This document shows positions 1 to 64,000 of a stretch of DNA of 64,000 nt, piece after piece. Position numbers and translations under genes: made by a program. This DNA is from Persephonella sp. (GTDB lineage: Bacteria > Aquificota > Aquificia > Aquificales > Hydrogenothermaceae), in assembly GCF_027023985.1 (NCBI RefSeq), contig NZ_JALVTW010000010.1, positions 1 to 64,000 of the forward strand, written 5' to 3'. Numbering within the stretch: the stretch's first letter is position 1; every line of letters starts with the position of its first letter. The notes beneath the pieces were generated by a model. It made no database searches. It was not told the DNA's origin and saw only the letters and a program-made list of their open reading frames with translations.

Positions 1-359
1 GCTACTTTTGCAGCTTTGTATCTGGCAAGCATAGCCCCTAAAACAAGAATTGAGGCTCTCATTTTGCTAACAAGCTCATAGGGTGCCTCAAAGGAAGGCA
101 TTTTGCCATGGGAAAAAATAAATCTATGTGGTTGAAGTTCTTCAACCTGAATTCCTATATGTTCAAGGAGTTCTTTCATTGTGGAGATATCAAGCAGGTC
201 AGGGACATTTTCAAGAATTACAGGTTCATCAGACAGGATAGTAGCTGCCATACAGGGCAAAGCAGCATTTTTTGCACCTGATATTTCAACTACTCCCCTC
301 AGGTCTTTTTGACCTTCTATCTCTAAATATTCAATCATTCCTTCCTGTGATTTAAGCAT
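1..359 (-). CDS. murA: UDP-N-acetylglucosamine 1-carboxyvinyltransferase, N-terminal part (cut by window edge)
   Basis: MurA makes the first committed precursor of peptidoglycan by transferring enolpyruvate from PEP to UDP-GlcNAc in the cytoplasm. I read the minus strand by hand: about 119 residues are present, with the family's early motifs LRGVVEISGAKNAALPCM near residues 20-37 and SKMRASILVLGAMLAR near residue 97. The catalytic Cys lies beyond the window. The chosen ATG at 359 has GGAG seven bases upstream and overlaps the prmC stop as TAATG. A second ATG at 338, closely behind AGGAAGG, would give the shorter start MIEYLEIEG. It is the last visible gene of the rpsB-to-murA operon, translationally coupled to prmC. 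Confidence 0.93.
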   Translation of the reverse strand, partial: MLKSQEGMIEYLEIEGQKDLRGVVEISGAKNAALPCMAATILSDEPVILENVPDLLDISTMKELLEHIGIQVEELQPHRFIFSHGKMPSFEAPYELVSKMRASILVLGAMLARYKAAKV

Positions 360-1195
360 TATCTTTCTCCTATTACTACTCTATCATGTCCCTGATAGTC
401 TTTTATTATTGATACTTTAAATCCTTTATTCTCAAGGAGTTTTTTTACGTATTCTCCCTGTCTGTAGCCAATCTCAAAGGCAAAAAAGCCTTTTTCTTTC
501 AGGTAGTTAATACCCTCGTTTATAATCCTTTCGTAAAATTCTGTCCCCTCTTTACCTGCAATCAGAGCTTCTATAGGCTCTTTTTTTACTTCTTCTTCAA
601 GGGTTTCGTATTCTTCCTGGGCTATATAAGGTGGATTTGAAACTATAAAATCAAATTTTATGTCCGGAATGTTCTCAAACAGATTACTTTTTATAATTAT
701 AAACCTGTCAAGAACATTATTTATTTTAGCATTTAAGGCTGAAAGCTGCAGGGCTTTTTCTGATATATCAACACCATACATGATTAGATTTGGTCTGTTT
801 TTAAGCAGTGCTATTGATATTGCTCCTGAGCCTATTCCTATCTCAAGACCAATTGTTTTTTTATTTTCCGGAATTCTTTTTAGAACTTCTTCAACAAGAA
901 GCTCTGTTTCTGGCCTTGGGATTAAAACTCCTTCTTCAATTTTTAGCTTTATGTTAAAAAATTCTTTTTCCCCTAAAATATATCCAAGGGGATATCTTTC
1001 TGCCCTTTTTTCTATTAGGGAAAAGAATTTCCTTTTTTCCTCAGTTGATAGGTATTTATCTTTTTCTATGATTAATTTCCAGCGGGGTATGTTTAAAACT
1101 TTTGACAAAATTAGATGTGTGTCTGTTACTGGTGTTTTTACACCAGCTTCTTTAAGCCTTTTTACCCCTTGCTCAATAGCCTCTTTAATTTTCAT
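359..1195 (-). CDS. prmC: Release factor N5-glutamine methyltransferase
   Basis: PrmC (HemK) methylates the Gln of the GGQ motif in release factors RF1 and RF2 using S-adenosylmethionine, raising termination efficiency. The 278-residue length is normal. An N-terminal helical domain is followed by the Rossmann methyltransferase fold with the SAM glycine-rich loop GLEIGIGSGAISIAL near residue 115 and the diagnostic NPPY motif in FIVSNPPYIAQEEYE near residue 190, which places the substrate Gln. It overlaps the upstream rlmI-like gene by four bases and murA by one, so it is in one transcript. One of its expected substrates, prfA, lies elsewhere in this window at 33666-34751 rather than next to it, unlike many bacteria. 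Confidence 0.95.
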   Translation of the reverse strand: MKIKEAIEQGVKRLKEAGVKTPVTDTHLILSKVLNIPRWKLIIEKDKYLSTEEKRKFFSLIEKRAERYPLGYILGEKEFFNIKLKIEEGVLIPRPETELLVEEVLKRIPENKKTIGLEIGIGSGAISIALLKNRPNLIMYGVDISEKALQLSALNAKINNVLDRFIIIKSNLFENIPDIKFDFIVSNPPYIAQEEYETLEEEVKKEPIEALIAGKEGTEFYERIINEGINYLKEKGFFAFEIGYRQGEYVKKLLENKGFKVSIIKDYQGHDRVVIGER

Positions 1196-2346
1196 CTTTT
1201 CTGGACTAATAATCCCTTAAGATATAGTGTGTTTGGCATATTTATTACTGCCGGATGGTCTTTGTCCTGATACATAAATTCCTTTATTTCAAGAATATCT
1301 CCTGTTATTGCAGCACTGGAAGTTGTAAGGTCTATCAAATCCTGCATGGAGATATGATGTGAACAGGAAAATACAGCAAGATAGCCTTTTGGATTTAGTA
1401 TTTTCAGGCTGTTTACTATTAAATATTTAAAACCTCTTAGTGCTCCCTGCCTTTCATGTCTGCTTTTTGCAAATGATGGAGGGTCAACAATAATCAGGTC
1501 ATAGCTGTCTGTTTCATTTTTGAGAAAATCAAATGCATCCTCTTTGATAATTTGAAAGTTGTTTATTCCGTTTAAACGGCAATTTTCCTGAACCTGATTT
1601 AAAGCAAGGTCTGATACATCAACAAACTTTATAAAATCTGCCCCTTTTTTGCCGCAATAAATTCCAAAACCACCTGCATTTGAGAATAAATCAAGGACTT
1701 TAAAGCCTGTCTGGACATACTCAGAAACCAGTTTCCTGTTTTTTCTCTGATCAAGGTAAAATCCTGTTTTCTGGCCTTCTTTCAGATAAACGCTAAAGTT
1801 TATGTTGTTTTCTGTTATTAAAATTTTATCCGGAATACTGCCATACAGAACTTTATTTTCTGTGGTAAGCCCCTCTTTTTTTCTCACTTTTTCATCGGAT
1901 TTATCTATTATTCCTTCTGGGGATAGGGTTTCTATAAATGTATCAAGTATAAGATGGCGGAAATTTTCCATTCCTGCTGTGTTTATCTGGATTGCAATAT
2001 AGCCGTTATAAAAGTCTGCTATCAGTCCGGGGAGTAAATCTGCTTCTGAGTGGATTATACGGTAGGCATTGGTTATGGTCTTTAGATGCTTTCTTTGATT
2101 AATAGCCTCTTTTATTCTCCTCTTGATGAGACTGTTTATGTCTGTTTTTTCAAAGGATAAAATTCTGACTGTTATTTTGCTGTCTGGATTTATATATCCA
2201 GTGGCAAGATATTCGTTGCCAATATAGATATCAACTATTTCACCGGCTTTGATATCCGGTAGTTTTTTGATTTCGTTTTTGTATATCCAGAGATTTTTTT
2301 GTTTGATTTTTGGGAGAGCCGATTTTTTCAGAATTATTTTTTTCAT
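1192..2346 (-). CDS. Class I rRNA methyltransferase, RlmI/YccW type (PUA + SAM domain)
   Basis: The 384-residue protein has an N-terminal PUA-like RNA-binding domain (about residues 1-75), a central EEHEE-like domain and a C-terminal SAM methyltransferase fold. That fold contains VLDLFSNAGGFGIYCGKKGA near residue 220, the catalytic-type IVDPPSFAKSR near residue 286, and FSCSHHIS near residue 327 with the Cys used by 5-methylcytosine enzymes. By family it most likely methylates 23S rRNA (E. coli RlmI modifies C1962); the exact target here is inferred. It follows infB after a 39-base gap holding a hairpin and overlaps prmC by four bases (ATGA-type coupling). Confidence 0.88.
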   Translation of the reverse strand: MKKIILKKSALPKIKQKNLWIYKNEIKKLPDIKAGEIVDIYIGNEYLATGYINPDSKITVRILSFEKTDINSLIKRRIKEAINQRKHLKTITNAYRIIHSEADLLPGLIADFYNGYIAIQINTAGMENFRHLILDTFIETLSPEGIIDKSDEKVRKKEGLTTENKVLYGSIPDKILITENNINFSVYLKEGQKTGFYLDQRKNRKLVSEYVQTGFKVLDLFSNAGGFGIYCGKKGADFIKFVDVSDLALNQVQENCRLNGINNFQIIKEDAFDFLKNETDSYDLIIVDPPSFAKSRHERQGALRGFKYLIVNSLKILNPKGYLAVFSCSHHISMQDLIDLTTSSAAITGDILEIKEFMYQDKDHPAVINMPNTLYLKGLLVQKR

Positions 2347-2357
2347 TTTGTAGATAT

Positions 2358-2380
2358 GGAAGGGGAAAACTCCCCCTTCC
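2358..2380 (-). terminator. Strong hairpin between infB and the rlmI-like gene
   Basis: Perfect 8-bp stem GGAAGGGG/CCCCTTCC with a 7-base loop lies directly after the infB stop on the minus strand. No T run follows on that strand, so it may be a processing or mRNA-stabilising hairpin, or a weak attenuator, rather than a full intrinsic terminator. Confidence 0.45.
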
Positions 2381-2385
2381 TGTTG

Positions 2386-5058
2386 TTATTCTTTTTTCTC
2401 TTTTACGATTTCGTAAGATTCTATAATATCTCCGGGCTTGACGTCGTTAAAGTCTTTTAACATCACTCCACATTCATATCCTTTTGCCACTTCTTTCACG
2501 TCCTCTTTAAATCTTTTGAGGGATGCTATCTCTCCATCGTATATAACAACGCCATCTCTAACCAGTCTGGCTTTTGCATTTCTTCTTATAACCCCTTCTG
2601 TAACAATACATCCTGCAACTGTCCCAACACCTTTAATTCTGAATATCTGTTTAACTTCGCATGTTCCAAGGAATTGCTCTCTTTCTTCAGGTTCAAGCAT
2701 TCCTTTAAGGGCTTTTTCCATATCTTCAATAAGGTCGTAGATAATACCATAAACCCTGATATCTACCCCTTCCTCTTCTGCGGCTTTTCTTGCTGCTGCA
2801 TCCGGTCTTACGTTAAAACCAAGTATGATTGCATTAGATGCAGCTGCCAGCATAACATCACTTTCTGTAATTCTTCCTATACCGCTATGGATTACGTTTA
2901 TGCTAACATCCTCAAATTTTTCTGATAATTCCTCCAAGGATTTGAGTATTGCTTCAAGTGAACCCTGAACGTCAGCTTTAACAATGATATTAACCTCTTT
3001 TTCTCCTGCAAGGCTTTCAAAATGCATTCTGGCTCTTTTGGCTTGAAGCTCTTCTTCTCTTTTTCTTAGTCTCTGTTCTGCAAGCTGTCTTGCTTCCCTT
3101 TCTGAAGGTTTGACTATGAATTTATCCCCTGCCTGTGGAACATCATTAAATCCTAAGATTTCCACAGGAGTTCCAGGACCAGCTTCCTTAAGCTGATTAC
3201 CCCTTTCATCAAACATTGCACGGACTTTACCCCATGTGTATCCGGCAACAAAGTAATCACCCTGATGGAGAGTTCCGTTTTCTATAAGAACTGTTGCAAC
3301 AGGACCCTTTTTAGGATCAAGTTTTGATTCTATTACTGTTCCAATTGCTGGTTTGTTTGGGTTTGCTTTCAGATCAAGTATTTCAGCCACAAGAAGTATA
3401 TTTTCAAGGAGTTCTTCAACATTCTGTCCTGTTTTTGCAGAAACAGGAACCATTATGATATCTCCGCCCCATTCTTCCGGGATAAGACCGTATTGGGATA
3501 ATTCTCTTTTTACCCTTTCAGGGTCAGCACCCGGTTTGTCTATCTTGTTTATTGCAACAATTATAGGAACATCGGCATTTTTTGCGTGGTTTATAGCCTC
3601 TATTGTTTGCGGTTTTACTCCATCATCTGCAGCAACAACAAGGACTGCTATATCTGCAACTTTAGAACCTCTTGCTCTAAGGGTTGTAAATGCTTCATGT
3701 CCCGGGGTGTCAAGGAAAGTAATTTCTTTACCATTTGGTAATTGTATTTTATAGGCACCTATATGCTGTGTAATTCCGCCTTTTTCCCTTGCTGCTACGT
3801 CTGTTTTCCTTATGGTGTCAAGGAGTGTTGTTTTTCCATGATCAACATGACCCATTACAGTAACAACAGGAGGCCTTTCTACAAGCTCACCTTCTTCCTC
3901 TTCTTCTCCAAGTATTTTTGCTTTTTCTTCTTCAGGAAGTTCTTCTACTATAGATACCTCTTCTCCTTCCTTCTGTATTTCTGCTAAAAAGCCATGTTCT
4001 TCTGCTATCTGAAGTGCTACTTCTGGGTCTATAGTCTGGTTTACTGAAGCAAGTATTCCTTTTTTGAGCAGGTCTGCCATTATTTGGTTAACAGGCAGGT
4101 CAAGTATCTCTGCCAGTTCCCTGACGGTAACGACTTCTGGAATAATTGCAATTTTAAGCTCTTCCTCTTCCTTGGTTGCTGTTTCTGGTTTTTTCTCTTC
4201 TTCTTTCTTTTTCTTCTTCTTTTTCTTTTTCTTAGGTTGTGCACCCATTAACTTTTTGAGTGCTTCTAATTCTGCCTTTTCTTCTTTGCTTAATTTTATC
4301 TTTTCTTTTTCTGAGATTTGTTCTTTTACTTCTGTAATTTCTTCAGGTTTCTCTTCTTTTTTGGGTTTTGGTGCTGGTTTTGGTTTAGGTTTCTCTACTT
4401 TTTCCACAGGTGGTTTTCTTTCAAATTTTTTCTTCAGTTTTTCTTCTTTTTTAGCTACAGGTCTTTTAGCAGGTTTTTCCCCAGCAATTGTCTTTTCTTT
4501 TACCGGTGGTTTTTCTTCAACAGCAGGTGGTTTCTTTTCTACTTTTGGCTTTTCTATTTTTTCTTCAATAGGTTTTTCTACTTTTTCAGGTTGTGGTTTT
4601 TTTTCTTTTTTCTCTTTTTCTAATTTTTCTTTTTTAAGGGCTTCTTTTTTCTCTTTTTCAAGCTCTTTTTTCCTTTCTTCTTCTTTTCTTGCTTTTTCTT
4701 TGAGATATTCTTTTATTTTTTCTACCTGCTGTGGTGTTACTTCTGTGAAACTGCTGATTTCTCCTTCATACCCTATAGCCCTTAATGCTTCAACTGCTTC
4801 TTCGTGGGATATATTTAAATTATGTGCCATATCCCATACTTTTATGCCTTCTTTTTTCCCTTCCTTTTCTTCCACCTTCTCTTCCACAGCTACCGGTGCT
4901 TCTCCGAGAACATCTCTTAACAGGGTAACCACTTCTTCATCTATTTTGGTAGATGGTGATTTTATTTTTGTTCCTGTAAGGTTTTGAATCTCTTCAGCAA
5001 GCTGTTTCCAAGTCATTCCAAATTCTTTAGCAAGGTCTGATATCTTAACCTTTGACAA
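2386..5058 (-). CDS. infB: Translation initiation factor IF-2
   Basis: IF-2 is the GTPase that brings fMet-tRNA to the 30S subunit and promotes subunit joining. The 890-residue protein starts with an IF2_N domain, then has a very K/E/P-rich linker (about residues 105-295) and a second IF2_N-like segment (about 310-355). The GTPase domain follows, with G1 GHVDHGKT, G3 DTPGHEAF and G4 NKID, then the C-terminal beta-barrel and fMet-tRNA-binding domains. The start is TTG at 5058: AGGAGG lies nine bases upstream and is itself made by the last codons of the preceding ylxR/Q gene. It belongs to the rimP-nusA-ylx-infB block conserved across bacteria; rbfA and truB do not follow here. Confidence 0.97.
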   Translation of the reverse strand: MSKVKISDLAKEFGMTWKQLAEEIQNLTGTKIKSPSTKIDEEVVTLLRDVLGEAPVAVEEKVEEKEGKKEGIKVWDMAHNLNISHEEAVEALRAIGYEGEISSFTEVTPQQVEKIKEYLKEKARKEEERKKELEKEKKEALKKEKLEKEKKEKKPQPEKVEKPIEEKIEKPKVEKKPPAVEEKPPVKEKTIAGEKPAKRPVAKKEEKLKKKFERKPPVEKVEKPKPKPAPKPKKEEKPEEITEVKEQISEKEKIKLSKEEKAELEALKKLMGAQPKKKKKKKKKKEEEKKPETATKEEEELKIAIIPEVVTVRELAEILDLPVNQIMADLLKKGILASVNQTIDPEVALQIAEEHGFLAEIQKEGEEVSIVEELPEEEKAKILGEEEEEGELVERPPVVTVMGHVDHGKTTLLDTIRKTDVAAREKGGITQHIGAYKIQLPNGKEITFLDTPGHEAFTTLRARGSKVADIAVLVVAADDGVKPQTIEAINHAKNADVPIIVAINKIDKPGADPERVKRELSQYGLIPEEWGGDIIMVPVSAKTGQNVEELLENILLVAEILDLKANPNKPAIGTVIESKLDPKKGPVATVLIENGTLHQGDYFVAGYTWGKVRAMFDERGNQLKEAGPGTPVEILGFNDVPQAGDKFIVKPSEREARQLAEQRLRKREEELQAKRARMHFESLAGEKEVNIIVKADVQGSLEAILKSLEELSEKFEDVSINVIHSGIGRITESDVMLAAASNAIILGFNVRPDAAARKAAEEEGVDIRVYGIIYDLIEDMEKALKGMLEPEEREQFLGTCEVKQIFRIKGVGTVAGCIVTEGVIRRNAKARLVRDGVVIYDGEIASLKRFKEDVKEVAKGYECGVMLKDFNDVKPGDIIESYEIVKEKKE

Positions 5059-5064
5059 ATTACA

Positions 5065-5610
5065 TTACCTCCTTTCAAGCTCAAAGTATTGAGCAATTAA
5101 ACCTTTTAATTTTAAACCAAATTTATTAAGAGGGACAAATATTATTCCCACTTCTTTCTTTCCTATAAATTTACCCAGTTGTTCCTTTGTAAATAACTGA
5201 TAAAACTCAGTATTTCTTTCTCTTAAAATATTCCTTTTTGTTCTTTCTGCTATATCTTCTGCTATAATCAAGAATCCTTTTTTCCCTTTTTTCAGTTCTT
5301 TTTCTGTATCTTCATATCCTATTTTTATAAGCCTACCTCTCCAGCCTATCTGGATTAGACTTATTATTTGCTTTAGTAATGCCTGTTTTATTTCTTCTTT
5401 TTCCTTTTTCATGAGCTTTTTGAATTTTTTTGTTGAAATACATGAGGGGCAGATATAAACCCCTCTTCCTCCTTTCTTTTTTAGAATATCAGGTTCTTTG
5501 GTTTTCTGGACAAACCTTATAAGCTGATATTTAGGTCTTTTTTTTTTACAGATTATACAGGTTCTTACCGGCTTATTCTCCTGCTCTCGGTAATTGTTGT
5601 AATCTTTCAA
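5065..5610 (-). CDS. YlxR (DUF448) fused to a YlxQ/L7Ae-like RNA-binding domain
   Basis: Two small RNA-binding families normally encoded as neighbours between nusA and infB appear here as one 181-residue protein. Residues about 15-70 match YlxR, with RTCIICKKKRP, the signature GGRGVYICPSC and a Cys pair at each end. Residues about 80-180 match the L7Ae/YlxQ fold, with IAEDIAERTKRNIL and LFTKEQLGKFIGK. A TTG start at 5610 sits behind GAGGAAG and overlaps the nusA 3' end by 38 bases. YlxR has been linked to RNase P and transcription control in some bacteria; the role here is inferred only from family. The last codons (AGG AGG TAA) double as the infB ribosome binding site. Confidence 0.88.
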   Translation of the reverse strand: MKDYNNYREQENKPVRTCIICKKKRPKYQLIRFVQKTKEPDILKKKGGRGVYICPSCISTKKFKKLMKKEKEEIKQALLKQIISLIQIGWRGRLIKIGYEDTEKELKKGKKGFLIIAEDIAERTKRNILRERNTEFYQLFTKEQLGKFIGKKEVGIIFVPLNKFGLKLKGLIAQYFELERR

Positions 5611-6694
5611 AATCTTCCTCGCTTAGTATATCTATATGCCAGCCTGTAAGTTTGTGGGCTAATTTTGCGTTTATTCCTCCTTTTCCTATAGCAAGAGATA
5701 GTTCATTTCTTGGGACAGCTACTTCTATTCTCTTTTCATCTTCCAGTAATCTCCATTTTGTTGGTTTTGCAGGGGATAATGCTCTCATCACAAATACTGC
5801 CGGGTCAGGATCCCATTGAATTACATCTATTTTTTCTCCTGATAGTTCATTTGTAACATTTTGAATTCTACTTCCTTTTAAACCAACAACCACACCAACA
5901 GGGTCTATATTTTTGTCCTTAGAATAAACAGCAACTTTTGCCCTTTCTCCCGGTTCTCTGGCAATAGCTTTTATTTCTATTTCTCCTTCCTGTATCTCTG
6001 GAACCTCAATTTCAAGTAGTTTTCCAAGGAAGTTTGGATGGGTTCTTGAAAGTATAACAAGTGGTTTATCCCTATCTATTGGGTGTATATATCTTTTTAC
6101 TCTACCTTTTTCATATACCGGGAATGAGCCATCTTTTATAACTTTTAGAATAAGTGCTCTTATTCTGTCTCCTATTTTATATTTTTCTTTTTTAATCTGT
6201 TCTTCTTCTGGTAAAATTGCTTCTACTCTACCAAGGTCTACAATAATATCTCCGTTTTCAAATCTTCTAACTGTTCCGGTAACCACTTTACCTTCTAAAT
6301 CTTTGAATTCTTTAAATAGTATATTTTTCTCAACTTTTGCAACTTTATGGGTAATAACTTCCTTTGCAGCATTTAGGGCTATTCTTCCTAAATCCTCAAG
6401 GCTGAGGGGAACATCTATATACTTTCCTATATCTGCATTTGGGTCATATTTTTTTGCTTCTTCAAGGGTTATATCCCTTTTGGGATTTTCTATAAATGGG
6501 GAAACTCTTTTTCTAAGATATACCTTTAGCTCGTCATTTTCTTTATCAAAAACTACCCTAACGTTATCTCTATATCCGTACTCTTTTTGAACAGCTGTTT
6601 TTATCCCATCTATAAGTGCCTTTTCTATAATATCTTCAGGCACATTTTTTTCTTTTGCTACTGCTTCTATTACATTTTTTAGTTTTACCGGCAT
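5573..6694 (-). CDS. nusA: Transcription termination/antitermination factor NusA
   Basis: NusA binds RNA polymerase and RNA and modulates pausing, termination and antitermination. The 373-residue protein has the N-terminal polymerase-binding domain (about 1-125), an S1 domain (about 130-200, DLEGKVVTGTVRRFENGDI) and two KH domains (about 200-345) including VGLKGSRIQNVTNELSGEKI and LAIGKGGINAKLAHKLTGW. It lacks the acidic repeats found after KH2 in E. coli, as is usual outside Proteobacteria. It sits one base after rimP and overlaps ylxR/Q by 38 bases, so tight translational coupling is likely. Confidence 0.96.
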   Translation of the reverse strand: MPVKLKNVIEAVAKEKNVPEDIIEKALIDGIKTAVQKEYGYRDNVRVVFDKENDELKVYLRKRVSPFIENPKRDITLEEAKKYDPNADIGKYIDVPLSLEDLGRIALNAAKEVITHKVAKVEKNILFKEFKDLEGKVVTGTVRRFENGDIIVDLGRVEAILPEEEQIKKEKYKIGDRIRALILKVIKDGSFPVYEKGRVKRYIHPIDRDKPLVILSRTHPNFLGKLLEIEVPEIQEGEIEIKAIAREPGERAKVAVYSKDKNIDPVGVVVGLKGSRIQNVTNELSGEKIDVIQWDPDPAVFVMRALSPAKPTKWRLLEDEKRIEVAVPRNELSLAIGKGGINAKLAHKLTGWHIDILSEEDFERLQQLPRAGE

Positions 6695-6695
6695 T

Positions 6696-7166
6696 TTATC
6701 TCTCTCCGTCTAATTTAAACTCTAAATTTGTTTTTGATATTTTTTCCAGAGGTATTTTTATTATTTCTCCCTCTGTTTCTAAAAGGACATTATCGTCCTC
6801 TAACCCCTGTAAAACCCCCTCATAAACATTCTTACCCTCTTCTATCGGCTCAGATAAAACTATCTTTACATCTCTACCTTTGAAAATGTCATACTCTTCT
6901 TTATTTTTTAGTTTTCTATCAAGTCCCGGCGATGAGACTTCTAATATATAGGAAACAGGTATTAAATCCTCTATATCCAGTAATGCTCCTATTCTGCGGC
7001 TAATCCATTCACAGTCTTCTATACTTGTTCCTTCTGGATTATAAACATATATACGTAAAACAGGCTTTCCTGCTGTTATATACTCAACATCAACCAGTTT
7101 TAAACCCCTTTCCTCAATAAGAGGCTGTAAAAGTTCCTTCACCCTTTCAATAATCTGTTCTTTCAA
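6696..7166 (-). CDS. rimP: Ribosome maturation factor RimP
   Basis: RimP helps assemble the 30S subunit. The 156-residue protein shows the family core: LVDVEYITAGKPVLRIYVY near residue 24, CEWISRRIGALLDIEDLIP near residue 53, and the signature LEVSSPGLDRKLK near residue 77. The C-terminal SH3-like half contains VYEGVLQGLEDDNVLLE. The start is TTG at 7166. It leads the rimP-nusA-ylxR/Q-infB sub-cluster, the standard bacterial order, 68 bases after frr. Confidence 0.94.
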   Translation of the reverse strand: MKEQIIERVKELLQPLIEERGLKLVDVEYITAGKPVLRIYVYNPEGTSIEDCEWISRRIGALLDIEDLIPVSYILEVSSPGLDRKLKNKEEYDIFKGRDVKIVLSEPIEEGKNVYEGVLQGLEDDNVLLETEGEIIKIPLEKISKTNLEFKLDGER

Positions 7167-7234
7167 ATCTACATTACCCCAAATTAATTTTTTCAGGATT
7201 AAATATAAGAATTTTGTAGGGAAATTTCAAAGGA

Positions 7235-7789
7235 TTAGAGGGAAAGTACCTCTTCCTCTTTTTGCTCGGCCAATTGATTAATCTGTTGTATATATTTATC
7301 TGTTATTTTTTGGAGTTGTTCTAAAGCTTTTTTAACTTCGTCTTCAGAAAATCCTTCTTTTTTGAGTTCTTCAAGTCTTTCTTTATCATCTCTTCTGACA
7401 TTTCTAACAGCAATACGGGCTTCTTCAGCAAGTTTACCTATAAATTTAACTATTTCTTTTCTTCTTTCTTCTGTCATAGGAGGCAGGATGAGTCTTATTA
7501 TATTTCCTTCTGTTTGAGGGTTTGCACCTATATTTGCCTCTTTTAATGCTTTTTCTATTAACGGAATTGCATTTTGATCCCAGGCCTGAATAACTATCTG
7601 GGAAGGCTCAGGTATTGTTATTGTTGCAAGCTGTTTTATTGGCATCTCAACGCCATAATAATCAACTTTTATATTTTCAACTATTGCTGTTGATGCTCTT
7701 GATGTTCTAATACCTGCAAGTTCTTCTTTAAATTTTTCAACTGCTTTTTTCATTCTGGATTCTGCATCTTTGAGATATTCCTGTATCAT
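7235..7789 (-). CDS. frr: Ribosome recycling factor
   Basis: RRF splits post-termination ribosomes together with EF-G. The length of 184 residues is exactly typical, and the sequence shows ELAGIRTSRAS near residue 23, ATITIPEPSQIVIQAWD near residue 55 and LILPPMTEERRKEIVK near residue 102, all in family positions. An AGGAGG-type site lies upstream of the ATG. It follows pyrH in the order rpsB-tsf-pyrH-frr that is standard in bacteria. Confidence 0.96.
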   Translation of the reverse strand: MIQEYLKDAESRMKKAVEKFKEELAGIRTSRASTAIVENIKVDYYGVEMPIKQLATITIPEPSQIVIQAWDQNAIPLIEKALKEANIGANPQTEGNIIRLILPPMTEERRKEIVKFIGKLAEEARIAVRNVRRDDKERLEELKKEGFSEDEVKKALEQLQKITDKYIQQINQLAEQKEEEVLSL

Positions 7790-7878
7790 CCCATCCTCCT
7801 TAATACTGATAAAGACTAATATTTTATTATAGCTTAAAATTTGGTAGAGGGTTTCTGCGAATGAAAATTAAGGTAGGG

Positions 7879-8589
7879 TTATTTAACGACAGAACCTATA
7901 GGCTCCCCAAGAAGAATTTTCATAAGGTTTCCTTTTTTCTTTATATTGAAAACTATGATTGGAAGGTTGTTTTCCATACAAAGTGTTAATGCTGTGTGAT
8001 CCATAACTTTGAGATTTTTATTTATTACATCAAGATAAGAGATTTCTTTAAGGAGTTTTGCATCAGGGTGTTTTACAGGGTCTTTGTCGTATATGCCATC
8101 AACTTTCGTTGCTTTTAATAAAACATCTGCTTTTATTTCTGTAGCTCTAAGGGCACCTGTTGTATCAGTAGTAAAAAATGGGCTTCCTGTCCCTGCTGCA
8201 AATATTACTATTCTTCCTTTTTCAAGGTGTCGTATAGCCCTTCTTCTAATATAAGGTTCAGCTATCTGCCTCATTTCTATGGCAGACATTACTCTGGTTG
8301 GGACATCTTTTTTCTCAAGGATATCCTGAAGTGCAAGGGCATTTATTACAGTGGCAAGCATTCCCATATAGTCTGCTGTTGCCCTATCCATTCCCATTGA
8401 GGAGCCTTTTACCCCTCTGAATATATTACCGCCGCCTATTACAATGGCTATTTCTGCTCCTATCTCATAAACAGATTTTATTTCTTCTGCCAGTTCATCA
8501 ATAAAAAGGGGATCAATCCCGTAGTCTTGATCCCCCATTAACGCTTCACCGGAAAGTTTCAAAAGAACTCTTTTGTATTTGAGTCCCAA
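7879..8589 (-). CDS. pyrH: UMP kinase
   Basis: UMP kinase phosphorylates UMP to UDP for pyrimidine nucleotide synthesis; the bacterial type is a hexamer of the amino-acid-kinase fold. The 236 residues include [14 protein letters not shown] at the N-terminus, [11 protein letters not shown] near residue 50, the [19 protein letters not shown] segment near residue 131 and [13 protein letters not shown] near residue 155. It lies four bases downstream of tsf, so it is in the same operon. Confidence 0.96.
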
Positions 8590-8593
8590 TTTC

Positions 8594-9187
8594 TTAGTCT
8601 CCGATTTCGTATCTTGTAAATCTTCTTACCTGAATGTTTTCTCCAAGTTTTGCAATGTATTCTTTAATAAGGTCTTCAACTGTTTTCTTATCATCTTTTA
8701 TGTATGGCTGCTCAAGAAGACAAACTTCTTTAAGGAATTTTTCAACTTTTCCTTCTGCTATTTTTTCTGCAATATGTTCTGGTTTCCCTTCAGCAAGTGC
8801 AGCTTCCCTTGCAATTTCCCCTTCTTTTTCTATAACTTCAGGAGGAACTGTATCTCTGCTTACATATTGGGGTTTCATTGCTGCAATCTGGAGTGCCAGC
8901 TCGTTTGCCAGCTCTTTGAAAACTTCGTTTCTTGCAACAAAGTCTGTTTCACAGTTGAGTTCCAGTAAAACACCAACTCTTCCACCTGCATGGATATAAG
9001 CGTGGATTATACCTTCTTTGGTTTCTCTACCTGCTTTTTTGGCAGCTTTTGCTATTCCTCTTTTTCTGAGAAGCTCAACAGCTTCTTCAAGGTTTCCACC
9101 TGTTTCTTCAAGGGCTTTTTTACATTCTAAAACACCTGCCCCTGTCATTTCTCTTAATGTTTTAACTAATTTTGCATCTACTGCCAT
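8594..9187 (-). CDS. tsf: Elongation factor Ts
   Basis: EF-Ts is the nucleotide exchange factor of EF-Tu. The protein has 197 residues, the short form found in many thermophiles. It shows the N-terminal UBA-like domain with [20 protein letters not shown] and the core motif [18 protein letters not shown] near residue 73 that contacts EF-Tu. It overlaps rpsB by one base (TAATG), giving tight coupling with ribosomal protein S2. Confidence 0.96.
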
Positions 9188-10092
9188 TATTTAAGCTCCT
9201 CCTTTGCTTCTTCAATTTCTTTAGGGAGTTCTTCTTTAACTTCTTTATCTATAGCTTCTTCTAAAGCTTCTTCTTTTTCAGGAGCATTTGCCCCGTGGAC
9301 TCCTGATTCAACAACACTTACTTCAGCAACTCCTTCTTCCTGAGCTTTTCTGAGCATTTCTGCTTCTACACTTTCAATCTCTCCAGCTTCAGATACAGTT
9401 GCTTCTCTCACAGATTTTCCTTCAAGAACTGCATCTGCTATTTTTGTTGTGATCAGGTTGATAGCTTTTATAGCGTCATCGTTTCCTGGAATTGGGTAAT
9501 CTATAAGGTCTGGGTCACAGTTTGTATCTGCTATTGCAACTACAGGAATTCCTAATTTTTTAGCTTCTTTTACAGCTAATTCTTCCCTGACAGTATCAAC
9601 GATATATAAGATATCAGGGATTCTTTCCATATCCTTGATTCCACCAAGGATTTTTTCTAATTTTTCTTTTTTCTTTTTAAGCTTTACAACTTCCTTTTTA
9701 GGAAGAATTTCAAAAGCACCTTCTGCTTCCATTCTTTCAAGTTTTTTCAGTTTATCAATGGATTTTCTGACTGTTTGGAAGTTTGTAAGCAGTCCTCCAG
9801 GCCATCTTTCGTTGATGTAAAAAGCTCCACATCTTTCAGCCTGTTCTTTGATAATTTCCTGTGCCTGTTTTTTTGTTCCAACAAACAGGATTGTGGCTCC
9901 GTTTGCAACTTCATCCCTTACATATTCCCATGCTGTTTTAAATAGAGGGATTGTTTTTGCAAGGTCAATGATATGGATCCCGTTTCTTTTTGTAAAGATG
10001 TAAGGAGCCATCTTGGGATTCCATCTTCTTGTCTGGTGACCGAAGTGCACTCCTGCTTCCAGGAGTTCTCTCATTGTAATTTCAAATGGCAT
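9187..10092 (-). CDS. rpsB: 30S ribosomal protein S2
   Basis: S2 is a late-assembling 30S protein needed for S1 binding. I start it at the ATG at 10092 because AGGAGG lies seven bases upstream and the family begins here ([20 protein letters not shown]); the reading frame stays open 54 bases further upstream but that part does not look like S2. It is 301 residues against about 230-260 usual, because of a C-terminal acidic, E-rich tail from about residue 235. The motif [13 protein letters not shown] and the C-terminal [17 protein letters not shown] are intact. It is the first gene of the long minus-strand operon. Confidence 0.95.
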
Positions 10093-10137
10093 AATACTAC
10101 CTCCTAAGGGTTTATTCTTCCGCCTCCCAAAAACCAC

Positions 10138-10152
10138 AAAGGGCAACCCTTT
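10138..10152 (-). promoter_or_regulatory. Hairpin in the rpsB leader
   Basis: The rpsB 5' leader contains a perfect 6-bp stem AAAGGG/CCCTTT with a 3-base loop, followed by a G/T-rich stretch and then a GGGAGG run before the true ribosome binding site. S2 autoregulates its operon in some bacteria, so this could be part of an S2-responsive leader, but no known consensus is recognised and the call is tentative. Confidence 0.25.
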
Positions 10153-10244
10153 TGCAGCGGGAAGCGTGTTTATTTGACTGTGATTAAAAACTTAAATAAT
10201 ATATCATATCTATCAAATAAATACCAGTGGTTTAAGGATAAAAA

Positions 10245-11306
10245 TTGAAAATACTATATAGATATCTATACAAAAAACTAACAATTTATCTGCTAATTAT
10301 AATTCCATCTTTCTCTATTGTTGCTATACTGGTGGAACTTATTGAACTGCTCAGGAAGGCAAAAAATCTGGATTTTTCCGCAATTGCACTGTATACCTTA
10401 TACCAGCTTCCTGAAAAGATTTACTATATTTTGCCTATTTCTGTTGTGATTGCCTTTTTTCTGCTTGCAAAAGACCTGATAAACCGCAGAGAGATATATC
10501 CAATTTTACTAAACGGGATTTCCTTGAAAAAATTAGGAACAATAATCTTTATTTTTCCTGTTCTTCTATCCTTTGTCCAACTTGCTAATCTTGAATTTGT
10601 AATGCCAAAGGCAAAAATGAAAGCACAGGAGGTTTACCTTTTTTTAAAAAACAGACCTCAAAATGAGCCTCTTATTGCTTATAACTCATGGGTAACAATA
10701 GACAAAAGAACTTTTATGTACTTTGGTTTTTTAGACCTTAGAAAAAAGGTCGGAAAAAATATAGTTATTATCAAATTCAATAAAGATTTTGACCCTGTCT
10801 TAAGAATAGAAGGTTCTAATTTTAATGTTGAGGAAAAGGTAAAAATAAAAAATGCCAAGATAATTGATCTTAAAAGCTTTACAGACTTTACAATCAAAAA
10901 ATTTCCTGAATATAGTTATGATAAAAAATTAGATTTAAATAGCTTTAAAAAATTAATAAAAATCAAAAAACCTGTCTCAATTAGACAATATTATAAAGTC
11001 GCAAAAATTGCAGAAAAGTTTGGTCATCCAGCATCTTTATATTGGAGTAAATTTTACTCTAAATTGGCCACTGTAGTATCCCCGTTTATATTGGGATTTG
11101 TGGTTTACCCTTTGTTATGGAGCAGAAAAAAATATGTTATTGGAGTAATTGCAGGACTTATAGTTGTTTATTGGTATGCAACAGCATTTTTAACATCTAT
11201 AGCTTCAACAAATGTTATACCGTTTTATGCTATATTTTCTGTGGATATTGTGTATCTGGTTATTGGAGCTTTATTGTTTAAAAAGTTGAAATTCAGTGAG
11301 CTTTAG
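10245..11306 (+). CDS. LptF/LptG (YjgP/YjgQ) family permease
   Basis: LptF and LptG form the membrane part of the ABC transporter that extracts lipopolysaccharide from the inner membrane. The 353-residue protein has the family layout: three N-terminal membrane segments (about 12-34, 50-75, 95-120), a periplasmic beta-jellyroll domain (about 125-265), and three C-terminal segments (about 270-345). The start is TTG at 10245 behind AAGGA. It is transcribed divergently from rpsB, and its 3' end overlaps the convergent pheA by 14 bases. LptF versus LptG cannot be decided from sequence alone, and the partner gene is not in the window. Confidence 0.85.
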   Translation: MKILYRYLYKKLTIYLLIIIPSFSIVAILVELIELLRKAKNLDFSAIALYTLYQLPEKIYYILPISVVIAFFLLAKDLINRREIYPILLNGISLKKLGTIIFIFPVLLSFVQLANLEFVMPKAKMKAQEVYLFLKNRPQNEPLIAYNSWVTIDKRTFMYFGFLDLRKKVGKNIVIIKFNKDFDPVLRIEGSNFNVEEKVKIKNAKIIDLKSFTDFTIKKFPEYSYDKKLDLNSFKKLIKIKKPVSIRQYYKVAKIAEKFGHPASLYWSKFYSKLATVVSPFILGFVVYPLLWSRKKYVIGVIAGLIVVYWYATAFLTSIASTNVIPFYAIFSVDIVYLVIGALLFKKLKFSEL

Positions 11307-12378
11307 GATATGAACCAAGTATTTTGAAAAATGGTGATAATTCGTTTAACTCATTAAGAGCATTTTTTACCTTCTCTTCGCTTATATGACCTTCTATATC
11401 TGTGAAAAATATATAATCCCATGCTTCCTTTTTTGATGGACGGGATTCTATTTTAGTCATATTAATTCCATGTTTATAAAGTGGTTCAAGGGTTTTGTAA
11501 AGTGCCCCTACCTGATTTTTCAGGGAAAAGACAAATGTGGTTTTATCATTTCCTGTTGGTGGAGGAATGTCTTTGCCTATGATTAAAAATCTTGTGTAAT
11601 TATGGGTATGTCTATCTATTTTCCTTTCTATTATATGGAGACCGTAAATATCTGCTGCTGCTTCACTGGCAACAGCTGCTGCTTCATAATCATCCTTTGC
11701 CATTTCGGCAGCCTTTGCCGTTGATTCTACTTCAATAAGCTGTGCCTGTGGTAGATTTTTCATCAGCCATTCCCTGCATTCTGCAAGGGCGTGTCTGTGG
11801 GAGTAAACCCTTTGAATTTCATTGATATTTGGGTTAATACCCATTAGATGTAGTGATATTTCAAGTATTACTTCCCCTGTGATTTTTAACGGATAATCAA
11901 CAAGCAGGTCAAGGGTATAATTGACTATTCCTTCTATTGTGTTCTCTACAGGAACCACACCAAAATCTGCTTTTTCTTTTGTTATTTCTTCAAAAACATC
12001 CTTTATTGTTTGAACAGGTATAAATTCTACAGCCTGTCCAAAATGTTCCATTGCAGCTTGATGGGTAAATGTTGCTCTAGGTCCCAGATATGCAACTTTT
12101 AGATTTTCTTCTGTTGAGCGGCAGGCGGATATAATTTCTCTAAAAACAGGTTTTATGTAATCTGTGGGAAATATTTCCCCATATTTTTTGTTAAGTTCTT
12201 CAAGCCTCTGGAATATAGCCTGTTCCCTGCTTGGAACGTATATAGGTAGTTTATGCTCTTTTTTTATCTCTCCTACTTCTTTGGCAAGCTGTGCCCTCTT
12301 ATTGAGAAGTTTTAATATCTCCTCATCTATCTGGTCTATCTGAATTCTAAGCTGTTGAAGCTTCTGCTTGTAATCCAT
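11293..12378 (-). CDS. pheA: Bifunctional chorismate mutase / prephenate dehydratase (P-protein)
   Basis: This enzyme converts chorismate to prephenate and then phenylpyruvate for phenylalanine synthesis. In the 361 residues I see an AroQ-type chorismate mutase (about 1-90, LRIQIDQIDEEILKLLNKRA). A prephenate dehydratase follows (about 93-270, VAYLGPRATFTHQAA, with the catalytic-region YTRFLIIG). Last is an ACT domain (about 283-355, FSLKNQVGALYKTLEPL and IESRPSK) that binds phenylalanine for feedback inhibition. It directly follows suhB with no gap. aroC, which makes its substrate, lies 30 kb away in this window. Confidence 0.96.
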   Translation of the reverse strand: MDYKQKLQQLRIQIDQIDEEILKLLNKRAQLAKEVGEIKKEHKLPIYVPSREQAIFQRLEELNKKYGEIFPTDYIKPVFREIISACRSTEENLKVAYLGPRATFTHQAAMEHFGQAVEFIPVQTIKDVFEEITKEKADFGVVPVENTIEGIVNYTLDLLVDYPLKITGEVILEISLHLMGINPNINEIQRVYSHRHALAECREWLMKNLPQAQLIEVESTAKAAEMAKDDYEAAAVASEAAADIYGLHIIERKIDRHTHNYTRFLIIGKDIPPPTGNDKTTFVFSLKNQVGALYKTLEPLYKHGINMTKIESRPSKKEAWDYIFFTDIEGHISEEKVKNALNELNELSPFFKILGSYPKAH

Positions 12379-13164
12379 TTATACCAGATTCCTCTGAACA
12401 ATATCAAAAAGTATTTTGTGGATTTCCTTACCACCGGCTACAACGTTTCCGTCCAATTCTCTGGTGCCATTAAAATTTGTAAATATTCCTCCTGCCTCTT
12501 CTACCAGTAAAACTCCTGCTGCTATATCCCACACAGAAAGTTTCATTTCAAAAAATCCATCAAAAACTCCTTCTGCAGTCATAGCCAGGTCAACTGCAGC
12601 AGCTCCCGGTCTTCTAACAGCAGAAAAAGTAATCATAGCTTCTCTAAATGCTTTTAGATAGATGTCTATCTCCTCTTGATGTCTGAAAGGGAAACCTGTT
12701 GCTATAACAGCCATGTCAGCTGGACGGTCTGACACTGAGATTTTTGTGCCATTCATATAAGCACCATAGCCTCTCCCAGCCCAATAAAGTTTATCTAACA
12801 TGGGGATATATATTGCACCGGCAATAATTTCCTTATCTTTTTCCAATGCTACAGAAACAGCAAATATCTCAAATCCATTAATATAATTTTTGGTTCCATC
12901 AAGTGGATCTACTATCCATCTGTATTCGCTGTTTTTTGAACCTGAAGTTCCTTCTTCTTCTCCCAGAAAGCTATGATCCGGATATACAGACAGAATAAAG
13001 TTTTTTATTCTTTCTTCTGAAAGTTTATCCACATAGGTTACAAAATCTTTTTTAGCTTTATATTCAACATCTTCCCGTTTTATCTTTTTAAAATTTTCCT
13101 TCAGGATATAGCCACCTAAAACGGCAGCTTCCTTTGCTGTTTGGATAAAATTCCGTAAATCCAC
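12379..13164 (-). CDS. suhB: Inositol monophosphatase family protein
   Basis: Family members are Mg2+-dependent, Li+-sensitive phosphatases acting on inositol-1-phosphate and related sugar phosphates, some also on fructose-1,6-bisphosphate or NADP. The 261-residue length fits. Metal-binding motifs are present: FLGEEEG near residue 65, WIVDPLDGTKNYINGF near residue 83 and VWDIAAGVLLVEEAGG near residue 206. It lies between pgk and pheA in a tightly packed operon (gaps of two and zero bases). In thermophiles this family often doubles as fructose-1,6-bisphosphatase, which would fit the pgk neighbour, but that is inference. Confidence 0.9.
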   Translation of the reverse strand: MDLRNFIQTAKEAAVLGGYILKENFKKIKREDVEYKAKKDFVTYVDKLSEERIKNFILSVYPDHSFLGEEEGTSGSKNSEYRWIVDPLDGTKNYINGFEIFAVSVALEKDKEIIAGAIYIPMLDKLYWAGRGYGAYMNGTKISVSDRPADMAVIATGFPFRHQEEIDIYLKAFREAMITFSAVRRPGAAAVDLAMTAEGVFDGFFEMKLSVWDIAAGVLLVEEAGGIFTNFNGTRELDGNVVAGGKEIHKILFDIVQRNLV

Positions 13165-13166
13165 TA

Positions 13167-14369
13167 CTATTCTCCGGTTTTTCTTGTTATTGCTTCAAGA
13201 CATGGAAGTTGCTTTCCTTCAAGAAGTTCCAGAAAAGCACCACCACCTGTTGAAATGTAGCTTATATCATCTACAACACCAGCCTTATGAATTGCATAGT
13301 CTGTATCTCCACCGCCCGCTATAGACAGAGCCGGAGATTCAGCTATTGCATGGGCAAGGGCAAATGTTCCATATTTGAATTTTTCCAGTTCAAAAACGCC
13401 CATTGGACCGTTCCATATAATTGTTTGAACATCCTTGAGAATTTCTTTAATAAGGGTAGTTGAAGCATGTCCAATATCAAGCCCCATCCAGCCTTTTGGG
13501 ATTTCCTGCCATGCAACCTCAATAACAGGAGTTTGTTCAGAAACAGCCTGCCCACAGATAAAATCAACGGGCAGATAAAACTTAACCCCTAATTGTTTTG
13601 CTTTTTCTATAACTGATAAAGCCTCATCAAACATATCTTCTTCAACAAGGGAACTCCCCACATCATATCCCTGAGCTTTCAGAAAAGTAAATGCCATAGC
13701 TCCGCCAATAAAAATCTTATCCACTTTATCTAAAAGATGTGTTATCACTCCAAGTTTTGAGGAAACCTTTGAACCACCCAAAAATGCAACAACAGGTCTT
13801 TGTGGGTTAACAAGGGCTTTTTCAAAATATTTAAGTTCCCTTTCAAGCAAAAAGCCCATAACTACAGGCTGGATATAATCCTTTATTCCATACATTGATG
13901 CATGTTTTCTGTGGCATGTTCCAAAGGCATCTATAACATAAATATCAGCAAGGGAAGCAAGGGCTTTCGCAAATTCAGGGTCATTTTTTTCTTCACCTGG
14001 ATGAAATCTGAGGTTCTCAAGGAGAACAACATCCCCTTCTTTCATTGAGTTTACCGTTTCTTCAACATCTGGGCCTATACAATCGGGTAAAAACTTAACC
14101 TCTTTCTCAAGAAGCCTTTCAAGTCTTTTTGCCACAGGATAAAGAGAGTATTTGGGATTTCTTTCCCCTTTAGGTCTTCCAAGGTGGGAACCAAGTATTA
14201 TCTTTGCTCCCCTATCTATAAGGTAATTTATTGTAGGAATAGTTTCTCTTATTCGGACATCATCGACAATATTTCCATGTTCATCAAGGGGAACATTGTA
14301 ATCAACACGGACAAAAACTCTTTTTCCTGAGACATCAACATCTTCCAGTGTCATATATCCGTTGAACAT
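13167..14369 (-). CDS. pgk: Phosphoglycerate kinase
   Basis: Phosphoglycerate kinase interconverts 1,3-bisphosphoglycerate + ADP and 3-phosphoglycerate + ATP. The 400-residue length is typical. It has KRVFVRVDYNVPLDEHGNI near residue 15, the substrate-binding GSHLGRPKGE near residue 60, LLENLRFHPGEEKNDP near residue 115, GGSKVSSKLGVI near residue 198, and the nucleotide loop SIAGGGDTDYAI near residue 352. Its ribosome binding site overlaps the upstream gene's stop codon (TAGGAGG). Confidence 0.97.
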   Translation of the reverse strand: MFNGYMTLEDVDVSGKRVFVRVDYNVPLDEHGNIVDDVRIRETIPTINYLIDRGAKIILGSHLGRPKGERNPKYSLYPVAKRLERLLEKEVKFLPDCIGPDVEETVNSMKEGDVVLLENLRFHPGEEKNDPEFAKALASLADIYVIDAFGTCHRKHASMYGIKDYIQPVVMGFLLERELKYFEKALVNPQRPVVAFLGGSKVSSKLGVITHLLDKVDKIFIGGAMAFTFLKAQGYDVGSSLVEEDMFDEALSVIEKAKQLGVKFYLPVDFICGQAVSEQTPVIEVAWQEIPKGWMGLDIGHASTTLIKEILKDVQTIIWNGPMGVFELEKFKYGTFALAHAIAESPALSIAGGGDTDYAIHKAGVVDDISYISTGGGAFLELLEGKQLPCLEAITRKTGE

Positions 14370-14378
14370 TTTGCCCTC

Positions 14379-14741
14379 CTAAAATGGTAAATCGTCCTCT
14401 CCTTCACTTTCACCTTCTATTCCACCTAAAATATCCCAATCTCCTGCATCAATGCCCCTTATTTTTAGGGCTGTTTGTCTAAGGAGTTCAAGATAACTTG
14501 CTATCTCTTTAAATGCTTCAAGCATTGATGAGAGTTTTATTATTTCATCCTCCGAAAGCTGTCCTTTATGCGTTCTAAGTGCTCTTTTTATTGCAGCTTT
14601 AGTTATTACAATCTCACCGGTTTTTTCCTGCCATTCACTCCAGAACTCATTTGTCCCTAATGGACTTTTGACTATAAATCTCTCCAAGTTAGTAAGCTCC
14701 TGTGTCAGAAGCATATCAAAAGAAGAAATCTCTTTTTTCAT
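14379..14741 (-). CDS. Small protein of unknown function ending in an SSB-like acidic tip
   Basis: I do not recognise the 120-residue family. Residues about 1-95 are predicted helical (DMLLTQELTNLERFIV; ITKAAIKRALRTHK; IIKLSSMLEAFKEIASYLEL) and a short acidic G/E/D-rich tail follows. The extreme C-terminus is GEDDLPF. This matches the tip of bacterial single-stranded-DNA-binding protein (typically DDDIPF, ending in Pro-Phe) that docks repair and replication enzymes, yet no OB fold is apparent. It lies between the 37-aa membrane peptide and pgk in the guaB-pgk-suhB-pheA operon, so context does not clarify its job. Only the real-gene call is firm; a link to DNA metabolism is inference. Confidence 0.8.
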   Translation of the reverse strand: MKKEISSFDMLLTQELTNLERFIVKSPLGTNEFWSEWQEKTGEIVITKAAIKRALRTHKGQLSEDEIIKLSSMLEAFKEIASYLELLRQTALKIRGIDAGDWDILGGIEGESEGEDDLPF

Positions 14742-14769
14742 ATTTTAAAGACCTCAGTAAATATTGATA

Positions 14770-14883
14770 TTATTGGTTTCTAAAACGGTTCATTGCATCT
14801 TTTATAATGAACCCAAGAACTACTATAAAAAATATAACAAAGCCTATAGCAGATATTACTGCTGTAATTGGTTCGTGGTGCAT
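14770..14883 (-). CDS. 37-residue single-pass membrane peptide
   Basis: A hand-read small gene: ATG at 14883 behind a near-perfect AAGGAGGTG site, stop TAA at 14770. The peptide has a short polar start (MHHEPITAV), one strongly hydrophobic segment (about residues 8-28, including GFVIFFIVVLGFII) and a basic end (KDAMNRFRNQ). The charge distribution suggests the C-terminus is inside. It sits 13 bases after guaB and 28 bases before the SSB-tailed gene, so it is co-transcribed. Function unknown; the size resembles small accessory subunits of membrane complexes, but nothing specific is recognised. Confidence 0.72.
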   Translation of the reverse strand: MHHEPITAVISAIGFVIFFIVVLGFIIKDAMNRFRNQ

Positions 14884-14896
14884 TTTTCACACCTCC

Positions 14897-16405
<1,509 letters not shown>

Positions 16406-16472
16406 TTATGAAATTTTATCTATTTTATCATTATTTTCAATAACTGTGTATATTTGAATAACTTTTGAGTAG

Positions 16473-16501
16473 TTTAAAGAGCCAAACATGAGCAAGGTCA
16501 A
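16473..16501 (-). promoter_or_regulatory. Candidate guaB promoter
   Basis: On the minus strand TTGACC (16501-16496) is followed after 17 bases by TTTAAA (16478-16473), about 105 bases before the guaB start. The -35 box matches the sigma-70 consensus at five of six positions and the -10 at four. The 201-base guaB/thrC divergent region contains nothing else recognised; it is very AT-rich. Confidence 0.4.
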
Positions 16502-16529
16502 TACTTTTTTATGAAACTGTATTTTATAT

Positions 16530-16535
16530 TATAAT
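16530..16535 (+). promoter_or_regulatory. Candidate thrC -10 box
   Basis: A perfect TATAAT lies 32 bases before the thrC start on the plus strand; no convincing -35 box sits 16-18 bases upstream. In such AT-rich DNA this could be chance. Confidence 0.3.
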
Positions 16536-16567
16536 TATTACTCTATATTTCCTCGGAGGTCTACAAA

Positions 16568-17800
16568 TTGGCAAAAGTAAAAGCATTAAGATGTAAAGAA
16601 TGTGGCAAAGAGTATCCAATAGAACCTATTCATGTATGTGAGTTCTGTTTTGGACCACTGGAAATTGAATATGACTATGATGAAATTAAACAAAATATTT
16701 CCAGAGAAAAAATTGAAAAAGGGCCAAAAAGCCTGTGGAGATATATAGACCTTTTACCTGTTGATAACCCAACAGTAGGTTTGTCTGCAGGATTTACACC
16801 ACTTATTAAAGCTGAAAAACTTGGAAGAGAATTAGGATTAAATAATCTTTATATAAAAGATGATTCTGTAAATCATCCAACACTTTCCTTTAAAGACAGG
16901 GTTGTTGCTGTTGCTCTGTCTAAGGCTAAAGAATTTGGGTTTGATACAGCTGCATGTGCTTCCACAGGTAACCTTGCAAACTCTGTTGCGGCAAACGCAG
17001 CTGCTTCAGGAATGAAATGCTATGTGTTCATCCCTGCAAATCTGGAAACAAACAAAATAATAGGTTCACTGGTATTTAATCCAACAGTTGTTGCCGTTGA
17101 AGGAAACTATGATGATGTCAACAGGTTATCTTCCGAGGTGGCAAATGAGTTTGGTTGGGCTTTTGTTAACATAAATGTAAGACCATTCTACTCAGAAGGT
17201 TCAAAAACACTGGCATTTGAAGTTGCAGAACAGCTTGGATGGAAAGCTCCCCAAGCTGTAGTGGCTCCTTTGGCATCAGGTTCTTTATATACAAAAATCT
17301 GGAAAGGCTTTAATGAGCTAAAAACAGTAGGCCTTATATCCGACAATCCTCCGAGAATGTATGGAGCACAGGCTGCAGGATGTAGCCCTATTTACAAAGC
17401 ATTTAAAGAAGGTAGAGACTGGATAATACCGGAAAAACCTGACACAATTGCAAAATCAATAGCTATTGGAAACCCTGCTGATGGTCCTTATGCAGTAAAA
17501 GTTGCCAGAGAAAGTAACGGTGATATGGAAATAGCAACAAATGAAGAAATAATAGAAGGTATGAAATTACTTGCTGAAACAGAAGGTATTTTCACAGAAA
17601 CTGCAGGTGGAACAACTATTGCTGTTCTGAAAAAGTTCGCAGAAAAAGGGGCTTTTGACCCAGATGAGATTGTTGTTGCATATATAACAGGAAATGGATA
17701 TAAAACTATGGAAGTGCTGGAAGGTCATCTAAATCAGCCAATACATATAAAACCTTCTCTACATGAGTTCAAAGAAAAAGTAATTGGAATAAAGGTTTAA
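16568..17800 (+). CDS. thrC: Threonine synthase-type PLP enzyme with N-terminal zinc ribbon
   Basis: Threonine synthase converts O-phosphohomoserine to threonine. The 410-residue protein begins with a zinc ribbon (C9xxC12 ... C24xxC27) followed by a fold-type II PLP domain. HPTLSFKDR carries the PLP lysine at about residue 109, ACASTGNLANSVAANAAASG is the substrate/PLP loop, and FTETAGGTTIAVLKK lies near residue 341. The start is TTG at 16568 behind CGGAGG. The neighbours are a MoaD/ThiS-like sulfur carrier and a NIL-domain protein 14 bases and further downstream. That arrangement suggests the operon also handles sulfur, perhaps for homocysteine, which can be made from the same O-phosphohomoserine. 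That second role is inference. Confidence 0.9.
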   Translation: MAKVKALRCKECGKEYPIEPIHVCEFCFGPLEIEYDYDEIKQNISREKIEKGPKSLWRYIDLLPVDNPTVGLSAGFTPLIKAEKLGRELGLNNLYIKDDSVNHPTLSFKDRVVAVALSKAKEFGFDTAACASTGNLANSVAANAAASGMKCYVFIPANLETNKIIGSLVFNPTVVAVEGNYDDVNRLSSEVANEFGWAFVNINVRPFYSEGSKTLAFEVAEQLGWKAPQAVVAPLASGSLYTKIWKGFNELKTVGLISDNPPRMYGAQAAGCSPIYKAFKEGRDWIIPEKPDTIAKSIAIGNPADGPYAVKVARESNGDMEIATNEEIIEGMKLLAETEGIFTETAGGTTIAVLKKFAEKGAFDPDEIVVAYITGNGYKTMEVLEGHLNQPIHIKPSLHEFKEKVIGIKV

Positions 17801-17814
17801 AGGAGGAAAAATAA

Positions 17815-18099
17815 ATGGCAGTAACAGTTAGAATACCAACAGCTTTAAGAAGGGTGACACAGGGACAAGGTGAAGTTCAAGTAGAAGCTTCTACAATTGC
17901 AGAACTTATTGATGCTCTTGAAAAGGAATTCCCAGGAATAAAAGAAAGACTTGTTGAGGAAAATGGAGAAATTAGAAAGTTTGTAAACTTTTTTGTTAAT
18001 GATGAAGATATCAGATTTTTAAAGGGAAAAGATACTGAGCTTAAAGATGGAGATGTTGTTGCAATAATTCCAGCTATTGCAGGGGGACTGGAGGTCTAA
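17815..18099 (+). CDS. MoaD/ThiS-family sulfur carrier with a three-residue tail after GG
   Basis: Proteins of this beta-grasp family carry sulfur as a C-terminal thiocarboxylate on a Gly-Gly end after adenylation by an E1-like enzyme. The 94 residues show the family pattern: VTVRIPTALRRVTQGQGEVQ, ALEKEFPGIKERL, FVNDEDIRFLKG, and the end DVVAIIPAIAGGLEV. Here GG is not terminal: Leu-Glu-Val follow, so either a peptidase must trim it or the last codons serve another purpose. The codons for GLEV contain GGAGG, the ribosome binding site of the next gene. Some homocysteine- and quinolobactin-pathway carriers are also made as extended precursors trimmed by JAMM peptidases. No E1-like or JAMM gene is in this window. 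Confidence 0.87.
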   Translation: MAVTVRIPTALRRVTQGQGEVQVEASTIAELIDALEKEFPGIKERLVEENGEIRKFVNFFVNDEDIRFLKGKDTELKDGDVVAIIPAIAGGLEV

Positions 18100-18100
18100 T

Positions 18101-18343
18101 ATGGAATCCATAAAGCTAAAGCTTATCTATCCTGAAGATAAGATAAAAGAGCCTATTCTCAGCCGTGTATGTAAAAATTTTGATGTTGAAATAAACATAA
18201 GAAAGGCCAATGTAACGGATACTATCGGCTGGCTTGAGCTGGAATTAACCGGGGATGAAGACCAGATTGAAGAAGCAATCAAATATATGGAGGCACAGGG
18301 AATAGAAGTTTCACCACTGGAAGGACAGGTTTTTATGGAGTAA
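18101..18343 (+). CDS. NIL-domain protein
   Basis: The 80-residue protein is a single NIL (ferredoxin-like, ACT-related) domain: IKLKLIYPEDKIKEPILSRV, then VEINIRKANVTDTIGWLELE and AIKYMEAQGIEVSPL. NIL domains bind small ligands, typically methionine, at the C-terminus of MetN ABC ATPases. Fused to ferredoxin domains they serve sulfide-dependent homocysteine formation in archaea. I chose ATG 18101 (GGAGG six bases upstream) although the frame is open 24 bases further upstream. It starts one base after the MoaD-like stop codon, so it is coupled to it. No cysteine cluster is present, so it is not itself an iron-sulfur protein. Confidence 0.85.
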   Translation: MESIKLKLIYPEDKIKEPILSRVCKNFDVEINIRKANVTDTIGWLELELTGDEDQIEEAIKYMEAQGIEVSPLEGQVFME

Positions 18344-18350
18344 ATAAAAA

Positions 18351-19304
18351 GTGGTGGAAAAAATAGCAGTAGTTGATATAGGGACATATTCTACCCGTCT
18401 TTTGATATCTGCAGTTCATATAAAAGACACCCTTGAGGAAACACTTGATAGTATAGAGGATATCCTGTCTGTCGGTAGAATTACAGCTTTAGGCAGGAAA
18501 CTTAAAGAGACAGGATATCTGCAGGAAGAAGCAATTAATGAGGTTTTATCCACTTTAAAAGAATACGTCCTTATAGCCAAAGAATACGGTGTCAAAGAAA
18601 TTTATGGATACGCCACACAGGCCTGTAGAGAGGCAAAAAACGGTGATGAATTACTTGAAAAGATTAAACAACTGGGAATTGATGTCCAGCTAATCTCAGG
18701 AGAAGAGGAGGCTTATTTATCCTTTCTTGCAACTGCTTATGGTGTTAAGCCCCAATCTGATTTTGTTGTTATAGACCAGGGAGGTGGAAGCACTGAGTTT
18801 GTTTATGGACAAAAAAATAATGGATACCAGATAAAAGACTCTATTTCTTTCCCATTTGGTATTGTTTCCCTTACAGAAAGATTTATAAAGTCTGACCCCC
18901 CCAAAAAAGAAGAATTAGAAAATATGAGGCAGTTTATACTGGAATATCTCCAAAAGATTAAAAACTATTCATCTGCACAACAGTTCATAGGTCTGGGTGG
19001 AACAATAACCACAATTGCTGCACTGGAAAAACATGTTTTCCCATATAATTCAGCAAAAGTCCATAAAACAGTTCTCTCCAGAGAAGCTGTTAAAAAATGG
19101 CTTGATAAGCTGTCTTCAATGACAATAGAAGAGAGAAAATCAATTCCTATAATTGAGGATAAAAGGGCGGAAGCAATAGTTTCTGGGCTGGTAATATTTG
19201 ATACAGCTCTTGACTTTTTCAAAAAAGATAGCATTACTGTTAGTGATTGGGGTCTCAGGCACGGGGCTGTAATTAAAAAAATAATGGAGAAATTTAATGG
19301 TTGA
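18351..19304 (+). CDS. Ppx/GppA family phosphatase
   Basis: Members hydrolyse inorganic polyphosphate (Ppx) or pppGpp (GppA). The 317 residues show the ASKHA fold: phosphate-1 motif KIAVVDIGTYSTRLL at the N-terminus, LISGEEEAYLSFLA near residue 115, the second phosphate loop VVIDQGGGSTEFVYG near residue 138 and GLGGTITTIAAL near residue 211. It is the single-domain, exopolyphosphatase 1-like form without the HD extension. The start is GTG (tandem GTG GTG at 18351), eight bases after the NIL gene, and the 3' end overlaps the next gene by eight bases. Ppx versus GppA activity cannot be told from sequence. Confidence 0.9.
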   Translation: MVEKIAVVDIGTYSTRLLISAVHIKDTLEETLDSIEDILSVGRITALGRKLKETGYLQEEAINEVLSTLKEYVLIAKEYGVKEIYGYATQACREAKNGDELLEKIKQLGIDVQLISGEEEAYLSFLATAYGVKPQSDFVVIDQGGGSTEFVYGQKNNGYQIKDSISFPFGIVSLTERFIKSDPPKKEELENMRQFILEYLQKIKNYSSAQQFIGLGGTITTIAALEKHVFPYNSAKVHKTVLSREAVKKWLDKLSSMTIEERKSIPIIEDKRAEAIVSGLVIFDTALDFFKKDSITVSDWGLRHGAVIKKIMEKFNG

Positions 19305-19614
19305 GATACTAAGTATAGGTCTTGGGTTTAGTCTTACAACGGTTTTTATATTTTCACTGGGATTTTTATATTTTCTGGACTACAGATTTAGAAACAATGG
19401 ACAGAACCACCTGTTTTATATATCCCTTGGTGCTTTGAGTTTATTAATCCTTTTGATTGCTTTAATAATGCTTGGTAAAACAATAATTTACAATACTTTT
19501 CTATATAGTCATAAAGATACTGCATTTAGATTTTTGACTGTCGGAATTATTTTTGGATTGATTACTTTCCCTTTTGTTTTGAGAAATTCAACAAAAGTTT
19601 TCCTCAGATTATAA
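19297..19614 (+). CDS. Small membrane protein, unknown
   Basis: The 105-residue protein has three predicted membrane helices (about residues 4-28, 41-63 and 79-96) separated by short basic loops (YRFRNNGQNH). No family is recognised. It overlaps the Ppx/GppA gene by eight bases and so is translated from the same message. Its end overlaps the convergent tsaB by six bases. The operon context gives no firm function. Confidence 0.65.
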   Translation: MVEILSIGLGFSLTTVFIFSLGFLYFLDYRFRNNGQNHLFYISLGALSLLILLIALIMLGKTIIYNTFLYSHKDTAFRFLTVGIIFGLITFPFVLRNSTKVFLRL

Positions 19615-20217
19615 AGGCCTGATATATACAGGTTCCAGTTTCATTGGATCTTCTTTTTGCTGATGTTTTAGGGCTAAAAATGCTCCCTCAGTGGATAAAT
19701 CCTCAATATCATGGATAATGTTATTCCCATGGATATCTAAATTCTTTACCACAACAAGATTTTCAGGGATTTCCTTTTTAAATTCGTTTATTTTTATCAA
19801 TCTAATTTCTGATATCCAGGTTATATCGGAAATATCTGACCGGAAATCTGCAACATAACACTCGCCTTTGCCTGCATTAATAGCAACAGTAATATTACCT
19901 TTATGGGCTCTATATTTATAAGCCATTGCCTCAAGTGAGCCAAATACGTATATTGGAATATTAAGGGAATATGAAATTGTTTTGGCAACAGTAATACCGA
20001 CTCTGAGCCCTGTATAACTTCCAGGGCCTTTATTTACAGATACAGCATATAAAATCGAGGGGGAGTATCCAAGCTGGTTAAAAATTATATCTATTTTTTC
20101 CATAAGGAGTTCGGAAAATGGTTTTAATTTATGGTAAACCTGCTTCACAACAAGCTTATGCCCATCTATCAAAGATATTCCCAAGTTCTCCGAATAGGTA
20201 TCTATTGAGATTAACAT
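19609..20217 (-). CDS. tsaB: tRNA N6-threonylcarbamoyladenosine biosynthesis protein TsaB
   Basis: TsaB dimerises with the catalytic TsaD (encoded here at 44095-45123) in the complex that adds threonylcarbamoyl to A37 of ANN-decoding tRNAs. The 202-residue protein has the ASKHA start MLISIDTYSENLGISLIDG and the diagnostic VNKGPGSYTGLRVGITVAK near residue 65. It lacks the metal-binding His pair of TsaD, as expected. It is a single gene on the minus strand between two plus-strand units. Confidence 0.9.
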   Translation of the reverse strand: MLISIDTYSENLGISLIDGHKLVVKQVYHKLKPFSELLMEKIDIIFNQLGYSPSILYAVSVNKGPGSYTGLRVGITVAKTISYSLNIPIYVFGSLEAMAYKYRAHKGNITVAINAGKGECYVADFRSDISDITWISEIRLIKINEFKKEIPENLVVVKNLDIHGNNIIHDIEDLSTEGAFLALKHQQKEDPMKLEPVYIRPL

Positions 20218-20250
20218 CTTATATACCCGATTATGAATTACGAATATTAT

Positions 20251-20277
20251 TAAATAATTAACAGATTATACCGAAAA
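20251..20277 (+). promoter_or_regulatory. Sigma-28 (FliA)-type promoter of flgM
   Basis: TAAA (20251-20254), a spacer of exactly 15 bases and ACCGAAAA (20270-20277) match the flagellar sigma-28 consensus TAAA-N15-GCCGATAA at ten of twelve positions. The predicted start lies about 17 bases before the flgM GTG, leaving just enough leader for its AGGAA site. That the downstream gene is an anti-sigma-28 factor makes chance less likely. Confidence 0.6.
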
Positions 20278-20300
20278 GATTAAGCAGAAGGAAGAAGGAA

Positions 20301-20516
20301 GTGGATGAAAAAAAATTAAGGAAATTGATAGAAGAAAAATTAGGAAATCTGAAGGAAGAGGATATTCAAAAAATAGAAAAATATCTTTCAGAGGAGAAAA
20401 AATTGAGAAGACAGAAGATTGAAAGGATTAAAGAAATGATTGAAAAAGGCCAGTATAATGTTCCACCAGAAAAAGTAGCAGAAAAAATACTTGAATACCT
20501 TAAGAAAAAGAGCTAA
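20301..20516 (+). CDS. flgM: Anti-sigma-28 factor FlgM
   Basis: FlgM binds and holds sigma-28 until the flagellar hook is complete and FlgM is exported. The 71-residue, highly charged helical protein carries the family's C-terminal signature KIERIKEMIEKGQYNVPPEK, then VAEKILEYLKKKS, the region that contacts sigma. The N-terminal half (KLRKLIEEKLGNLKEEDIQK) is shorter and more charged than in enterics. The start is GTG at 20301 with AGGAA seven bases upstream. It stands alone, away from any flagellar operon in this window, and its end overlaps the convergent cysteine desulfurase gene by 17 bases. Confidence 0.82.
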   Translation: MDEKKLRKLIEEKLGNLKEEDIQKIEKYLSEEKKLRRQKIERIKEMIEKGQYNVPPEKVAEKILEYLKKKS

Positions 20517-21639
20517 AAAGTTTTAATTTTTTGTATGTTTCAACAACAGCAGAAATTGCTTTAATAATTTCTTCTTCCTCTGTATAAAAACCAAAAGAAA
20601 ATCTCACTCCAGACAGGGCATCTTTTTCAGAAAAACCATAGGCAAGCAAAACATGTGATGGCATTGGACTACCTGTCGAACAGGCAGAACCAGAGGATAC
20701 ATCTATACCTTTTCTGCCTAAAGCCACAACCATTTCTTGACCTGTAACCTCGGGAAATAAAACGGTGGTTATATACGGAACTTTGTTATTTTCAGAAACC
20801 ACTTTTATTTCAGGGATATTTTCTCTGAGACCATTTATTAGTAATTTTTCCAGCTTTTTAAACTTTTCCCATAGATTTTTTTTATTTTCTATCCAATTTT
20901 GTGTAGCCTCTTTTAAAGCTATAGCCTCAACAACATTTTCCGTCCCTGAACGAAAGCCATTTTCCTGACCACCCCCGTGAAGTAAAGGGGTTATATCAAT
21001 GTTTTTATTTATTTTCAGTAAACCAATACCTTTAGGTGCATTAATTTTATGGCCTGAAACAGAAAAGAAATCCAGATATTTAAAGGGAATATCTATTTTT
21101 CCGAAACTCTGGACAATGTCAGAAAAAAATGGAACTTCTTTTTCTCTGCATATTTTTCCTATCTCAGCTATATCCTGAATAACTCCTGTTTCGTTGTTAA
21201 CATGGATTGTTCCGACAAAAAGGGTTTTCGGATTTATTATTTTCTTAAGATGGTCTAAATCTATCTTCCCCTGACTATCAATTTTCAGGAAATCTACTTT
21301 ATATCCCTTTTTTGCCAGATATTTTACTGGCATCAGGACAGATTTATGTTCTATAGGGGAAATTACGATATGTTTTTTCTCCGGATTGCTTTCAGCCAAT
21401 CCTTTTATTATGGTGTTATTACTCTCCGTAGCACAGGAAGTAAATATAACTTCTTCCTCATCTAAACAGTCTATTAGACCGGCAAAATATCTTCTTGCTT
21501 CTTCAAGGGCAATTCTGCTTTTTTGACCGTCAGGATGAAGAGAGTTTGGATTGGCAAAATACTCCTTAATCCATTTGCTCTGGTTATTTATAATCTCCTC
21601 AAAAACCGGTGTTGTTGCTGCGCTATCCAGATAAATCAT
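20500..21639 (-). CDS. Cysteine desulfurase, NifS/IscS family
   Basis: The enzyme takes sulfur from cysteine as a persulfide for iron-sulfur clusters, thiolated tRNA and sulfur carriers. The 379 residues contain the start MIYLDSAATTP, the PLP lysine in SVSGHKINAPKGIG near residue 200 and the sulfur-accepting Cys in SSGSACSTGSPMPSHV near residue 325. The flexible Cys loop is of the IscS/NifS class I type. It may feed sulfur to the MoaD-like protein encoded 2.4 kb away, but adjacency is weak evidence. It is followed on the same strand by two transporter genes upstream of it in transcription order. Confidence 0.92.
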   Translation of the reverse strand: MIYLDSAATTPVFEEIINNQSKWIKEYFANPNSLHPDGQKSRIALEEARRYFAGLIDCLDEEEVIFTSCATESNNTIIKGLAESNPEKKHIVISPIEHKSVLMPVKYLAKKGYKVDFLKIDSQGKIDLDHLKKIINPKTLFVGTIHVNNETGVIQDIAEIGKICREKEVPFFSDIVQSFGKIDIPFKYLDFFSVSGHKINAPKGIGLLKINKNIDITPLLHGGGQENGFRSGTENVVEAIALKEATQNWIENKKNLWEKFKKLEKLLINGLRENIPEIKVVSENNKVPYITTVLFPEVTGQEMVVALGRKGIDVSSGSACSTGSPMPSHVLLAYGFSEKDALSGVRFSFGFYTEEEEIIKAISAVVETYKKLKLFSSFS

Positions 21640-21647
21640 GACTTCTA

Positions 21648-22553
21648 TTATAAGACTTTAAGTAGATAAAAAACAAAGGGAACGGTTATAAAACTTGCCA
21701 GTATCCCCACCCCGACTGCAGAAACTGCAAGGTCTTTGTCAAGACCTGCCCCAATCACAAAAATAGAAGCAAGAACCATAGGAGGCATTGCTATCTCTAT
21801 AACGGCAGACTGCCACTGGGTATTTATAGTTACACCTATTAAATGGAGAAACAGCACAAATAGAACCGGAACAAGTATCATCTTTATAAAAATCACAATT
21901 GAAATATCCCTTATCCTTTCCTTTACACTGGAAAATTTAAGGTTTATCCCTACAGAAAATAGGGCAAGGGGAATAACCGTCATGCCTATCATCTTCAGGC
22001 TATCCAAAACAAAATCCGGTATATAAAAATTTTTAATAAAAAATGCAAATATTATCGCTATAAAAGGCGGGAAGGTGATTATCCTCTTTATATCCACAGA
22101 AAAATCTCCTTTATCCTGTCCATAAGCCAGTATAAAAGGAGATATCAAAGATACCGGCAAAAATGAGGAGAACTGGTCAAAAACTACGGCATATCTGAGG
22201 CCTTCTTCCCCTAAAAAAGCCATCTGATAAGGAAATCCTAAGAAAGATGTATTTCCAAAGGTTGACACCATAATAAAGGAAGCAAGGGTAGGCTTATTAA
22301 GTTTAAGGGCTTTACCAATCAAAAAGGAAATAAGAATTGAAAATAAAATTACCCCCCAGCCTGACAATAACACCCATAAAAACGACCACTGGAATTTTAG
22401 AAAATACACATTATAAATAACAAGAGCCGGGAAGGAAATATAGATAATAAATTTAATTAAAACCTGTGAGGCATTTTCATCAAATAGCCTAAACTTTCTG
22501 GACAGATAACCTGCAGAAAAATATAGCAAAACGGGGAATAAAGCCTTTATCAT
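21648..22553 (-). CDS. AEC-family (auxin efflux carrier-like) transporter
   Basis: The 301-residue protein is almost wholly hydrophobic with about ten predicted membrane segments in two repeats, the layout of the AEC / bile-acid-sodium-symporter-like fold. The family-typical positions are the start FPVLLYFSAGYLSRK, GNTSFLGFPYQMAFLG near residue 110 and MPPMVLASIFVIGAG near residue 250. Bacterial members export or import malonate, malate and similar acids; the substrate here is unknown. It overlaps the dicarboxylate symporter gene by four bases (coupled), which supports a role with organic acids. It is eight bases from the cysteine desulfurase gene. Confidence 0.85.
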   Translation of the reverse strand: MIKALFPVLLYFSAGYLSRKFRLFDENASQVLIKFIIYISFPALVIYNVYFLKFQWSFLWVLLSGWGVILFSILISFLIGKALKLNKPTLASFIMVSTFGNTSFLGFPYQMAFLGEEGLRYAVVFDQFSSFLPVSLISPFILAYGQDKGDFSVDIKRIITFPPFIAIIFAFFIKNFYIPDFVLDSLKMIGMTVIPLALFSVGINLKFSSVKERIRDISIVIFIKMILVPVLFVLFLHLIGVTINTQWQSAVIEIAMPPMVLASIFVIGAGLDKDLAVSAVGVGILASFITVPFVFYLLKVL

Positions 22554-23737
22554 TTATTCATAAACCTCGCCACAACTTTTGCCCCTATCAAATCTCCCCA
22601 TACATTTGTTGCCGTTCTGAACATATCCAGAAATCTGTCAACAGCTATTATAAGTGCTATTCCTTCAAGTGGTAGTCCAACTGCAGAAAATACCAGTGTC
22701 ATAGTAACAAGACCTGCAGAAGGGATACTTGCCGCTCCTATTGCTGCAAGGGTAGCTGTTATAAATATCAAAACTTGCTGAAATAAAGAAAGCTCAATTC
22801 CATAAACAGATGCTATAAAAACAGCCGCTACAGCTTCATATAAAGCTGTTCCATCCATATTGACTGTTGCACCAAGGGGAAGAATAAATCCGGCAATTTT
22901 TTTATCGATCTTTGCCTTTTCTGTTGCCACCTCCAAAGAAACAGGTAAAGTGGCAGATGAAGAACAGGTAGAAAATGCAATCAGTAGAGCTTCCCTAACC
23001 TGTTTAAAATATTTAAATGGATTTACCTTACCAAATATATAAGCAATCAGCCCCAGATTTATAACTGCATGTATAAATATACCTATCAAAACAACAACAA
23101 CATATTGCCACAAGGAAATAATCACTCCTATCCCTTTATCAGCCACCACATATCCGATTAAAGCAAATACACCCACAGGAGAAAGGGCTATAATCCATCT
23201 GGCAATTTTTAAAAATGCATCATTTGCCCCGTCAAAAAATTTGACTATGATTTCTTTTTTTCTATTGGCAAGTCCCACAACAGCTATGGCGAATAAAATA
23301 GAGAATATAATCACATGGATGGCTTTTCCTTCTGCAAAACTTTTAAAGATATTAGAAGGTATCAGGTTGTTTATAAAGCTCTCCCATGTAAAATGATTTA
23401 CCTTTATAGTTTCTGATGACTGGGAAATATTAGAAACATCAAAATGGATAATATTCGTTATGATAATTCCTGTTAAAACAGCCAGCGCTGTTGTAGATAC
23501 ATAATACAAAAATGCTTTTATCCCAAGGTCTTTTAAATCTTCAGACGAAGAAAGGGAAGCAATACTTATAAAGATAGATACAAAAATAAGGGGAATAACA
23601 ATCATCTTTAAAAGATTAAGGAAAACATCACCTATAACCTTTAAATTTAGCATAAGTTCCGGAATATATATGCCTGCAATAATTCCCAGAACTATTCCTA
23701 AAACGGTTAAATTTTCTACTGTTAAGAACTTCCTCAT
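22550..23737 (-). CDS. Dicarboxylate/amino acid:cation symporter (GltP/DctA family)
   Basis: These secondary transporters import glutamate, aspartate or C4-dicarboxylates with H+ or Na+. The 395 residues show eight membrane helices, the serine-rich reentrant loop AFSTCSSSATLPVSLEVA near residue 255, the NMDGTALYEA motif of TM7 near residue 292, and the second hairpin AIGAASIPSAGLV near residue 333. The C-terminal helix AVDRFLDMFRTATNVWGDL holds the conserved Asp and Asn. Substrate choice cannot be set. It is the promoter-proximal gene before the AEC transporter and cysteine desulfurase. Confidence 0.92.
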   Translation of the reverse strand: MRKFLTVENLTVLGIVLGIIAGIYIPELMLNLKVIGDVFLNLLKMIVIPLIFVSIFISIASLSSSEDLKDLGIKAFLYYVSTTALAVLTGIIITNIIHFDVSNISQSSETIKVNHFTWESFINNLIPSNIFKSFAEGKAIHVIIFSILFAIAVVGLANRKKEIIVKFFDGANDAFLKIARWIIALSPVGVFALIGYVVADKGIGVIISLWQYVVVVLIGIFIHAVINLGLIAYIFGKVNPFKYFKQVREALLIAFSTCSSSATLPVSLEVATEKAKIDKKIAGFILPLGATVNMDGTALYEAVAAVFIASVYGIELSLFQQVLIFITATLAAIGAASIPSAGLVTMTLVFSAVGLPLEGIALIIAVDRFLDMFRTATNVWGDLIGAKVVARFMNK

Positions 23738-23800
23738 ATTTTGCCTCTTATCTATTTTTGCAATATTATATATTGTCTGACAAAAAGCAGGGTTATTGAT

Positions 23801-23917
23801 ATGAAATGGATTATTATATTGATGTTTGTGCTTTATCTTGCAACAATGATATTTCTTGTTTATATCCGTTTAAGACCTGCATTAAAACAGGAGAAAGAGG
23901 ATGAAAAGGATATATGA
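23801..23917 (+). CDS. 38-residue single-pass membrane peptide
   Basis: Hand-read small gene: ATG 23801, TGA ending 23917, with a modest AGGG site eight bases upstream. The peptide has one hydrophobic helix (residues about 3-22, IIILMFVLYLATMIFLVYI) followed by a basic-then-acidic tail (RLRPALKQEKEDEKDI). Its 3' end overlaps the next gene by 17 bases, and that gene's ribosome binding site lies within it, which supports translation. Function unknown. Confidence 0.6.
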   Translation: MKWIIILMFVLYLATMIFLVYIRLRPALKQEKEDEKDI

Positions 23918-24191
23918 TTTTCTAAAGAAAATATCAGAAGAAAAAGGATATGACTTTTTTATATATGAAAAAACCAATGAAATATGGGTAAGCGGTTATA
24001 AAGACGGATTAAAATTTGACCTTGTTGTGAAACCTGTTAGAAAATATCAGGTAAAGGTTATTTACGAAAAGCCTGATGAGAGAAGAGTTGCACTGTTTAA
24101 CAATAAAAATGATGCATATAATAGATTAAAAAAGATTTTTGCAGAAGAAACACAGGAACAATCTGAAGAACAGCCTGTTGAAACAGTTTGA
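23901..24191 (+). CDS. Small conserved-looking protein, unknown
   Basis: The 96-residue protein is a compact alpha/beta-like sequence (FLKKISEEKGYDFFIYEK, IWVSGYKDGLKFDLVVKPVR, YNRLKKIFAEE) with a glutamate/glutamine-rich disordered tail. I recognise no family. It overlaps the small membrane peptide upstream by 17 bases with GAGAAAGAGG as its ribosome binding site, and lies 52 bases before ychF. The pairing with a membrane peptide may mean they act together; that is inference. Confidence 0.65.
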   Translation: MKRIYDFLKKISEEKGYDFFIYEKTNEIWVSGYKDGLKFDLVVKPVRKYQVKVIYEKPDERRVALFNNKNDAYNRLKKIFAEETQEQSEEQPVETV

Positions 24192-24243
24192 AAAATCCTA
24201 ATAAATTCCTATAATTCCTGAAAAAATATTTACTGGAGGTAAA

Positions 24244-25356
24244 ATGAAACTTAATGTAGGTATTGTGGGACTTCCTAATGTTGGAAAATCAACAATTTTT
24301 AATGCATTAACAGAAACAGCAAAGGCAGGAGTGGCAAACTATCCATTCTGCACAATAGACCCAAATGTTGGAATAGTTAATGTTCCAGATGAAAGGTTGT
24401 ATAAACTGGCAGAATTAGAAAACTCCCAGAGAATAGTCCCTGCAACAATTGAGTTTGTTGATATTGCTGGACTTGTTAAAGGTGCAAGTAAGGGGGAAGG
24501 GCTTGGAAACCAGTTTCTTGCAAATATAAGAAATGTATCAGCGATAGCTCATGTTGTTAGATGTTTTGAGGATAGCGACGTTGTTCATGTTGAAGGCTCC
24601 GTAAATCCTGTAAGAGACGCAGAAATTATTGAAACAGAGTTAATACTGGCAGACCTTCAAACAGTTGAAAGAAGACTTGAAAAGGTATCAAAACCTGCCA
24701 AATCAGGTAATAAAGAGGCCAAATTTGAAGTTCAGGTTCTGGAAAAAGCAAGAAAAATCCTTGAAGAGTTAAAACCTCTAAGAACCCATTTAGACCAGTT
24801 TGAAGAGGAAGAGCTGGAATATCTGAGAAAAACATTATTCCCTCTTACAATAAAGCCAATTATGTATGTTGCAAATATAAATGAGGAAGACCTTCCTGAT
24901 GGGGAAGGAAATCCACATGTTCAGGCGATAAAAGAGAAAGCAAAAGAGGAAAATGCACCTGTGGTTGTTTTATGCGGAAAGGTTGAACAGGAACTTATAG
25001 AAATTCCAAAGGAAGAGAGAAAAGAGCTTTTAGAGGCCTATGGCCTTGAGGAACCGGGACTGAACAAAATGATAAGAACAGGGTATAACTTGCTTGATTT
25101 AATTACGTATTTTACAGCCGGTGAAAAAGAAGCAAGGGCATGGACTATCAAAAGGGGCACAAAAGCACCACAGGCAGCAGGAGAAATACATTCTGATTTT
25201 GAAAGGGGATTTATTGCTGCAGAGGTTATAAACTACGATGATCTTATAAAAGTTGGCTCACTTCAAAAAGCAAAGGAACAGGGTCTTCTCAGGATTGAAG
25301 GTAAAGACTATGTTGTTCAGGATGGGGATGTAATACATTTCAGATTTAATGTATAA
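24244..25356 (+). CDS. ychF: Redox-regulated/ribosome-associated ATPase YchF (Obg family)
   Basis: YchF (OLA1) is a universally conserved Obg-family P-loop protein that prefers ATP and associates with ribosomes. The 370 residues have G1 GLPNVGKSTIFNAL, G3 DIAGLVKGASKGEGLGNQFL near residue 77, the altered G4 region MYVANINEEDL near residue 207, and the C-terminal TGS domain (about 285-370, AWTIKRGTKAPQAAGEIHSD). GGAG lies five bases before the ATG. The downstream TauE/SafE gene starts right after its stop codon. Confidence 0.95.
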   Translation: MKLNVGIVGLPNVGKSTIFNALTETAKAGVANYPFCTIDPNVGIVNVPDERLYKLAELENSQRIVPATIEFVDIAGLVKGASKGEGLGNQFLANIRNVSAIAHVVRCFEDSDVVHVEGSVNPVRDAEIIETELILADLQTVERRLEKVSKPAKSGNKEAKFEVQVLEKARKILEELKPLRTHLDQFEEEELEYLRKTLFPLTIKPIMYVANINEEDLPDGEGNPHVQAIKEKAKEENAPVVVLCGKVEQELIEIPKEERKELLEAYGLEEPGLNKMIRTGYNLLDLITYFTAGEKEARAWTIKRGTKAPQAAGEIHSDFERGFIAAEVINYDDLIKVGSLQKAKEQGLLRIEGKDYVVQDGDVIHFRFNV

Positions 25357-26085
25357 ATGATAGCCTTTTTATCAGTTTTAATCGGATGGATAGTTCAGGG
25401 GCTCATAGGACTTGGCTCCGGGATTATATCCACCGCTATTTTACTTTTCTTTTTTAATGCCAAAGAGGTTGTTGTATCCCTTTCTATTATTGCCCTTACA
25501 GGCACAGTTTATCTCAGCTGGAAAAATTACAGAAGGAATTTTTTCCTGAAAGAAATTTTCATTTTGTCTGTTTTTTCTTTTATCGGTGCAGGTATAGGAA
25601 GTTTTTTACTGGAAAGGTTAAATCCAAAGGATGTAGAGTTAATCTTCGGTATTGTTATTGCTTTGACAGGAATTTATGATTTTTATTCCCAGAAGAAAAA
25701 AATTTTTATTCACAGCAAACATAAAACTATTTTTGGTGTATTTACAGGAACCTTTGGCGGTATTATATCAGGACTTATCGGTGGTGCTGGACCTCTGTAT
25801 GCCCTTTATTTAAATCAGACAATCCATAATAAAAATGATTTTAAGTTTATCATCTCCTTTGTGTTTGCCATTTTGAATGTGGAAAGGATTATATTTTATC
25901 TGCTGTCTCCAGAACTAAGGAGTCTATTTAACTGGGAAATTGTCGTTCCCGGGCTGGCAGGTGTTGTTATCGGTGCTTATCTGGGGGATTATTTAACTGG
26001 AAAGCTTTCAACCCAGAGATTTAAGGAACTGGTATCTTTGAGTATAACTGTTTTTGGAATTTATTTTATTCTAAAGTCACTCTGA
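25357..26085 (+). CDS. TauE/SafE family sulfite exporter-like permease
   Basis: The 242-residue membrane protein has seven or eight predicted helices in two repeats. Each repeat carries the family's glycine-rich motif: GLIGLGSGIISTAILLFFF near residue 15 and GTFGGIISGLIGGAGPLYAL near residue 130. Members move sulfite, sulfoacetate or other organosulfur anions, usually outward. It follows ychF with no gap and its end overlaps the convergent PilB/GspE gene by 20 bases. A sulfur-oxidising lifestyle would suit it; substrate is not shown by sequence. Confidence 0.88.
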   Translation: MIAFLSVLIGWIVQGLIGLGSGIISTAILLFFFNAKEVVVSLSIIALTGTVYLSWKNYRRNFFLKEIFILSVFSFIGAGIGSFLLERLNPKDVELIFGIVIALTGIYDFYSQKKKIFIHSKHKTIFGVFTGTFGGIISGLIGGAGPLYALYLNQTIHNKNDFKFIISFVFAILNVERIIFYLLSPELRSLFNWEIVVPGLAGVVIGAYLGDYLTGKLSTQRFKELVSLSITVFGIYFILKSL

Positions 26086-27802
26086 TTACTTCATCTATTG
26101 TGGTTATACCTTTCAGGGCTTTCATTACAGCATCCTGTCTGAGAGTTTTCATTCCTTTTTCCAGTGCAACCCTTTTAATTTCTTCTGTAGATCTTTTTTC
26201 AATCAGCATTTGCTTTATATCTTCATCAACCTTAAGTAGTTCATGTATTCCTGTTCTTCCTTTATATCCTGTGAAATTGCATACTTTACAACCCATACCT
26301 TTGTAAACTTTTGTTTCCTCTGTAATATCAAATCCTGCATTTTTTATAATTATTTCCTCTTTTTTGGAAGGTTTATATTCTGTTTTACAGTTGTAACATA
26401 TTTTTTTGACAAGACGCTGGGCACATATAAGAAGAAGGGAGTCTGCCAATAAATAGCTTTCTATTCCCATTTCCTCAAGCCTTGTTATTGTTGAAACTGC
26501 ATCATTGGTGTGTAAGGTAGAGAAAACCAAATGTCCGGTCAGAGATGCTTCAACAGCTATTCTTGCAGTCTCTATATCCCTGATTTCCCCTACCAGCATA
26601 ACATCAGGGTCATGTCTCAAAAATGCTTTAATTGCTTTTGCAAATGTGTAACCTGCAGATGGGTTAATGCTGGTCTGAACAATTGAACCGCCGAGGGTAT
26701 ACTCAACAGGGTCTTCAACGGTTATAATTTTTTTCTCAGGGGTATCTATCTCTTTTAATGCTGAGTAAAGGGTAGTTGTTTTACCTGAGCCTGTAGGACC
26801 CACGTGAAGAATAATTCCGTAAGGTTTCCTTATGGCTTCTCTATAAAGGGCAAGATGCTCCTCAGAAAAACCAAGCTTTTCAAGGTCTAAAATGGCCCCT
26901 TCCTTTAAAAGAAGCCTCATAACAAGGTCTTCACCATAAATAGTAGGCACAGTTGAAACCCTTAAATCCAGTTTTATCTCCGGATTATATCTCTCAAAAT
27001 TTATACGGGCATCCTGTGGAACCCTTTTTTCATCAATTTTCATATTTGACATTATTTTGTATCTTGTAATTAGAGGCTCATGGGCATACTTAGGCAATAT
27101 CAGATAATCTGTAAGGTCTCCATCTATTCTCAGTCTTACAATAGAGTTCCTCTCTGTAGGTTGAATATGAATATCAGAAGCATTTTTTTTATATGCATCC
27201 TCAATTATTTTATTTGCTAGCATTATAATTGGTGAGGATTTTTCGGTTATTGTTTCTTCTTTTGATATTTCTTCAGATATATCTTCTTTTTCTATTTCAA
27301 GAACATTCAGAAGTTCCTCAACCTTTTTCTTTTCTTCAAAAATCAGGTCTATTTTTTCAATAATCTGTTTTTTTGTAGTAACAACAATATCAACCTCAAC
27401 TATTTCTTTGCCATGTTTCCTCAACCTCTCAACAACTTCATTGATACTGACAACATCTGTAGGCTCTACCATCGCTATTTTAAGAATACCCCCTTCATAG
27501 CTAAGGGGTAAAACAAGCCTTTCCTTAAGGAACTCTTTGCTGAATATATTTACTATATCTTCAGGTGGAATGTAGTTTGTAAGCTTATCAAATTTATATC
27601 CGAAGTATTCTGCTTTTATCTTTGCAATTTCTTCCTCAGAATATCCTTGCTGGACAAGCATCTGAAGGAGACTTTTCTTCTCTGCTTTTGCTTTTAATTG
27701 GTATTCTCTGATTTCTTCCGGAGTAAGTCCTAACCTCTCAATAATTAGGTCTATAAAGCTTTTTTCCGGAGCTGCTCTTTTTATTTTTACCTTCATCTTC
27801 AC
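26066..27802 (-). CDS. Type IV pilus / type II secretion assembly ATPase (PilB/GspE family)
   Basis: This ATPase powers extension of type IV pili or type II secretion pseudopili. The 578 residues begin with an MshEN/T2SSE_N domain (about 20-160), then NTE and the RecA-like ATPase core with Walker A GPTGSGKTTTLYSAL near residue 335. The Asp box, Walker B LVGEIRD and the His box THLHTND-like STLHTNDA follow, and a four-Cys zinc motif (CYNC ... CKVC) sits near residue 490-530. It overlaps the GAF/PAS gene by four bases (ATGA), so a sensor and the motor are made together. PilB versus GspE cannot be settled without the partner genes, which are outside the window. Confidence 0.92.
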   Translation of the reverse strand: MKMKVKIKRAAPEKSFIDLIIERLGLTPEEIREYQLKAKAEKKSLLQMLVQQGYSEEEIAKIKAEYFGYKFDKLTNYIPPEDIVNIFSKEFLKERLVLPLSYEGGILKIAMVEPTDVVSINEVVERLRKHGKEIVEVDIVVTTKKQIIEKIDLIFEEKKKVEELLNVLEIEKEDISEEISKEETITEKSSPIIMLANKIIEDAYKKNASDIHIQPTERNSIVRLRIDGDLTDYLILPKYAHEPLITRYKIMSNMKIDEKRVPQDARINFERYNPEIKLDLRVSTVPTIYGEDLVMRLLLKEGAILDLEKLGFSEEHLALYREAIRKPYGIILHVGPTGSGKTTTLYSALKEIDTPEKKIITVEDPVEYTLGGSIVQTSINPSAGYTFAKAIKAFLRHDPDVMLVGEIRDIETARIAVEASLTGHLVFSTLHTNDAVSTITRLEEMGIESYLLADSLLLICAQRLVKKICYNCKTEYKPSKKEEIIIKNAGFDITEETKVYKGMGCKVCNFTGYKGRTGIHELLKVDEDIKQMLIEKRSTEEIKRVALEKGMKTLRQDAVMKALKGITTIDEVIRVTLE

Positions 27803-28653
27803 CCGTTGGGATATTTAAAAATTAATGCCAGATAATTAACATTCTTTTTATAAATACACTCCCACTGAATTGGAACTATTTTTACTTTTAGCAGTTCCAT
27901 ATTTATTTCTTCTGAAATCATATTTTCCATTGCAAAATCTATTCTGTTTTTGAATTTTTCAAGGGCAGGTATAACCTCAAATATGCTTTTGTCTTTAATT
28001 TCCTCTTCAGAAAATCTAAAACCTATCATTTCCAAAAAAGAAGTGTTCATTTCTTTTATCTTCATATCAGGACTAATTAGAACTATACTTTCAAGGACAT
28101 TATCCAGTATTGTCTTTTCTATACTTCTTATCATCTCTAAATTACCAAGGGATATAGCTCTATCTATTGCCAGTGCAATCAGTGGTGATAGTTTTTTCAG
28201 AATTTCCTCATCTTCTTTGGAAAAATAAGGCTCCTTATTAATAGCCTGAAAAACCCCCAGAAGTTTCCCATCTTTTGTTATAGGCACAGAAAGCATTGAT
28301 TTTGTTTTCATTCCGGGAATATAAAGCCAGTGGCTATGGTATCTAAGCTCTTTATCCAGTGACATTAGCTCCTTTAGGTTGTGAACATCTTTTATATTTA
28401 GAATTTTGCGTGTTATTGCTGTATACCCTGCTATACTATCCTTGGAAACGGGGATTTCAACCCGTTTGTAAGTGCCTTTATCTGCCAGTAAAACTACAGA
28501 ATTAAGGGTATTATCCTCAGGGTCATATATAAATAAAGAGGCCCTTTCGGCCCCTATGTAATCTTTTATTTTGTCTGAGATACTGATTAATAATTCTTTT
28601 AAACTTAAATGGGTAAGCAGCTCTTTGGCAAGCTGATAAATAAAATCTTCCAT
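27799..28653 (-). CDS. GAF-PAS sensor protein
   Basis: The 284-residue protein has a GAF domain (about 15-165: GAERASLFIYDPEDNTLNSV, KSMLSVPITKDGKLLGVFQA) and a PAS-like domain (about 168-245: ESIVLISPDMKIKEMNTSFL, EMIGFRFSEEEI). There is no kinase, cyclase, or DNA-binding output domain, only about 40 more residues. It lies between proS and the PilB/GspE ATPase and overlaps the latter by four bases, suggesting it senses a small molecule or redox state and acts by protein contact, possibly on the pilus motor. That coupling is inference. Confidence 0.82.
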   Translation of the reverse strand: MEDFIYQLAKELLTHLSLKELLISISDKIKDYIGAERASLFIYDPEDNTLNSVVLLADKGTYKRVEIPVSKDSIAGYTAITRKILNIKDVHNLKELMSLDKELRYHSHWLYIPGMKTKSMLSVPITKDGKLLGVFQAINKEPYFSKEDEEILKKLSPLIALAIDRAISLGNLEMIRSIEKTILDNVLESIVLISPDMKIKEMNTSFLEMIGFRFSEEEIKDKSIFEVIPALEKFKNRIDFAMENMISEEINMELLKVKIVPIQWECIYKKNVNYLALIFKYPNG

Positions 28654-28656
28654 AAT

Positions 28657-30351
28657 TCACCTGAGATCTTCTAAAAATTCATCAATTTTGTTTATCTCTA
28701 TCTCCTGTTTTTCCCCTGTGGCTCTTTTTTGAATTTCAACTTTGTTTTCTTTTACTTTTTTACCTACAACTATTCTGTAAGGAATTCCTATCAGGTCAGC
28801 ATCTTTAAATTTTGCCCCTGGGGACATATCCCTGTCATCATAAAGAACTTCTATCCCTTTTTCTTTTGCCTTCTGGTAAATATTTTCTGCTATATCTTTA
28901 ATCTGGCTATCTTTTACATTAAGGGCAAGTATCTGGAGTTTGAAAGGCGCAATATTTTCCGGCCATATTATTCCGTTTTCATCATGGTTCTGTTCAACGG
29001 CAGCTGCCATTAATCTACTTACACCTATACCGTAACAGCCCATTATTATTGGTTTTTCTCTGCCGTCTTTATCCACAAAATATGCTTTCATTGCCTCTGA
29101 GTATTTTGTCCCAAGAAGGAAGATATGACCGACTTCCAGTCCTGTTGTCTCTTTTAAAGGTGATTTACATACAGGACAAGGGTCTCCTTCCCTTGCAGTT
29201 GAAAAATCAACGAACTCAACAGGCTTAAAATCCCTTGGAATATTAACATTTATATAGTGATAATCCTTTTCATTTGCTCCAACCACAAAATTATGAAGGT
29301 CTTTTACGGACATATCTGCATAAACAGGGATATCTATTCCTATAGGTCCTACAAATCCTTCAACTATTCCGAGTTTTTCCAATTCCTCAGATGTTGCGAG
29401 TCTTGTATCTATCACATTGAAATAATTGGCAAGTTTTGTTTCGTTTAACTCTCTGTCTCCCCTTATAACAACAGCAACAGCAGAACCATCATCAAGGATA
29501 TATACCAGTGTTTTTACAATTTTTTTAGGGCTTACCCCTAAAAACTCAGCCACTTCTTCAACTGATGAAACACCGGGAGTATGAACCTTTTCCAGAGGTT
29601 TTTCTTCTTCAGGAGGAAGTTTATCCAGCTCAAACTCATACTTTGCAGCTTCTACATTTGCGGCATATCCGCATTTTTCACAGTAAACAATATGGGCTTC
29701 ACCGTTTGGAACTTTTACAACAAATTCATGGGAAAATTTACCACCTATAGCTCCTGTGTCAGCCTCAACCATCAAATAATCAAGTCCTAGCTCATCAAAT
29801 ATCTTTTTATAAGTTTCTTTCATTATTTCATAGGATTTAATGGCCATTTCCTCTGATACATCAAAGGAATAAGCATCCTTCATAATAAATTCTCTACCTC
29901 TGATAAGACCGTATCTTGGCCTTGCTTCATCTCTGAATTTTGTCTGTATCTGGTAGAAATTTTTAGGTAAGTCTTTATAAGAACGGATATTTTTTCTGAC
30001 AAGGTCTGTTATTGTCTCTTCATGTGTTGGCCCTAAGGCAAACATTCTACCTTTTCTGTCTTCCACCCTGAAAAGCTCCTTACCGTAAACATCCCATCTA
30101 CCTGTTTCTTGCCATAGTTCTGCAGGGGTTAATATTGGCAATAGAACCTCAAGGGCTCCTGCCTCATCCATATATTTTCTGATTATGCCTTCTATTTTTT
30201 TAAGAACTTTAAATCCTAAAGGTAGATATTCATATAGACCTGCAGCAAGCTGTCTTATAAATCCTGCCCTGACAAGATATATATGACTTGGAACTTCTGC
30301 TTCTGACGGTGCTTCTTTTAGTGTAGGCATGAAAAACTGGGATGCTCTCAT
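28657..30351 (-). CDS. proS: Prolyl-tRNA synthetase, bacterial type
   Basis: ProRS charges tRNA-Pro. The 564 residues have class II motifs: motif 1 around LPLGFKVLKKIEGIIRKYMD, motif 2 FRDEARPRYGLIRGREFIMK near residue 135-155, and motif 3 GCYGIGVSRLMAA near residue 435. A YbaK-like editing insertion (about 225-385, VEEVAEFLGVSPKKIVKTL) is present, which clears Ala-tRNA-Pro. It is the promoter-proximal gene of a three-gene minus-strand unit with the GAF-PAS protein and PilB/GspE ATPase. Confidence 0.96.
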   Translation of the reverse strand: MRASQFFMPTLKEAPSEAEVPSHIYLVRAGFIRQLAAGLYEYLPLGFKVLKKIEGIIRKYMDEAGALEVLLPILTPAELWQETGRWDVYGKELFRVEDRKGRMFALGPTHEETITDLVRKNIRSYKDLPKNFYQIQTKFRDEARPRYGLIRGREFIMKDAYSFDVSEEMAIKSYEIMKETYKKIFDELGLDYLMVEADTGAIGGKFSHEFVVKVPNGEAHIVYCEKCGYAANVEAAKYEFELDKLPPEEEKPLEKVHTPGVSSVEEVAEFLGVSPKKIVKTLVYILDDGSAVAVVIRGDRELNETKLANYFNVIDTRLATSEELEKLGIVEGFVGPIGIDIPVYADMSVKDLHNFVVGANEKDYHYINVNIPRDFKPVEFVDFSTAREGDPCPVCKSPLKETTGLEVGHIFLLGTKYSEAMKAYFVDKDGREKPIIMGCYGIGVSRLMAAAVEQNHDENGIIWPENIAPFKLQILALNVKDSQIKDIAENIYQKAKEKGIEVLYDDRDMSPGAKFKDADLIGIPYRIVVGKKVKENKVEIQKRATGEKQEIEINKIDEFLEDLR

Positions 30352-30485
30352 TTATAAGGAAACCTCCGTTTTTTCTTAGATTATATCAGATTTGAATTTA
30401 CAAATTAGCCTATTTAAAAACTAAAAAATCTTTTTTTTATCAGTATGTTAATGTAGTTAATGAAAACTAACCGTGGAGGTTCAAA

Positions 30486-30989
30486 TTGAGAGAAAAACCT
30501 ATTCTTAATTGGTTTTGGGCAGGCCTGGCACTTGCAACAATAAACATTATTGTTTTTATTGTTGAACACAGGCCGATAGGTGCTTCTACAGCATTTCCTT
30601 ATGTTGGAAATCTGATTTTACCTGTGATTAACAACGAATATCTCCCTGAGATAGAAAAAGCCGGGAGATGGGAAGTATGGTTCCTTGCTGGTGGATTTAT
30701 CGGTGCAATAATAACTTCATTAATCACAAGGACTTTTAGATTTACATTTACACCTGTTTACTGGGAAAAAAGATTGAAACTTGGAACAAAATCCAGAATA
30801 GCCTTTGCATTTTTAGGAGGATTTTTATTGATCTTTGGTGCGAGAATGGCCGGTGGCTGCACATCAGGGCATATGTTCAGCGGTGGAATGCAGCTGGCAG
30901 CAAGTTCATTACTTTTTGGAATTTTTGCCTTTGCAGGTGGTTTAATTACAGCACATCTGATTTACAGAAGGAGGTATTCAGATGATTAA
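30486..30989 (+). CDS. YeeE/YedE family sulfur transporter, first half-protein
   Basis: YeeE/YedE (TsuA-type) proteins take up thiosulfate or related sulfur compounds through a chain of conserved cysteines. The 167-residue protein covers one half of the usual transporter: about four membrane segments and the motif GARMAGGCTSGHMFSGG near residue 120, which includes the key Cys. A long non-membrane loop (about residues 45-60) follows TM1. The start is TTG behind GGAGG. It overlaps the second half-gene by eight bases, so the two are coupled and surely form one channel; full-length relatives carry both halves in one chain. Confidence 0.88.
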   Translation: MREKPILNWFWAGLALATINIIVFIVEHRPIGASTAFPYVGNLILPVINNEYLPEIEKAGRWEVWFLAGGFIGAIITSLITRTFRFTFTPVYWEKRLKLGTKSRIAFAFLGGFLLIFGARMAGGCTSGHMFSGGMQLAASSLLFGIFAFAGGLITAHLIYRRRYSDD

Positions 30990-31524
30990 GGTTTTTATAC
31001 TGGGAATGATTTTTGGAGCTATAATGCAGCTTGGATTTCTTGATAGATTGTCTAAGGTTATAGGTGCATTTTTATTAAAGGATTTGACTATTCCAAAAGC
31101 TCTTCTTGTGGCAATGGGATTTGGAGCTATTGCTTTATACACACTTAATTATTTTGGGATTATAGATTTTCATATAAAGCCCCTTTATCCTGTAGGTGTT
31201 GCTCTTGGTGGTCTAATATTCGGTGTTGGAATGGTAATAGTTGGATACTGTCCGGGAAGTATGCCTGAAGCTGTTGGTGAAGGTAGAATGGATGCACTTC
31301 TCGGTATTATATCCGGAATAATCGGCGGTGTTATATTTACGGTTATATATCCTGTTTATCATCATTCTTTCTTACATGGACCAACATTTGGAAATCCATC
31401 AATACTTGATTTACTTGGACTTGAAGGACTCGCAAAACTGATTGTGGCTATTGCTCTTGGTATGACTTTCATATTACTGGCATTTTTGATTGATAAACTT
31501 GAGAAAAAATATATTCAGAAATAA
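30982..31524 (+). CDS. YeeE/YedE family sulfur transporter, second half-protein
   Basis: The 180-residue protein has about five membrane segments and the second family motif GVGMVIVGYCPGSMPEAVGEG near residue 80 (Cys-Pro-Gly). In single-chain YeeE proteins this Cys pairs with the GCTSG Cys of the other half to pass the sulfur substrate. AGGAGG lies inside the end of the first gene. Together with TauE/SafE, the cysteine desulfurase and the MoaD-like carrier nearby it adds to the sulfur theme of the region. tRNA-Ala follows on the other strand four bases beyond the stop. Confidence 0.88.
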   Translation: MIKVFILGMIFGAIMQLGFLDRLSKVIGAFLLKDLTIPKALLVAMGFGAIALYTLNYFGIIDFHIKPLYPVGVALGGLIFGVGMVIVGYCPGSMPEAVGEGRMDALLGIISGIIGGVIFTVIYPVYHHSFLHGPTFGNPSILDLLGLEGLAKLIVAIALGMTFILLAFLIDKLEKKYIQK

Positions 31525-31528
31525 TTAA

Positions 31529-31604
31529 TGGTGGAGTCGGCGGGATTCGAACCCGCGACCTTCGCCATGCCGAGGCGACGCTCTCCCTGCTGAGCTACGA
31601 CCCC
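31529..31604 (-). tRNA. tRNA-Ala (anticodon GGC)
   Basis: The reverse strand folds into a complete cloverleaf: acceptor GGGGTCG/CGACTCC with the alanine identity pair G3-U70, D stem GCTC/GAGC, anticodon stem TCGCC/GGCGA with loop TCGGCAT (anticodon GGC), T stem GCGGG/CCCGC with loop TTCGAAT, discriminator A and an encoded CCA. Confidence 0.96.
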
Positions 31605-31619
31605 ATTTTCTATATATCT

Positions 31620-31625
31620 ATTATA
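31620..31625 (-). promoter_or_regulatory. -10 box of the tRNA-Ala gene
   Basis: A perfect TATAAT on the minus strand lies 15 bases before the tRNA 5' end; the -35 region (about 31643-31648) is only a poor match. Position and perfect -10 make it the likely promoter. Confidence 0.5.
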
Positions 31626-31648
31626 CACCAGTTCGTATTATCCGAAAA

Positions 31649-31662
31649 ATATTTTAAAATAT
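31649..31662. repeat. 14-bp perfect palindrome before the outer-membrane receptor gene
   Basis: ATATTTTAAAATAT is perfectly self-complementary and lies 31 bases before the receptor start and 24 bases beyond the tRNA-Ala -10 box. It could be an operator, but in DNA this AT-rich such a site may arise by chance. It does not match the Fur box closely. Confidence 0.3.
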
Positions 31663-31692
31663 GGTTATTAAAATTTTTTTGCTATTTAGGTA

Positions 31693-33585
31693 ATGAGAAA
31701 ATATCTAATAAGTATATGTATATCGCTACTGTTTTTTGAGGCTCAGGCGCAGGAAGAACTTGCAGAGCTTTTAAATAGGTATAAAGCCCTTAGAATACAG
31801 GAAACGGAAGACAAAACTTTAGGGCCGGTTTATATTTTTACAAGGGATGAAATTGAAGCACTGCAGGCAAATACCCTTGCAGACCTTTTAAGATTACTTC
31901 CCCATACATCATACCTTCCAAACCGGTTTGGAATAGAAAGTTTAAATATGGCCGGCCTCAAAATAAACATCCCCAGTTATATACGACTTTTCATAGACGA
32001 CCATGAAGTAAGCTCAATACACAGTTTAAGCCCATTTCTTACCTATGATGAATATCCTCTCGCAAATGTTGATTTTGTGAAGGTATATTATGCCGGGCTT
32101 AATACGAAATTATCATCTGAAAATGGTCCCCTTATTATAAAGCTATATACCAAAGAGCCTGATAAAGAAAATCTATCTTTCATTCAGGGATTATACGATA
32201 ATAAAAAAAGCTATAATGTGGTTTTCTCAGATGCAAGACAGTTGTCTGCAGATCTATCTTACTTTGTAATGCTAAGTAAGGGAGAAAAAAAGTTTAGTAA
32301 GTTTCATTTTAATGGAAATGATTTAGATAGAAATCAAGAAAGAATACATGCCTATTTTAAAATGAAATACAAAGATTTCAGTCTCCAGTTTTCCGGTTCA
32401 AAGGTTCACAGGGGAATATGGGGTGGTTTTTCATTTGATTTTTCACCTGAATATGGGTATATAAACTCAACAGATATGTTTATATCTGCAAAACTAAAAA
32501 CATTATCCGATAAATCCCTTGAATTTTTAATTTCCTATGACCAGCAAAGGAGAAAAGCAGAAGAAAAAAATAACAACTATCTCAATATATCCTATGCATA
32601 CAATAGATCGCTGGGATATCCGGTTTATGTATATGATAGGAGAGATTTCAAAAAAATTATCTTTTCTACACGAAAAAGATTTCATTCAAAGAAAAATGAA
32701 CTTTTTATAGGATTTGATTTAAGAAATTATTTTCAACATAACAGTGAAAATATACGATACAGAACTGCATTCAGACAAAATGTAAAACCCTTTTACATAA
32801 AATATATTCATATTTACTCAATATTTGCAGAAGACCAATACAGGTTTAATAAAAGTCTTACAGGATATTTGAGCTTAAAGTTTGAAAAGTATGACTGGAA
32901 CAAGAATGAAGACCATCTTGATGAAAACTGGAAGGTTGGAATTTCATATAAAGTGGGTAAATTTCTATTTAAATTGATTAATTTTAATATATACATACCG
33001 CCTTCAATGCTAAATGTTGAGAACTCACCAAACCATAAACTTAAGCCTTACAGAATAACTTCCTATGTCCTTTCCACAGACTATATACCTGATGAAAAGA
33101 AAAGATTATCCTTTCATATCAGAAAATTAGAACTAAAAAATCCAATAATATTTAATCCAAATATTAATGGTTATGCTAATATTCCTGTAAAAGAACATGG
33201 TTTTATCTATGTAATAGAGTATCAACAAAAATTTACAAATAACGAACTGAGGGGATATCTGTGGACTTTAAATAAAAACAAACTTGGCTATTATTCTCCT
33301 AAAACAGGTGCAAACCTGATATGGATAGGGAAAAAGGATAACTGGAAATATTTCCTGACATTTCTGTATAAAAAGAGTATAAAAGTTCATAAGACAAGAA
33401 TTCCTGATTCTTACGATCTGAGTGCAGGCATCTCTTATCATCTAAAATCAGGATGGACTTTTAAGATAAAAGGTGAAAATCTTTTAAATAAAGGGGAAAA
33501 AGTGTTTTTTGCTTATTATAGGGGAGAAGGACTATATTCAGGTGTTGATAGGAGATACACCATTAGTATTGAAAAGGAATTTTAA
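31693..33585 (+). CDS. TonB-dependent-receptor-like outer membrane protein
   Basis: The 630-residue protein has a signal peptide (about 1-19, ISICISLLFFEAQAQ), a plug-like domain (about 45-155: GPVYIFTRDEIEALQANTLA, then DLLRLLPHTSYLP) and a C-terminal barrel rich in alternating strands that ends in Phe (YTISIEKEF), as outer-membrane barrels do. The QEELAELLNRYKALRIQETE start has no clear TonB box. The substrate is unknown. It stands alone between two tRNA genes, with a weak ribosome binding site (TTTAGG two bases before ATG). Base composition is similar to the surroundings, although codons look somewhat more AT-rich. Confidence 0.82.
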   Translation: MRKYLISICISLLFFEAQAQEELAELLNRYKALRIQETEDKTLGPVYIFTRDEIEALQANTLADLLRLLPHTSYLPNRFGIESLNMAGLKINIPSYIRLFIDDHEVSSIHSLSPFLTYDEYPLANVDFVKVYYAGLNTKLSSENGPLIIKLYTKEPDKENLSFIQGLYDNKKSYNVVFSDARQLSADLSYFVMLSKGEKKFSKFHFNGNDLDRNQERIHAYFKMKYKDFSLQFSGSKVHRGIWGGFSFDFSPEYGYINSTDMFISAKLKTLSDKSLEFLISYDQQRRKAEEKNNNYLNISYAYNRSLGYPVYVYDRRDFKKIIFSTRKRFHSKKNELFIGFDLRNYFQHNSENIRYRTAFRQNVKPFYIKYIHIYSIFAEDQYRFNKSLTGYLSLKFEKYDWNKNEDHLDENWKVGISYKVGKFLFKLINFNIYIPPSMLNVENSPNHKLKPYRITSYVLSTDYIPDEKKRLSFHIRKLELKNPIIFNPNINGYANIPVKEHGFIYVIEYQQKFTNNELRGYLWTLNKNKLGYYSPKTGANLIWIGKKDNWKYFLTFLYKKSIKVHKTRIPDSYDLSAGISYHLKSGWTFKIKGENLLNKGEKVFFAYYRGEGLYSGVDRRYTISIEKEF

Positions 33586-33588
33586 TGA

Positions 33589-33665
33589 TGGCGCGCCCGG
33601 CAGGAGTCGAACCTGCAACCTCGTGATCCGTAGTCACGTGCTCTATCCAATTGAGCTACGGGCGC
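33589..33665 (-). tRNA. tRNA-Arg (anticodon ACG)
   Basis: The reverse strand gives a full cloverleaf: acceptor GCGCCCG/CGGGCGC, D stem GCTC/GAGC, anticodon stem CGTGA/TCACG with loop CTACGGA (anticodon ACG, expected to be edited to ICG by TadA), T stem GCAGG/CCTGC, discriminator G and an encoded CCA. Its first base directly follows the prfA stop codon, so it is probably cut from the prfA message by RNase P. Three bases separate its end from the convergent receptor gene. Confidence 0.96.
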
Positions 33666-34751
33666 TTAATTATCTTTGATGGCAAGGAGTTTTTCTTCCT
33701 GTTCTTTGGCTATTAATCTATCTATAATCTCATCAAGATCACCGTCAAGTATCTCATGTATCCTGTGGGATGTATATCCTATCCTGTGGTCTGTTACTCT
33801 ATTTTGTGGGAAGTTATATGTTCTAATTTTTTCTGATCTATCCCCTGTTCCAACCTGTGACCTTCTTTCCTTTTCTATTTTTTCCCTTTCAAGTCTATCG
33901 TAATAATCTTTAAGTCTTGCCCTCAGAATTTGCATTGCTTTTGCTCTGTTCTGAAGCTGTGACCTTTCATCCTGACAGCTAACAACAATACCTGTTGGCA
34001 GGTGTGTTATTCTCACAGCAGAGTCTGTTGTGTTAACATGCTGTCCACCTGCTCCTGAGGCTCTCATTGTTTCTATTTTTAGCTCTTCAGGTTTAATCTC
34101 AACATCAACCTCTTCAGCTTCCGGAAGAACTGCTACTGTTACAGTTGATGTATGAATTCTACCTGAGCTTTCAGTTTCAGGAACCCTTTGAACTCTATGA
34201 ACTCCACTTTCATATTTCAGTCTTGAATAGGCACCTTTACCTTTTATAAGGGCTATTACTTCTTTTATTCCACCCCTATCTGTAGGATGTATTGATAAAA
34301 CTTCTACTTTCCAGCCTTTTCTTTCTGCGTATCTCTGATACATTCTAAAAAGTTCAGCAGCAAACAGTGCAGCCTCTTCACCACCTGCCCCTTGTCTTAT
34401 TTCAAGGATAACGTTTTTATCATCATTAGGGTCTTTAGGTAAAAGTTCCAGTTGAATTTCTTTTTCCAGTTCCTCTTTTCTTTTTTGAAGGCTCTGGAGT
34501 TCATCCTCTGCCAGAGCCCTCATTTCTTCATCTGGACTGTTTAATAGAGATTTTGTTTCTTTTATATCCTGTTCTACTTTTTTGTATTCTTTGTAAAGAT
34601 TATAAAGATGTTCAGTTTCTTTATGTTCTTTTGCTACTTGCTGGAGCTTTTTCTGGTCTTTTAAGACCTCAGGATTAGAAAGCTCCGCTTCTAATTTCTT
34701 AAGTTTATCCTCTATCTTATCAAGTTTTTCTAAAATGTATTCATTCAGCAT
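33666..34751 (-). CDS. prfA: Peptide chain release factor 1
   Basis: RF1 reads UAA and UAG stop codons and hydrolyses peptidyl-tRNA. The 361-residue protein has the peptide anticodon-type PET tripeptide in [12 protein letters not shown] near residue 183 (PxT marks RF1, not RF2) and the catalytic GGQ in [16 protein letters not shown] near residue 230. It overlaps rpmE by one base, and its own TAA stop directly abuts tRNA-Arg. Its modifying enzyme PrmC is encoded 33 kb away in this window. Confidence 0.97.
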
Positions 34752-34951
34752 TACTTACTTTCTTGTGCTGCTGCTCCTTTTATTTCAAGGAAGAATGGCT
34801 TTATTTTCAGTTTTCCTGTATAAAATGGGTGGCATTGGTTACATACCTCAAGGTGAACAACTCCACCCTTTGTTGAAAGTAAATCAAACTCATTTCCACA
34901 ACCGCATACAAAATGTGTTAATTTAAGCTCCGGATGAATATCTTTTTTCAA
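34751..34951 (-). CDS. rpmE: 50S ribosomal protein L31 (zinc form)
   Basis: The 66-residue protein has the L31 pattern: [20 protein letters not shown] then [13 protein letters not shown]. Cysteines in CGC and CxxC bind zinc, so this is the Zn-containing C+ paralogue. The start is TTG at 34951 behind AAAGGAGG. It links rho and prfA, the order rho-rpmE-prfA common in bacteria. Confidence 0.95.
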
Positions 34952-35006
34952 TTTAATACCTCCTTTAAATATATTCCAGTGAAAAAATCAGGCAAACTAA
35001 TATTTT

Positions 35007-35023
35007 AGCTTTTAATAAAAGCT
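35007..35023 (-). other. Short hairpin just after rho
   Basis: AGCTTTT and AAAAGCT form a 7-bp stem with a 3-base loop starting four bases after the rho stop codon. No T run follows, so a terminator is doubtful; an mRNA end-protecting or processing role is possible. Confidence 0.25.
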
Positions 35024-35026
35024 TTA

Positions 35027-36295
35027 TCAAGTATTCATAGATTTAAGGAATTCTTCATTTGTTTTAAATTTAGATAATTTGCTAAGTAGGAACTCCATAG
35101 CCTCAACTTCATCCATTGTAGATAAGAACTTTCTGAGAATCCAGAGCCTTTGCAGTTCCCAATCTTCCAGCAGAAGTTCTTCTTTTCTTGTTCCAGATTT
35201 TGGAATATTTATAGCAGGGAATATTCTTCTTTCCATTAATCTCCTGTCAAGGTAAAGTTCCATATTACCTGTTCCTTTAAATTCTTCAAATATAACATCA
35301 TCCATCTTTGAACCTGTTTCCACAAGTGCAGTAGCCAGAATTGTTAAACTTCCGCCTTCTTCTATATTCCTTGCTGCACCAAAGAATTTTTTAGGTCTTT
35401 GTAGTGCTGTAGCTTCGAGACCACCGGATAAAACCCTTCCTGAAGGTGGAGTAATAGCGTTTGAAGCCCTTGCAAGCCTTGTCATTGAGTCGAGTAGAAT
35501 AACAACATCCTGTCCAAGTTCAACAAGTCTTTTTGCCCTTTCAACAATAAGCTCTGCAACATGCATATGTCTTTCAGGGGGTTCATCGAATGTTGAAGCT
35601 ACAACCTCAGCACCTTCTCCAACAATCCTTCTCATCTCGGTAACTTCTTCCGGCCTTTCGTCTATAAGCAGGATAATCAGATGTGTTTCCGGATGATTTT
35701 TAATTAAAGCTTTTGCAAGTCTCTGGATTAAAACTGTTTTACCAGCTTTTGGCGGAGCAACTATCAGACCCCTTTGTCCTTTACCTATAGGAGTTATAAG
35801 GCTAACAATCCTTGTGGAAAGGTCTGAAGGGTCATACTCAAGGTTAAATCTTTCTGTTGGGTGGTATGGTGTAAGGCTATCAAATCTTGGTCTTTTCTTT
35901 GCAAGTTCAGGTTCAATTGTATTAACAGCCTCTATCTTTATCAGAGCTCTGTATTTTTCATTATCCTTTGGCTGTCTTGCTATTCCGATAATATAATCCC
36001 CTGTTCTAAGACCAAATTTTTTAATTTGGGATGGGGATACATATATATCTGTAGAGTGGGGAGCATAGTTATTTTCAATTGACCTTATAAAACCATATCC
36101 TTCAGGTAAGACTTCAAGGACTCCCCTTATAAAATCAAGCCCTTCTTCCTGGGCTTTTTTCTCTAATATTCTTGCTATAAGCTCAGCTTTTTTTAATCCT
36201 GTTGTTCTTTGAAGACCAACTTCTTTACCAAGTTTTTGAAGTTCCTGTAATGTCATCCTTTTCAGTTCTTCAACTGACAATGTTTGAGTTGCCAT
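35027..36295 (-). CDS. rho: Transcription termination factor Rho
   Basis: Rho is the hexameric RNA helicase that ends transcription at untranslated RNA. The 422 residues include the N-terminal Rho_N helical domain ([15 protein letters not shown]), the CSD RNA-binding domain (about 58-130, [20 protein letters not shown]), Walker [20 protein letters not shown] near residue 180, Walker [15 protein letters not shown] near residue 265, and the Q/R loops. The presence of Rho matters for this genome, since most gene ends here lack intrinsic terminators and many convergent genes overlap. Confidence 0.97.
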
Positions 36296-36323
36296 GGTAT
36301 ATCTAAACCTCCTTTTGTTTTCT

Positions 36324-37673
36324 TTATTTTCCTATACAGAATTTACTGAAAATGTTTCCAAGAACATCTTCTGTGGTTATTTCTCCTGTTATTTCTTCAA
36401 GATGCTTTTCTGCTTCCGTAAGTTCAAGCATAAGGATTTCTTTATGGTCTTTATAATTTTCAATATTGTTTAGAACCTCTTGAATGATTTGTTTTGCTTT
36501 CTTGAGCGCTTCATAATGTCTTAGATTAATATAAATATCTGTATCACTGTCTTCAATTAAATTAAGTGTTTGTAGGATTTTTTCCTCTAATTTATTCAGA
36601 TTTTCCTGGGTTTTACTACTTACAAAGATTATATCCTTAAAATAATACTTTTGAGAATTTTTATCAAGTATTAAGTCTGATTTATTAGCTACTATTATAG
36701 GATTTTTGTTTTTTACAAGCTGGTAAATCTTCAGGTCTTCTTCTGTTACACCTTCGGAAGCATCAAAGACAAATAAAACTATATCCGCTTCCTGAATTTT
36801 TTCAAGGGCTTTTTCTATTCCTATTTTTTCTATTTTGTCCTGAGTTTCCCTAATACCTGCCGTATCAAGAAGTTTTACAGGGATACCCTGAATAGAAAAG
36901 CTTTCCTCAATGAAATCCCTTGTTGTTCCCTGATATTCTGAGACTATTGCCCTTTCATATCCCACCAGTGCATTAAATAGTGAGGATTTCCCAACATTTG
37001 GTCTTCCAACTATTGCCAGTTTTATACCTTCTCTAATAAGCTCGCCTTTTTTATATGTGGTCATTAATTTTTCTATCTGGGATATAACCTTTTTTAAGGT
37101 CTGTTTAACCATATCAAAATCAATTTCTTCTACATCTTCAGGGAAATTTAGTTCAGCCTCTATTAGAGAAACTATTTCAAGCAAAGAATTTCTAAGCTGT
37201 TTAACCTGATTTGAAAGTTTACCCTCAAGTAAATGGACAGCTGCTTGTGATGCCTTCTCCGTTTTTGCTTCAATCAGGTCAGCTATAGCTTCAGCCTGGG
37301 TTAAATCAATTTTGCCGTTAAAAAACGCCCTTTTGGTAAATTCACCAGGCTGTGCCATTCTGGCTCCAAGGGCAATAGCTTCAGATATTATTTTTTTTAT
37401 CACAGGGACGCTACCGTGTGGATATATCTCAACTACATCTTCACCTGTGAAACTTTTAGGGGCTTTAAAAAACACAATAAGCCCCTCATCTATTATGTGT
37501 CCTTTTCTATCTACTATATTTCCAAAATAAACTTTTCTTTCTTGAGGTTCTTTTTTTAAAGGGAAAAGTTTTTTTCCGATATCAAAAGCTTTTTCACCGC
37601 TTATCCTGATTATTCCAACTGCGGAAGGGATAAGCGGTGTTGCATTGGCTACGATAGTATCTTTTTCATACAT
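36324..37673 (-). CDS. mnmE: tRNA modification GTPase MnmE
   Basis: MnmE with MnmG adds the carboxymethylaminomethyl group to U34 of some tRNAs. The 449 residues have the N-terminal folate-binding domain ([20 protein letters not shown]), the helical domain with the G domain inserted (G1 [16 protein letters not shown] near residue 223, G3 [11 protein letters not shown]4 NKSD) and the C-terminal FCIGK with the conserved Cys. It overlaps yidC by one base (TAATG). Confidence 0.96.
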
Positions 37674-39310
37674 TATTTAGCTGGCTTCTTCTCATATCTT
37701 CCTAATTTTTTGTTGATTATATAACTTTGTAGTAACCCTAATATATTATTCGTAAGCCAGTATAAAACAAGTCCTGATGGGAAATTCATAAACATAAATG
37801 TAAATACAATAGCCATTATATACATAATCATTTTTTGATTTTTATCTGAGGAAGGTGTTATCCACTGCTGGGCAACCATAGAAAGTCCCATCAGAATTGG
37901 AAGTATATAATATGGGTCTTTAGATGACAGGTCTGTAATCCAGAGGATAAAAGGAGCATTTTTCAGTTCAACCGTTACCATTAACACATTATAAAGGGCT
38001 ATGAAAACAGGTATCTGAACCAGTATAGGCAGACATCCTGACATTGGATTTGCCCCGTGTTCTGCATACAGTTTCATCATTTCCTGCTGGAGTTTTTCCG
38101 GATTGTCTTTATACTTCTGCTGTAACTTCTTAATCTCTGGGGCAAGATCAGACATTTTTTTCATTGCTTTTAAGCTTTTGTGGTTCAGTGGGAAGAAAAT
38201 AATTCTTATAAGAATTGTAAGGAGTATAATGGCAACTCCCCAATTATGTGTAAAACTGTAGAAAAAGTGAAGCACTATAAATAATGGTTTTCCTAAAATA
38301 CCAAATATTCCAAAACTTATAGTATCCTGAAGGGCTAAGTTAACACCCCATTCTTTTTGATATTTTTCTGTAAGTTCTTTTAACAGCGAATAGAGTTTAG
38401 GTCCTCCTAAGAAAAAACCATTAACCCCATTATTTATTTCAGATAAAACAATTGTCTTATCTTTTGATACAGGGATTATATGAACGGCAGAAAATCCATC
38501 TTTATTTGCTATCATTTGAATGAAATATTTATTTTCTTCACCAGCCCAGAGGATTTTGCCTCTAATGATCTGTTCTTTTTCTATATCAGCATCTAATTGC
38601 ATTAATTTATCTGCTGTTTTTACTACAGGACCGTAATGGCCGTAAGATCTACCGGGAATTTTATCAAGGGCAACACCATCTATAACAGCCAATCCATATT
38701 TATCAAGACCTTCAGTTTTAATATTTACGGTAAATACTGCTTTATCAAGGATAAATTCTTTAATTACTTTTATCCCATTTTTTTTCAGGGTGAAGACTAA
38801 TTTATTTCCATTTTGGGAAACCTGATATTCGGAAAAGTTTATTAAAGCTGTTATTTGTGGGTCTGTGGTTATTATTTCAGTAGGGAAAATCTTATTTTGT
38901 TTTGAGAAACTACCTATAACATCCGTTTTATATCTGTCAATATAGATTGATACTACTCTTCCACCTATTTTAGAGAATTTAACTGTTCCAAACTCGGTTT
39001 TTAAAGTTACTAAATTTTTCAGGTCATCTGCTCTGAATCTTCTGCTATCCAGTAAAAGATTAAATGTTCCTCCAGTAGAGTATATAACTGCTGCTTCCTG
39101 TTTTGGCTGTGGTTCTTGTGTTGCTTGCGTTTTTTGAGATGCCTCTGTTTTCTGAGCAATTTCTGTTTTTTGTGCAACTTGCTGGGGTTCCTGTTTTTTC
39201 TTATCAGGCAGAAAAAGTGATGCAAAAATAGAATAACCTATCATTAACACAGCCACCACAGCAAAGAATATAAATACCCTTTTTTGCATATCCTGTTGAT
39301 TGTTATCCAT
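37673..39310 (-). CDS. yidC: Membrane protein insertase YidC
   Basis: YidC inserts membrane proteins, alone or with SecYEG; ATP synthase subunit c is a classic client. The 545-residue protein is the Gram-negative form: TM1 (about 10-30), a Q/K-rich linker, a large periplasmic beta-sandwich (about 70-330), then the conserved five-helix core (FGILGKPLFIVLHFFYSF, the hydrophilic-groove Arg in LLTILIRIIFFPLNHKSL, NPMSGCLPILVQIPVFIALY). I use ATG 39310 (GAGAGG six bases before it), not the in-frame TTG two codons upstream, which touches the ribosome binding site. Confidence 0.96.
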   Translation of the reverse strand: MDNNQQDMQKRVFIFFAVVAVLMIGYSIFASLFLPDKKKQEPQQVAQKTEIAQKTEASQKTQATQEPQPKQEAAVIYSTGGTFNLLLDSRRFRADDLKNLVTLKTEFGTVKFSKIGGRVVSIYIDRYKTDVIGSFSKQNKIFPTEIITTDPQITALINFSEYQVSQNGNKLVFTLKKNGIKVIKEFILDKAVFTVNIKTEGLDKYGLAVIDGVALDKIPGRSYGHYGPVVKTADKLMQLDADIEKEQIIRGKILWAGEENKYFIQMIANKDGFSAVHIIPVSKDKTIVLSEINNGVNGFFLGGPKLYSLLKELTEKYQKEWGVNLALQDTISFGIFGILGKPLFIVLHFFYSFTHNWGVAIILLTILIRIIFFPLNHKSLKAMKKMSDLAPEIKKLQQKYKDNPEKLQQEMMKLYAEHGANPMSGCLPILVQIPVFIALYNVLMVTVELKNAPFILWITDLSSKDPYYILPILMGLSMVAQQWITPSSDKNQKMIMYIMAIVFTFMFMNFPSGLVLYWLTNNILGLLQSYIINKKLGRYEKKPAK

Positions 39311-39323
39311 GGACAACCTCTCT

Positions 39324-39533
39324 TTATGGTTTATCTATTCCACCTTTTGCAAAAGGATTACATCTCAGTACCCGCCAGATAGCCTTTAAAAGCCCCTTTA
39401 CCACTCCGTATTTTTCTACAGCCTCTATACTATACTGGGAACAGGTAGGATAATACCTACAAGAAGGCGGATAAATCGGGGAAATAAATTTTTGATATCC
39501 CTTTAAAAATTTTATAACAAATTTTTTAAACAT
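39324..39533 (-). CDS. yidD: Membrane protein insertion efficiency factor YidD
   Basis: The 69-residue protein shows the family pattern of an amphipathic N-terminus ([20 protein letters not shown]), conserved cysteines in [20 protein letters not shown], and [12 protein letters not shown] at the end. It aids YidC-dependent insertion. It overlaps rnpA by eight bases and lies 13 bases before yidC, the standard rpmH-rnpA-yidD-yidC-mnmE order. Confidence 0.95.
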
Positions 39534-39858
39534 TGTTTTCTAAAACTCTCTTAATTTCCTGAATATCTTGAAGCAGGTCTGTCATTTTTTTCATGTAAAT
39601 ATCTTTTTTAGGAATCAAAACAATATCATAGCTTAATTTTTCCAAAAGTTCATTACTTAGCCTTATTGCTTCTTTTATAATTCTTTTTACTCTGTTGCGA
39701 ACCACTGCTTTTTTGGAAAATCTCCTTGAGACAACAAAAGCAAATCTGGGAGACCCCAGATTGTTTTTCCGATAAACAACGATTAAGTGAGGTGTTTTAA
39801 AAGACCGGCCTTCCTTTAGAATAGATTTAATCTCTGAACTTTTTAGAGTTTTCAGCAT
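39526..39858 (-). CDS. rnpA: Ribonuclease P protein component
   Basis: RnpA is the protein cofactor of RNase P, which matures tRNA 5' ends. The 110 residues contain the RNR motif in [18 protein letters not shown] near residue 48-65 and the strand [14 protein letters not shown] that precedes it. It overlaps rpmH by one base (TAATG). This is worth noting because Aquifex aeolicus famously lacks a conventional RNase P and uses the protein-only HARP enzyme; a clear rnpA therefore argues against Aquifex itself and fits the Hydrogenothermaceae branch. Confidence 0.93.
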
Positions 39859-39998
39859 TAAGCGGCCAGTCTTTTCCTTCCTTTAGCTCTTCTTCTTGCT
39901 AAGATTTTTCTTCCGGATTTTGTTCTTTTTCTTGCTAAAAATCCAGAAGTTCTCTTTCTTTTCTTATTTGAAATCCTGTTTTGTATTTTTCCTGACAT
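39858..39998 (-). CDS. rpmH: 50S ribosomal protein L34
   Basis: Hand-read 46-residue gene: ATG 39998 behind a perfect AAGGAGG site, stop overlapping the rnpA start. The protein is nearly all Arg/Lys with the L34 core [20 protein letters not shown], then [10 protein letters not shown]. The first ten residues ([10 protein letters not shown]) replace the usual MKRTYQPS start, but the core is clear. It begins the rpmH-to-prfA block. Confidence 0.93.
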
Positions 39999-40009
39999 TT
40001 TATTACCTC

Positions 40010-40053
40010 CTTATAAAAAATAAAAGAGCGCACATAAATATATGCACGCTCTT
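40010..40053 (-). terminator. Intrinsic terminator after atpE
   Basis: On the minus strand, AAGAGCG and CGCTCTT (40053-40047 and 40030-40024) pair around a smaller inner stem, and are followed by a T-rich run (TTTTATTTTTTAT). It ends the atpB-usp-atpE unit just before the rpmH promoter region. Confidence 0.85.
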
Positions 40054-40081
40054 AAAGATATTAACTTTTATTTAAAATCTG

Positions 40082-40435
40082 TTAGTGTCCTAAAAACTTA
40101 GCGTCGAATATTCCTGTGAAGATAAAGATAATTGCAATAAGCAGTCCATAAAGAACGAATGTTTCAATAAGAGCCATACCAATAAACATTGTTGTTAAGA
40201 GTTTTCCACCCATATTTGGGTTTCTTGCCATTCCTTCAAGAACACCTCTTACTGCATTACCGAGACCAGCAGCACCACCACCAGCTGCAGCACCAATTGC
40301 AACACCAGCACCGATAGCAACTCCTCCGTAAAATACAGCTTTTGCCAGTGCATCAGAACCATCCCCTGCAAAAGCAGCTGTAAGTGCACCTGCAACCATG
40401 AATAGCATTAAGAGTGCCGTTGAGTATTTCTTCAT
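40082..40435 (-). CDS. atpE: ATP synthase Fo subunit c, with N-terminal signal peptide
   Basis: Subunit c forms the rotating ring of F1Fo ATP synthase. The 117-residue protein is longer than the usual 75-90 because it begins with a signal peptide (KKYSTALLMLFMVAGAL, cleavage likely after AFA near residue 23). A mature two-helix hairpin follows: a glycine/alanine-rich helix 1 (AIGAGVAIGAAAGGGAAGLG), the polar loop RNPN, and helix 2 with the ion-binding Glu in MALIETFVLYG. No helix-1 Gln of the sodium type is seen, so proton coupling is likely. A signal peptide on c is known in Aquifex. The last gene of atpB-usp-atpE. Confidence 0.95.
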   Translation of the reverse strand: MKKYSTALLMLFMVAGALTAAFAGDGSDALAKAVFYGGVAIGAGVAIGAAAGGGAAGLGNAVRGVLEGMARNPNMGGKLLTTMFIGMALIETFVLYGLLIAIIFIFTGIFDAKFLGH

Positions 40436-40463
40436 TACTGTAAAAACCTCCTTATGTAATTTT

Positions 40464-40859
40464 TTATTTTATCACCAATACTTGCGAGTTTATTTTTGGA
40501 ATATCCCTTTCATAATCTACAGGAATAACTGTAAGCTCAGGCTTTTCTTCATCAACCACCACAGGTAATCTGTCTATAGTTTTACCTTTTGCTTCTATTA
40601 GAAATCTGTAATTTACACCTGTTTCTTTTACCAGTGGTTCAAGCTTATCTTTTACATTTTGAGTTGATTTTGCCTCTAAATCCGGTGCAGCTGGCATTCC
40701 AAAAGATGCACTTGTTTTTATCATTGTGTAAACATCTTCAAGTTCATGATATATAACAAGTTCTGCATCAAATTTCCTTGCAAGTTCTACTGCCCATTCA
40801 AGTCCTTTTATTGATGCAGGTGATAAATCCACACAGGCTAATATTTTTTTAATCTCCAT
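40464..40859 (-). CDS. Universal stress protein (UspA-like) lacking the ATP-binding motif
   Basis: The 131-residue protein has the UspA fold start KKILACVDLSPASIKGLEWA, followed by LARKFDAELVIYHELEDVY, and the final strand NSQVLVIK. The C-terminal G-x2-G-x9-G-(S/T) ATP-binding motif of ATP-type Usp proteins is missing: the corresponding stretch is LTVIPVDYERDIPKI. It is therefore probably a non-ATP-binding variant. It lies between atpB and atpE with gaps of 10 and 28 bases, so it is made with Fo subunits; a role in ATP synthase assembly or control is inference. Confidence 0.85.
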   Translation of the reverse strand: MEIKKILACVDLSPASIKGLEWAVELARKFDAELVIYHELEDVYTMIKTSASFGMPAAPDLEAKSTQNVKDKLEPLVKETGVNYRFLIEAKGKTIDRLPVVVDEEKPELTVIPVDYERDIPKINSQVLVIK

Positions 40860-40869
40860 CTACCTCTCC

Positions 40870-41505
40870 TTAATGTGCTTCCTCAACAAGTGCTCCAGCT
40901 ATATAAACAGTTGTAAGTATCATAAATACGTAAGTTTGCAGAAATACTGCTATCAGGTGAACAACCATTATTGGTAATGGAACAAGCAGTGGAATAAGTA
41001 AAATCATAACTACTGTAATAAGCTCACCACCTGTCATATTTGCAAATAAACGTAAAGCAAGTGTAATAGGTCTGCTTATGTGGGAAATTATTTCTATTAT
41101 AAAAAATATTGGAGCAGCTACAGGAATTGGCCCCATAAAATGCTTTATATACTTAACTCCGTGTTTTTTGAAGCCTATAAAGTTGTAAAGGAAAAACACC
41201 ATTAACGCAAGACCAAGTGTGGTATTCATATTTGCAGTGTAGGACTCAAGGCCAGGTATCATTCCCATCAGATTACCGAAAAATATGAACAATCCCAGTC
41301 CTGCAACAAGAGGAAAGAATTTCCTTCCTTCTTTACCCATCTGTTCTTTGAGCATGTTATCAACAAACTCAATATAGACTTCAAACAGGTTTTGAACCGG
41401 AGTGGGTATCAAAGAAGGTTTTTTAGCAAATATCATAAATACAATAGGAATTACTATCAGAACAAGTAAAGCCATTACTATATGACCGGTATAGAGCCCT
41501 TCCAA
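40870..41505 (-). CDS. atpB: ATP synthase Fo subunit a
   Basis: Subunit a forms the half-channels beside the c-ring. The 211 residues carry about five or six membrane helices. The helix with the essential Arg is in PITLALRLFANMTGGELIT near residue 145, and the end segment VFLQTYVFMILTTVYIAGAL is typical. It is the first gene after a sigma-70-type promoter (41549-41578), followed by the Usp-like gene and atpE. Confidence 0.95.
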   Translation of the reverse strand: MEGLYTGHIVMALLVLIVIPIVFMIFAKKPSLIPTPVQNLFEVYIEFVDNMLKEQMGKEGRKFFPLVAGLGLFIFFGNLMGMIPGLESYTANMNTTLGLALMVFFLYNFIGFKKHGVKYIKHFMGPIPVAAPIFFIIEIISHISRPITLALRLFANMTGGELITVVMILLIPLLVPLPIMVVHLIAVFLQTYVFMILTTVYIAGALVEEAH

Positions 41506-41548
41506 TGCAGCCTCCGTAATGTTTAGTGTGATTTCACAAACTCCGAAT

Positions 41549-41578
41549 ATTATAACAAAATTTGTTAGTCAGTGTCCA
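41549..41578 (-). promoter_or_regulatory. Promoter of atpB-usp-atpE
   Basis: Minus strand TGGACA (41578-41573), 18 bases, TATAAT (41554-41549): five and six of six consensus matches. The -35 box directly abuts the aroC stop codon. The 5' leader of about 37 bases contains TGTGA-N2-TCACA (41527-41538), a short inverted repeat of unknown meaning. Confidence 0.7.
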
Positions 41579-42754
41579 CTAAAATCGTTTTGTGTATTGA
41601 ATATACTCTTTTATTCTTCCTTTTATTTCTATCCAGTTATCATTGCCGAATTTCTCCAGAACAGCCTGTGCCAGAACGATTGCAAGCATTGCTTCACCTA
41701 CTACAGCTGCAGCAGGAACAGCGGTTACATCAGAACGTTCCTTTGCTGCATCAAAAGGCTGTTTTGTTTCTATATTTACCGAATGTAAAGATTTCTTTCT
41801 CATTAGTGTTGGGATAGGTTTCATTGCTGCCCTTACTATGATGGGCTCTCCATTTGTCACACCACCTTCTATTCCACCGGCTCTGTTTGTTTTATGATAG
41901 AAACCCCTTTCTTTATCCCAGAATATTTCATCATGAGCCTGTGAGCCAAATTTTTTTGCCAGTTCAAAACCTTCGCCTATCTCAACGCCTTTTATGGCCT
42001 GAATGCTCATAAAAGCTTGAGCAATCCTTCCATCAAGTCTACTATCCCATTGAACATATGAGCCAAGCCCTATTGGAACACCAGTGGCAAAAACCTCAAA
42101 AACACCACCTAAGCTTTCTCCTTCTTCCTTTGCCATATCAATCAGTTTTTTGAATTTTTCATCTTCAGAAGGAACCGGTGTTCTAACCACAGATTCTTCA
42201 GCCAACTTAAATCTTTCTTCAAGGGGAATGTCTTGTATTAGCTCTTTTACCGAAAGCTCACCGATACTTACTACATAACTACCTATTTTTATACCTATAT
42301 CCTCAAGTAGCCTTTTACAAACAGCTCCAACTGCCACCCGTGTTGTTGTTTCCCGCGCACTTGCCCTTTCAAGAACATTTCTTAAATCATCAAAACCATA
42401 CTTTATTCCGCCTACAAGGTCAGCATGCCCGGGACGAGGATTTGTTATTTTTCTTTTATCAACAGGCTGACCTTCTACGGCCATTATATCTGTCCAGTTT
42501 TCCCAATCTTTATTTCTGACCATTAATGTAATTGGAGAACCGAGGGTCTTACCGAATCTAACCCCTGAAAGAATTTCTACTTTATCCTTTTCTATTTTCA
42601 TACGGCCGCCACGACCGTAACCTTGCTGCCTTCTGGCAAGTTCTTTATTTATGTATTCATGGGAAATTTCCAGATTTGATGGAATTCCTTCAATAATAGC
42701 TGTTAAAGCAGGTCCATGGGATTCTCCGGCATTAAGAAAACGTAAAACGCCCAT
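41579..42754 (-). CDS. aroC: Chorismate synthase
   Basis: Chorismate synthase makes chorismate from EPSP using reduced FMN, the last shared step to aromatic amino acids. The 391 residues have the family signatures FLNAGESHGPALTAIIEGIP at the start, ARRQQGYGRGGRMKIE near residue 43, and DERSDVT-like AAKERSDVTAVPAAAVVGEA near residue 340. Downstream is the atpB promoter. pheA, which uses chorismate, lies at 11293-12378. Confidence 0.96.
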   Translation of the reverse strand: MGVLRFLNAGESHGPALTAIIEGIPSNLEISHEYINKELARRQQGYGRGGRMKIEKDKVEILSGVRFGKTLGSPITLMVRNKDWENWTDIMAVEGQPVDKRKITNPRPGHADLVGGIKYGFDDLRNVLERASARETTTRVAVGAVCKRLLEDIGIKIGSYVVSIGELSVKELIQDIPLEERFKLAEESVVRTPVPSEDEKFKKLIDMAKEEGESLGGVFEVFATGVPIGLGSYVQWDSRLDGRIAQAFMSIQAIKGVEIGEGFELAKKFGSQAHDEIFWDKERGFYHKTNRAGGIEGGVTNGEPIIVRAAMKPIPTLMRKKSLHSVNIETKQPFDAAKERSDVTAVPAAAVVGEAMLAIVLAQAVLEKFGNDNWIEIKGRIKEYIQYTKRF

Positions 42755-42786
42755 TTTTTCTCCATTTTTTCATTTTTGATTTATAG

Positions 42787-42792
42787 ATTATA
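42787..42792 (-). promoter_or_regulatory. Candidate aroC -10 box
   Basis: Perfect TATAAT on the minus strand 32 bases before the aroC ATG, without a good -35 box. The 111-base aroC/ctp divergent region is otherwise A/T runs with nothing recognised. Confidence 0.35.
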
Positions 42793-42865
42793 CAACAATG
42801 TTTTTTTGAAAAAAGAAAAGTTTGTATGAGATAATTTGATAAAAATTTTGTTTATGGAGAGGAGA

Positions 42866-44098
42866 ATGAAAAGTAGAATTTCCCTTGTTGCCGGAATAAT
42901 ACTGATATTTGTTGCAGGCCTTAGTTTTGGAATAGCTGCAAAAACATCACAACAAGATAAACTAAAGGAAGACCTCAAATTACTAGGTATGTATACGGAG
43001 GTCTTCAAAATTGTCAAAGAACATTACGTTGAACCTGTAAGTTCTAAAAAGCTAATATACGGTTCCCTCCGGGGTATGATGAATGCCCTTGACCCATTCT
43101 CAACATTTTTTACCCCAGAAGAATTTAAAGATTTTACAACAGAAACCCATGGAGAGTTTGGCGGACTGGGAATAGAAATCATAATGGAAAACCACAAACT
43201 TATTATTGTAGCTCCAATTGAGGACACACCAGCTTGGAGAGCAGGCCTCAAACCTGGAGATGTGATACTTGAAATAAACGGTGAGCCTACAGATAAAATG
43301 ACCTTACTCCAGGCCGTCAAAAAAATGAGAGGTAAGCCTGGGACAAAAGTTACATTAACAATCTGGAGAAAAGGAGTTGAAAAACCATTTAAAGTAACAA
43401 TTACAAGAGCAATTATAAAAATCAAAAGTGTAAAAACAAAAGAATTGGAAAATAGCAATATAGGCTATATAAGGCTTACACAATTTCAGGAAAACTCCAC
43501 AGAAGATTTTGAAAAAGCCCTTAAAAAATTCAAAAATAAAAAAGGAATAATCATAGACCTGAGGAATAACCCCGGTGGACTTTTATCAACCGCCGTTGCT
43601 ATTGCAGATATGATTCTCAAAAAGGGTGAATTGATTGTTTATACAAAGGGTAGAGATCCAAGAGCAAATGAAAAATATTACTCTGAACATGACCCTATTA
43701 TCCCAACAGAAATTCCTATTGTAGTTCTCGTTAATAAAGGTTCTGCAAGTGCCTCAGAAATTCTTACAGGTGCATTAAAAGATAATAATAGAGCCCTTAT
43801 TGTCGGAGATAAGACATTCGGTAAAGCATCTGTTCAAACACTTATTCCTCTTCCTGACGGTTCTGGTATAAAACTGACCACCGCACACTATTACACACCA
43901 AGTGGAAAGATGATAATGCACAAAGGAATAACACCGGATATAGTTGTTCATGTTTCTGAAAAAGAGGAAATGGAAAGAATTAAAGCTGAAAGGGAAGCAA
44001 AAATACACGGAACAAAAGTTAAAATCAAAGACCCTCAGCTTGATACTGCAATTAATGCTATTAAAATAATAAACTTTGCAAAAAAAGCTGAAAAATGA
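42866..44098 (+). CDS. C-terminal processing protease (S41 family, CtpA-like)
   Basis: CtpA-type proteases trim C-termini of periplasmic proteins or degrade misfolded ones. The 410-residue protein has a signal/anchor (about 5-25), a PDZ domain (about 90-170, GLGIEIIMENHKLIIVAPIE, LKPGDVILEINGEP) and the S41 core with IIDLRNNPGGLLSTAVAIAD, catalytic Ser in NKGSASASEILTGAL and catalytic Lys in GDKTFGKASVQ. I use ATG 42866, with GGAG six bases before it; ATGs at 42836 and 42854 are open but poorly supported. tsaD follows with a four-base overlap. Confidence 0.93.
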   Translation: MKSRISLVAGIILIFVAGLSFGIAAKTSQQDKLKEDLKLLGMYTEVFKIVKEHYVEPVSSKKLIYGSLRGMMNALDPFSTFFTPEEFKDFTTETHGEFGGLGIEIIMENHKLIIVAPIEDTPAWRAGLKPGDVILEINGEPTDKMTLLQAVKKMRGKPGTKVTLTIWRKGVEKPFKVTITRAIIKIKSVKTKELENSNIGYIRLTQFQENSTEDFEKALKKFKNKKGIIIDLRNNPGGLLSTAVAIADMILKKGELIVYTKGRDPRANEKYYSEHDPIIPTEIPIVVLVNKGSASASEILTGALKDNNRALIVGDKTFGKASVQTLIPLPDGSGIKLTTAHYYTPSGKMIMHKGITPDIVVHVSEKEEMERIKAEREAKIHGTKVKIKDPQLDTAINAIKIINFAKKAEK

Positions 44099-45123
44099 AA
44101 ATCCTTGGAATAGAGACCTCCTGTGATGATACAGGGGTCTCTGTTTATGATTCAGAAAAAGGGCTTCTTTCTAATGTTGTTTCTTCACAGGTAAAACTCC
44201 ATGCCCAGTGGGGTGGAGTTTATCCAGACCTTGCGGCCAGAGAGCACACAAAAAATATTATTCCTGTTCTTGACAAAGCATTAAAAGATGCAAATATATC
44301 TATGGAAGATATAGATGGTATCGCCGTTACCGTAGCTCCTGGACTTATAGTTTCTCTTGTTATTGGTATCTCTGCAGCTAAGGCTTTAAGCTGGGTTCAT
44401 AAAAAACCACTTATTCCTGTTCACCATATAGAAGCCCATATATTTGCGATTTTTATAGAAAGGAAAATTGAATTTCCTTTTATCGCACTGGTTGTTTCAG
44501 GTGGACATACTGAGCTCTATATAATAAGGGGATTTGAGGATTACGTTTATTTAGGTGGAACTTTAGATGATGCAGCCGGAGAAGCGTATGATAAGGTTGC
44601 AAGGATGCTTGGCCTTGGATATCCTGGAGGTTCAATAATAGATAAACTGGCTAAAGAAGGACAGGAAGTAATAAAGTTTCCAAGACCGCTTTTATCAGAC
44701 AAAGGAAAAAATAGATTTAATTTCTCTTTTTCAGGACTAAAAAGTGCTGTTTTGAGAGAAGTTGAAAAGGGTATTTACAAAAAGGAAGACATTGCCCGTT
44801 CTTTTCAGGAAGCTGTTGTAGATGTTCTTGTAAGTAAAACTTTAGATGCTTCAAATGAGTTTAGTATTAAAAATATAGTTGTTGCAGGTGGTGTATCTGC
44901 TAACTCGAGACTTAGAGAAAGATTTTTGCAAGAGGCAGAAAAAAGAAACTTAAATGTTTATTTTCCACCTCTTTATCTATGCACTGATAATGCAGCAATG
45001 GTTGCTTTTACAGGGTATAAGAGATTTTCAGAAACTGGTGAAACAATAGATTTTTCCTTTGAAGGAAAAGCAAGGCTTAGACTGGATAAGTTTGTGAACT
45101 ACATTAGACAATTTCAGAAATAG
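44095..45123 (+). CDS. tsaD: tRNA N6-adenosine threonylcarbamoyltransferase TsaD
   Basis: TsaD (Kae1/YgjD) transfers threonylcarbamoyl to A37 of tRNAs, working with TsaB (encoded at 19609-20217). The 342 residues show MKILGIETSCDDTGVSVYD at the start, metal-binding His pair in HHIEAH near residue 111, and ALVVSGGHTELY near residue 130; the C-terminal CTDNAAMVAFTG is intact. It overlaps ctpA by four bases. The 3' end overlaps the convergent globin-EAL gene by 20 bases. Confidence 0.96.
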   Translation: MKILGIETSCDDTGVSVYDSEKGLLSNVVSSQVKLHAQWGGVYPDLAAREHTKNIIPVLDKALKDANISMEDIDGIAVTVAPGLIVSLVIGISAAKALSWVHKKPLIPVHHIEAHIFAIFIERKIEFPFIALVVSGGHTELYIIRGFEDYVYLGGTLDDAAGEAYDKVARMLGLGYPGGSIIDKLAKEGQEVIKFPRPLLSDKGKNRFNFSFSGLKSAVLREVEKGIYKKEDIARSFQEAVVDVLVSKTLDASNEFSIKNIVVAGGVSANSRLRERFLQEAEKRNLNVYFPPLYLCTDNAAMVAFTGYKRFSETGETIDFSFEGKARLRLDKFVNYIRQFQK

Positions 45124-47074
45124 GAACCGGTTTTCCTATACCAAATCCCTGTCCATATTCAATTCCCATATCTTTTACAATTTGGAGTAGTTTTTCATTT
45201 TCTATATATTCTGCAACAGTTTTGATATCAAGATTTTTTGACATTGCTACTATCAGACTTACTATTTTTTTATTTTTAGCAGAAGAAGTAATACCTTTTA
45301 TCAGGCTCCCATCTATTTTTAAAATTTCTATCAGTTTTGATTCAGATAAATCTATTACCGTTTTAAGAGAAGAATATCCTGTTCCAAAATCATCAACGGC
45401 AAAGGATATATCAAATTCTTCATGCAAAAATCTAATGACTTCAATATTCTTTAAAAAAGATTGTTCTGTAAGTTCAAGAATAACCTTTATACCCTTTTCT
45501 TTAAGTAATTTCATACTATCTGTTAAAAGATTAACAAAACTTTCTGATTTCAAGGATTCCGGACTAACATTAACAAATAAAACATCCGTTTTTTGTGAAA
45601 TTATGTCCGAGAGTTTAAGAATTCTTTTTATAATTACTTTATCAAGGTCAATAATTATTCCGAGCCTGTGCACAGGGTCTATAAATACCCCGGCAGGAAT
45701 ATACTTACCATCTTTTTTTATTCTGGCAAGGGCTTCAAGTCCATATTTATTTCCGATTTTAAGATCAACAACAGGCTGGAAAAAAATATCAACTTCACCC
45801 TTTGATATAGCTTTACTAACAAAAGTAAAGTCCTCAAATTGAGTTTTTACTCGAGGTAATATTTTTTCCTTAATTTCTGTTTTATTTGCAAAATAGAAAT
45901 TTTCTTCATGTTTTGCTTTTTCTCTTACTGTATTTATTACTTTTCTTAAATCTTCAGGTGAAAGGGATATATTTTCAGGAAATTCCAGGATACCTATGCT
46001 AATTTTCACATTCATCGGAAAATTTTTATAACTTTCTATATACTTTTTTATATCTTTTAACTTTTCCATTATTTTCCTTTTATTATTCTCACAAAATATA
46101 TAAAACTCTCCAGATATCCCCCTTATAAGTAAGTCTTCATTTTTTACCAACTTATCTTTTATAAGTCTTTCTACTATATCAAGAATATAATCACCTGTAG
46201 TTTTACCGTATATTTCATTGATAGCTTTTAATTTTCTTACATTAATAATAGACAAATATCCTGCTTTTATTTCTTGAAGTCTTTTAGACAGATAGTATAA
46301 AAACTTTTCCTCTCTATTATTTAGGAAATTGAGATAAACTTCATAAAGTTCATTCATAATTTTCAGGGAAAGCCCATTCAAAGTTTTAAAAAGTAAATAC
46401 GCCTCAACATACTTTCTGTGGAATATATAAAATACAAGACTTTTACCTGTATTATGGATAAGTTCATGAAGTTCAGAAATAATGAAACATTTTTTTCTAT
46501 CCCCACATATCAGTTCAAATTCCCTTGTATGAAACCATCTACCTAAATTACAGTATCTACTATCCAGTTCTGGAATATGGCTTTTATCAAGGGAAGTTGC
46601 AACATCTTTTAATCTTTCAAGCCACTGGACATGATAGCTAAAAAATTTGAAGTTTTTGTATTCCGGATTAAATCCAACTGTTATTTCCTCAAGAGAACGG
46701 TCAAGATAGGCCTTTGCAAGACTATTTTTTATTTTTTCAAACAGAGTATTTATTTCAAAGAAATAAACGTCAAGAACCTCTTTTTCTGCAAGGACTTTAT
46801 ATATCTCATTTTTAATAAAATCTACGCCGGATAATAGATTAACAAATGGAATTTTTAAATCATAATGAAGATTACCCAAATGGTAATATCTAAGCTCAAT
46901 TTCTTTGTCTGTTTCTTTAAATGTTTCCTGGAGATTTTTTACTCGTTTCTTAATAAGTTCTTTAATTTGTTCCTCTGATTTAAAAAATGTTCTTAAATAC
47001 TGGTCCGATAGTATTTCATCATAAAATTTTTTAAAAACGTCTTCTATATGAGGCTCTAATATACTAAAATCCAT
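45104..47074 (-). CDS. c-di-GMP phosphodiesterase: globin sensor - CZB zinc sensor - degenerate GGDEF - EAL
   Basis: The 656-residue soluble protein combines four domains. Residues 1-120 resemble a globin-coupled sensor, with the proximal heme His at about 70 in YYHLGNLHYDLKIP. Residues 140-215 match the CZB chemoreceptor zinc-binding domain, with H148xxW, C175xLGxW and H203xxxH207. Residues about 265-380 form a GGDEF domain whose signature is decayed (GISGEF), so cyclase activity is unlikely. Residues 400-655 form an EAL domain with EALARI, FVNVSPES, LELTEQ, VDDFGTGYSSL, LKIDGSLI, VAEYIEN and QGFGIGKP, all catalytic positions kept. It should hydrolyse c-di-GMP under gas (O2/NO) and zinc or oxidant control; the signals are inferred. 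A single gene behind the atpD terminator. Confidence 0.88.
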   Translation of the reverse strand: MDFSILEPHIEDVFKKFYDEILSDQYLRTFFKSEEQIKELIKKRVKNLQETFKETDKEIELRYYHLGNLHYDLKIPFVNLLSGVDFIKNEIYKVLAEKEVLDVYFFEINTLFEKIKNSLAKAYLDRSLEEITVGFNPEYKNFKFFSYHVQWLERLKDVATSLDKSHIPELDSRYCNLGRWFHTREFELICGDRKKCFIISELHELIHNTGKSLVFYIFHRKYVEAYLLFKTLNGLSLKIMNELYEVYLNFLNNREEKFLYYLSKRLQEIKAGYLSIINVRKLKAINEIYGKTTGDYILDIVERLIKDKLVKNEDLLIRGISGEFYIFCENNKRKIMEKLKDIKKYIESYKNFPMNVKISIGILEFPENISLSPEDLRKVINTVREKAKHEENFYFANKTEIKEKILPRVKTQFEDFTFVSKAISKGEVDIFFQPVVDLKIGNKYGLEALARIKKDGKYIPAGVFIDPVHRLGIIIDLDKVIIKRILKLSDIISQKTDVLFVNVSPESLKSESFVNLLTDSMKLLKEKGIKVILELTEQSFLKNIEVIRFLHEEFDISFAVDDFGTGYSSLKTVIDLSESKLIEILKIDGSLIKGITSSAKNKKIVSLIVAMSKNLDIKTVAEYIENEKLLQIVKDMGIEYGQGFGIGKPVPISEIV

Positions 47075-47190
47075 ACGATACCCTGCAAATATGTTTTTAA
47101 TTATTAATAATAAAACAGGTTTTTACTAATGGTAAAGAGTGTTTATTAATCTAATTGAAATATGAATAACTTGGAATATTATGAAAAAAT

Positions 47191-47217
47191 TAAAAAAGCG
47201 GGCTGTCAACCCGCTTT
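47191..47217 (-). terminator. Intrinsic terminator after atpD
   Basis: Minus strand: perfect 8-bp stem AAAGCGGG/CCCGCTTT with 7-base loop, followed by TTTTTTAATTTTTT. Strong Rho-independent terminator ten bases after the atpD stop, closing the six-gene ATP synthase operon without an atpC gene. Confidence 0.93.
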
Positions 47218-47226
47218 GTAGATTAA

Positions 47227-48663
<1,437 letters not shown>

Positions 48664-48685
48664 TTATATCCTCCTATATTTCTTT

Positions 48686-49561
48686 TTACTGAATTGCATT
48701 AGAAGCATTAATAATATCAATAAGTTCTGTAGTAATTGCTTCCTGTCTTGCTTTGTTAAATATAATTGTCCATTTTTTGATTGCTTCTCCGGCATTTCTG
48801 GTTGCGTTATCCATTGCTATCATCCTTGCTGCATGCTCTGCAGTTGAGGATTCAACCAATGCCCTGTAAAGCTGGAAGTTTATATATCTTTTAAGTAGTT
48901 CTTCAAGCACATCTTCTGCAGATGGTTCTATGTTATATCTTGAAAGTTCAGAAAGTTTTGAAAAATCCAGCTCCGGCTCAATAGGGAAAAGTTTTCTGAC
49001 TTTTGTTTCATAGGTGGCTGTTGTCAGTAGTTCATTATTTACCATATAAACTGCATCTGTTTTTTCATTTTCATATCTTTCTGCAATTATTCCGCCAACC
49101 TGAGATGTGAAAGCAAGGTTTAAATGGTCTCTGTAAATATCTTCGTATTCTGCAATTATATTGAAGTTTTTATTTTTGAAGAACTGAACAGCCTTTCTTC
49201 CAATCAGAATAAGATTAACATTTTTGCCTTCTTCTTCGAATTTTTTAACATCATTAAGGGTTTGCTTTATAACATAAGAGTTAAATGCACCTGCAAGACC
49301 TCTGTCTGCTGTGATTACGATGTAATCTATAGTCTTCTCTTCTCTAATTTTTAAAAGGGGATGTATATCCCTATCAACAAACATTGCAAGGTCATTTATA
49401 AGGTCATAAAGCCTTTCAGAATAAGGGCGGGTTGCATTGAGCATCGCCCTTGCTTTATTAAGTTTGGCGGCGGAAACCGCCTTCATTGCCTTTGTTATAC
49501 GCTGTGTATTCTTTATACCCTGTATCTTTCTTTTAATATCCCTTGGTGAGAGTTTTGCCAT
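48686..49561 (-). CDS. atpG: ATP synthase F1 subunit gamma
   Basis: The central rotor stalk of F1. The 291 residues show the coiled-coil start SPRDIKRKIQGIKNTQRITK, AMKAVSAAKLNKAR, the mid-region TADRGLAGAFNSYVIK, and the C-terminal MIAMDNATRNAGEAIKKW and KARQEAITTELIDIINAS. Gaps of 14 and 25 bases tie it to atpA and atpD. Confidence 0.96.
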   Translation of the reverse strand: MAKLSPRDIKRKIQGIKNTQRITKAMKAVSAAKLNKARAMLNATRPYSERLYDLINDLAMFVDRDIHPLLKIREEKTIDYIVITADRGLAGAFNSYVIKQTLNDVKKFEEEGKNVNLILIGRKAVQFFKNKNFNIIAEYEDIYRDHLNLAFTSQVGGIIAERYENEKTDAVYMVNNELLTTATYETKVRKLFPIEPELDFSKLSELSRYNIEPSAEDVLEELLKRYINFQLYRALVESSTAEHAARMIAMDNATRNAGEAIKKWTIIFNKARQEAITTELIDIINASNAIQ

Positions 49562-49575
49562 TCTTCCTTACCTCA

Positions 49576-51090
49576 CTAAAAGGCAACTTTCTTTTTAAAT
49601 TCTTCTATTGCTTCTTTCAGTTTTGTTTCTATTTCATCTGTAAGTTTTTTCTCTGCTCTAATCATTTCAAGAACTTCAGGTTTTTCTGTGTCAAGGAATG
49701 TATAGAATTCCTGCTCAAATTTCTGTATTGCGTTAACAGGGACATCATCAAGGTATCCTTTTGTTCCTGCATATATGATTGCTATCTGTTTTTCTACCGG
49801 AACCGGTTTGTTTGGTGGCTGTTTGAGGAGTTCTACAAGTCTTTGTCCCCTTGCGATTTGTTGCTGAGTAGCTTTATCAAGTTCAGAAGCAAACTGAACG
49901 AAAGCTTCAAGCTCTCTGAACTGTGCAAGCTCCAGTCTGAGTGTTCCTGCAACCTGTTTCATAGCTTTAATCTGAGCTGCACCACCAACCCTTGAAACAG
50001 AAAGACCAACGTTAATAGCAGGTCTTACACCTTTGTGGAAAAGGTCAGTTTCAAGGAATATCTGTCCATCTGTAATAGAGATAACGTTTGTTGGGATGTA
50101 AGCAGCAACGTCACCTGCCTGTGTTTCAATAATTGGGAGAGCTGTTAATGAACCTGCTCCAAGGTCATCATTCAGCTTAGCAGCTCTTTCAAGAAGTCTT
50201 GAGTGGAGATAGAAAACATCACCAGGGTAAGCTTCCCTTCCCGGAGGTCTTCTGAGAAGAAGTGAAAGCTGTCTATATGCATAAGCATGTTTTGTAAGGT
50301 CGTCATATATAATAAGAGCGTGCATTCCGTTATCTCTAAAGTATTCAGCAATTGTGCAACCAACGAATGGAGCGATATACTGCATTGTTGCAGGGTCAGA
50401 AGCTGTAGCAGCAACAACTGTTGTATATTCCATAGCTCCGTGTTTCTGGAGTGTTTCAACTATTTGTCTAACAACAGCCCTTTTTTGCCCTATTGCAACA
50501 TATACACAGTAAACATTTTCACCTTTCTGGTTAAGGATAGTATCTATAGCAATAGTTGTTTTACCTGTAGCCCTGTCACCGATAATAAGCTCCCTCTGTC
50601 CTCTTCCGATAGGTATCATTGCGTCAATAGCTTTGATACCTGTTTGAAGTGGTTCATGAACAGATTTTCTTGTAACAACACCTGGAGCAATTTTTTCAAC
50701 AGGTGAGTAGTATGCTATATCTTCTATTGGTCCTTTTCCGTCTATTGGCTTTCCTGTCCCATCAACAACTCTTCCTACAAGCCCCATTCCAACCGGGATT
50801 TCAAGTATCTTTCCTGTTCTTTTTACTATAGTTCCTTCTTCTATTCCTGTTTCATCACCGAGAAGAATAATACCGACGTTATCTTCTTCAAGGTTGAATG
50901 CAACACCTAATTTTCCATTTTCAAATTCAACCATTTCACCATACATAGCCTTTTCAAGACCAAATACCCTTGCAACACCATCACCAACCTGAAGAACTGT
51001 TCCAACTTCTTCAAGATTTGCTTTAGCTTCAAATTCTTCTAATTGTTTTTTAAGGCTTTCAGCTACTTCTTCCGCTCTTATTGCAGACAT
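49576..51090 (-). CDS. atpA: ATP synthase F1 subunit alpha
   Basis: Non-catalytic nucleotide-binding F1 subunit. The 504 residues have Walker [17 protein letters not shown] near residue 170, the arginine-finger motif [15 protein letters not shown] near residue 370, and [20 protein letters not shown] near residue 268. Typical start [20 protein letters not shown]. Third-last gene of the operon. Confidence 0.97.
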
Positions 51091-51124
51091 CTAAAACCTC
51101 CTTTTATCTTCTTAATTTTATTTC

Positions 51125-51673
51125 TTAGTAAGATGTTAATTGTTGTTCTAATTTTCTCAGATATGTTCTTACAGAGGAATCAAGAATATAACTTCCTGCT
51201 TTTACGATAATTCCTGCTATTATTGATGGGTCTTGTTTTACTTCAAATTCAACTTTCTTACCTAATTTACTTTCAACTGCTTTTTTTACTTCTTCTAGTA
51301 ACGACTCATCTATTGGATAGGCTGTAATTACTTCTCCTTTCACAGTTGCAAAGAATTTTTCAACCTCAAATGAGAACTGATCTGAAATTTCCCTAAGAAT
51401 ATTACCTTTGTTAATCTTAACAATATATTTAAGAGCTTCTACTACATGCTCATTAAGAGATGCTTTTTCAGCAAGAAGATTAATTACTTTTTCTTTTTCT
51501 TCGTAAGGTAATTGTGGATTGAGGATTATATTTCTAAATGTTTTATCTTTTCTGTATAAATCTTGAACAAGAGAAAGATCATCTGCAACTTTGATTAAAA
51601 CTGATTCTTCTTTAGGAAGTTTATTTAAAAGAACTTTTACAACTCTTTTTAATATCTTTTTATCTACTTTCAA
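51125..51673 (-). CDS. atpH: ATP synthase F1 subunit delta
   Basis: Subunit delta (OSCP equivalent) joins the peripheral stalk to F1. The 182-residue protein has the N-terminal helical bundle (KKILKRVVKVLLNKLPKEES, DKTFRNIILNPQLPYEEKEK) and the C-terminal signature with VEFEVKQDPSIIAGIIVKAG then YILDSSVRTYLRKLEQQL. It lies between atpF and atpA. Confidence 0.94.
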   Translation of the reverse strand: MKVDKKILKRVVKVLLNKLPKEESVLIKVADDLSLVQDLYRKDKTFRNIILNPQLPYEEKEKVINLLAEKASLNEHVVEALKYIVKINKGNILREISDQFSFEVEKFFATVKGEVITAYPIDESLLEEVKKAVESKLGKKVEFEVKQDPSIIAGIIVKAGSYILDSSVRTYLRKLEQQLTSY

Positions 51674-51687
51674 TTTGAACCTCCGTT

Positions 51688-52215
51688 TTAGGATATGCTT
51701 TTGAGAGTTTTAAGAATTAATTCTTTCTCAACTTCTGGATTTGCTTTTTCTTTTACAATTTTTTCTGAAATTTCTATAGCCTTTTGAACTGCATATTTTC
51801 TAAGTTCGTTTTCTCCTCTTTTAATCTCAACCATTATCATTTCTTTAGCCTGTTCTTTTATTCTCTGGGCTATTTCTTCAGCTTCTTTTAAAGCTGCTTC
51901 TCTTTCTTTTTTTGCAGTTTCTTCTGCTATTTTTAAGCTTTCATGGAATTTTTGTTTGGTTTCTTCAAGTTTTGCCTGTGCTTCTTCAAGAGCTTTTTTG
52001 CTTTCTTCTTGTGCTTTTTGTGCCTCTTGAACCATTGAAGCTACAGATTGTCTTCTGTTTTCTAAAGCAGGAGCTATCCATTTTTTGAAAACCCATACCA
52101 AAAGAGCAACCAAAATAAGAGTATTTATAGTTTTCCACAACATTAAACTGCCTTCTCCTTCTGAGGCAACAGACAGGGAAACAATAGCCAGATTTAACAG
52201 GAAGATTTTTCTCAT
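51688..52215 (-). CDS. atpF: ATP synthase Fo subunit b, with signal-peptide-like start
   Basis: Peripheral stalk subunit. The 175-residue protein begins with a hydrophobic stretch (IFLLNLAIVSLSVAS) that looks like a cleavable signal before EGEGS, then the real membrane anchor (about 28-45, TINTLILVALLVWVFKKW), then a long E/K-rich coiled coil. An extra signal peptide places the mature N-terminus outside, as in subunit c of this genome. It overlaps the b' gene by four bases. Confidence 0.93.
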   Translation of the reverse strand: MRKIFLLNLAIVSLSVASEGEGSLMLWKTINTLILVALLVWVFKKWIAPALENRRQSVASMVQEAQKAQEESKKALEEAQAKLEETKQKFHESLKIAEETAKKEREAALKEAEEIAQRIKEQAKEMIMVEIKRGENELRKYAVQKAIEISEKIVKEKANPEVEKELILKTLKSIS

Positions 52216-52655
52216 GCTGCTTTCTCCTTGAGAAGTAGTTTTTCTGTAATTTCTTCTGCAATTTTTTCTATTATTTTGTCCATTGTTTTCTTTTCTACTT
52301 CAACTGTTAAAGCCACTTCCTTCTTGGCATCTTCTATTTCTTTTTCTGCTTCTTGCTGAGCTTTTCTGAGAATATCATTTACCATTTGTGTAGTTTCTTT
52401 GTGGTATTGTTCCATAATTTTCTTAGATTCTTCTCTTGTTTGAGCAAGGATTTTTTCTACTTCCTCAAGGATTTTTTCTGTTTTTTTCTTATTTTCTTCA
52501 GCTTCTGCTAAAAGCTGTTCTACAGTTTTTTCCCTTTCGTCAAATGCTTCAAGGTAAGGGTCAAAATAGATTTTTTTCATAATGAACATAAAAACAAGGA
52601 ATATGGCAAGTTGCACAAACAGAGTAATATCCGGTATTACATGAACCTCAGGCAT
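52212..52655 (-). CDS. ATP synthase Fo subunit b'
   Basis: Second peripheral-stalk subunit. I start it at ATG 52655 (AGGAG and GTGGAGG upstream), although the frame is open ten codons further. The 147 residues have one membrane helix (about 7-25, DITLFVQLAIFLVFMFIMKK), the FDPYLEAFDEREKTVEQLL element typical of b' and a long acidic/basic coiled coil. Two different b subunits are normal in Aquificota, cyanobacteria and some others. First gene of the second ATP synthase operon. Confidence 0.92.
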   Translation of the reverse strand: MPEVHVIPDITLFVQLAIFLVFMFIMKKIYFDPYLEAFDEREKTVEQLLAEAEENKKKTEKILEEVEKILAQTREESKKIMEQYHKETTQMVNDILRKAQQEAEKEIEDAKKEVALTVEVEKKTMDKIIEKIAEEITEKLLLKEKAA

Positions 52656-52693
52656 TCTCCTAAGTCCTCCACAGATTGATTTCAATCTTAATT

Positions 52694-52723
52694 ATCATAT
52701 CACAATAGTTATATAAAGTTCAA
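52694..52723 (-). promoter_or_regulatory. Promoter of atpF'-F-H-A-G-D
   Basis: Minus strand TTGAAC (52723-52718), 18-base spacer, TATGAT (52699-52694); four and five of six consensus matches, predicting a start about 32 bases before the b' ATG. Nothing else lies between atpF' and rnr. Confidence 0.55.
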
Positions 52724-52783
52724 AGATAAAGTGTTATACTTGTTTATGAAATCTTCAGAGAGTTATTAAGATTCAAAGAATTT

Positions 52784-54886
52784 TTAAGTTTCCACATAAG
52801 AAAGGTCTAATTTTTTTAGGTCTTCATCAACATTTTCAATCCTTACTCTGATTTTGTCTCCTAATCTAAAAATTTTGCCTTCGCTGATAAGTCTCTGGTT
52901 GAGTTCATCATATTTGAAATATCCAGGTAATGTGGCTATAGGAATAAGTCCTTCTATTAAATATTTTTCAATTTCAACAAATAGCCCAAAAGAAACAACT
53001 CCTGTTATGATTCCTTCAAATACTTCACCTATATGATTAGTTAGAATTCTTAGTTTCAAGATTTCAAGGGCATCTCTTTCTGCATCGTCAGCGACCCTTT
53101 CCATTTTTGAGCATTGTTTGGCAATTTCTTCAAGTTTGGCAGGAAGTATCTGGAGGTCTTTTTTGGTGAATTTTCCTTTTATCTCTTTTTTGAGCATTCT
53201 GTGGACATTTATATCTGCATATCTTCTAATCGGTGAGGTAAAATGAGTGTAACAATCGGAAGCAAGCCCGAAATGTCCTATGTTTTCTGTGGAGTATTTA
53301 GCCTGTCTCATAGTCCTTAGAGCCATAAATCTGACAAGATTTTCCTCAGGGGTGCCTGCAACTTTTTCAAGGATTTTCTGGATAAATTTTGGTGTTATTT
53401 TCTCTGGGTATGAAACGTCATATCCAAGACCTGCAACAAGGTCAACAAATTTTATAACTTTGTCTAAATCTGGTTCTTCATGAACCCTGTATATAAAAGG
53501 CAGTTCTTTTTTGAACATATGTTTTGCAACTGTTTCATTGGCAATTATCATAAATTCTTCTATTATTCGGTGTGCCAGATGTCTCTCGTATGGAACGACA
53601 TCATAAGGGTCTCCTGTTTCTGTGAATAATATCTGACTTTCTGGCATATCAAAATCAATGCTTCCTCTTTTTTCCTTTGCTTTCATAAGGATTTTTGCCA
53701 GTTCTTCCATATATCTAAGGGGTTGAACAACATCCGGATATTTTTCCTCAAGTGCAGGGTCACCAACAATAAGTCTCAGTGCTTCATCATAGGTCAGTTT
53801 TGCTTTACTTACGATAACACTTTCATATATGTCGTATTCAACCACCTGACCTTTTTTGTTAATAAGCATCTCACAGGTAAAAGCATATTTTTTCTCGTTT
53901 GGTCTTAAACTACAAAGTTCTGCTGCAAGTCTTTCTGGTAGCATGTGAAGTGCTCTTTCAGGAAGATAGTATGTATTACCCCTCTCAAATGCTTCCCTAT
54001 CAATTGCAGAACCTTCTTTAACATAATGGGATACATCTGCTATATGGACATAAAGTCTGTATAAATTACCCTCTTTTTCTATTGCCACCGCATCATCATG
54101 GTCTCTGGCGGATGGTGGGTCTATTGTGAAACATATCTGCTTTGTAAGGTCTCTTCTATTTTTGGTTATCCTAACTGTTGATGGCAGTTTTTCTGCTTCA
54201 GCTATTGCTTCCTTTGAATGTTCTGTTGGCAGGTTATACTTTCTGGCTATGATTTCTGCTACTGTTAATGTATTTTTTGTTTTTCCTAAGACTTTAAGTA
54301 TTTTCCCTCTGCCTCTGATACGGGGTGCTGGATACTGGGTTATTTCTATAACAACATAAGTTCCCGGTTCTAATTTATGTTTTTTTGCTTCTTTTTTTGA
54401 AATATATATTTTATGGGGTAAAACTGTGTCTGATAAAAGAATATAATGTCCTGTCCTGTCTTTATAATATCTTCCAACAGCTGTTTTTATCGCTCTTTCT
54501 ATTACTTTTACTATTTTTGCTTCATCTTTTTTTCTTCTTTTAACTGCACGGGCAAGAACAATATCTCCGTCAAACAGATATCTCATTTCCGGAGGAGGGA
54601 TAAATAAATCCTCAACCTCATCCCCTATGATTAGAAATCCATAACCGCTTGGATGGGCTTCTACTCTGCCTTCAATTAGATTTTCTTCCTTTTGTTTCCA
54701 TTCTGTAAGCAGATATTTTCCTTTTTCATATCTGATTATTTTTTTCTTTTGGAGTTTTTTTAGGAGCTTGCGGAGAACTTTTTTTTCGGATTTAGGAACT
54801 CCTAATTTCCTCTGGAGCATTTTAAAATAGACAGGTTTTCCTCTATGCTTTAAAAAATTAATAATATCTTTTTCTGTTATATCCAT
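52784..54886 (-). CDS. rnr: Ribonuclease R (RNB family exoribonuclease)
   Basis: RNase R degrades structured RNA 3' to 5'. The 700 residues have an N-terminal winged-helix-like region (FLKHRGKPVYFKMLQRKL), cold-shock OB domains (about 70-215, EGRVEAHPSGYGFLIIGDEV), and the RNB core with the metal-binding acid cluster FTIDPPSARDHDDAVAIEKE near residue 260. A C-terminal S1 domain (about 620-700, GEVFEGIITGVVSFGLFVEI) completes it. It lacks the long K-rich tail of E. coli RNase R. It is a single gene 51 bases after argD. Confidence 0.95.
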   Translation of the reverse strand: MDITEKDIINFLKHRGKPVYFKMLQRKLGVPKSEKKVLRKLLKKLQKKKIIRYEKGKYLLTEWKQKEENLIEGRVEAHPSGYGFLIIGDEVEDLFIPPPEMRYLFDGDIVLARAVKRRKKDEAKIVKVIERAIKTAVGRYYKDRTGHYILLSDTVLPHKIYISKKEAKKHKLEPGTYVVIEITQYPAPRIRGRGKILKVLGKTKNTLTVAEIIARKYNLPTEHSKEAIAEAEKLPSTVRITKNRRDLTKQICFTIDPPSARDHDDAVAIEKEGNLYRLYVHIADVSHYVKEGSAIDREAFERGNTYYLPERALHMLPERLAAELCSLRPNEKKYAFTCEMLINKKGQVVEYDIYESVIVSKAKLTYDEALRLIVGDPALEEKYPDVVQPLRYMEELAKILMKAKEKRGSIDFDMPESQILFTETGDPYDVVPYERHLAHRIIEEFMIIANETVAKHMFKKELPFIYRVHEEPDLDKVIKFVDLVAGLGYDVSYPEKITPKFIQKILEKVAGTPEENLVRFMALRTMRQAKYSTENIGHFGLASDCYTHFTSPIRRYADINVHRMLKKEIKGKFTKKDLQILPAKLEEIAKQCSKMERVADDAERDALEILKLRILTNHIGEVFEGIITGVVSFGLFVEIEKYLIEGLIPIATLPGYFKYDELNQRLISEGKIFRLGDKIRVRIENVDEDLKKLDLSYVET

Positions 54887-54937
54887 ATACTCCCCTTACC
54901 ATTTAATATCTATCTAACATATTAAGTTATAAATTGT

Positions 54938-56104
54938 TTATAGACAATCCTTTAGTATTTTTATCCCTTCTTCAATCTGCTGTTTTGTTATGATTAAAGG
55001 AGGAACAAATCGCAGTGTGTTTCCGCCTGCAGTTCCTATTATAAGCCCATTTTCAAGACAATTTTTGGCTATCTGGGATGCATCTTTTTCCGGAGGAAGC
55101 GGGCAACCTATCATAAGGCCTTTTCCCCTTGGATTAAGACCAATATCTGTAAGCAATTCTTTTAGATATTCTCCTTTTTCGATTACTTCTTCTAAAAACC
55201 CCTTTTGCAGCACCTTATTTAAGACAACTTTTGCCGCTGTTGTTGCCAGATAATTCCCCCCAAATGTTGAACCATGAGTTCCCGGAGTAAAAGAAGCAGC
55301 TATTTTCTCTTTTGCAAGGACTGCACCTATTGGCACACCTCCACCAAGGCCTTTTGCCAGTGTTATTATGTCAGGGCATATATCATAATGCTGATATGCA
55401 AACAGTTTTCCTGTTCTGCCTATTCCTGTCTGGACTTCATCTATCACAATTAAGAGCTTATGTTTTTCTGCAAGTTCTTTTATAGCCTGTAAAAACTGCT
55501 TATCTATTGGATTAATACCACCTTCTCCCTGTATCAGTTCAAACATTATTGCTGCTGTGTTCTCTGTTACCGCAGATTTAAGACTGTCTATATCATTGAA
55601 AGAGGCATATCTAATCCCCTGAAGCAGAGGCTTAAATCCTTCGTGGTATTTAGGCTGGGCTGTTGCTGTCAATGAACCTATTGTTCTTCCGTGAAATCCG
55701 CCAGTAAATGTTATTATTTCATATTTGTCCGGTCTTCCTTTATCATAAAAATACTTTCTAACAAGTTTTATTGCTGTTTCATTGGCTTCTGCACCTGAAT
55801 TACAGAAAAAGACTTTGTCTAAACAGGAATTTTCCACAAGAATTTTTGCCACATCTATCTGGGGTTGTATATAAAAAAGATTTGATACATGAATAACCTG
55901 CTGAGCCTGATTACAGATAGCTTCTGCTAAATCTGGGTCTGCATGGCCTAAGGTATTAACCGCTATACCGGCAAGCATATCAAGGTATTTTTTTCCCTGT
56001 GTGTCATACAGATAAACCCCTTCACCTTTTACAAAAGAAACCGGATATCTGGCATAATTTCCAATTAGATATTTATTTCCTTCTTCAATAAAGTTTTCAG
56101 CCAT
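54938..56104 (-). CDS. argD: Acetylornithine aminotransferase
   Basis: ArgD converts N-acetylglutamate semialdehyde to N-acetylornithine in arginine synthesis and can also act in lysine synthesis. The 388 residues are class III PLP aminotransferase: VFFCNSGAEANETAIKLVRK near residue 100, FHGRTIGSLTATAQ near residue 137, EVQTGIGRTGKLFAY near residue 218, and the PLP lysine in TLAKGLGGGVPIGAVLA near residue 245. No arginine genes adjoin it. Confidence 0.92.
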   Translation of the reverse strand: MAENFIEEGNKYLIGNYARYPVSFVKGEGVYLYDTQGKKYLDMLAGIAVNTLGHADPDLAEAICNQAQQVIHVSNLFYIQPQIDVAKILVENSCLDKVFFCNSGAEANETAIKLVRKYFYDKGRPDKYEIITFTGGFHGRTIGSLTATAQPKYHEGFKPLLQGIRYASFNDIDSLKSAVTENTAAIMFELIQGEGGINPIDKQFLQAIKELAEKHKLLIVIDEVQTGIGRTGKLFAYQHYDICPDIITLAKGLGGGVPIGAVLAKEKIAASFTPGTHGSTFGGNYLATTAAKVVLNKVLQKGFLEEVIEKGEYLKELLTDIGLNPRGKGLMIGCPLPPEKDASQIAKNCLENGLIIGTAGGNTLRFVPPLIITKQQIEEGIKILKDCL

Positions 56105-56161
56105 TTATTCTCCTGATATACTCGTAATTATCACTAAAATTATAAAACAGGAGCACCAGCT

Positions 56162-56578
56162 ATGGAAATTGTGTTTTCAGGACTTGGGAAATTATCAGAA
56201 ATTGAAAACTGTCCAGAGTGTAAACAAAGGGGTTTCCCTGTAAAAGAAATTACATTAAAAAATTTTGTTCAACAACCGCTGCGAACCTATGCCGGCTTTT
56301 TCTTTTGTCATAATCCAGATTGTGAAGTGGTTTATTTTAACAACACAGCAAAAATAACTATCAAAAAAGACCAGCTTAATGTCCGTGTCGGCATTAAAGA
56401 AAAAGAGCCTCCAAGACCTATCTGCTATTGTTTCGGCTATAATATAGAGGATTTAAATGAAAACACCGTAGAAGAAATAAAACAAAAAATAAAAGAGATA
56501 GGCTGTCAGTGTGAAATCAAAAATCCAAGCGGTAGATGTTGCTTATCAGACATAAAAGATTTTCTTAATCAGATATAA
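56162..56578 (+). CDS. CopZ-type N-terminal [2Fe-2S]/zinc domain protein
   Basis: The 138 residues match the N-terminal half of Archaeoglobus CopZ: a zinc site (CPECKQRGFPVK and FFCHNPDCEVVYF) and a second cluster of cysteines (CYCFGYN, CQCEIKNPSGRCCL) that in CopZ binds a [2Fe-2S] cluster. The C-terminal CxxC copper-chaperone domain of CopZ is absent, so copper transfer cannot be assumed. Bfd-like domains of this kind often act as small electron carriers. A lone gene between argD (divergent) and tyrS; no copper ATPase is visible. Confidence 0.85.
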   Translation: MEIVFSGLGKLSEIENCPECKQRGFPVKEITLKNFVQQPLRTYAGFFFCHNPDCEVVYFNNTAKITIKKDQLNVRVGIKEKEPPRPICYCFGYNIEDLNENTVEEIKQKIKEIGCQCEIKNPSGRCCLSDIKDFLNQI

Positions 56579-56612
56579 TAATTCCTAAAAAGTTTTAGGA
56601 GGAAATTTTATA

Positions 56613-57857
56613 TTGATGGAATTTCATGGTCTGTCTCCAGAGGAGCAGCTAAAAATAATAAAAAAAGGTGTTATTGAAATCATAAATGAGGAAGAGCTCC
56701 TTGAAAAATTAAAGGAAGGAAGACCTCTTATTGTAAAGGCAGGTTTTGACCCTACAGCACCAGACCTGCATCTTGGACATACAGTTCTTTTGCAAAAACT
56801 TAGAACTTTTCAGCAGCTTGGACATACTGTTTATTTCATAATCGGTGATTTTACAGCTATGATAGGAGATCCTTCAGGAAGGGACAAAACAAGACCACCT
56901 TTAACAAGGGAACAAGTTTTAGAAAATGCAAAAACATATAAAGAGCAGGTTTTTAAGGTTTTAGACCCTGAAAAAACAGTGGTTGTTTTCAACAGCGAAT
57001 GGCTTGGGGACATGACAGCAGAAGACCTTATCAGGCTAACAGCAAAGTATACAGTGGCAAGAATGCTTGAAAGGGATGACTTCAAAAAAAGATTCAAAGA
57101 AAACAGACCAATTGCTATACATGAGTTTATTTATCCATTACTTCAGGCTTATGACTCTGTTGCAATAAAAGCAGATGTTGAGCTTGGAGGTTCAGACCAA
57201 AGATTTAATCTCCTAATAGGAAGGGATATTCAAAAGGAATACGGCATAGAAAAACCGCAGGTGGCAATTCTTCTTCCTCTCCTTGTTGGAACTGACGGCG
57301 TTAGAAAAATGAGTAAATCATACGGAAACTACATCGGCATAACAGAACCACCTGAGGAGATGTTTGGAAAGATAATGTCTATTCCGGACGAGCTTATGTG
57401 GGATTACTGGGAACTACTTACTGACCTTACAGTTGAAGAGATAGAAAAGATGAAAAAAGACGTTGAAGCAGGCACACTTCATCCAATGGAAGTAAAAAAA
57501 CAGCTTGCAATGTATATAGTAACCAGATTTCATGACGAAGATGCTGCAATAAAAGCAAAAGAACATTTTGAAAGGGTTCATTCAAAAAGAGAACTTCCTG
57601 AAGAAATACCTGAACCTGAAGTGATAATAGCCTCAGAAGAGAAGAAAATACCAATATACGAGCTTGTTTATAAAGTAGGCTTTGCACCTTCAAAGTCCGA
57701 AGCAAGAAGACTAATCAAAGGGGGAGCTGTAAAAATAGATGGAAACAAAATAACAGATCCTTATGCAGAAATAGACCTTAGCTCTGAGTTTGTCTTGCAA
57801 GTAGGAAAAAGAAAATTTGCAAGAATAAAACCAGAGAATATAAAAGTAGAAGCTTAA
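56613..57857 (+). CDS. tyrS: Tyrosyl-tRNA synthetase
   Basis: TyrRS charges tRNA-Tyr. The 414-residue protein has the class I signature [11 protein letters not shown] near residue 52, KMSKSYGN near residue 233, a C-terminal S4 RNA-binding domain (about 345-410, [20 protein letters not shown]) and the Tyr pocket [12 protein letters not shown]. Either TTG 56613 or the next codon ATG 56616 may start it: AGGAGG is 10 and 13 bases away respectively. It is the GHLGHT/KMSKS (TyrZ-like) branch. Its end lies in a hairpin shared with the convergent PIN gene. Confidence 0.95.
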
Positions 57858-57883
57858 AGGGGAAGGGTTATCCCTTCTCTTTT
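57856..57883. terminator. Shared bidirectional terminator hairpin of tyrS and the PIN toxin
   Basis: A 12-bp stem (with three G-T wobbles) 57856-57867/72-83 around the loop TTAT; plus strand ends CTCTTTT and minus strand CCCCTTT. The stem starts inside the tyrS stop and the loop contains the PIN stop codon, so the hairpin serves both genes. Confidence 0.5.
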
Positions 57884-58269
57884 AGGCATTTATTCAATTT
57901 TTTATCAAAGGTTAAAACTGAATAATTACCCCCGTAAGCACAGATTAAACAATCCACAAAATCTAAATTTTTGTTTGCATATAAATTGAGGGCATCTATA
58001 ACTGTTTGTTTATCCTGAGTTTTTATATTTTTACTTTTTAATAATTCTGTTAGGACTTCAGCTATTTCTTTTTTATCAACATCGTAAACTCCTTTGAGAA
58101 CGTATACAATTTCAGCTATAACAGATTGCAATATATATACTGTCTTTTTACCAGCAAAAATTTCTTCAAAAATTTTATTTGCCTGCTTGAATAAATCTTC
58201 ATCGTCTTTCAGTAAATATCTCAAGACAACATCGGCATCAATAATTACTGTGTTTTGCTTTAACTGCAT
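57868..58269 (-). CDS. PIN-domain ribonuclease (VapC-like toxin)
   Basis: The 133-residue protein is a PIN nuclease: acidic active-site residues in TVIIDADVVLRYLLKDDED near residue 11, the Glu in IAEIVYVLKGVYDVDKKEI near residue 60 and Asp in NLDFVDCLICAYG near residue 113. VapC toxins cut specific RNAs (tRNA or rRNA). I start at ATG 58269 (GAGG nine bases upstream). The start overlaps the AbrB antitoxin by 32 bases, in the usual antitoxin-first order; the stop lies inside a terminator hairpin. Confidence 0.88.
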   Translation of the reverse strand: MQLKQNTVIIDADVVLRYLLKDDEDLFKQANKIFEEIFAGKKTVYILQSVIAEIVYVLKGVYDVDKKEIAEVLTELLKSKNIKTQDKQTVIDALNLYANKNLDFVDCLICAYGGNYSVLTFDKKLNKCLKEKG

Positions 58270-58480
58270 TTGCAAAAGCCTCTTTTTCCTCTTTTATAAT
58301 TTCCTCAACACTTTTTCTTTTTTTTGCGTATTTATGTAAAATTCCAGCTAGATTTTTAACGGGTTTTATAACTATTTCCCCATTTTTTTCTTCTATTTCT
58401 ACTATATTTGTTTTTAGCTTTCTACGAATTTCTGCAGGGATAGTAATCTGACCTTTTTTTGTAATCTTTGCTATAAACAC
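58238..58480 (-). CDS. AbrB/SpoVT-family antitoxin
   Basis: The 80-residue protein begins with a swapped-hairpin AbrB DNA-binding domain (FIAKITKKGQITIPAEIRRK, LKTNIVEIEEKNGEIVIKPV) followed by a charged helical tail (KSVEEIIKEEKEAFANAVKA) that would clamp the PIN toxin. I start at GTG 58480, which has GGAGG seven bases upstream; the frame is open ten codons further. Such antitoxins usually repress their own operon. Confidence 0.87.
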   Translation of the reverse strand: MFIAKITKKGQITIPAEIRRKLKTNIVEIEEKNGEIVIKPVKNLAGILHKYAKKRKSVEEIIKEEKEAFANAVKAKHSNY

Positions 58481-58545
58481 ATTGTATCCTCCATCAGTAA
58501 TACTTATCAAAAATGTAAGACTTTATTCAATAAAATGCAATAAAT

Positions 58546-58574
58546 TAGACAAAACAAAAATCTGGAATTATTAT
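58546..58574 (+). promoter_or_regulatory. Promoter of the Uma2-type gene
   Basis: TAGACA (58546-58551), 17 bases, TATTAT (58569-58574), each matching sigma-70 consensus at five of six, predicting a start about 25 bases before the ATG at 58605. Confidence 0.55.
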
Positions 58575-58604
58575 AGATAAACAACAGTAAAAGGGTGTTT
58601 TAAA

Positions 58605-59198
58605 ATGGCTACAAAATTAAGAGAAAAACCTAAAAAACCAGAAAGTTTTAAGTATAGGTTTAAGGTTAAAGATTTGGAAAAAATGTATGAAGCAGGAATT
58701 TTCGACCCTGAAGAAAAAATTGAGCTTATATACGGAGAGGTAATCAGATTGAGCCCTATTGGTTTAAAACATGCAATAGTAGTTAACAATTTGGTAGATA
58801 TACTTAGCGATTTATTAAAAGAAACAAATTTGAAATCAAAATATATTTTAAGTGTTCAAAATCCAGTTTTTTTATCACAAGAGAACTTAGTTCAGCCTGA
58901 TGTAACAATAGTAAGTAGAGAATTCTCAAAAGAAAAACAACATCCAAAATCAAAATATATAGAAGTATTAATAGAGGTTTCTGATACAACTTTAGAAAAG
59001 GATAGAAAAATAAAATTGCCCCTTTATGCTAAATACGAAATAAAACAGGTATGGATAGTCGATTTAATCCAAAATCAAATAGAGGTTTATACGAAACCTT
59101 ACAAAAATGAATATTTAAACGTTCAAATATTTCCTATGGATAAGGAAATTTCTGTTTTTAATAAAAACATAAAAGTAAAGGATTTACTTGATGTTTGA
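58605..59198 (+). CDS. Uma2 family (DUF820) PD-(D/E)XK nuclease-like protein
   Basis: The 197-residue protein has the Uma2 core: EEKIELIYGEVIRLSPIGLK near residue 45, NLVQPDVTIVS near residue 98, VLIEVSDTTLEKDRKIKLPL near residue 125 and YEIKQVWIVDLIQNQIEVY near residue 145, fitting the PD-(D/E)XK fold. The biological role of the family, abundant in cyanobacteria, is not established. It lies next to a toxin-antitoxin pair and overlaps the VTT protein gene by eight bases. Confidence 0.85.
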   Translation: MATKLREKPKKPESFKYRFKVKDLEKMYEAGIFDPEEKIELIYGEVIRLSPIGLKHAIVVNNLVDILSDLLKETNLKSKYILSVQNPVFLSQENLVQPDVTIVSREFSKEKQHPKSKYIEVLIEVSDTTLEKDRKIKLPLYAKYEIKQVWIVDLIQNQIEVYTKPYKNEYLNVQIFPMDKEISVFNKNIKVKDLLDV

Positions 59199-59661
59199 AG
59201 CTTTAAGGCACTGGGCGGAAGGAGTTGTTGCTGATTACGGATATTGGGGGATTTTTATAGTTTCTTTTACAGAAAGTATTATACAACCTGTTCCCCCAGA
59301 CCCTTTTATAACAGGTGGAACAGCCTTTGGTCTTATTCCTGTGTATGCAGCCTTAATTGCAGCTTTTGGAAGTGTTCTTGGAGGTTTAGTTGGATATTTC
59401 CTTGGAAAGTTTTTAGGAGAACCTATCCTAAAAAAATTTATATCTGAAAAGCATTATGAAAAAGGGGAAATACTATTTAGAAAATACGGTATATGGGCTG
59501 TTATTATTGCTGGAATAACACCGATACCTTTTAAGGTTATATGCTGGATGGCTGGGATTTTTGAAATGCCAGTTTTTGGGTTTTTACTTGCAGCTTTTAT
59601 TGGAAGATTTCCACGATTTTTATTTATGGCATTTTTTGGGCAATGGCTTGGAAGCCTATGA
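59191..59661 (+). CDS. VTT-domain (DedA/YqaA-like) membrane protein
   Basis: The 156-residue protein has the VTT/SNARE-associated layout with reentrant loops and conserved G/P: ESIIQPVPPDPFITGGTAFG, GGLVGYFLGKFLGEPILKKF and IIAGITPIPFKVICWMAGIF. It is the short YqaA-type. Related proteins help recycle undecaprenyl phosphate or lipids; the substrate here is unknown. I start at ATG 59191 (AAAGGA eight bases upstream) rather than TTG 59188. The stop overlaps the next gene as ATGA. Confidence 0.85.
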   Translation: MFEALRHWAEGVVADYGYWGIFIVSFTESIIQPVPPDPFITGGTAFGLIPVYAALIAAFGSVLGGLVGYFLGKFLGEPILKKFISEKHYEKGEILFRKYGIWAVIIAGITPIPFKVICWMAGIFEMPVFGFLLAAFIGRFPRFLFMAFFGQWLGSL

Positions 59662-59831
59662 AAAAGGTAAACTGTCATAAATGTGAATATTTTTATATAA
59701 CATGGGATAAAAATTTTCCTTATGGATGTAAAGCTTTTGGATTTAAAAGTAGATTAATACCTTCTATTGAGGTAAAAAAAGCTTCTGGTAGAGAATGTCT
59801 TCAGTTCAAGCCTAAAAGCTCAGCTAAGTAA
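59658..59831 (+). CDS. Small four-Cys protein, likely zinc-binding
   Basis: The 57-residue protein starts at ATG 59658 (GGAAG upstream, overlapping the previous stop) and has CHKCEYFYITWDKNFPYGCK and ASGRECLQF, so cysteines are spaced C-x2-C ... C ... C with a WDKNFPYGCKAFGFKS core. It resembles a family of tiny uncharacterised bacterial proteins; I do not know its function. Its last 12 bases overlap the convergent sigma factor gene. Confidence 0.75.
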   Translation: MKKVNCHKCEYFYITWDKNFPYGCKAFGFKSRLIPSIEVKKASGRECLQFKPKSSAK

Positions 59832-60677
59832 ATCTTTAAGATGTCTTTTTGTAGCAAGAGCTCTGATTTTTTTAAGTGTTCTAATTTCTATCTGTCTGAC
59901 CCTTTCCCTTGAAACGCCAAGGGCTTTTCCTATTTCCCTGAGGGTCTTAGGTTCTTCTCCGTGAAGACCGAACCTGTGAATAATAATATATCTTTCTCTC
60001 TCATTAAGATGGGACAGTATATAGTCTATCTCTTTTTCTATAGCTTCCTGAACAACATCCTCTTCAATATCTTTTGTGCTATGTTTTGATACAAGGTCAA
60101 TAAAAAATGTTCCCTCTTCCATATCAACAGGAGTGTCAAGTGATACAGAATGTCTTTTTATCAGCAAATAGCTCTCTATTGTTTCTTCATCAACTTCAAT
60201 ATCTTCTTTCTCTTTTAGATAATTTTTTATTTCAGTGTATTTTGGTTCTCTATTCAGTTTCTCTTTCAGTTCCAGATATGCTGTATCAATTTTCATAGAA
60301 AGATTTTGTGTTTTCTGGGGAATTTTTATAACATCTTTCTGGTTTTGAATTGTTTGAAGTATAGACTGCTTTATCCACCAGATTGCATAGGATATAAACC
60401 TGACTCCTCTATCTGGGTCAAATCTTTTGGCAGCTTCTATCAAACCTATATTACCGGCAGATATCAGTTCCTGAAAGGGAATTCCGTATCCTGAGTAATT
60501 TTTGGCAACATTTACAACAAACCTGAGATTTGATTTTATGAGTTTCTCAAGAGCTTCTTTGTCTCCCTCCTTAGCCCTGCGTGCTACCTCTTTTTCTTCT
60601 TCAGGGGTTAAAAGGGGGATTTTAGATATAGATTTCAGATAATAAGTGATACCCTCTTCATAGGTAAACTTTCTCAT
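59820..60677 (-). CDS. RNA polymerase sigma factor, sigma-70 family (group 2-like)
   Basis: The 285 residues carry region 1.2 (YEEGITYYLKSISKIPLLTP), region 2 (NLRFVVNVAKNYSGYGIPFQ, then ELISAGNIGLIEAAKRFDPD, with ISYAIWWIKQSI for -10 recognition), region 3 (IKIPQKTQNLSMKI) and region 4 with the helix-turn-helix TLREIGKALGVSRERVRQIE. It lacks the big region 1.1 of the primary sigma, so it is an RpoS/RpoH-like alternative factor or a compact group 2 sigma. It is not FliA. It follows the HtrA gene by 47 bases, hinting at an envelope stress role. Confidence 0.9.
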   Translation of the reverse strand: MRKFTYEEGITYYLKSISKIPLLTPEEEKEVARRAKEGDKEALEKLIKSNLRFVVNVAKNYSGYGIPFQELISAGNIGLIEAAKRFDPDRGVRFISYAIWWIKQSILQTIQNQKDVIKIPQKTQNLSMKIDTAYLELKEKLNREPKYTEIKNYLKEKEDIEVDEETIESYLLIKRHSVSLDTPVDMEEGTFFIDLVSKHSTKDIEEDVVQEAIEKEIDYILSHLNERERYIIIHRFGLHGEEPKTLREIGKALGVSRERVRQIEIRTLKKIRALATKRHLKDLLS

Positions 60678-60724
60678 ATTCTAAATACTCCCCTTTTAAT
60701 TGGTGCAGATTTTACTATATTCCT

Positions 60725-61810
60725 TTATTGTTTATCAACAAGTTTTTCTATTTTGAGATTGAAATTTAATTTCTTTCCATGCCTGAACACTACTATATTA
60801 AGGGTTTCTCCTATTTTTCCTCTGAGCACTATATTTTTAAGTTCGGCAGAAGTTCTGATTTTTTTACCGTTAACTGAAAGAATTATATCACCGGCTTTAA
60901 TTCCGGCTTTATATGCAGGGGAGTTTTTGAAAACTTTAATTACTTTTACACCATAATTAAGATGGAGTTTTTTCTTCTGATAATTGGAGAGTTTTTCGGT
61001 AATAACCCCTATCCAGCCTCTCTGAACTTTTCCATAAGCTATAAGCTGATTTGCAATATCCATAACCATATCTATTGGTAAAGCAAAACCAAGTCCCTGG
61101 CCAGCCTGTATTATAGCTGTATTCATACCGACTACTTTACAGTCAAGGTCTAACAATGGACCTCCTGAGTCTCCCGGGTTTATTGCAGCATCTGTCTGTA
61201 TATAGTTCTCGTAAGCAGAAATTCCCAGATTTCTATGGAGTGCAGAAATAATACCCAGTGTAAAGGTAAGTCCCACGTTATAAGGGCTTCCGGCAGATAA
61301 AACAAAATACCCAACTTTAAGCTTAGATGGGTTTCCTATTTCCAAAGGTTTAATATTTGCTATTTTTGGGTTGATTTTTACCTTTAAGACAGCTATATCA
61401 CTTTCTGCATCTTTACCGGCAATGATTGATTTTGTTTTATATCCGTTGTGAAATCGGACTGTTATTGTTTTTGCCTTTTCTATAACATGATTATTTGTAA
61501 CTATGTATAAAAACTGGGAGTCCTTTTTTATTACAAAACCTGAACCAAGGGATTCATTTTCTATTGAAGGAATATCTTCATTAAATTTGAAGATTATGGG
61601 AGTTTCGCTTTCTGTGGATTTTGAAAGTATTGTAACAATTGAAGGAGTCGCTTTTTGTATGACACTTGATATCCTTTCCTGCAGGGTTTTAACAACATCT
61701 TCTTTTTTATATATAACTTTTGTCTCTTTTTTCTCTATTACCTCTTTTTCAGGCTGACTTTCACAGGAAAACAGAAAAACAAGAGAGATTAATATTAAAA
61801 AATAATACAC
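60725..61810 (-). CDS. HtrA/DegP-like serine protease, predicted lipoprotein
   Basis: The 361-residue protein has a lipobox (LFSC at residues 13-16), so it is anchored by lipid in the envelope. The trypsin-like domain has the triad His108 (TNNHVI), Asp138 (ESDIAVL) and Ser215 (NPGDSGGPL). A single C-terminal PDZ domain is present (about 265-355, GVKVIKVFKNSPAYKAGIKA, GDIILSVNGKKI). The start is GTG at 61810, seven bases after GGGAG. HtrA proteases remove or refold damaged envelope proteins. It leads the sigma factor gene and diverges from glnE. Confidence 0.93.
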   Translation of the reverse strand: MYYFLILISLVFLFSCESQPEKEVIEKKETKVIYKKEDVVKTLQERISSVIQKATPSIVTILSKSTESETPIIFKFNEDIPSIENESLGSGFVIKKDSQFLYIVTNNHVIEKAKTITVRFHNGYKTKSIIAGKDAESDIAVLKVKINPKIANIKPLEIGNPSKLKVGYFVLSAGSPYNVGLTFTLGIISALHRNLGISAYENYIQTDAAINPGDSGGPLLDLDCKVVGMNTAIIQAGQGLGFALPIDMVMDIANQLIAYGKVQRGWIGVITEKLSNYQKKKLHLNYGVKVIKVFKNSPAYKAGIKAGDIILSVNGKKIRTSAELKNIVLRGKIGETLNIVVFRHGKKLNFNLKIEKLVDKQ

Positions 61811-61824
61811 TTAACTCCCTCAGC

Positions 61825-61849
61825 TATTATATTATTTAAAAATATAATA
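61825..61849. promoter_or_regulatory. Inverted repeat with back-to-back -10 boxes between htrA and glnE
   Basis: TATTATATT (61825-61833) and AATATAATA (61841-61849) form a perfect 9-bp inverted repeat around ATTTAAA. It holds TATAAT on the plus strand (61843-61848, toward glnE) and on the minus strand (61831-61826, toward htrA). Predicted leaders would be only about 10 bases, so either the transcripts are nearly leaderless or the repeat is an operator. Confidence 0.4.
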
Positions 61850-61865
61850 CTACAAGGATATTACA

Positions 61866-64000
61866 ATGGGTAATTTATCAAAATTTGAGACACTGAAAAA
61901 GAATTTTTTAAAATCTCTCCCAGAAGAAAAATTCAAACTTCTTGAAAAACTATCAAATTATTCCTCTTGCATTACAGACTTTATTTTCAGACATACAGAC
62001 CAGCTGGATTATATCTATTCCCAGCTTGACAAACCATTACTTGGTAGAGAAGAACTGGTAAAAGAGGCATTAGAAATAGCGAAAAATACAAATTTTAATC
62101 AACTTTCTGAAAAAATAACATTTTTTAAACTGAAACATTTTTCCCGTATAATAGCCAAAGACATTTACAAAAAACATGATTTGCTTGAACTGACAGAAGA
62201 ATACTCATATCTGGCAGATGCATGTCTGGAAGCTGCATACAAGGCATCCCTTGAAAAAGCAAAGAGCAAATACGGAACACCTATAGACCAGAACACAGCC
62301 AAAGAAGCCGAAGGAAGCGTAATTGCACTGGGTAAACACGGAGGTTTAGACCTTAACTACTACTCAGACATAGACATTATGTATATTTACTCTGAAGAAG
62401 GAAAAACAGATAAAGGCATATCAAACAGGGAATTTTTCTTTGAAGTCTTTAGAAATGTCACCCAGATACTAATTAGAAGAAATATTGAAGGTCAGGCATG
62501 GATTGTAGACCTTGACCTGAGACCTGAAGGCTCAAAAGGAATGATAGCTTACTCCCTTCCTGCTATTGAGTTTTATTACTGGACTCACGGAAGAACATGG
62601 GAAAGGCATATGCTAATAAAGGCCAGACATGCTGCAGGAAGCAAAAAAGTATCACAGGAGTTTATGGATATTATAAAGCCTTTTGTTTACAGAAGAAGCA
62701 CCGGTGCAGAAGTATTTGAAGAAATAGTTGAGATAAAAAAGCTAATAGAAGAGAATGCCAACAAAAAGGTTCAAAACGGAATTGATATTAAAAAAAGCAA
62801 GGGAGGAATTAGGGAAATTGAGTTTACCATTCAGGTATTCCAGCTGTTATACGGAGGGAAAATCCCTGAGCTTCAGGAAAGAAGGACAATAAAAGCCCTA
62901 AAAAAACTGATTGAGTTTGAAATAATAGACTCCAGATCAGGAAAACTACTTGAAGAGGCATACTACTTCTTCAGAAAGCTGGAACATTTATTACAGATAA
63001 AAAACTGTGTTCAGACCCAGAAATTTTACTTCAAAGATGCAGATGAATATGCCAGAAAAATGGGTTTTGAAGATACAGAGCAGTTTTTACAAAAGCTAAA
63101 TGACTACAGAGAAAAGGTTAACCAGATTTTTGAAAATCTTACTCCACAGGCAGAAGTTCAGCTTACTCCACTACAAAAATTTATCCTCACAAAGCAGTAT
63201 GAAGAAGAGGCAATAGAATATCTATCTTCCCTTGGATTTAAAAAACCTGAATGGGCTTTAAAAATCTTCAAAAATATATTTTTCAGCAAGCTGTATATTG
63301 AGCTTTCTGATAATTCCAAAGAGATATTCTTTGAGTTTATTCCAACCCTTGAAGAACACCTGAAAAACTTTCCAGATAGAGAAGATTTTCTATTAAACTT
63401 CTCTAAAATGCTTATAAACGGTAGAATGCTATGGGTCTTTGTATCTGCACTGGAACAAAACCAAAAACTTGTTGAGTTTATGCTAAATATTGCAAAGCTG
63501 TCTGATTATATATCAGACCTTATGTCAAAGGACAGGGAGCTTCTTGACTGGGCGTTTGGAATTGAGGAAGTTCCCCAGACTAAAGAGGATTTTCAAAAAG
63601 AGCTTGAAATTATTAAGGAAAAAGAATTTATTGATAGGTTAAAAAAACTGAAAAAAATTGTTGAAGTGTTAGTATCCCTTAGATATCTATCAAAAATTGA
63701 CCAAAACGATGCATATAGCCGCCTAAAAGAAACCAATGAAGCATTATCAAATCTGGCCGATTCTATCCTTGAGCAGCTATACAACTATTTTGAAGGGAAA
63801 GAGTTTGCAATATACGGACTTGGTAAATTAGGTAGCAGAGAAATGAATATTGGTTCTGACCTTGACCTTATATTTGTATTTAAAGATGAAAAAAGCAAAT
63901 ACCAATTTTTAAAAATTCCCCAGCAGATAGTCAATGCCCTTACATCTTACTCAAAGGAAGGCATTTTATACAATCTGGATTTAAGACTCAGACCTTTTGG
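61866..64000 (+). CDS. glnE: Glutamine synthetase adenylyltransferase/deadenylylase, 5' part (cut by window edge)
   Basis: GlnE adenylylates and deadenylylates glutamine synthetase according to PII/glutamine signals. I read about 711 residues by hand from ATG 61866 (AAGGA eight bases before). The first nucleotidyltransferase has the signature ALGKHGGLDLNYYSDIDIMY near residue 157. The central helical/PII-type region follows (SKGGIREIEFTIQVFQLLYG near residue 315), and the second nucleotidyltransferase begins near residue 650 (FAIYGLGKLGSREMNIGSDL then DLIFVF). About 200 residues are missing at the right edge. The frame is open throughout. Confidence 0.95.
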   Translation, partial: MGNLSKFETLKKNFLKSLPEEKFKLLEKLSNYSSCITDFIFRHTDQLDYIYSQLDKPLLGREELVKEALEIAKNTNFNQLSEKITFFKLKHFSRIIAKDIYKKHDLLELTEEYSYLADACLEAAYKASLEKAKSKYGTPIDQNTAKEAEGSVIALGKHGGLDLNYYSDIDIMYIYSEEGKTDKGISNREFFFEVFRNVTQILIRRNIEGQAWIVDLDLRPEGSKGMIAYSLPAIEFYYWTHGRTWERHMLIKARHAAGSKKVSQEFMDIIKPFVYRRSTGAEVFEEIVEIKKLIEENANKKVQNGIDIKKSKGGIREIEFTIQVFQLLYGGKIPELQERRTIKALKKLIEFEIIDSRSGKLLEEAYYFFRKLEHLLQIKNCVQTQKFYFKDADEYARKMGFEDTEQFLQKLNDYREKVNQIFENLTPQAEVQLTPLQKFILTKQYEEEAIEYLSSLGFKKPEWALKIFKNIFFSKLYIELSDNSKEIFFEFIPTLEEHLKNFPDREDFLLNFSKMLINGRMLWVFVSALEQNQKLVEFMLNIAKLSDYISDLMSKDRELLDWAFGIEEVPQTKEDFQKELEIIKEKEFIDRLKKLKKIVEVLVSLRYLSKIDQNDAYSRLKETNEALSNLADSILEQLYNYFEGKEFAIYGLGKLGSREMNIGSDLDLIFVFKDEKSKYQFLKIPQQIVNALTSYSKEGILYNLDLRLRPF

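Follow-up and report, generated by a model that had tools for sequence, protein, structure and literature searches.

Bacterial DNA repair is organised by the single-stranded-DNA-binding protein (SSB) through its last few residues. A small protein of Persephonella sp., encoded in the 64,000-nucleotide stretch of DNA analysed here (the window), ends in a tip of the same type, EDDLPF, and the locus raises the question of whether a protein outside the SSB family uses this end as SSB does, recruiting SSB-tip-reading enzymes or competing for them, or whether its acidic tail serves some other purpose.

Gene, distribution and neighborhood

The initial annotation had placed the SSB-type tip on a 120-residue protein at positions 14379–14741. 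These coordinates proved right, and the gene lies on the minus strand, where the ORF comprises 120 codons plus a stop and the encoded protein finishes in GEDDLPF (C-terminal sequence GIEGESEGEDDLPF). The plus-strand reading of the same interval contains 6 stops. The features of the gene, its predicted protein and its surroundings are compiled in Table 1.

Table 1. Features at the locus, in window coordinates
Feature	Position	Strand	Basis or remark
pgk	13167–14369	-	starts 9 bases past the stop of the 120-residue gene; adjacency kept into Aquificaceae
Aquificales-specific single-copy family ORF, 120 aa	14379–14741	-	no Pfam/NCBIfam family; RBS-like GAGG upstream of ATG
SSB-type tip EDDLPF, extreme C-terminus	14382–14399	-	sequence
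C-terminal tail, residues 97–120, net charge -9	14382–14453	-	residues 108–120 predicted disordered
Helix 3, residues 64–94	14460–14552	-	AlphaFold2 model
Helix 2, residues 31–57, FWxEWQ and basic second half (TKAAIKRALRTHK)	14571–14651	-	AlphaFold2; invariant columns
Helix 1, residues 7–25	14667–14723	-	AlphaFold2 model
37-residue single-transmembrane ORF (MHHEPITAVISAIGFVIFFIVVLGFIIKDAMNRFRNQ)	14770–14883	-	between guaB and the 120-residue gene
guaB (IMP dehydrogenase)	14897–16366	-	upstream of the 120-residue gene, same strand

The 120-residue ORF is a real gene, because it occurs once per genome in all 23 of the 23 adequately complete Hydrogenothermaceae and was recovered by profile search from nearly all adequately complete Aquificales genomes searched (families f1, f2 and f3). 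That search returned no member from any genome listed for the class's other families, f4 and f5, and no homologue was detected in the remainder of the phylum. The family is an uncharacterised, single-copy core gene specific to the heat-loving order Aquificales, within which identity between families drops to about 30–45% and the length of the linker preceding the tip is variable. It has no significant match in Pfam, NCBIfam, PHROGs or the PDB sequences, Foldseek gave no significant fold match in the PDB or BFVD, and no paper on the family was found in the literature. A match to the CheA domain H-kinase_dim (E = 0.19) was dismissed as generic helical similarity, and one to BLI1 (PF17324, 5e-4) was set aside as isolated, being found in one member of 12 with the other 11 lacking it. 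An origin from phages or plasmids was likewise rejected, as the phages and plasmids searched contained no family match and none was confirmed in viral contigs.

Directly downstream of the family gene lies pgk in 37 of the 56 loci compared, a set that includes some genomes counted twice, and where pgk follows, the upstream gene is usually guaB (f1) or trpC (f2). The downstream position is taken by a thioredoxin-like gene in other Aquificaceae and by truD in f3. None of these neighbors (guaB, pgk, trpC, the thioredoxin-like gene and truD) points to replication or DNA repair. The initial annotation had considered a protein with such a tip out of place between guaB and pgk; the order guaB, family gene, pgk recurs in other members of the family, however, and so is no quirk of this genome. 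Other Persephonella have a gap of about the same size between guaB and the family gene, but in Sulfurihydrogenibium it is near zero. In one f3 locus, read by eye, a dprA-like gene is found two genes upstream of the family gene.

Predicted structure

An AlphaFold2 model built with 16 homologues (mean pLDDT 77, pTM 0.62) features a three-helix bundle followed by a disordered acidic tail. The strongest signature of the family is a Pro followed by FWxEWQ, which opens helix 2, and then a conserved basic stretch; the invariant alignment columns are P27, F33, W34, W37 and Q38. The tail has a pLDDT of about 36 and is unattached in the model.

The protein resembles SSB (PF00436) in its tip, a disordered tail whose acidic residues lead into a final [IVL]-P-F, as in DDDIPF of E. 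coli. In contrast to SSB, it is a helical bundle with a short linker, and the Pro of the tip is not kept throughout its family. The model, being all-helical, lacks the OB fold of the SSB family, which bears out what had been proposed from the sequence, and the ORF has no PF00436 match. SSB is present separately in the genome, where two SSB genes outside this locus encode proteins with their own tip.

Conservation of the C-terminal tip

Positions in the tip are counted from the C-terminus, -1 being the last residue. The 18 distinct homologues that end in PF, from Persephonella and its sister genera, all share D(-4), P(-2) and F(-1), although the codons of these residues vary synonymously (GAT/GAC, CCA/CCG/CCT, TTT/TTC) and the linker changes in both residue and length. 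Because D, P and F stay fixed while their codons drift, the alignments support selection as what has kept the tip in this group. Family-wide, 58 of the 76 distinct sequences have some other end than PF; Pro-Phe is fixed only within a subset of the Hydrogenothermaceae, and on the tree its presence requires at least 4 gains or losses.

The initial annotation had asked whether the DDLPF end is conserved above the linker and had named homologues without Pro-Phe as the finding that would speak against mimicry of SSB. D, P and F are conserved above the linker in all 18 PF-ending members; about three quarters of the family lack Pro-Phe, although the window's own lineage keeps it. The proposed mimicry retains a full match to the SSB C-terminus (SSB-Ct), kept by selection, in Persephonella and its sister genera, but it is not supported as a property of the family as a whole.

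Across the 76 distinct sequences, an acidic residue stands at position -4 in 75 and a hydrophobic one at position -3 in 52 and at position -1 in 72 (F in 51), position -2 being free (D in 25, P in 19, E in 12). What the family keeps is thus an acidic tail closed by a hydrophobic residue, and the rule for the order as a whole is [DE]-[L/I]-x-[F/L/I]-COOH. Homologues from Aquificaceae end in DDEDIDLDF, those from Sulfurihydrogenibium in EEEI or EEEF, and those from f3 in DDLDDLLF, DDLDDFLF, DADDLFF or DIDDLFL, and some Hydrogenothermaceae have DDISF, the P-to-S change of the SSB113 type, or EEDNL. The genus of genome G041, taken as Aquifex, has no SSB-like tip, its homologues ending in GGT, GGV, GGQ or GGM. 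The net charge of the tail is -6 to -10 in every family member, those of the Aquifex genus included.

Frequency of SSB-type ends in the genomes

From the proteins of the window, about 0.07 C-termini of the form [DE][DE]xPF are expected by chance per 2000 proteins. A genome-wide DNA pattern search of the Persephonella genome gave ten matches, of which five are short chance frames and five are real ORFs, namely the 120-residue protein, the two SSBs (both terminating in SSDEDVPF), a DnaB helicase and a phage-type protein. In four further genomes, the real ORFs that carry such an end are SSBs, two copies of the family protein, one RecT annealase and two proteins of unknown kind. The five genomes combined thus hold 6 SSBs, 3 family proteins, the DnaB helicase, the RecT annealase, the phage-type protein and the two unknowns, to be compared with about 0.35 expected by chance. 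Because the real ORFs exceed chance and are mostly SSBs and replication or recombination proteins, the tip is by this census a specific signal in these genomes, carried mostly by single-strand-DNA proteins.

Comparison with the SSB tips

SSB tips in Hydrogenothermaceae read DEDVPF, DEDIPF or nearly so, apart from a single DDDVPL, and in Aquificaceae most read DDEIPF or nearly so, apart from a single NDEDIVF. In the SSBs of f3 (L115, L123, L150–L153 and L155) Pro-Phe is lost and the ends read DDLDDLIL or DDFDILL, and in other families of the class the SSB ends are DDIEF or ENVEF. Because the Pro position is variable among SSB tips of the class (DDIEF, NDEDIVF, DDFDILL), loss of Pro from the family protein speaks less strongly against mimicry here than it would in E. 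coli.

In f3, the family protein and SSB both depart from Pro-Phe, a parallel between the two tips that is suggestive and comes from one genus. In Aquificaceae, where SSB mostly has DDEIPF whereas the family protein has DIDLDF, the tips do not track each other, and in Sulfurihydrogenibium the tip of the family protein is not parallel to that of SSB. Simple co-evolution with the SSB tip over the whole order was rejected, as it is not seen outside f3. That the protein may be an order-wide decoy or recruiter without an OB fold, vying with SSB for enzymes of repair and replication by a tip adapted to the SSB tip of each lineage, as in f3, we consider distinctly doubtful.

Function of the tail

We tentatively favor the reading that the tail is a C-terminal docking motif acting by the chemistry of the SSB tip, with proteins that read this tip as its likeliest partners in Persephonella. 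In known SSB-Ct sites the terminal Phe occupies a hydrophobic pocket, its carboxylate meets a basic lip and the Asp residues lie against a basic ridge, and deletion of the Phe abolishes binding (PMC10164576). The disordered acidic tail of the three-helix-bundle protein would present [DE]-[L/I]-x-F-COOH, the hydrophobic side chain of its last residue, together with the free carboxylate, would enter a partner pocket with a basic rim, and its acidic residues would assist the docking. Because the motif in Persephonella and its sister genera is the full SSB-Ct (DDLPF), the likeliest partners there would be one or more SSB-tip-reading proteins, which the tail may recruit or compete for. We infer both that the tail binds a protein and that this protein is an SSB reader; actual mimicry of SSB is plausible.

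The evidence is most economically explained by a docking motif that is complete in Persephonella and loosened elsewhere. Such a motif would account for the hydrophobic -1 and acidic -4 positions, retained despite the low identity and variable linker, for the invariant D, P and F with their synonymous changes, and for the company that the tip keeps in the census; it is also consistent with the joint abandonment of PF in f3, with the non-Pro residues tolerated in SSB tips of the class (DDIEF, NDEDIVF) and with the architecture of known SSB-Ct sites. Less easily accommodated are the presence of Pro in only 19 of 76 sequences, the untracked tips of Aquificaceae, the ends of the Aquifex genus and the neighboring genes with no link to replication or repair. 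In addition, DDISF occurs naturally in the family although the Pro-to-Ser change (SSB113) weakens binding to E. coli RecG from about 3 to 23 micromolar, or about 7-fold (PMC10164576). If the docking reading is true, a conserved cellular protein that bears the SSB residues but has no OB fold would compete with the SSB network or adapt it, which is rare in nature, and its variation among lineages would constitute a natural mutational series of the SSB tip. Even without mimicry, a deep-branching bacterial order has here an uncharacterised core gene whose tail motif is open to testing.

The main rival to docking is regulation within the molecule, whereby the acidic tail would fold back on the basic helical core and tune its binding to nucleic acid or partners, the Phe being auxiliary and PF a local elaboration. 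This is favored because acidity is the sole universal feature of the tail and because the Aquifex genus, in which the SSB-like end is gone, has the most basic core (+6 to +8); the conserved basic stretch on helix 2 is also in line with it. The acidic tails of Hfq and SSB are analogues, that of Hfq not being known to have a terminal hydrophobic anchor. Hfq, likewise small and equipped with a basic patch, has a disordered acidic C-terminal domain documented in autoregulation and differs from the present family in its Sm fold (PMC5606850). Fold-back leaves the terminal hydrophobicity of 72 of the 76 tails and the fixed P and F of the 18 PF-ending members unexplained, and the tail is unattached in the AlphaFold2 model. 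We consider fold-back possible but somewhat unlikely.

It is unlikely that the PF of Persephonella is a lineage-specific coincidence in a protein that serves metabolism or translation together with its operon neighbors rather than DNA metabolism. The restriction of PF to part of the Hydrogenothermaceae, its repeated gain or loss and the metabolic operon partners, with pgk foremost, are as this explanation would have them, but the constancy of D, P and F under synonymous codon change speaks for selection acting on precisely those three positions, and in these genomes the tip is otherwise found almost only on SSB and on replication and recombination proteins. That the tail binds the sliding clamp as a non-canonical peptide of the hexapeptide type Q-x-x-L-x-F is very improbable: D-L-x-F fits its last four positions, in agreement with the hydrophobic -3 and -1 and the free -2, but strong acidity is untypical of clamp-binding motifs, and these (Qxx[LM]xF or QL[SD]LF) were rejected since none of the 76 sequences has the diagnostic first Gln at -6, where 66 have D or E.

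Other non-SSB proteins with SSB-type tips

The only precedent found in the literature for an SSB-like motif on a non-SSB protein is DdrB of Deinococcus radiodurans, which is reported to bear the motif outside the SSB family and in which it is reportedly not needed for radioresistance (PMC3834827). As differences from the 120-residue protein, DdrB binds single-stranded DNA and its fold is unrelated.

Within the genomes searched, the tip recurs on two known DNA-processing enzymes that, in contrast to the chromosomal core gene of the window, are apparently of mobile elements. The DnaB-type helicase (L091; G000:C32 about 5705, minus strand; Pfam DnaB_C, 3e-97) ends in TETEDVPF, has a second SSB gene nearby on the same contig and probably belongs to a mobile element. 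The RecT-family annealase (L177; G016:C2 about 1725741, minus strand; Pfam RecT, 3.6e-11) has a GemA-like domain and ends in SDEDVPF, which is the tip of the host SSB. A GemA-like region related to that of the annealase is also present in the phage-type protein of the Persephonella genome (L094; C33:25491), which ends in DDDVPF.

A 162-residue open frame (L160; G041:C1 about 117420, minus strand), which matches nothing in Pfam or PHROGs, has the end SKDDDEIPF, resembling the tip of that genome's SSB, and is a candidate for another non-SSB protein with an SSB tip. An unknown protein of 166 residues (L175; G019:C2 about 87168) ends in DFDDEPPF and is encoded on a small replicon that also has SSB-domain matches.
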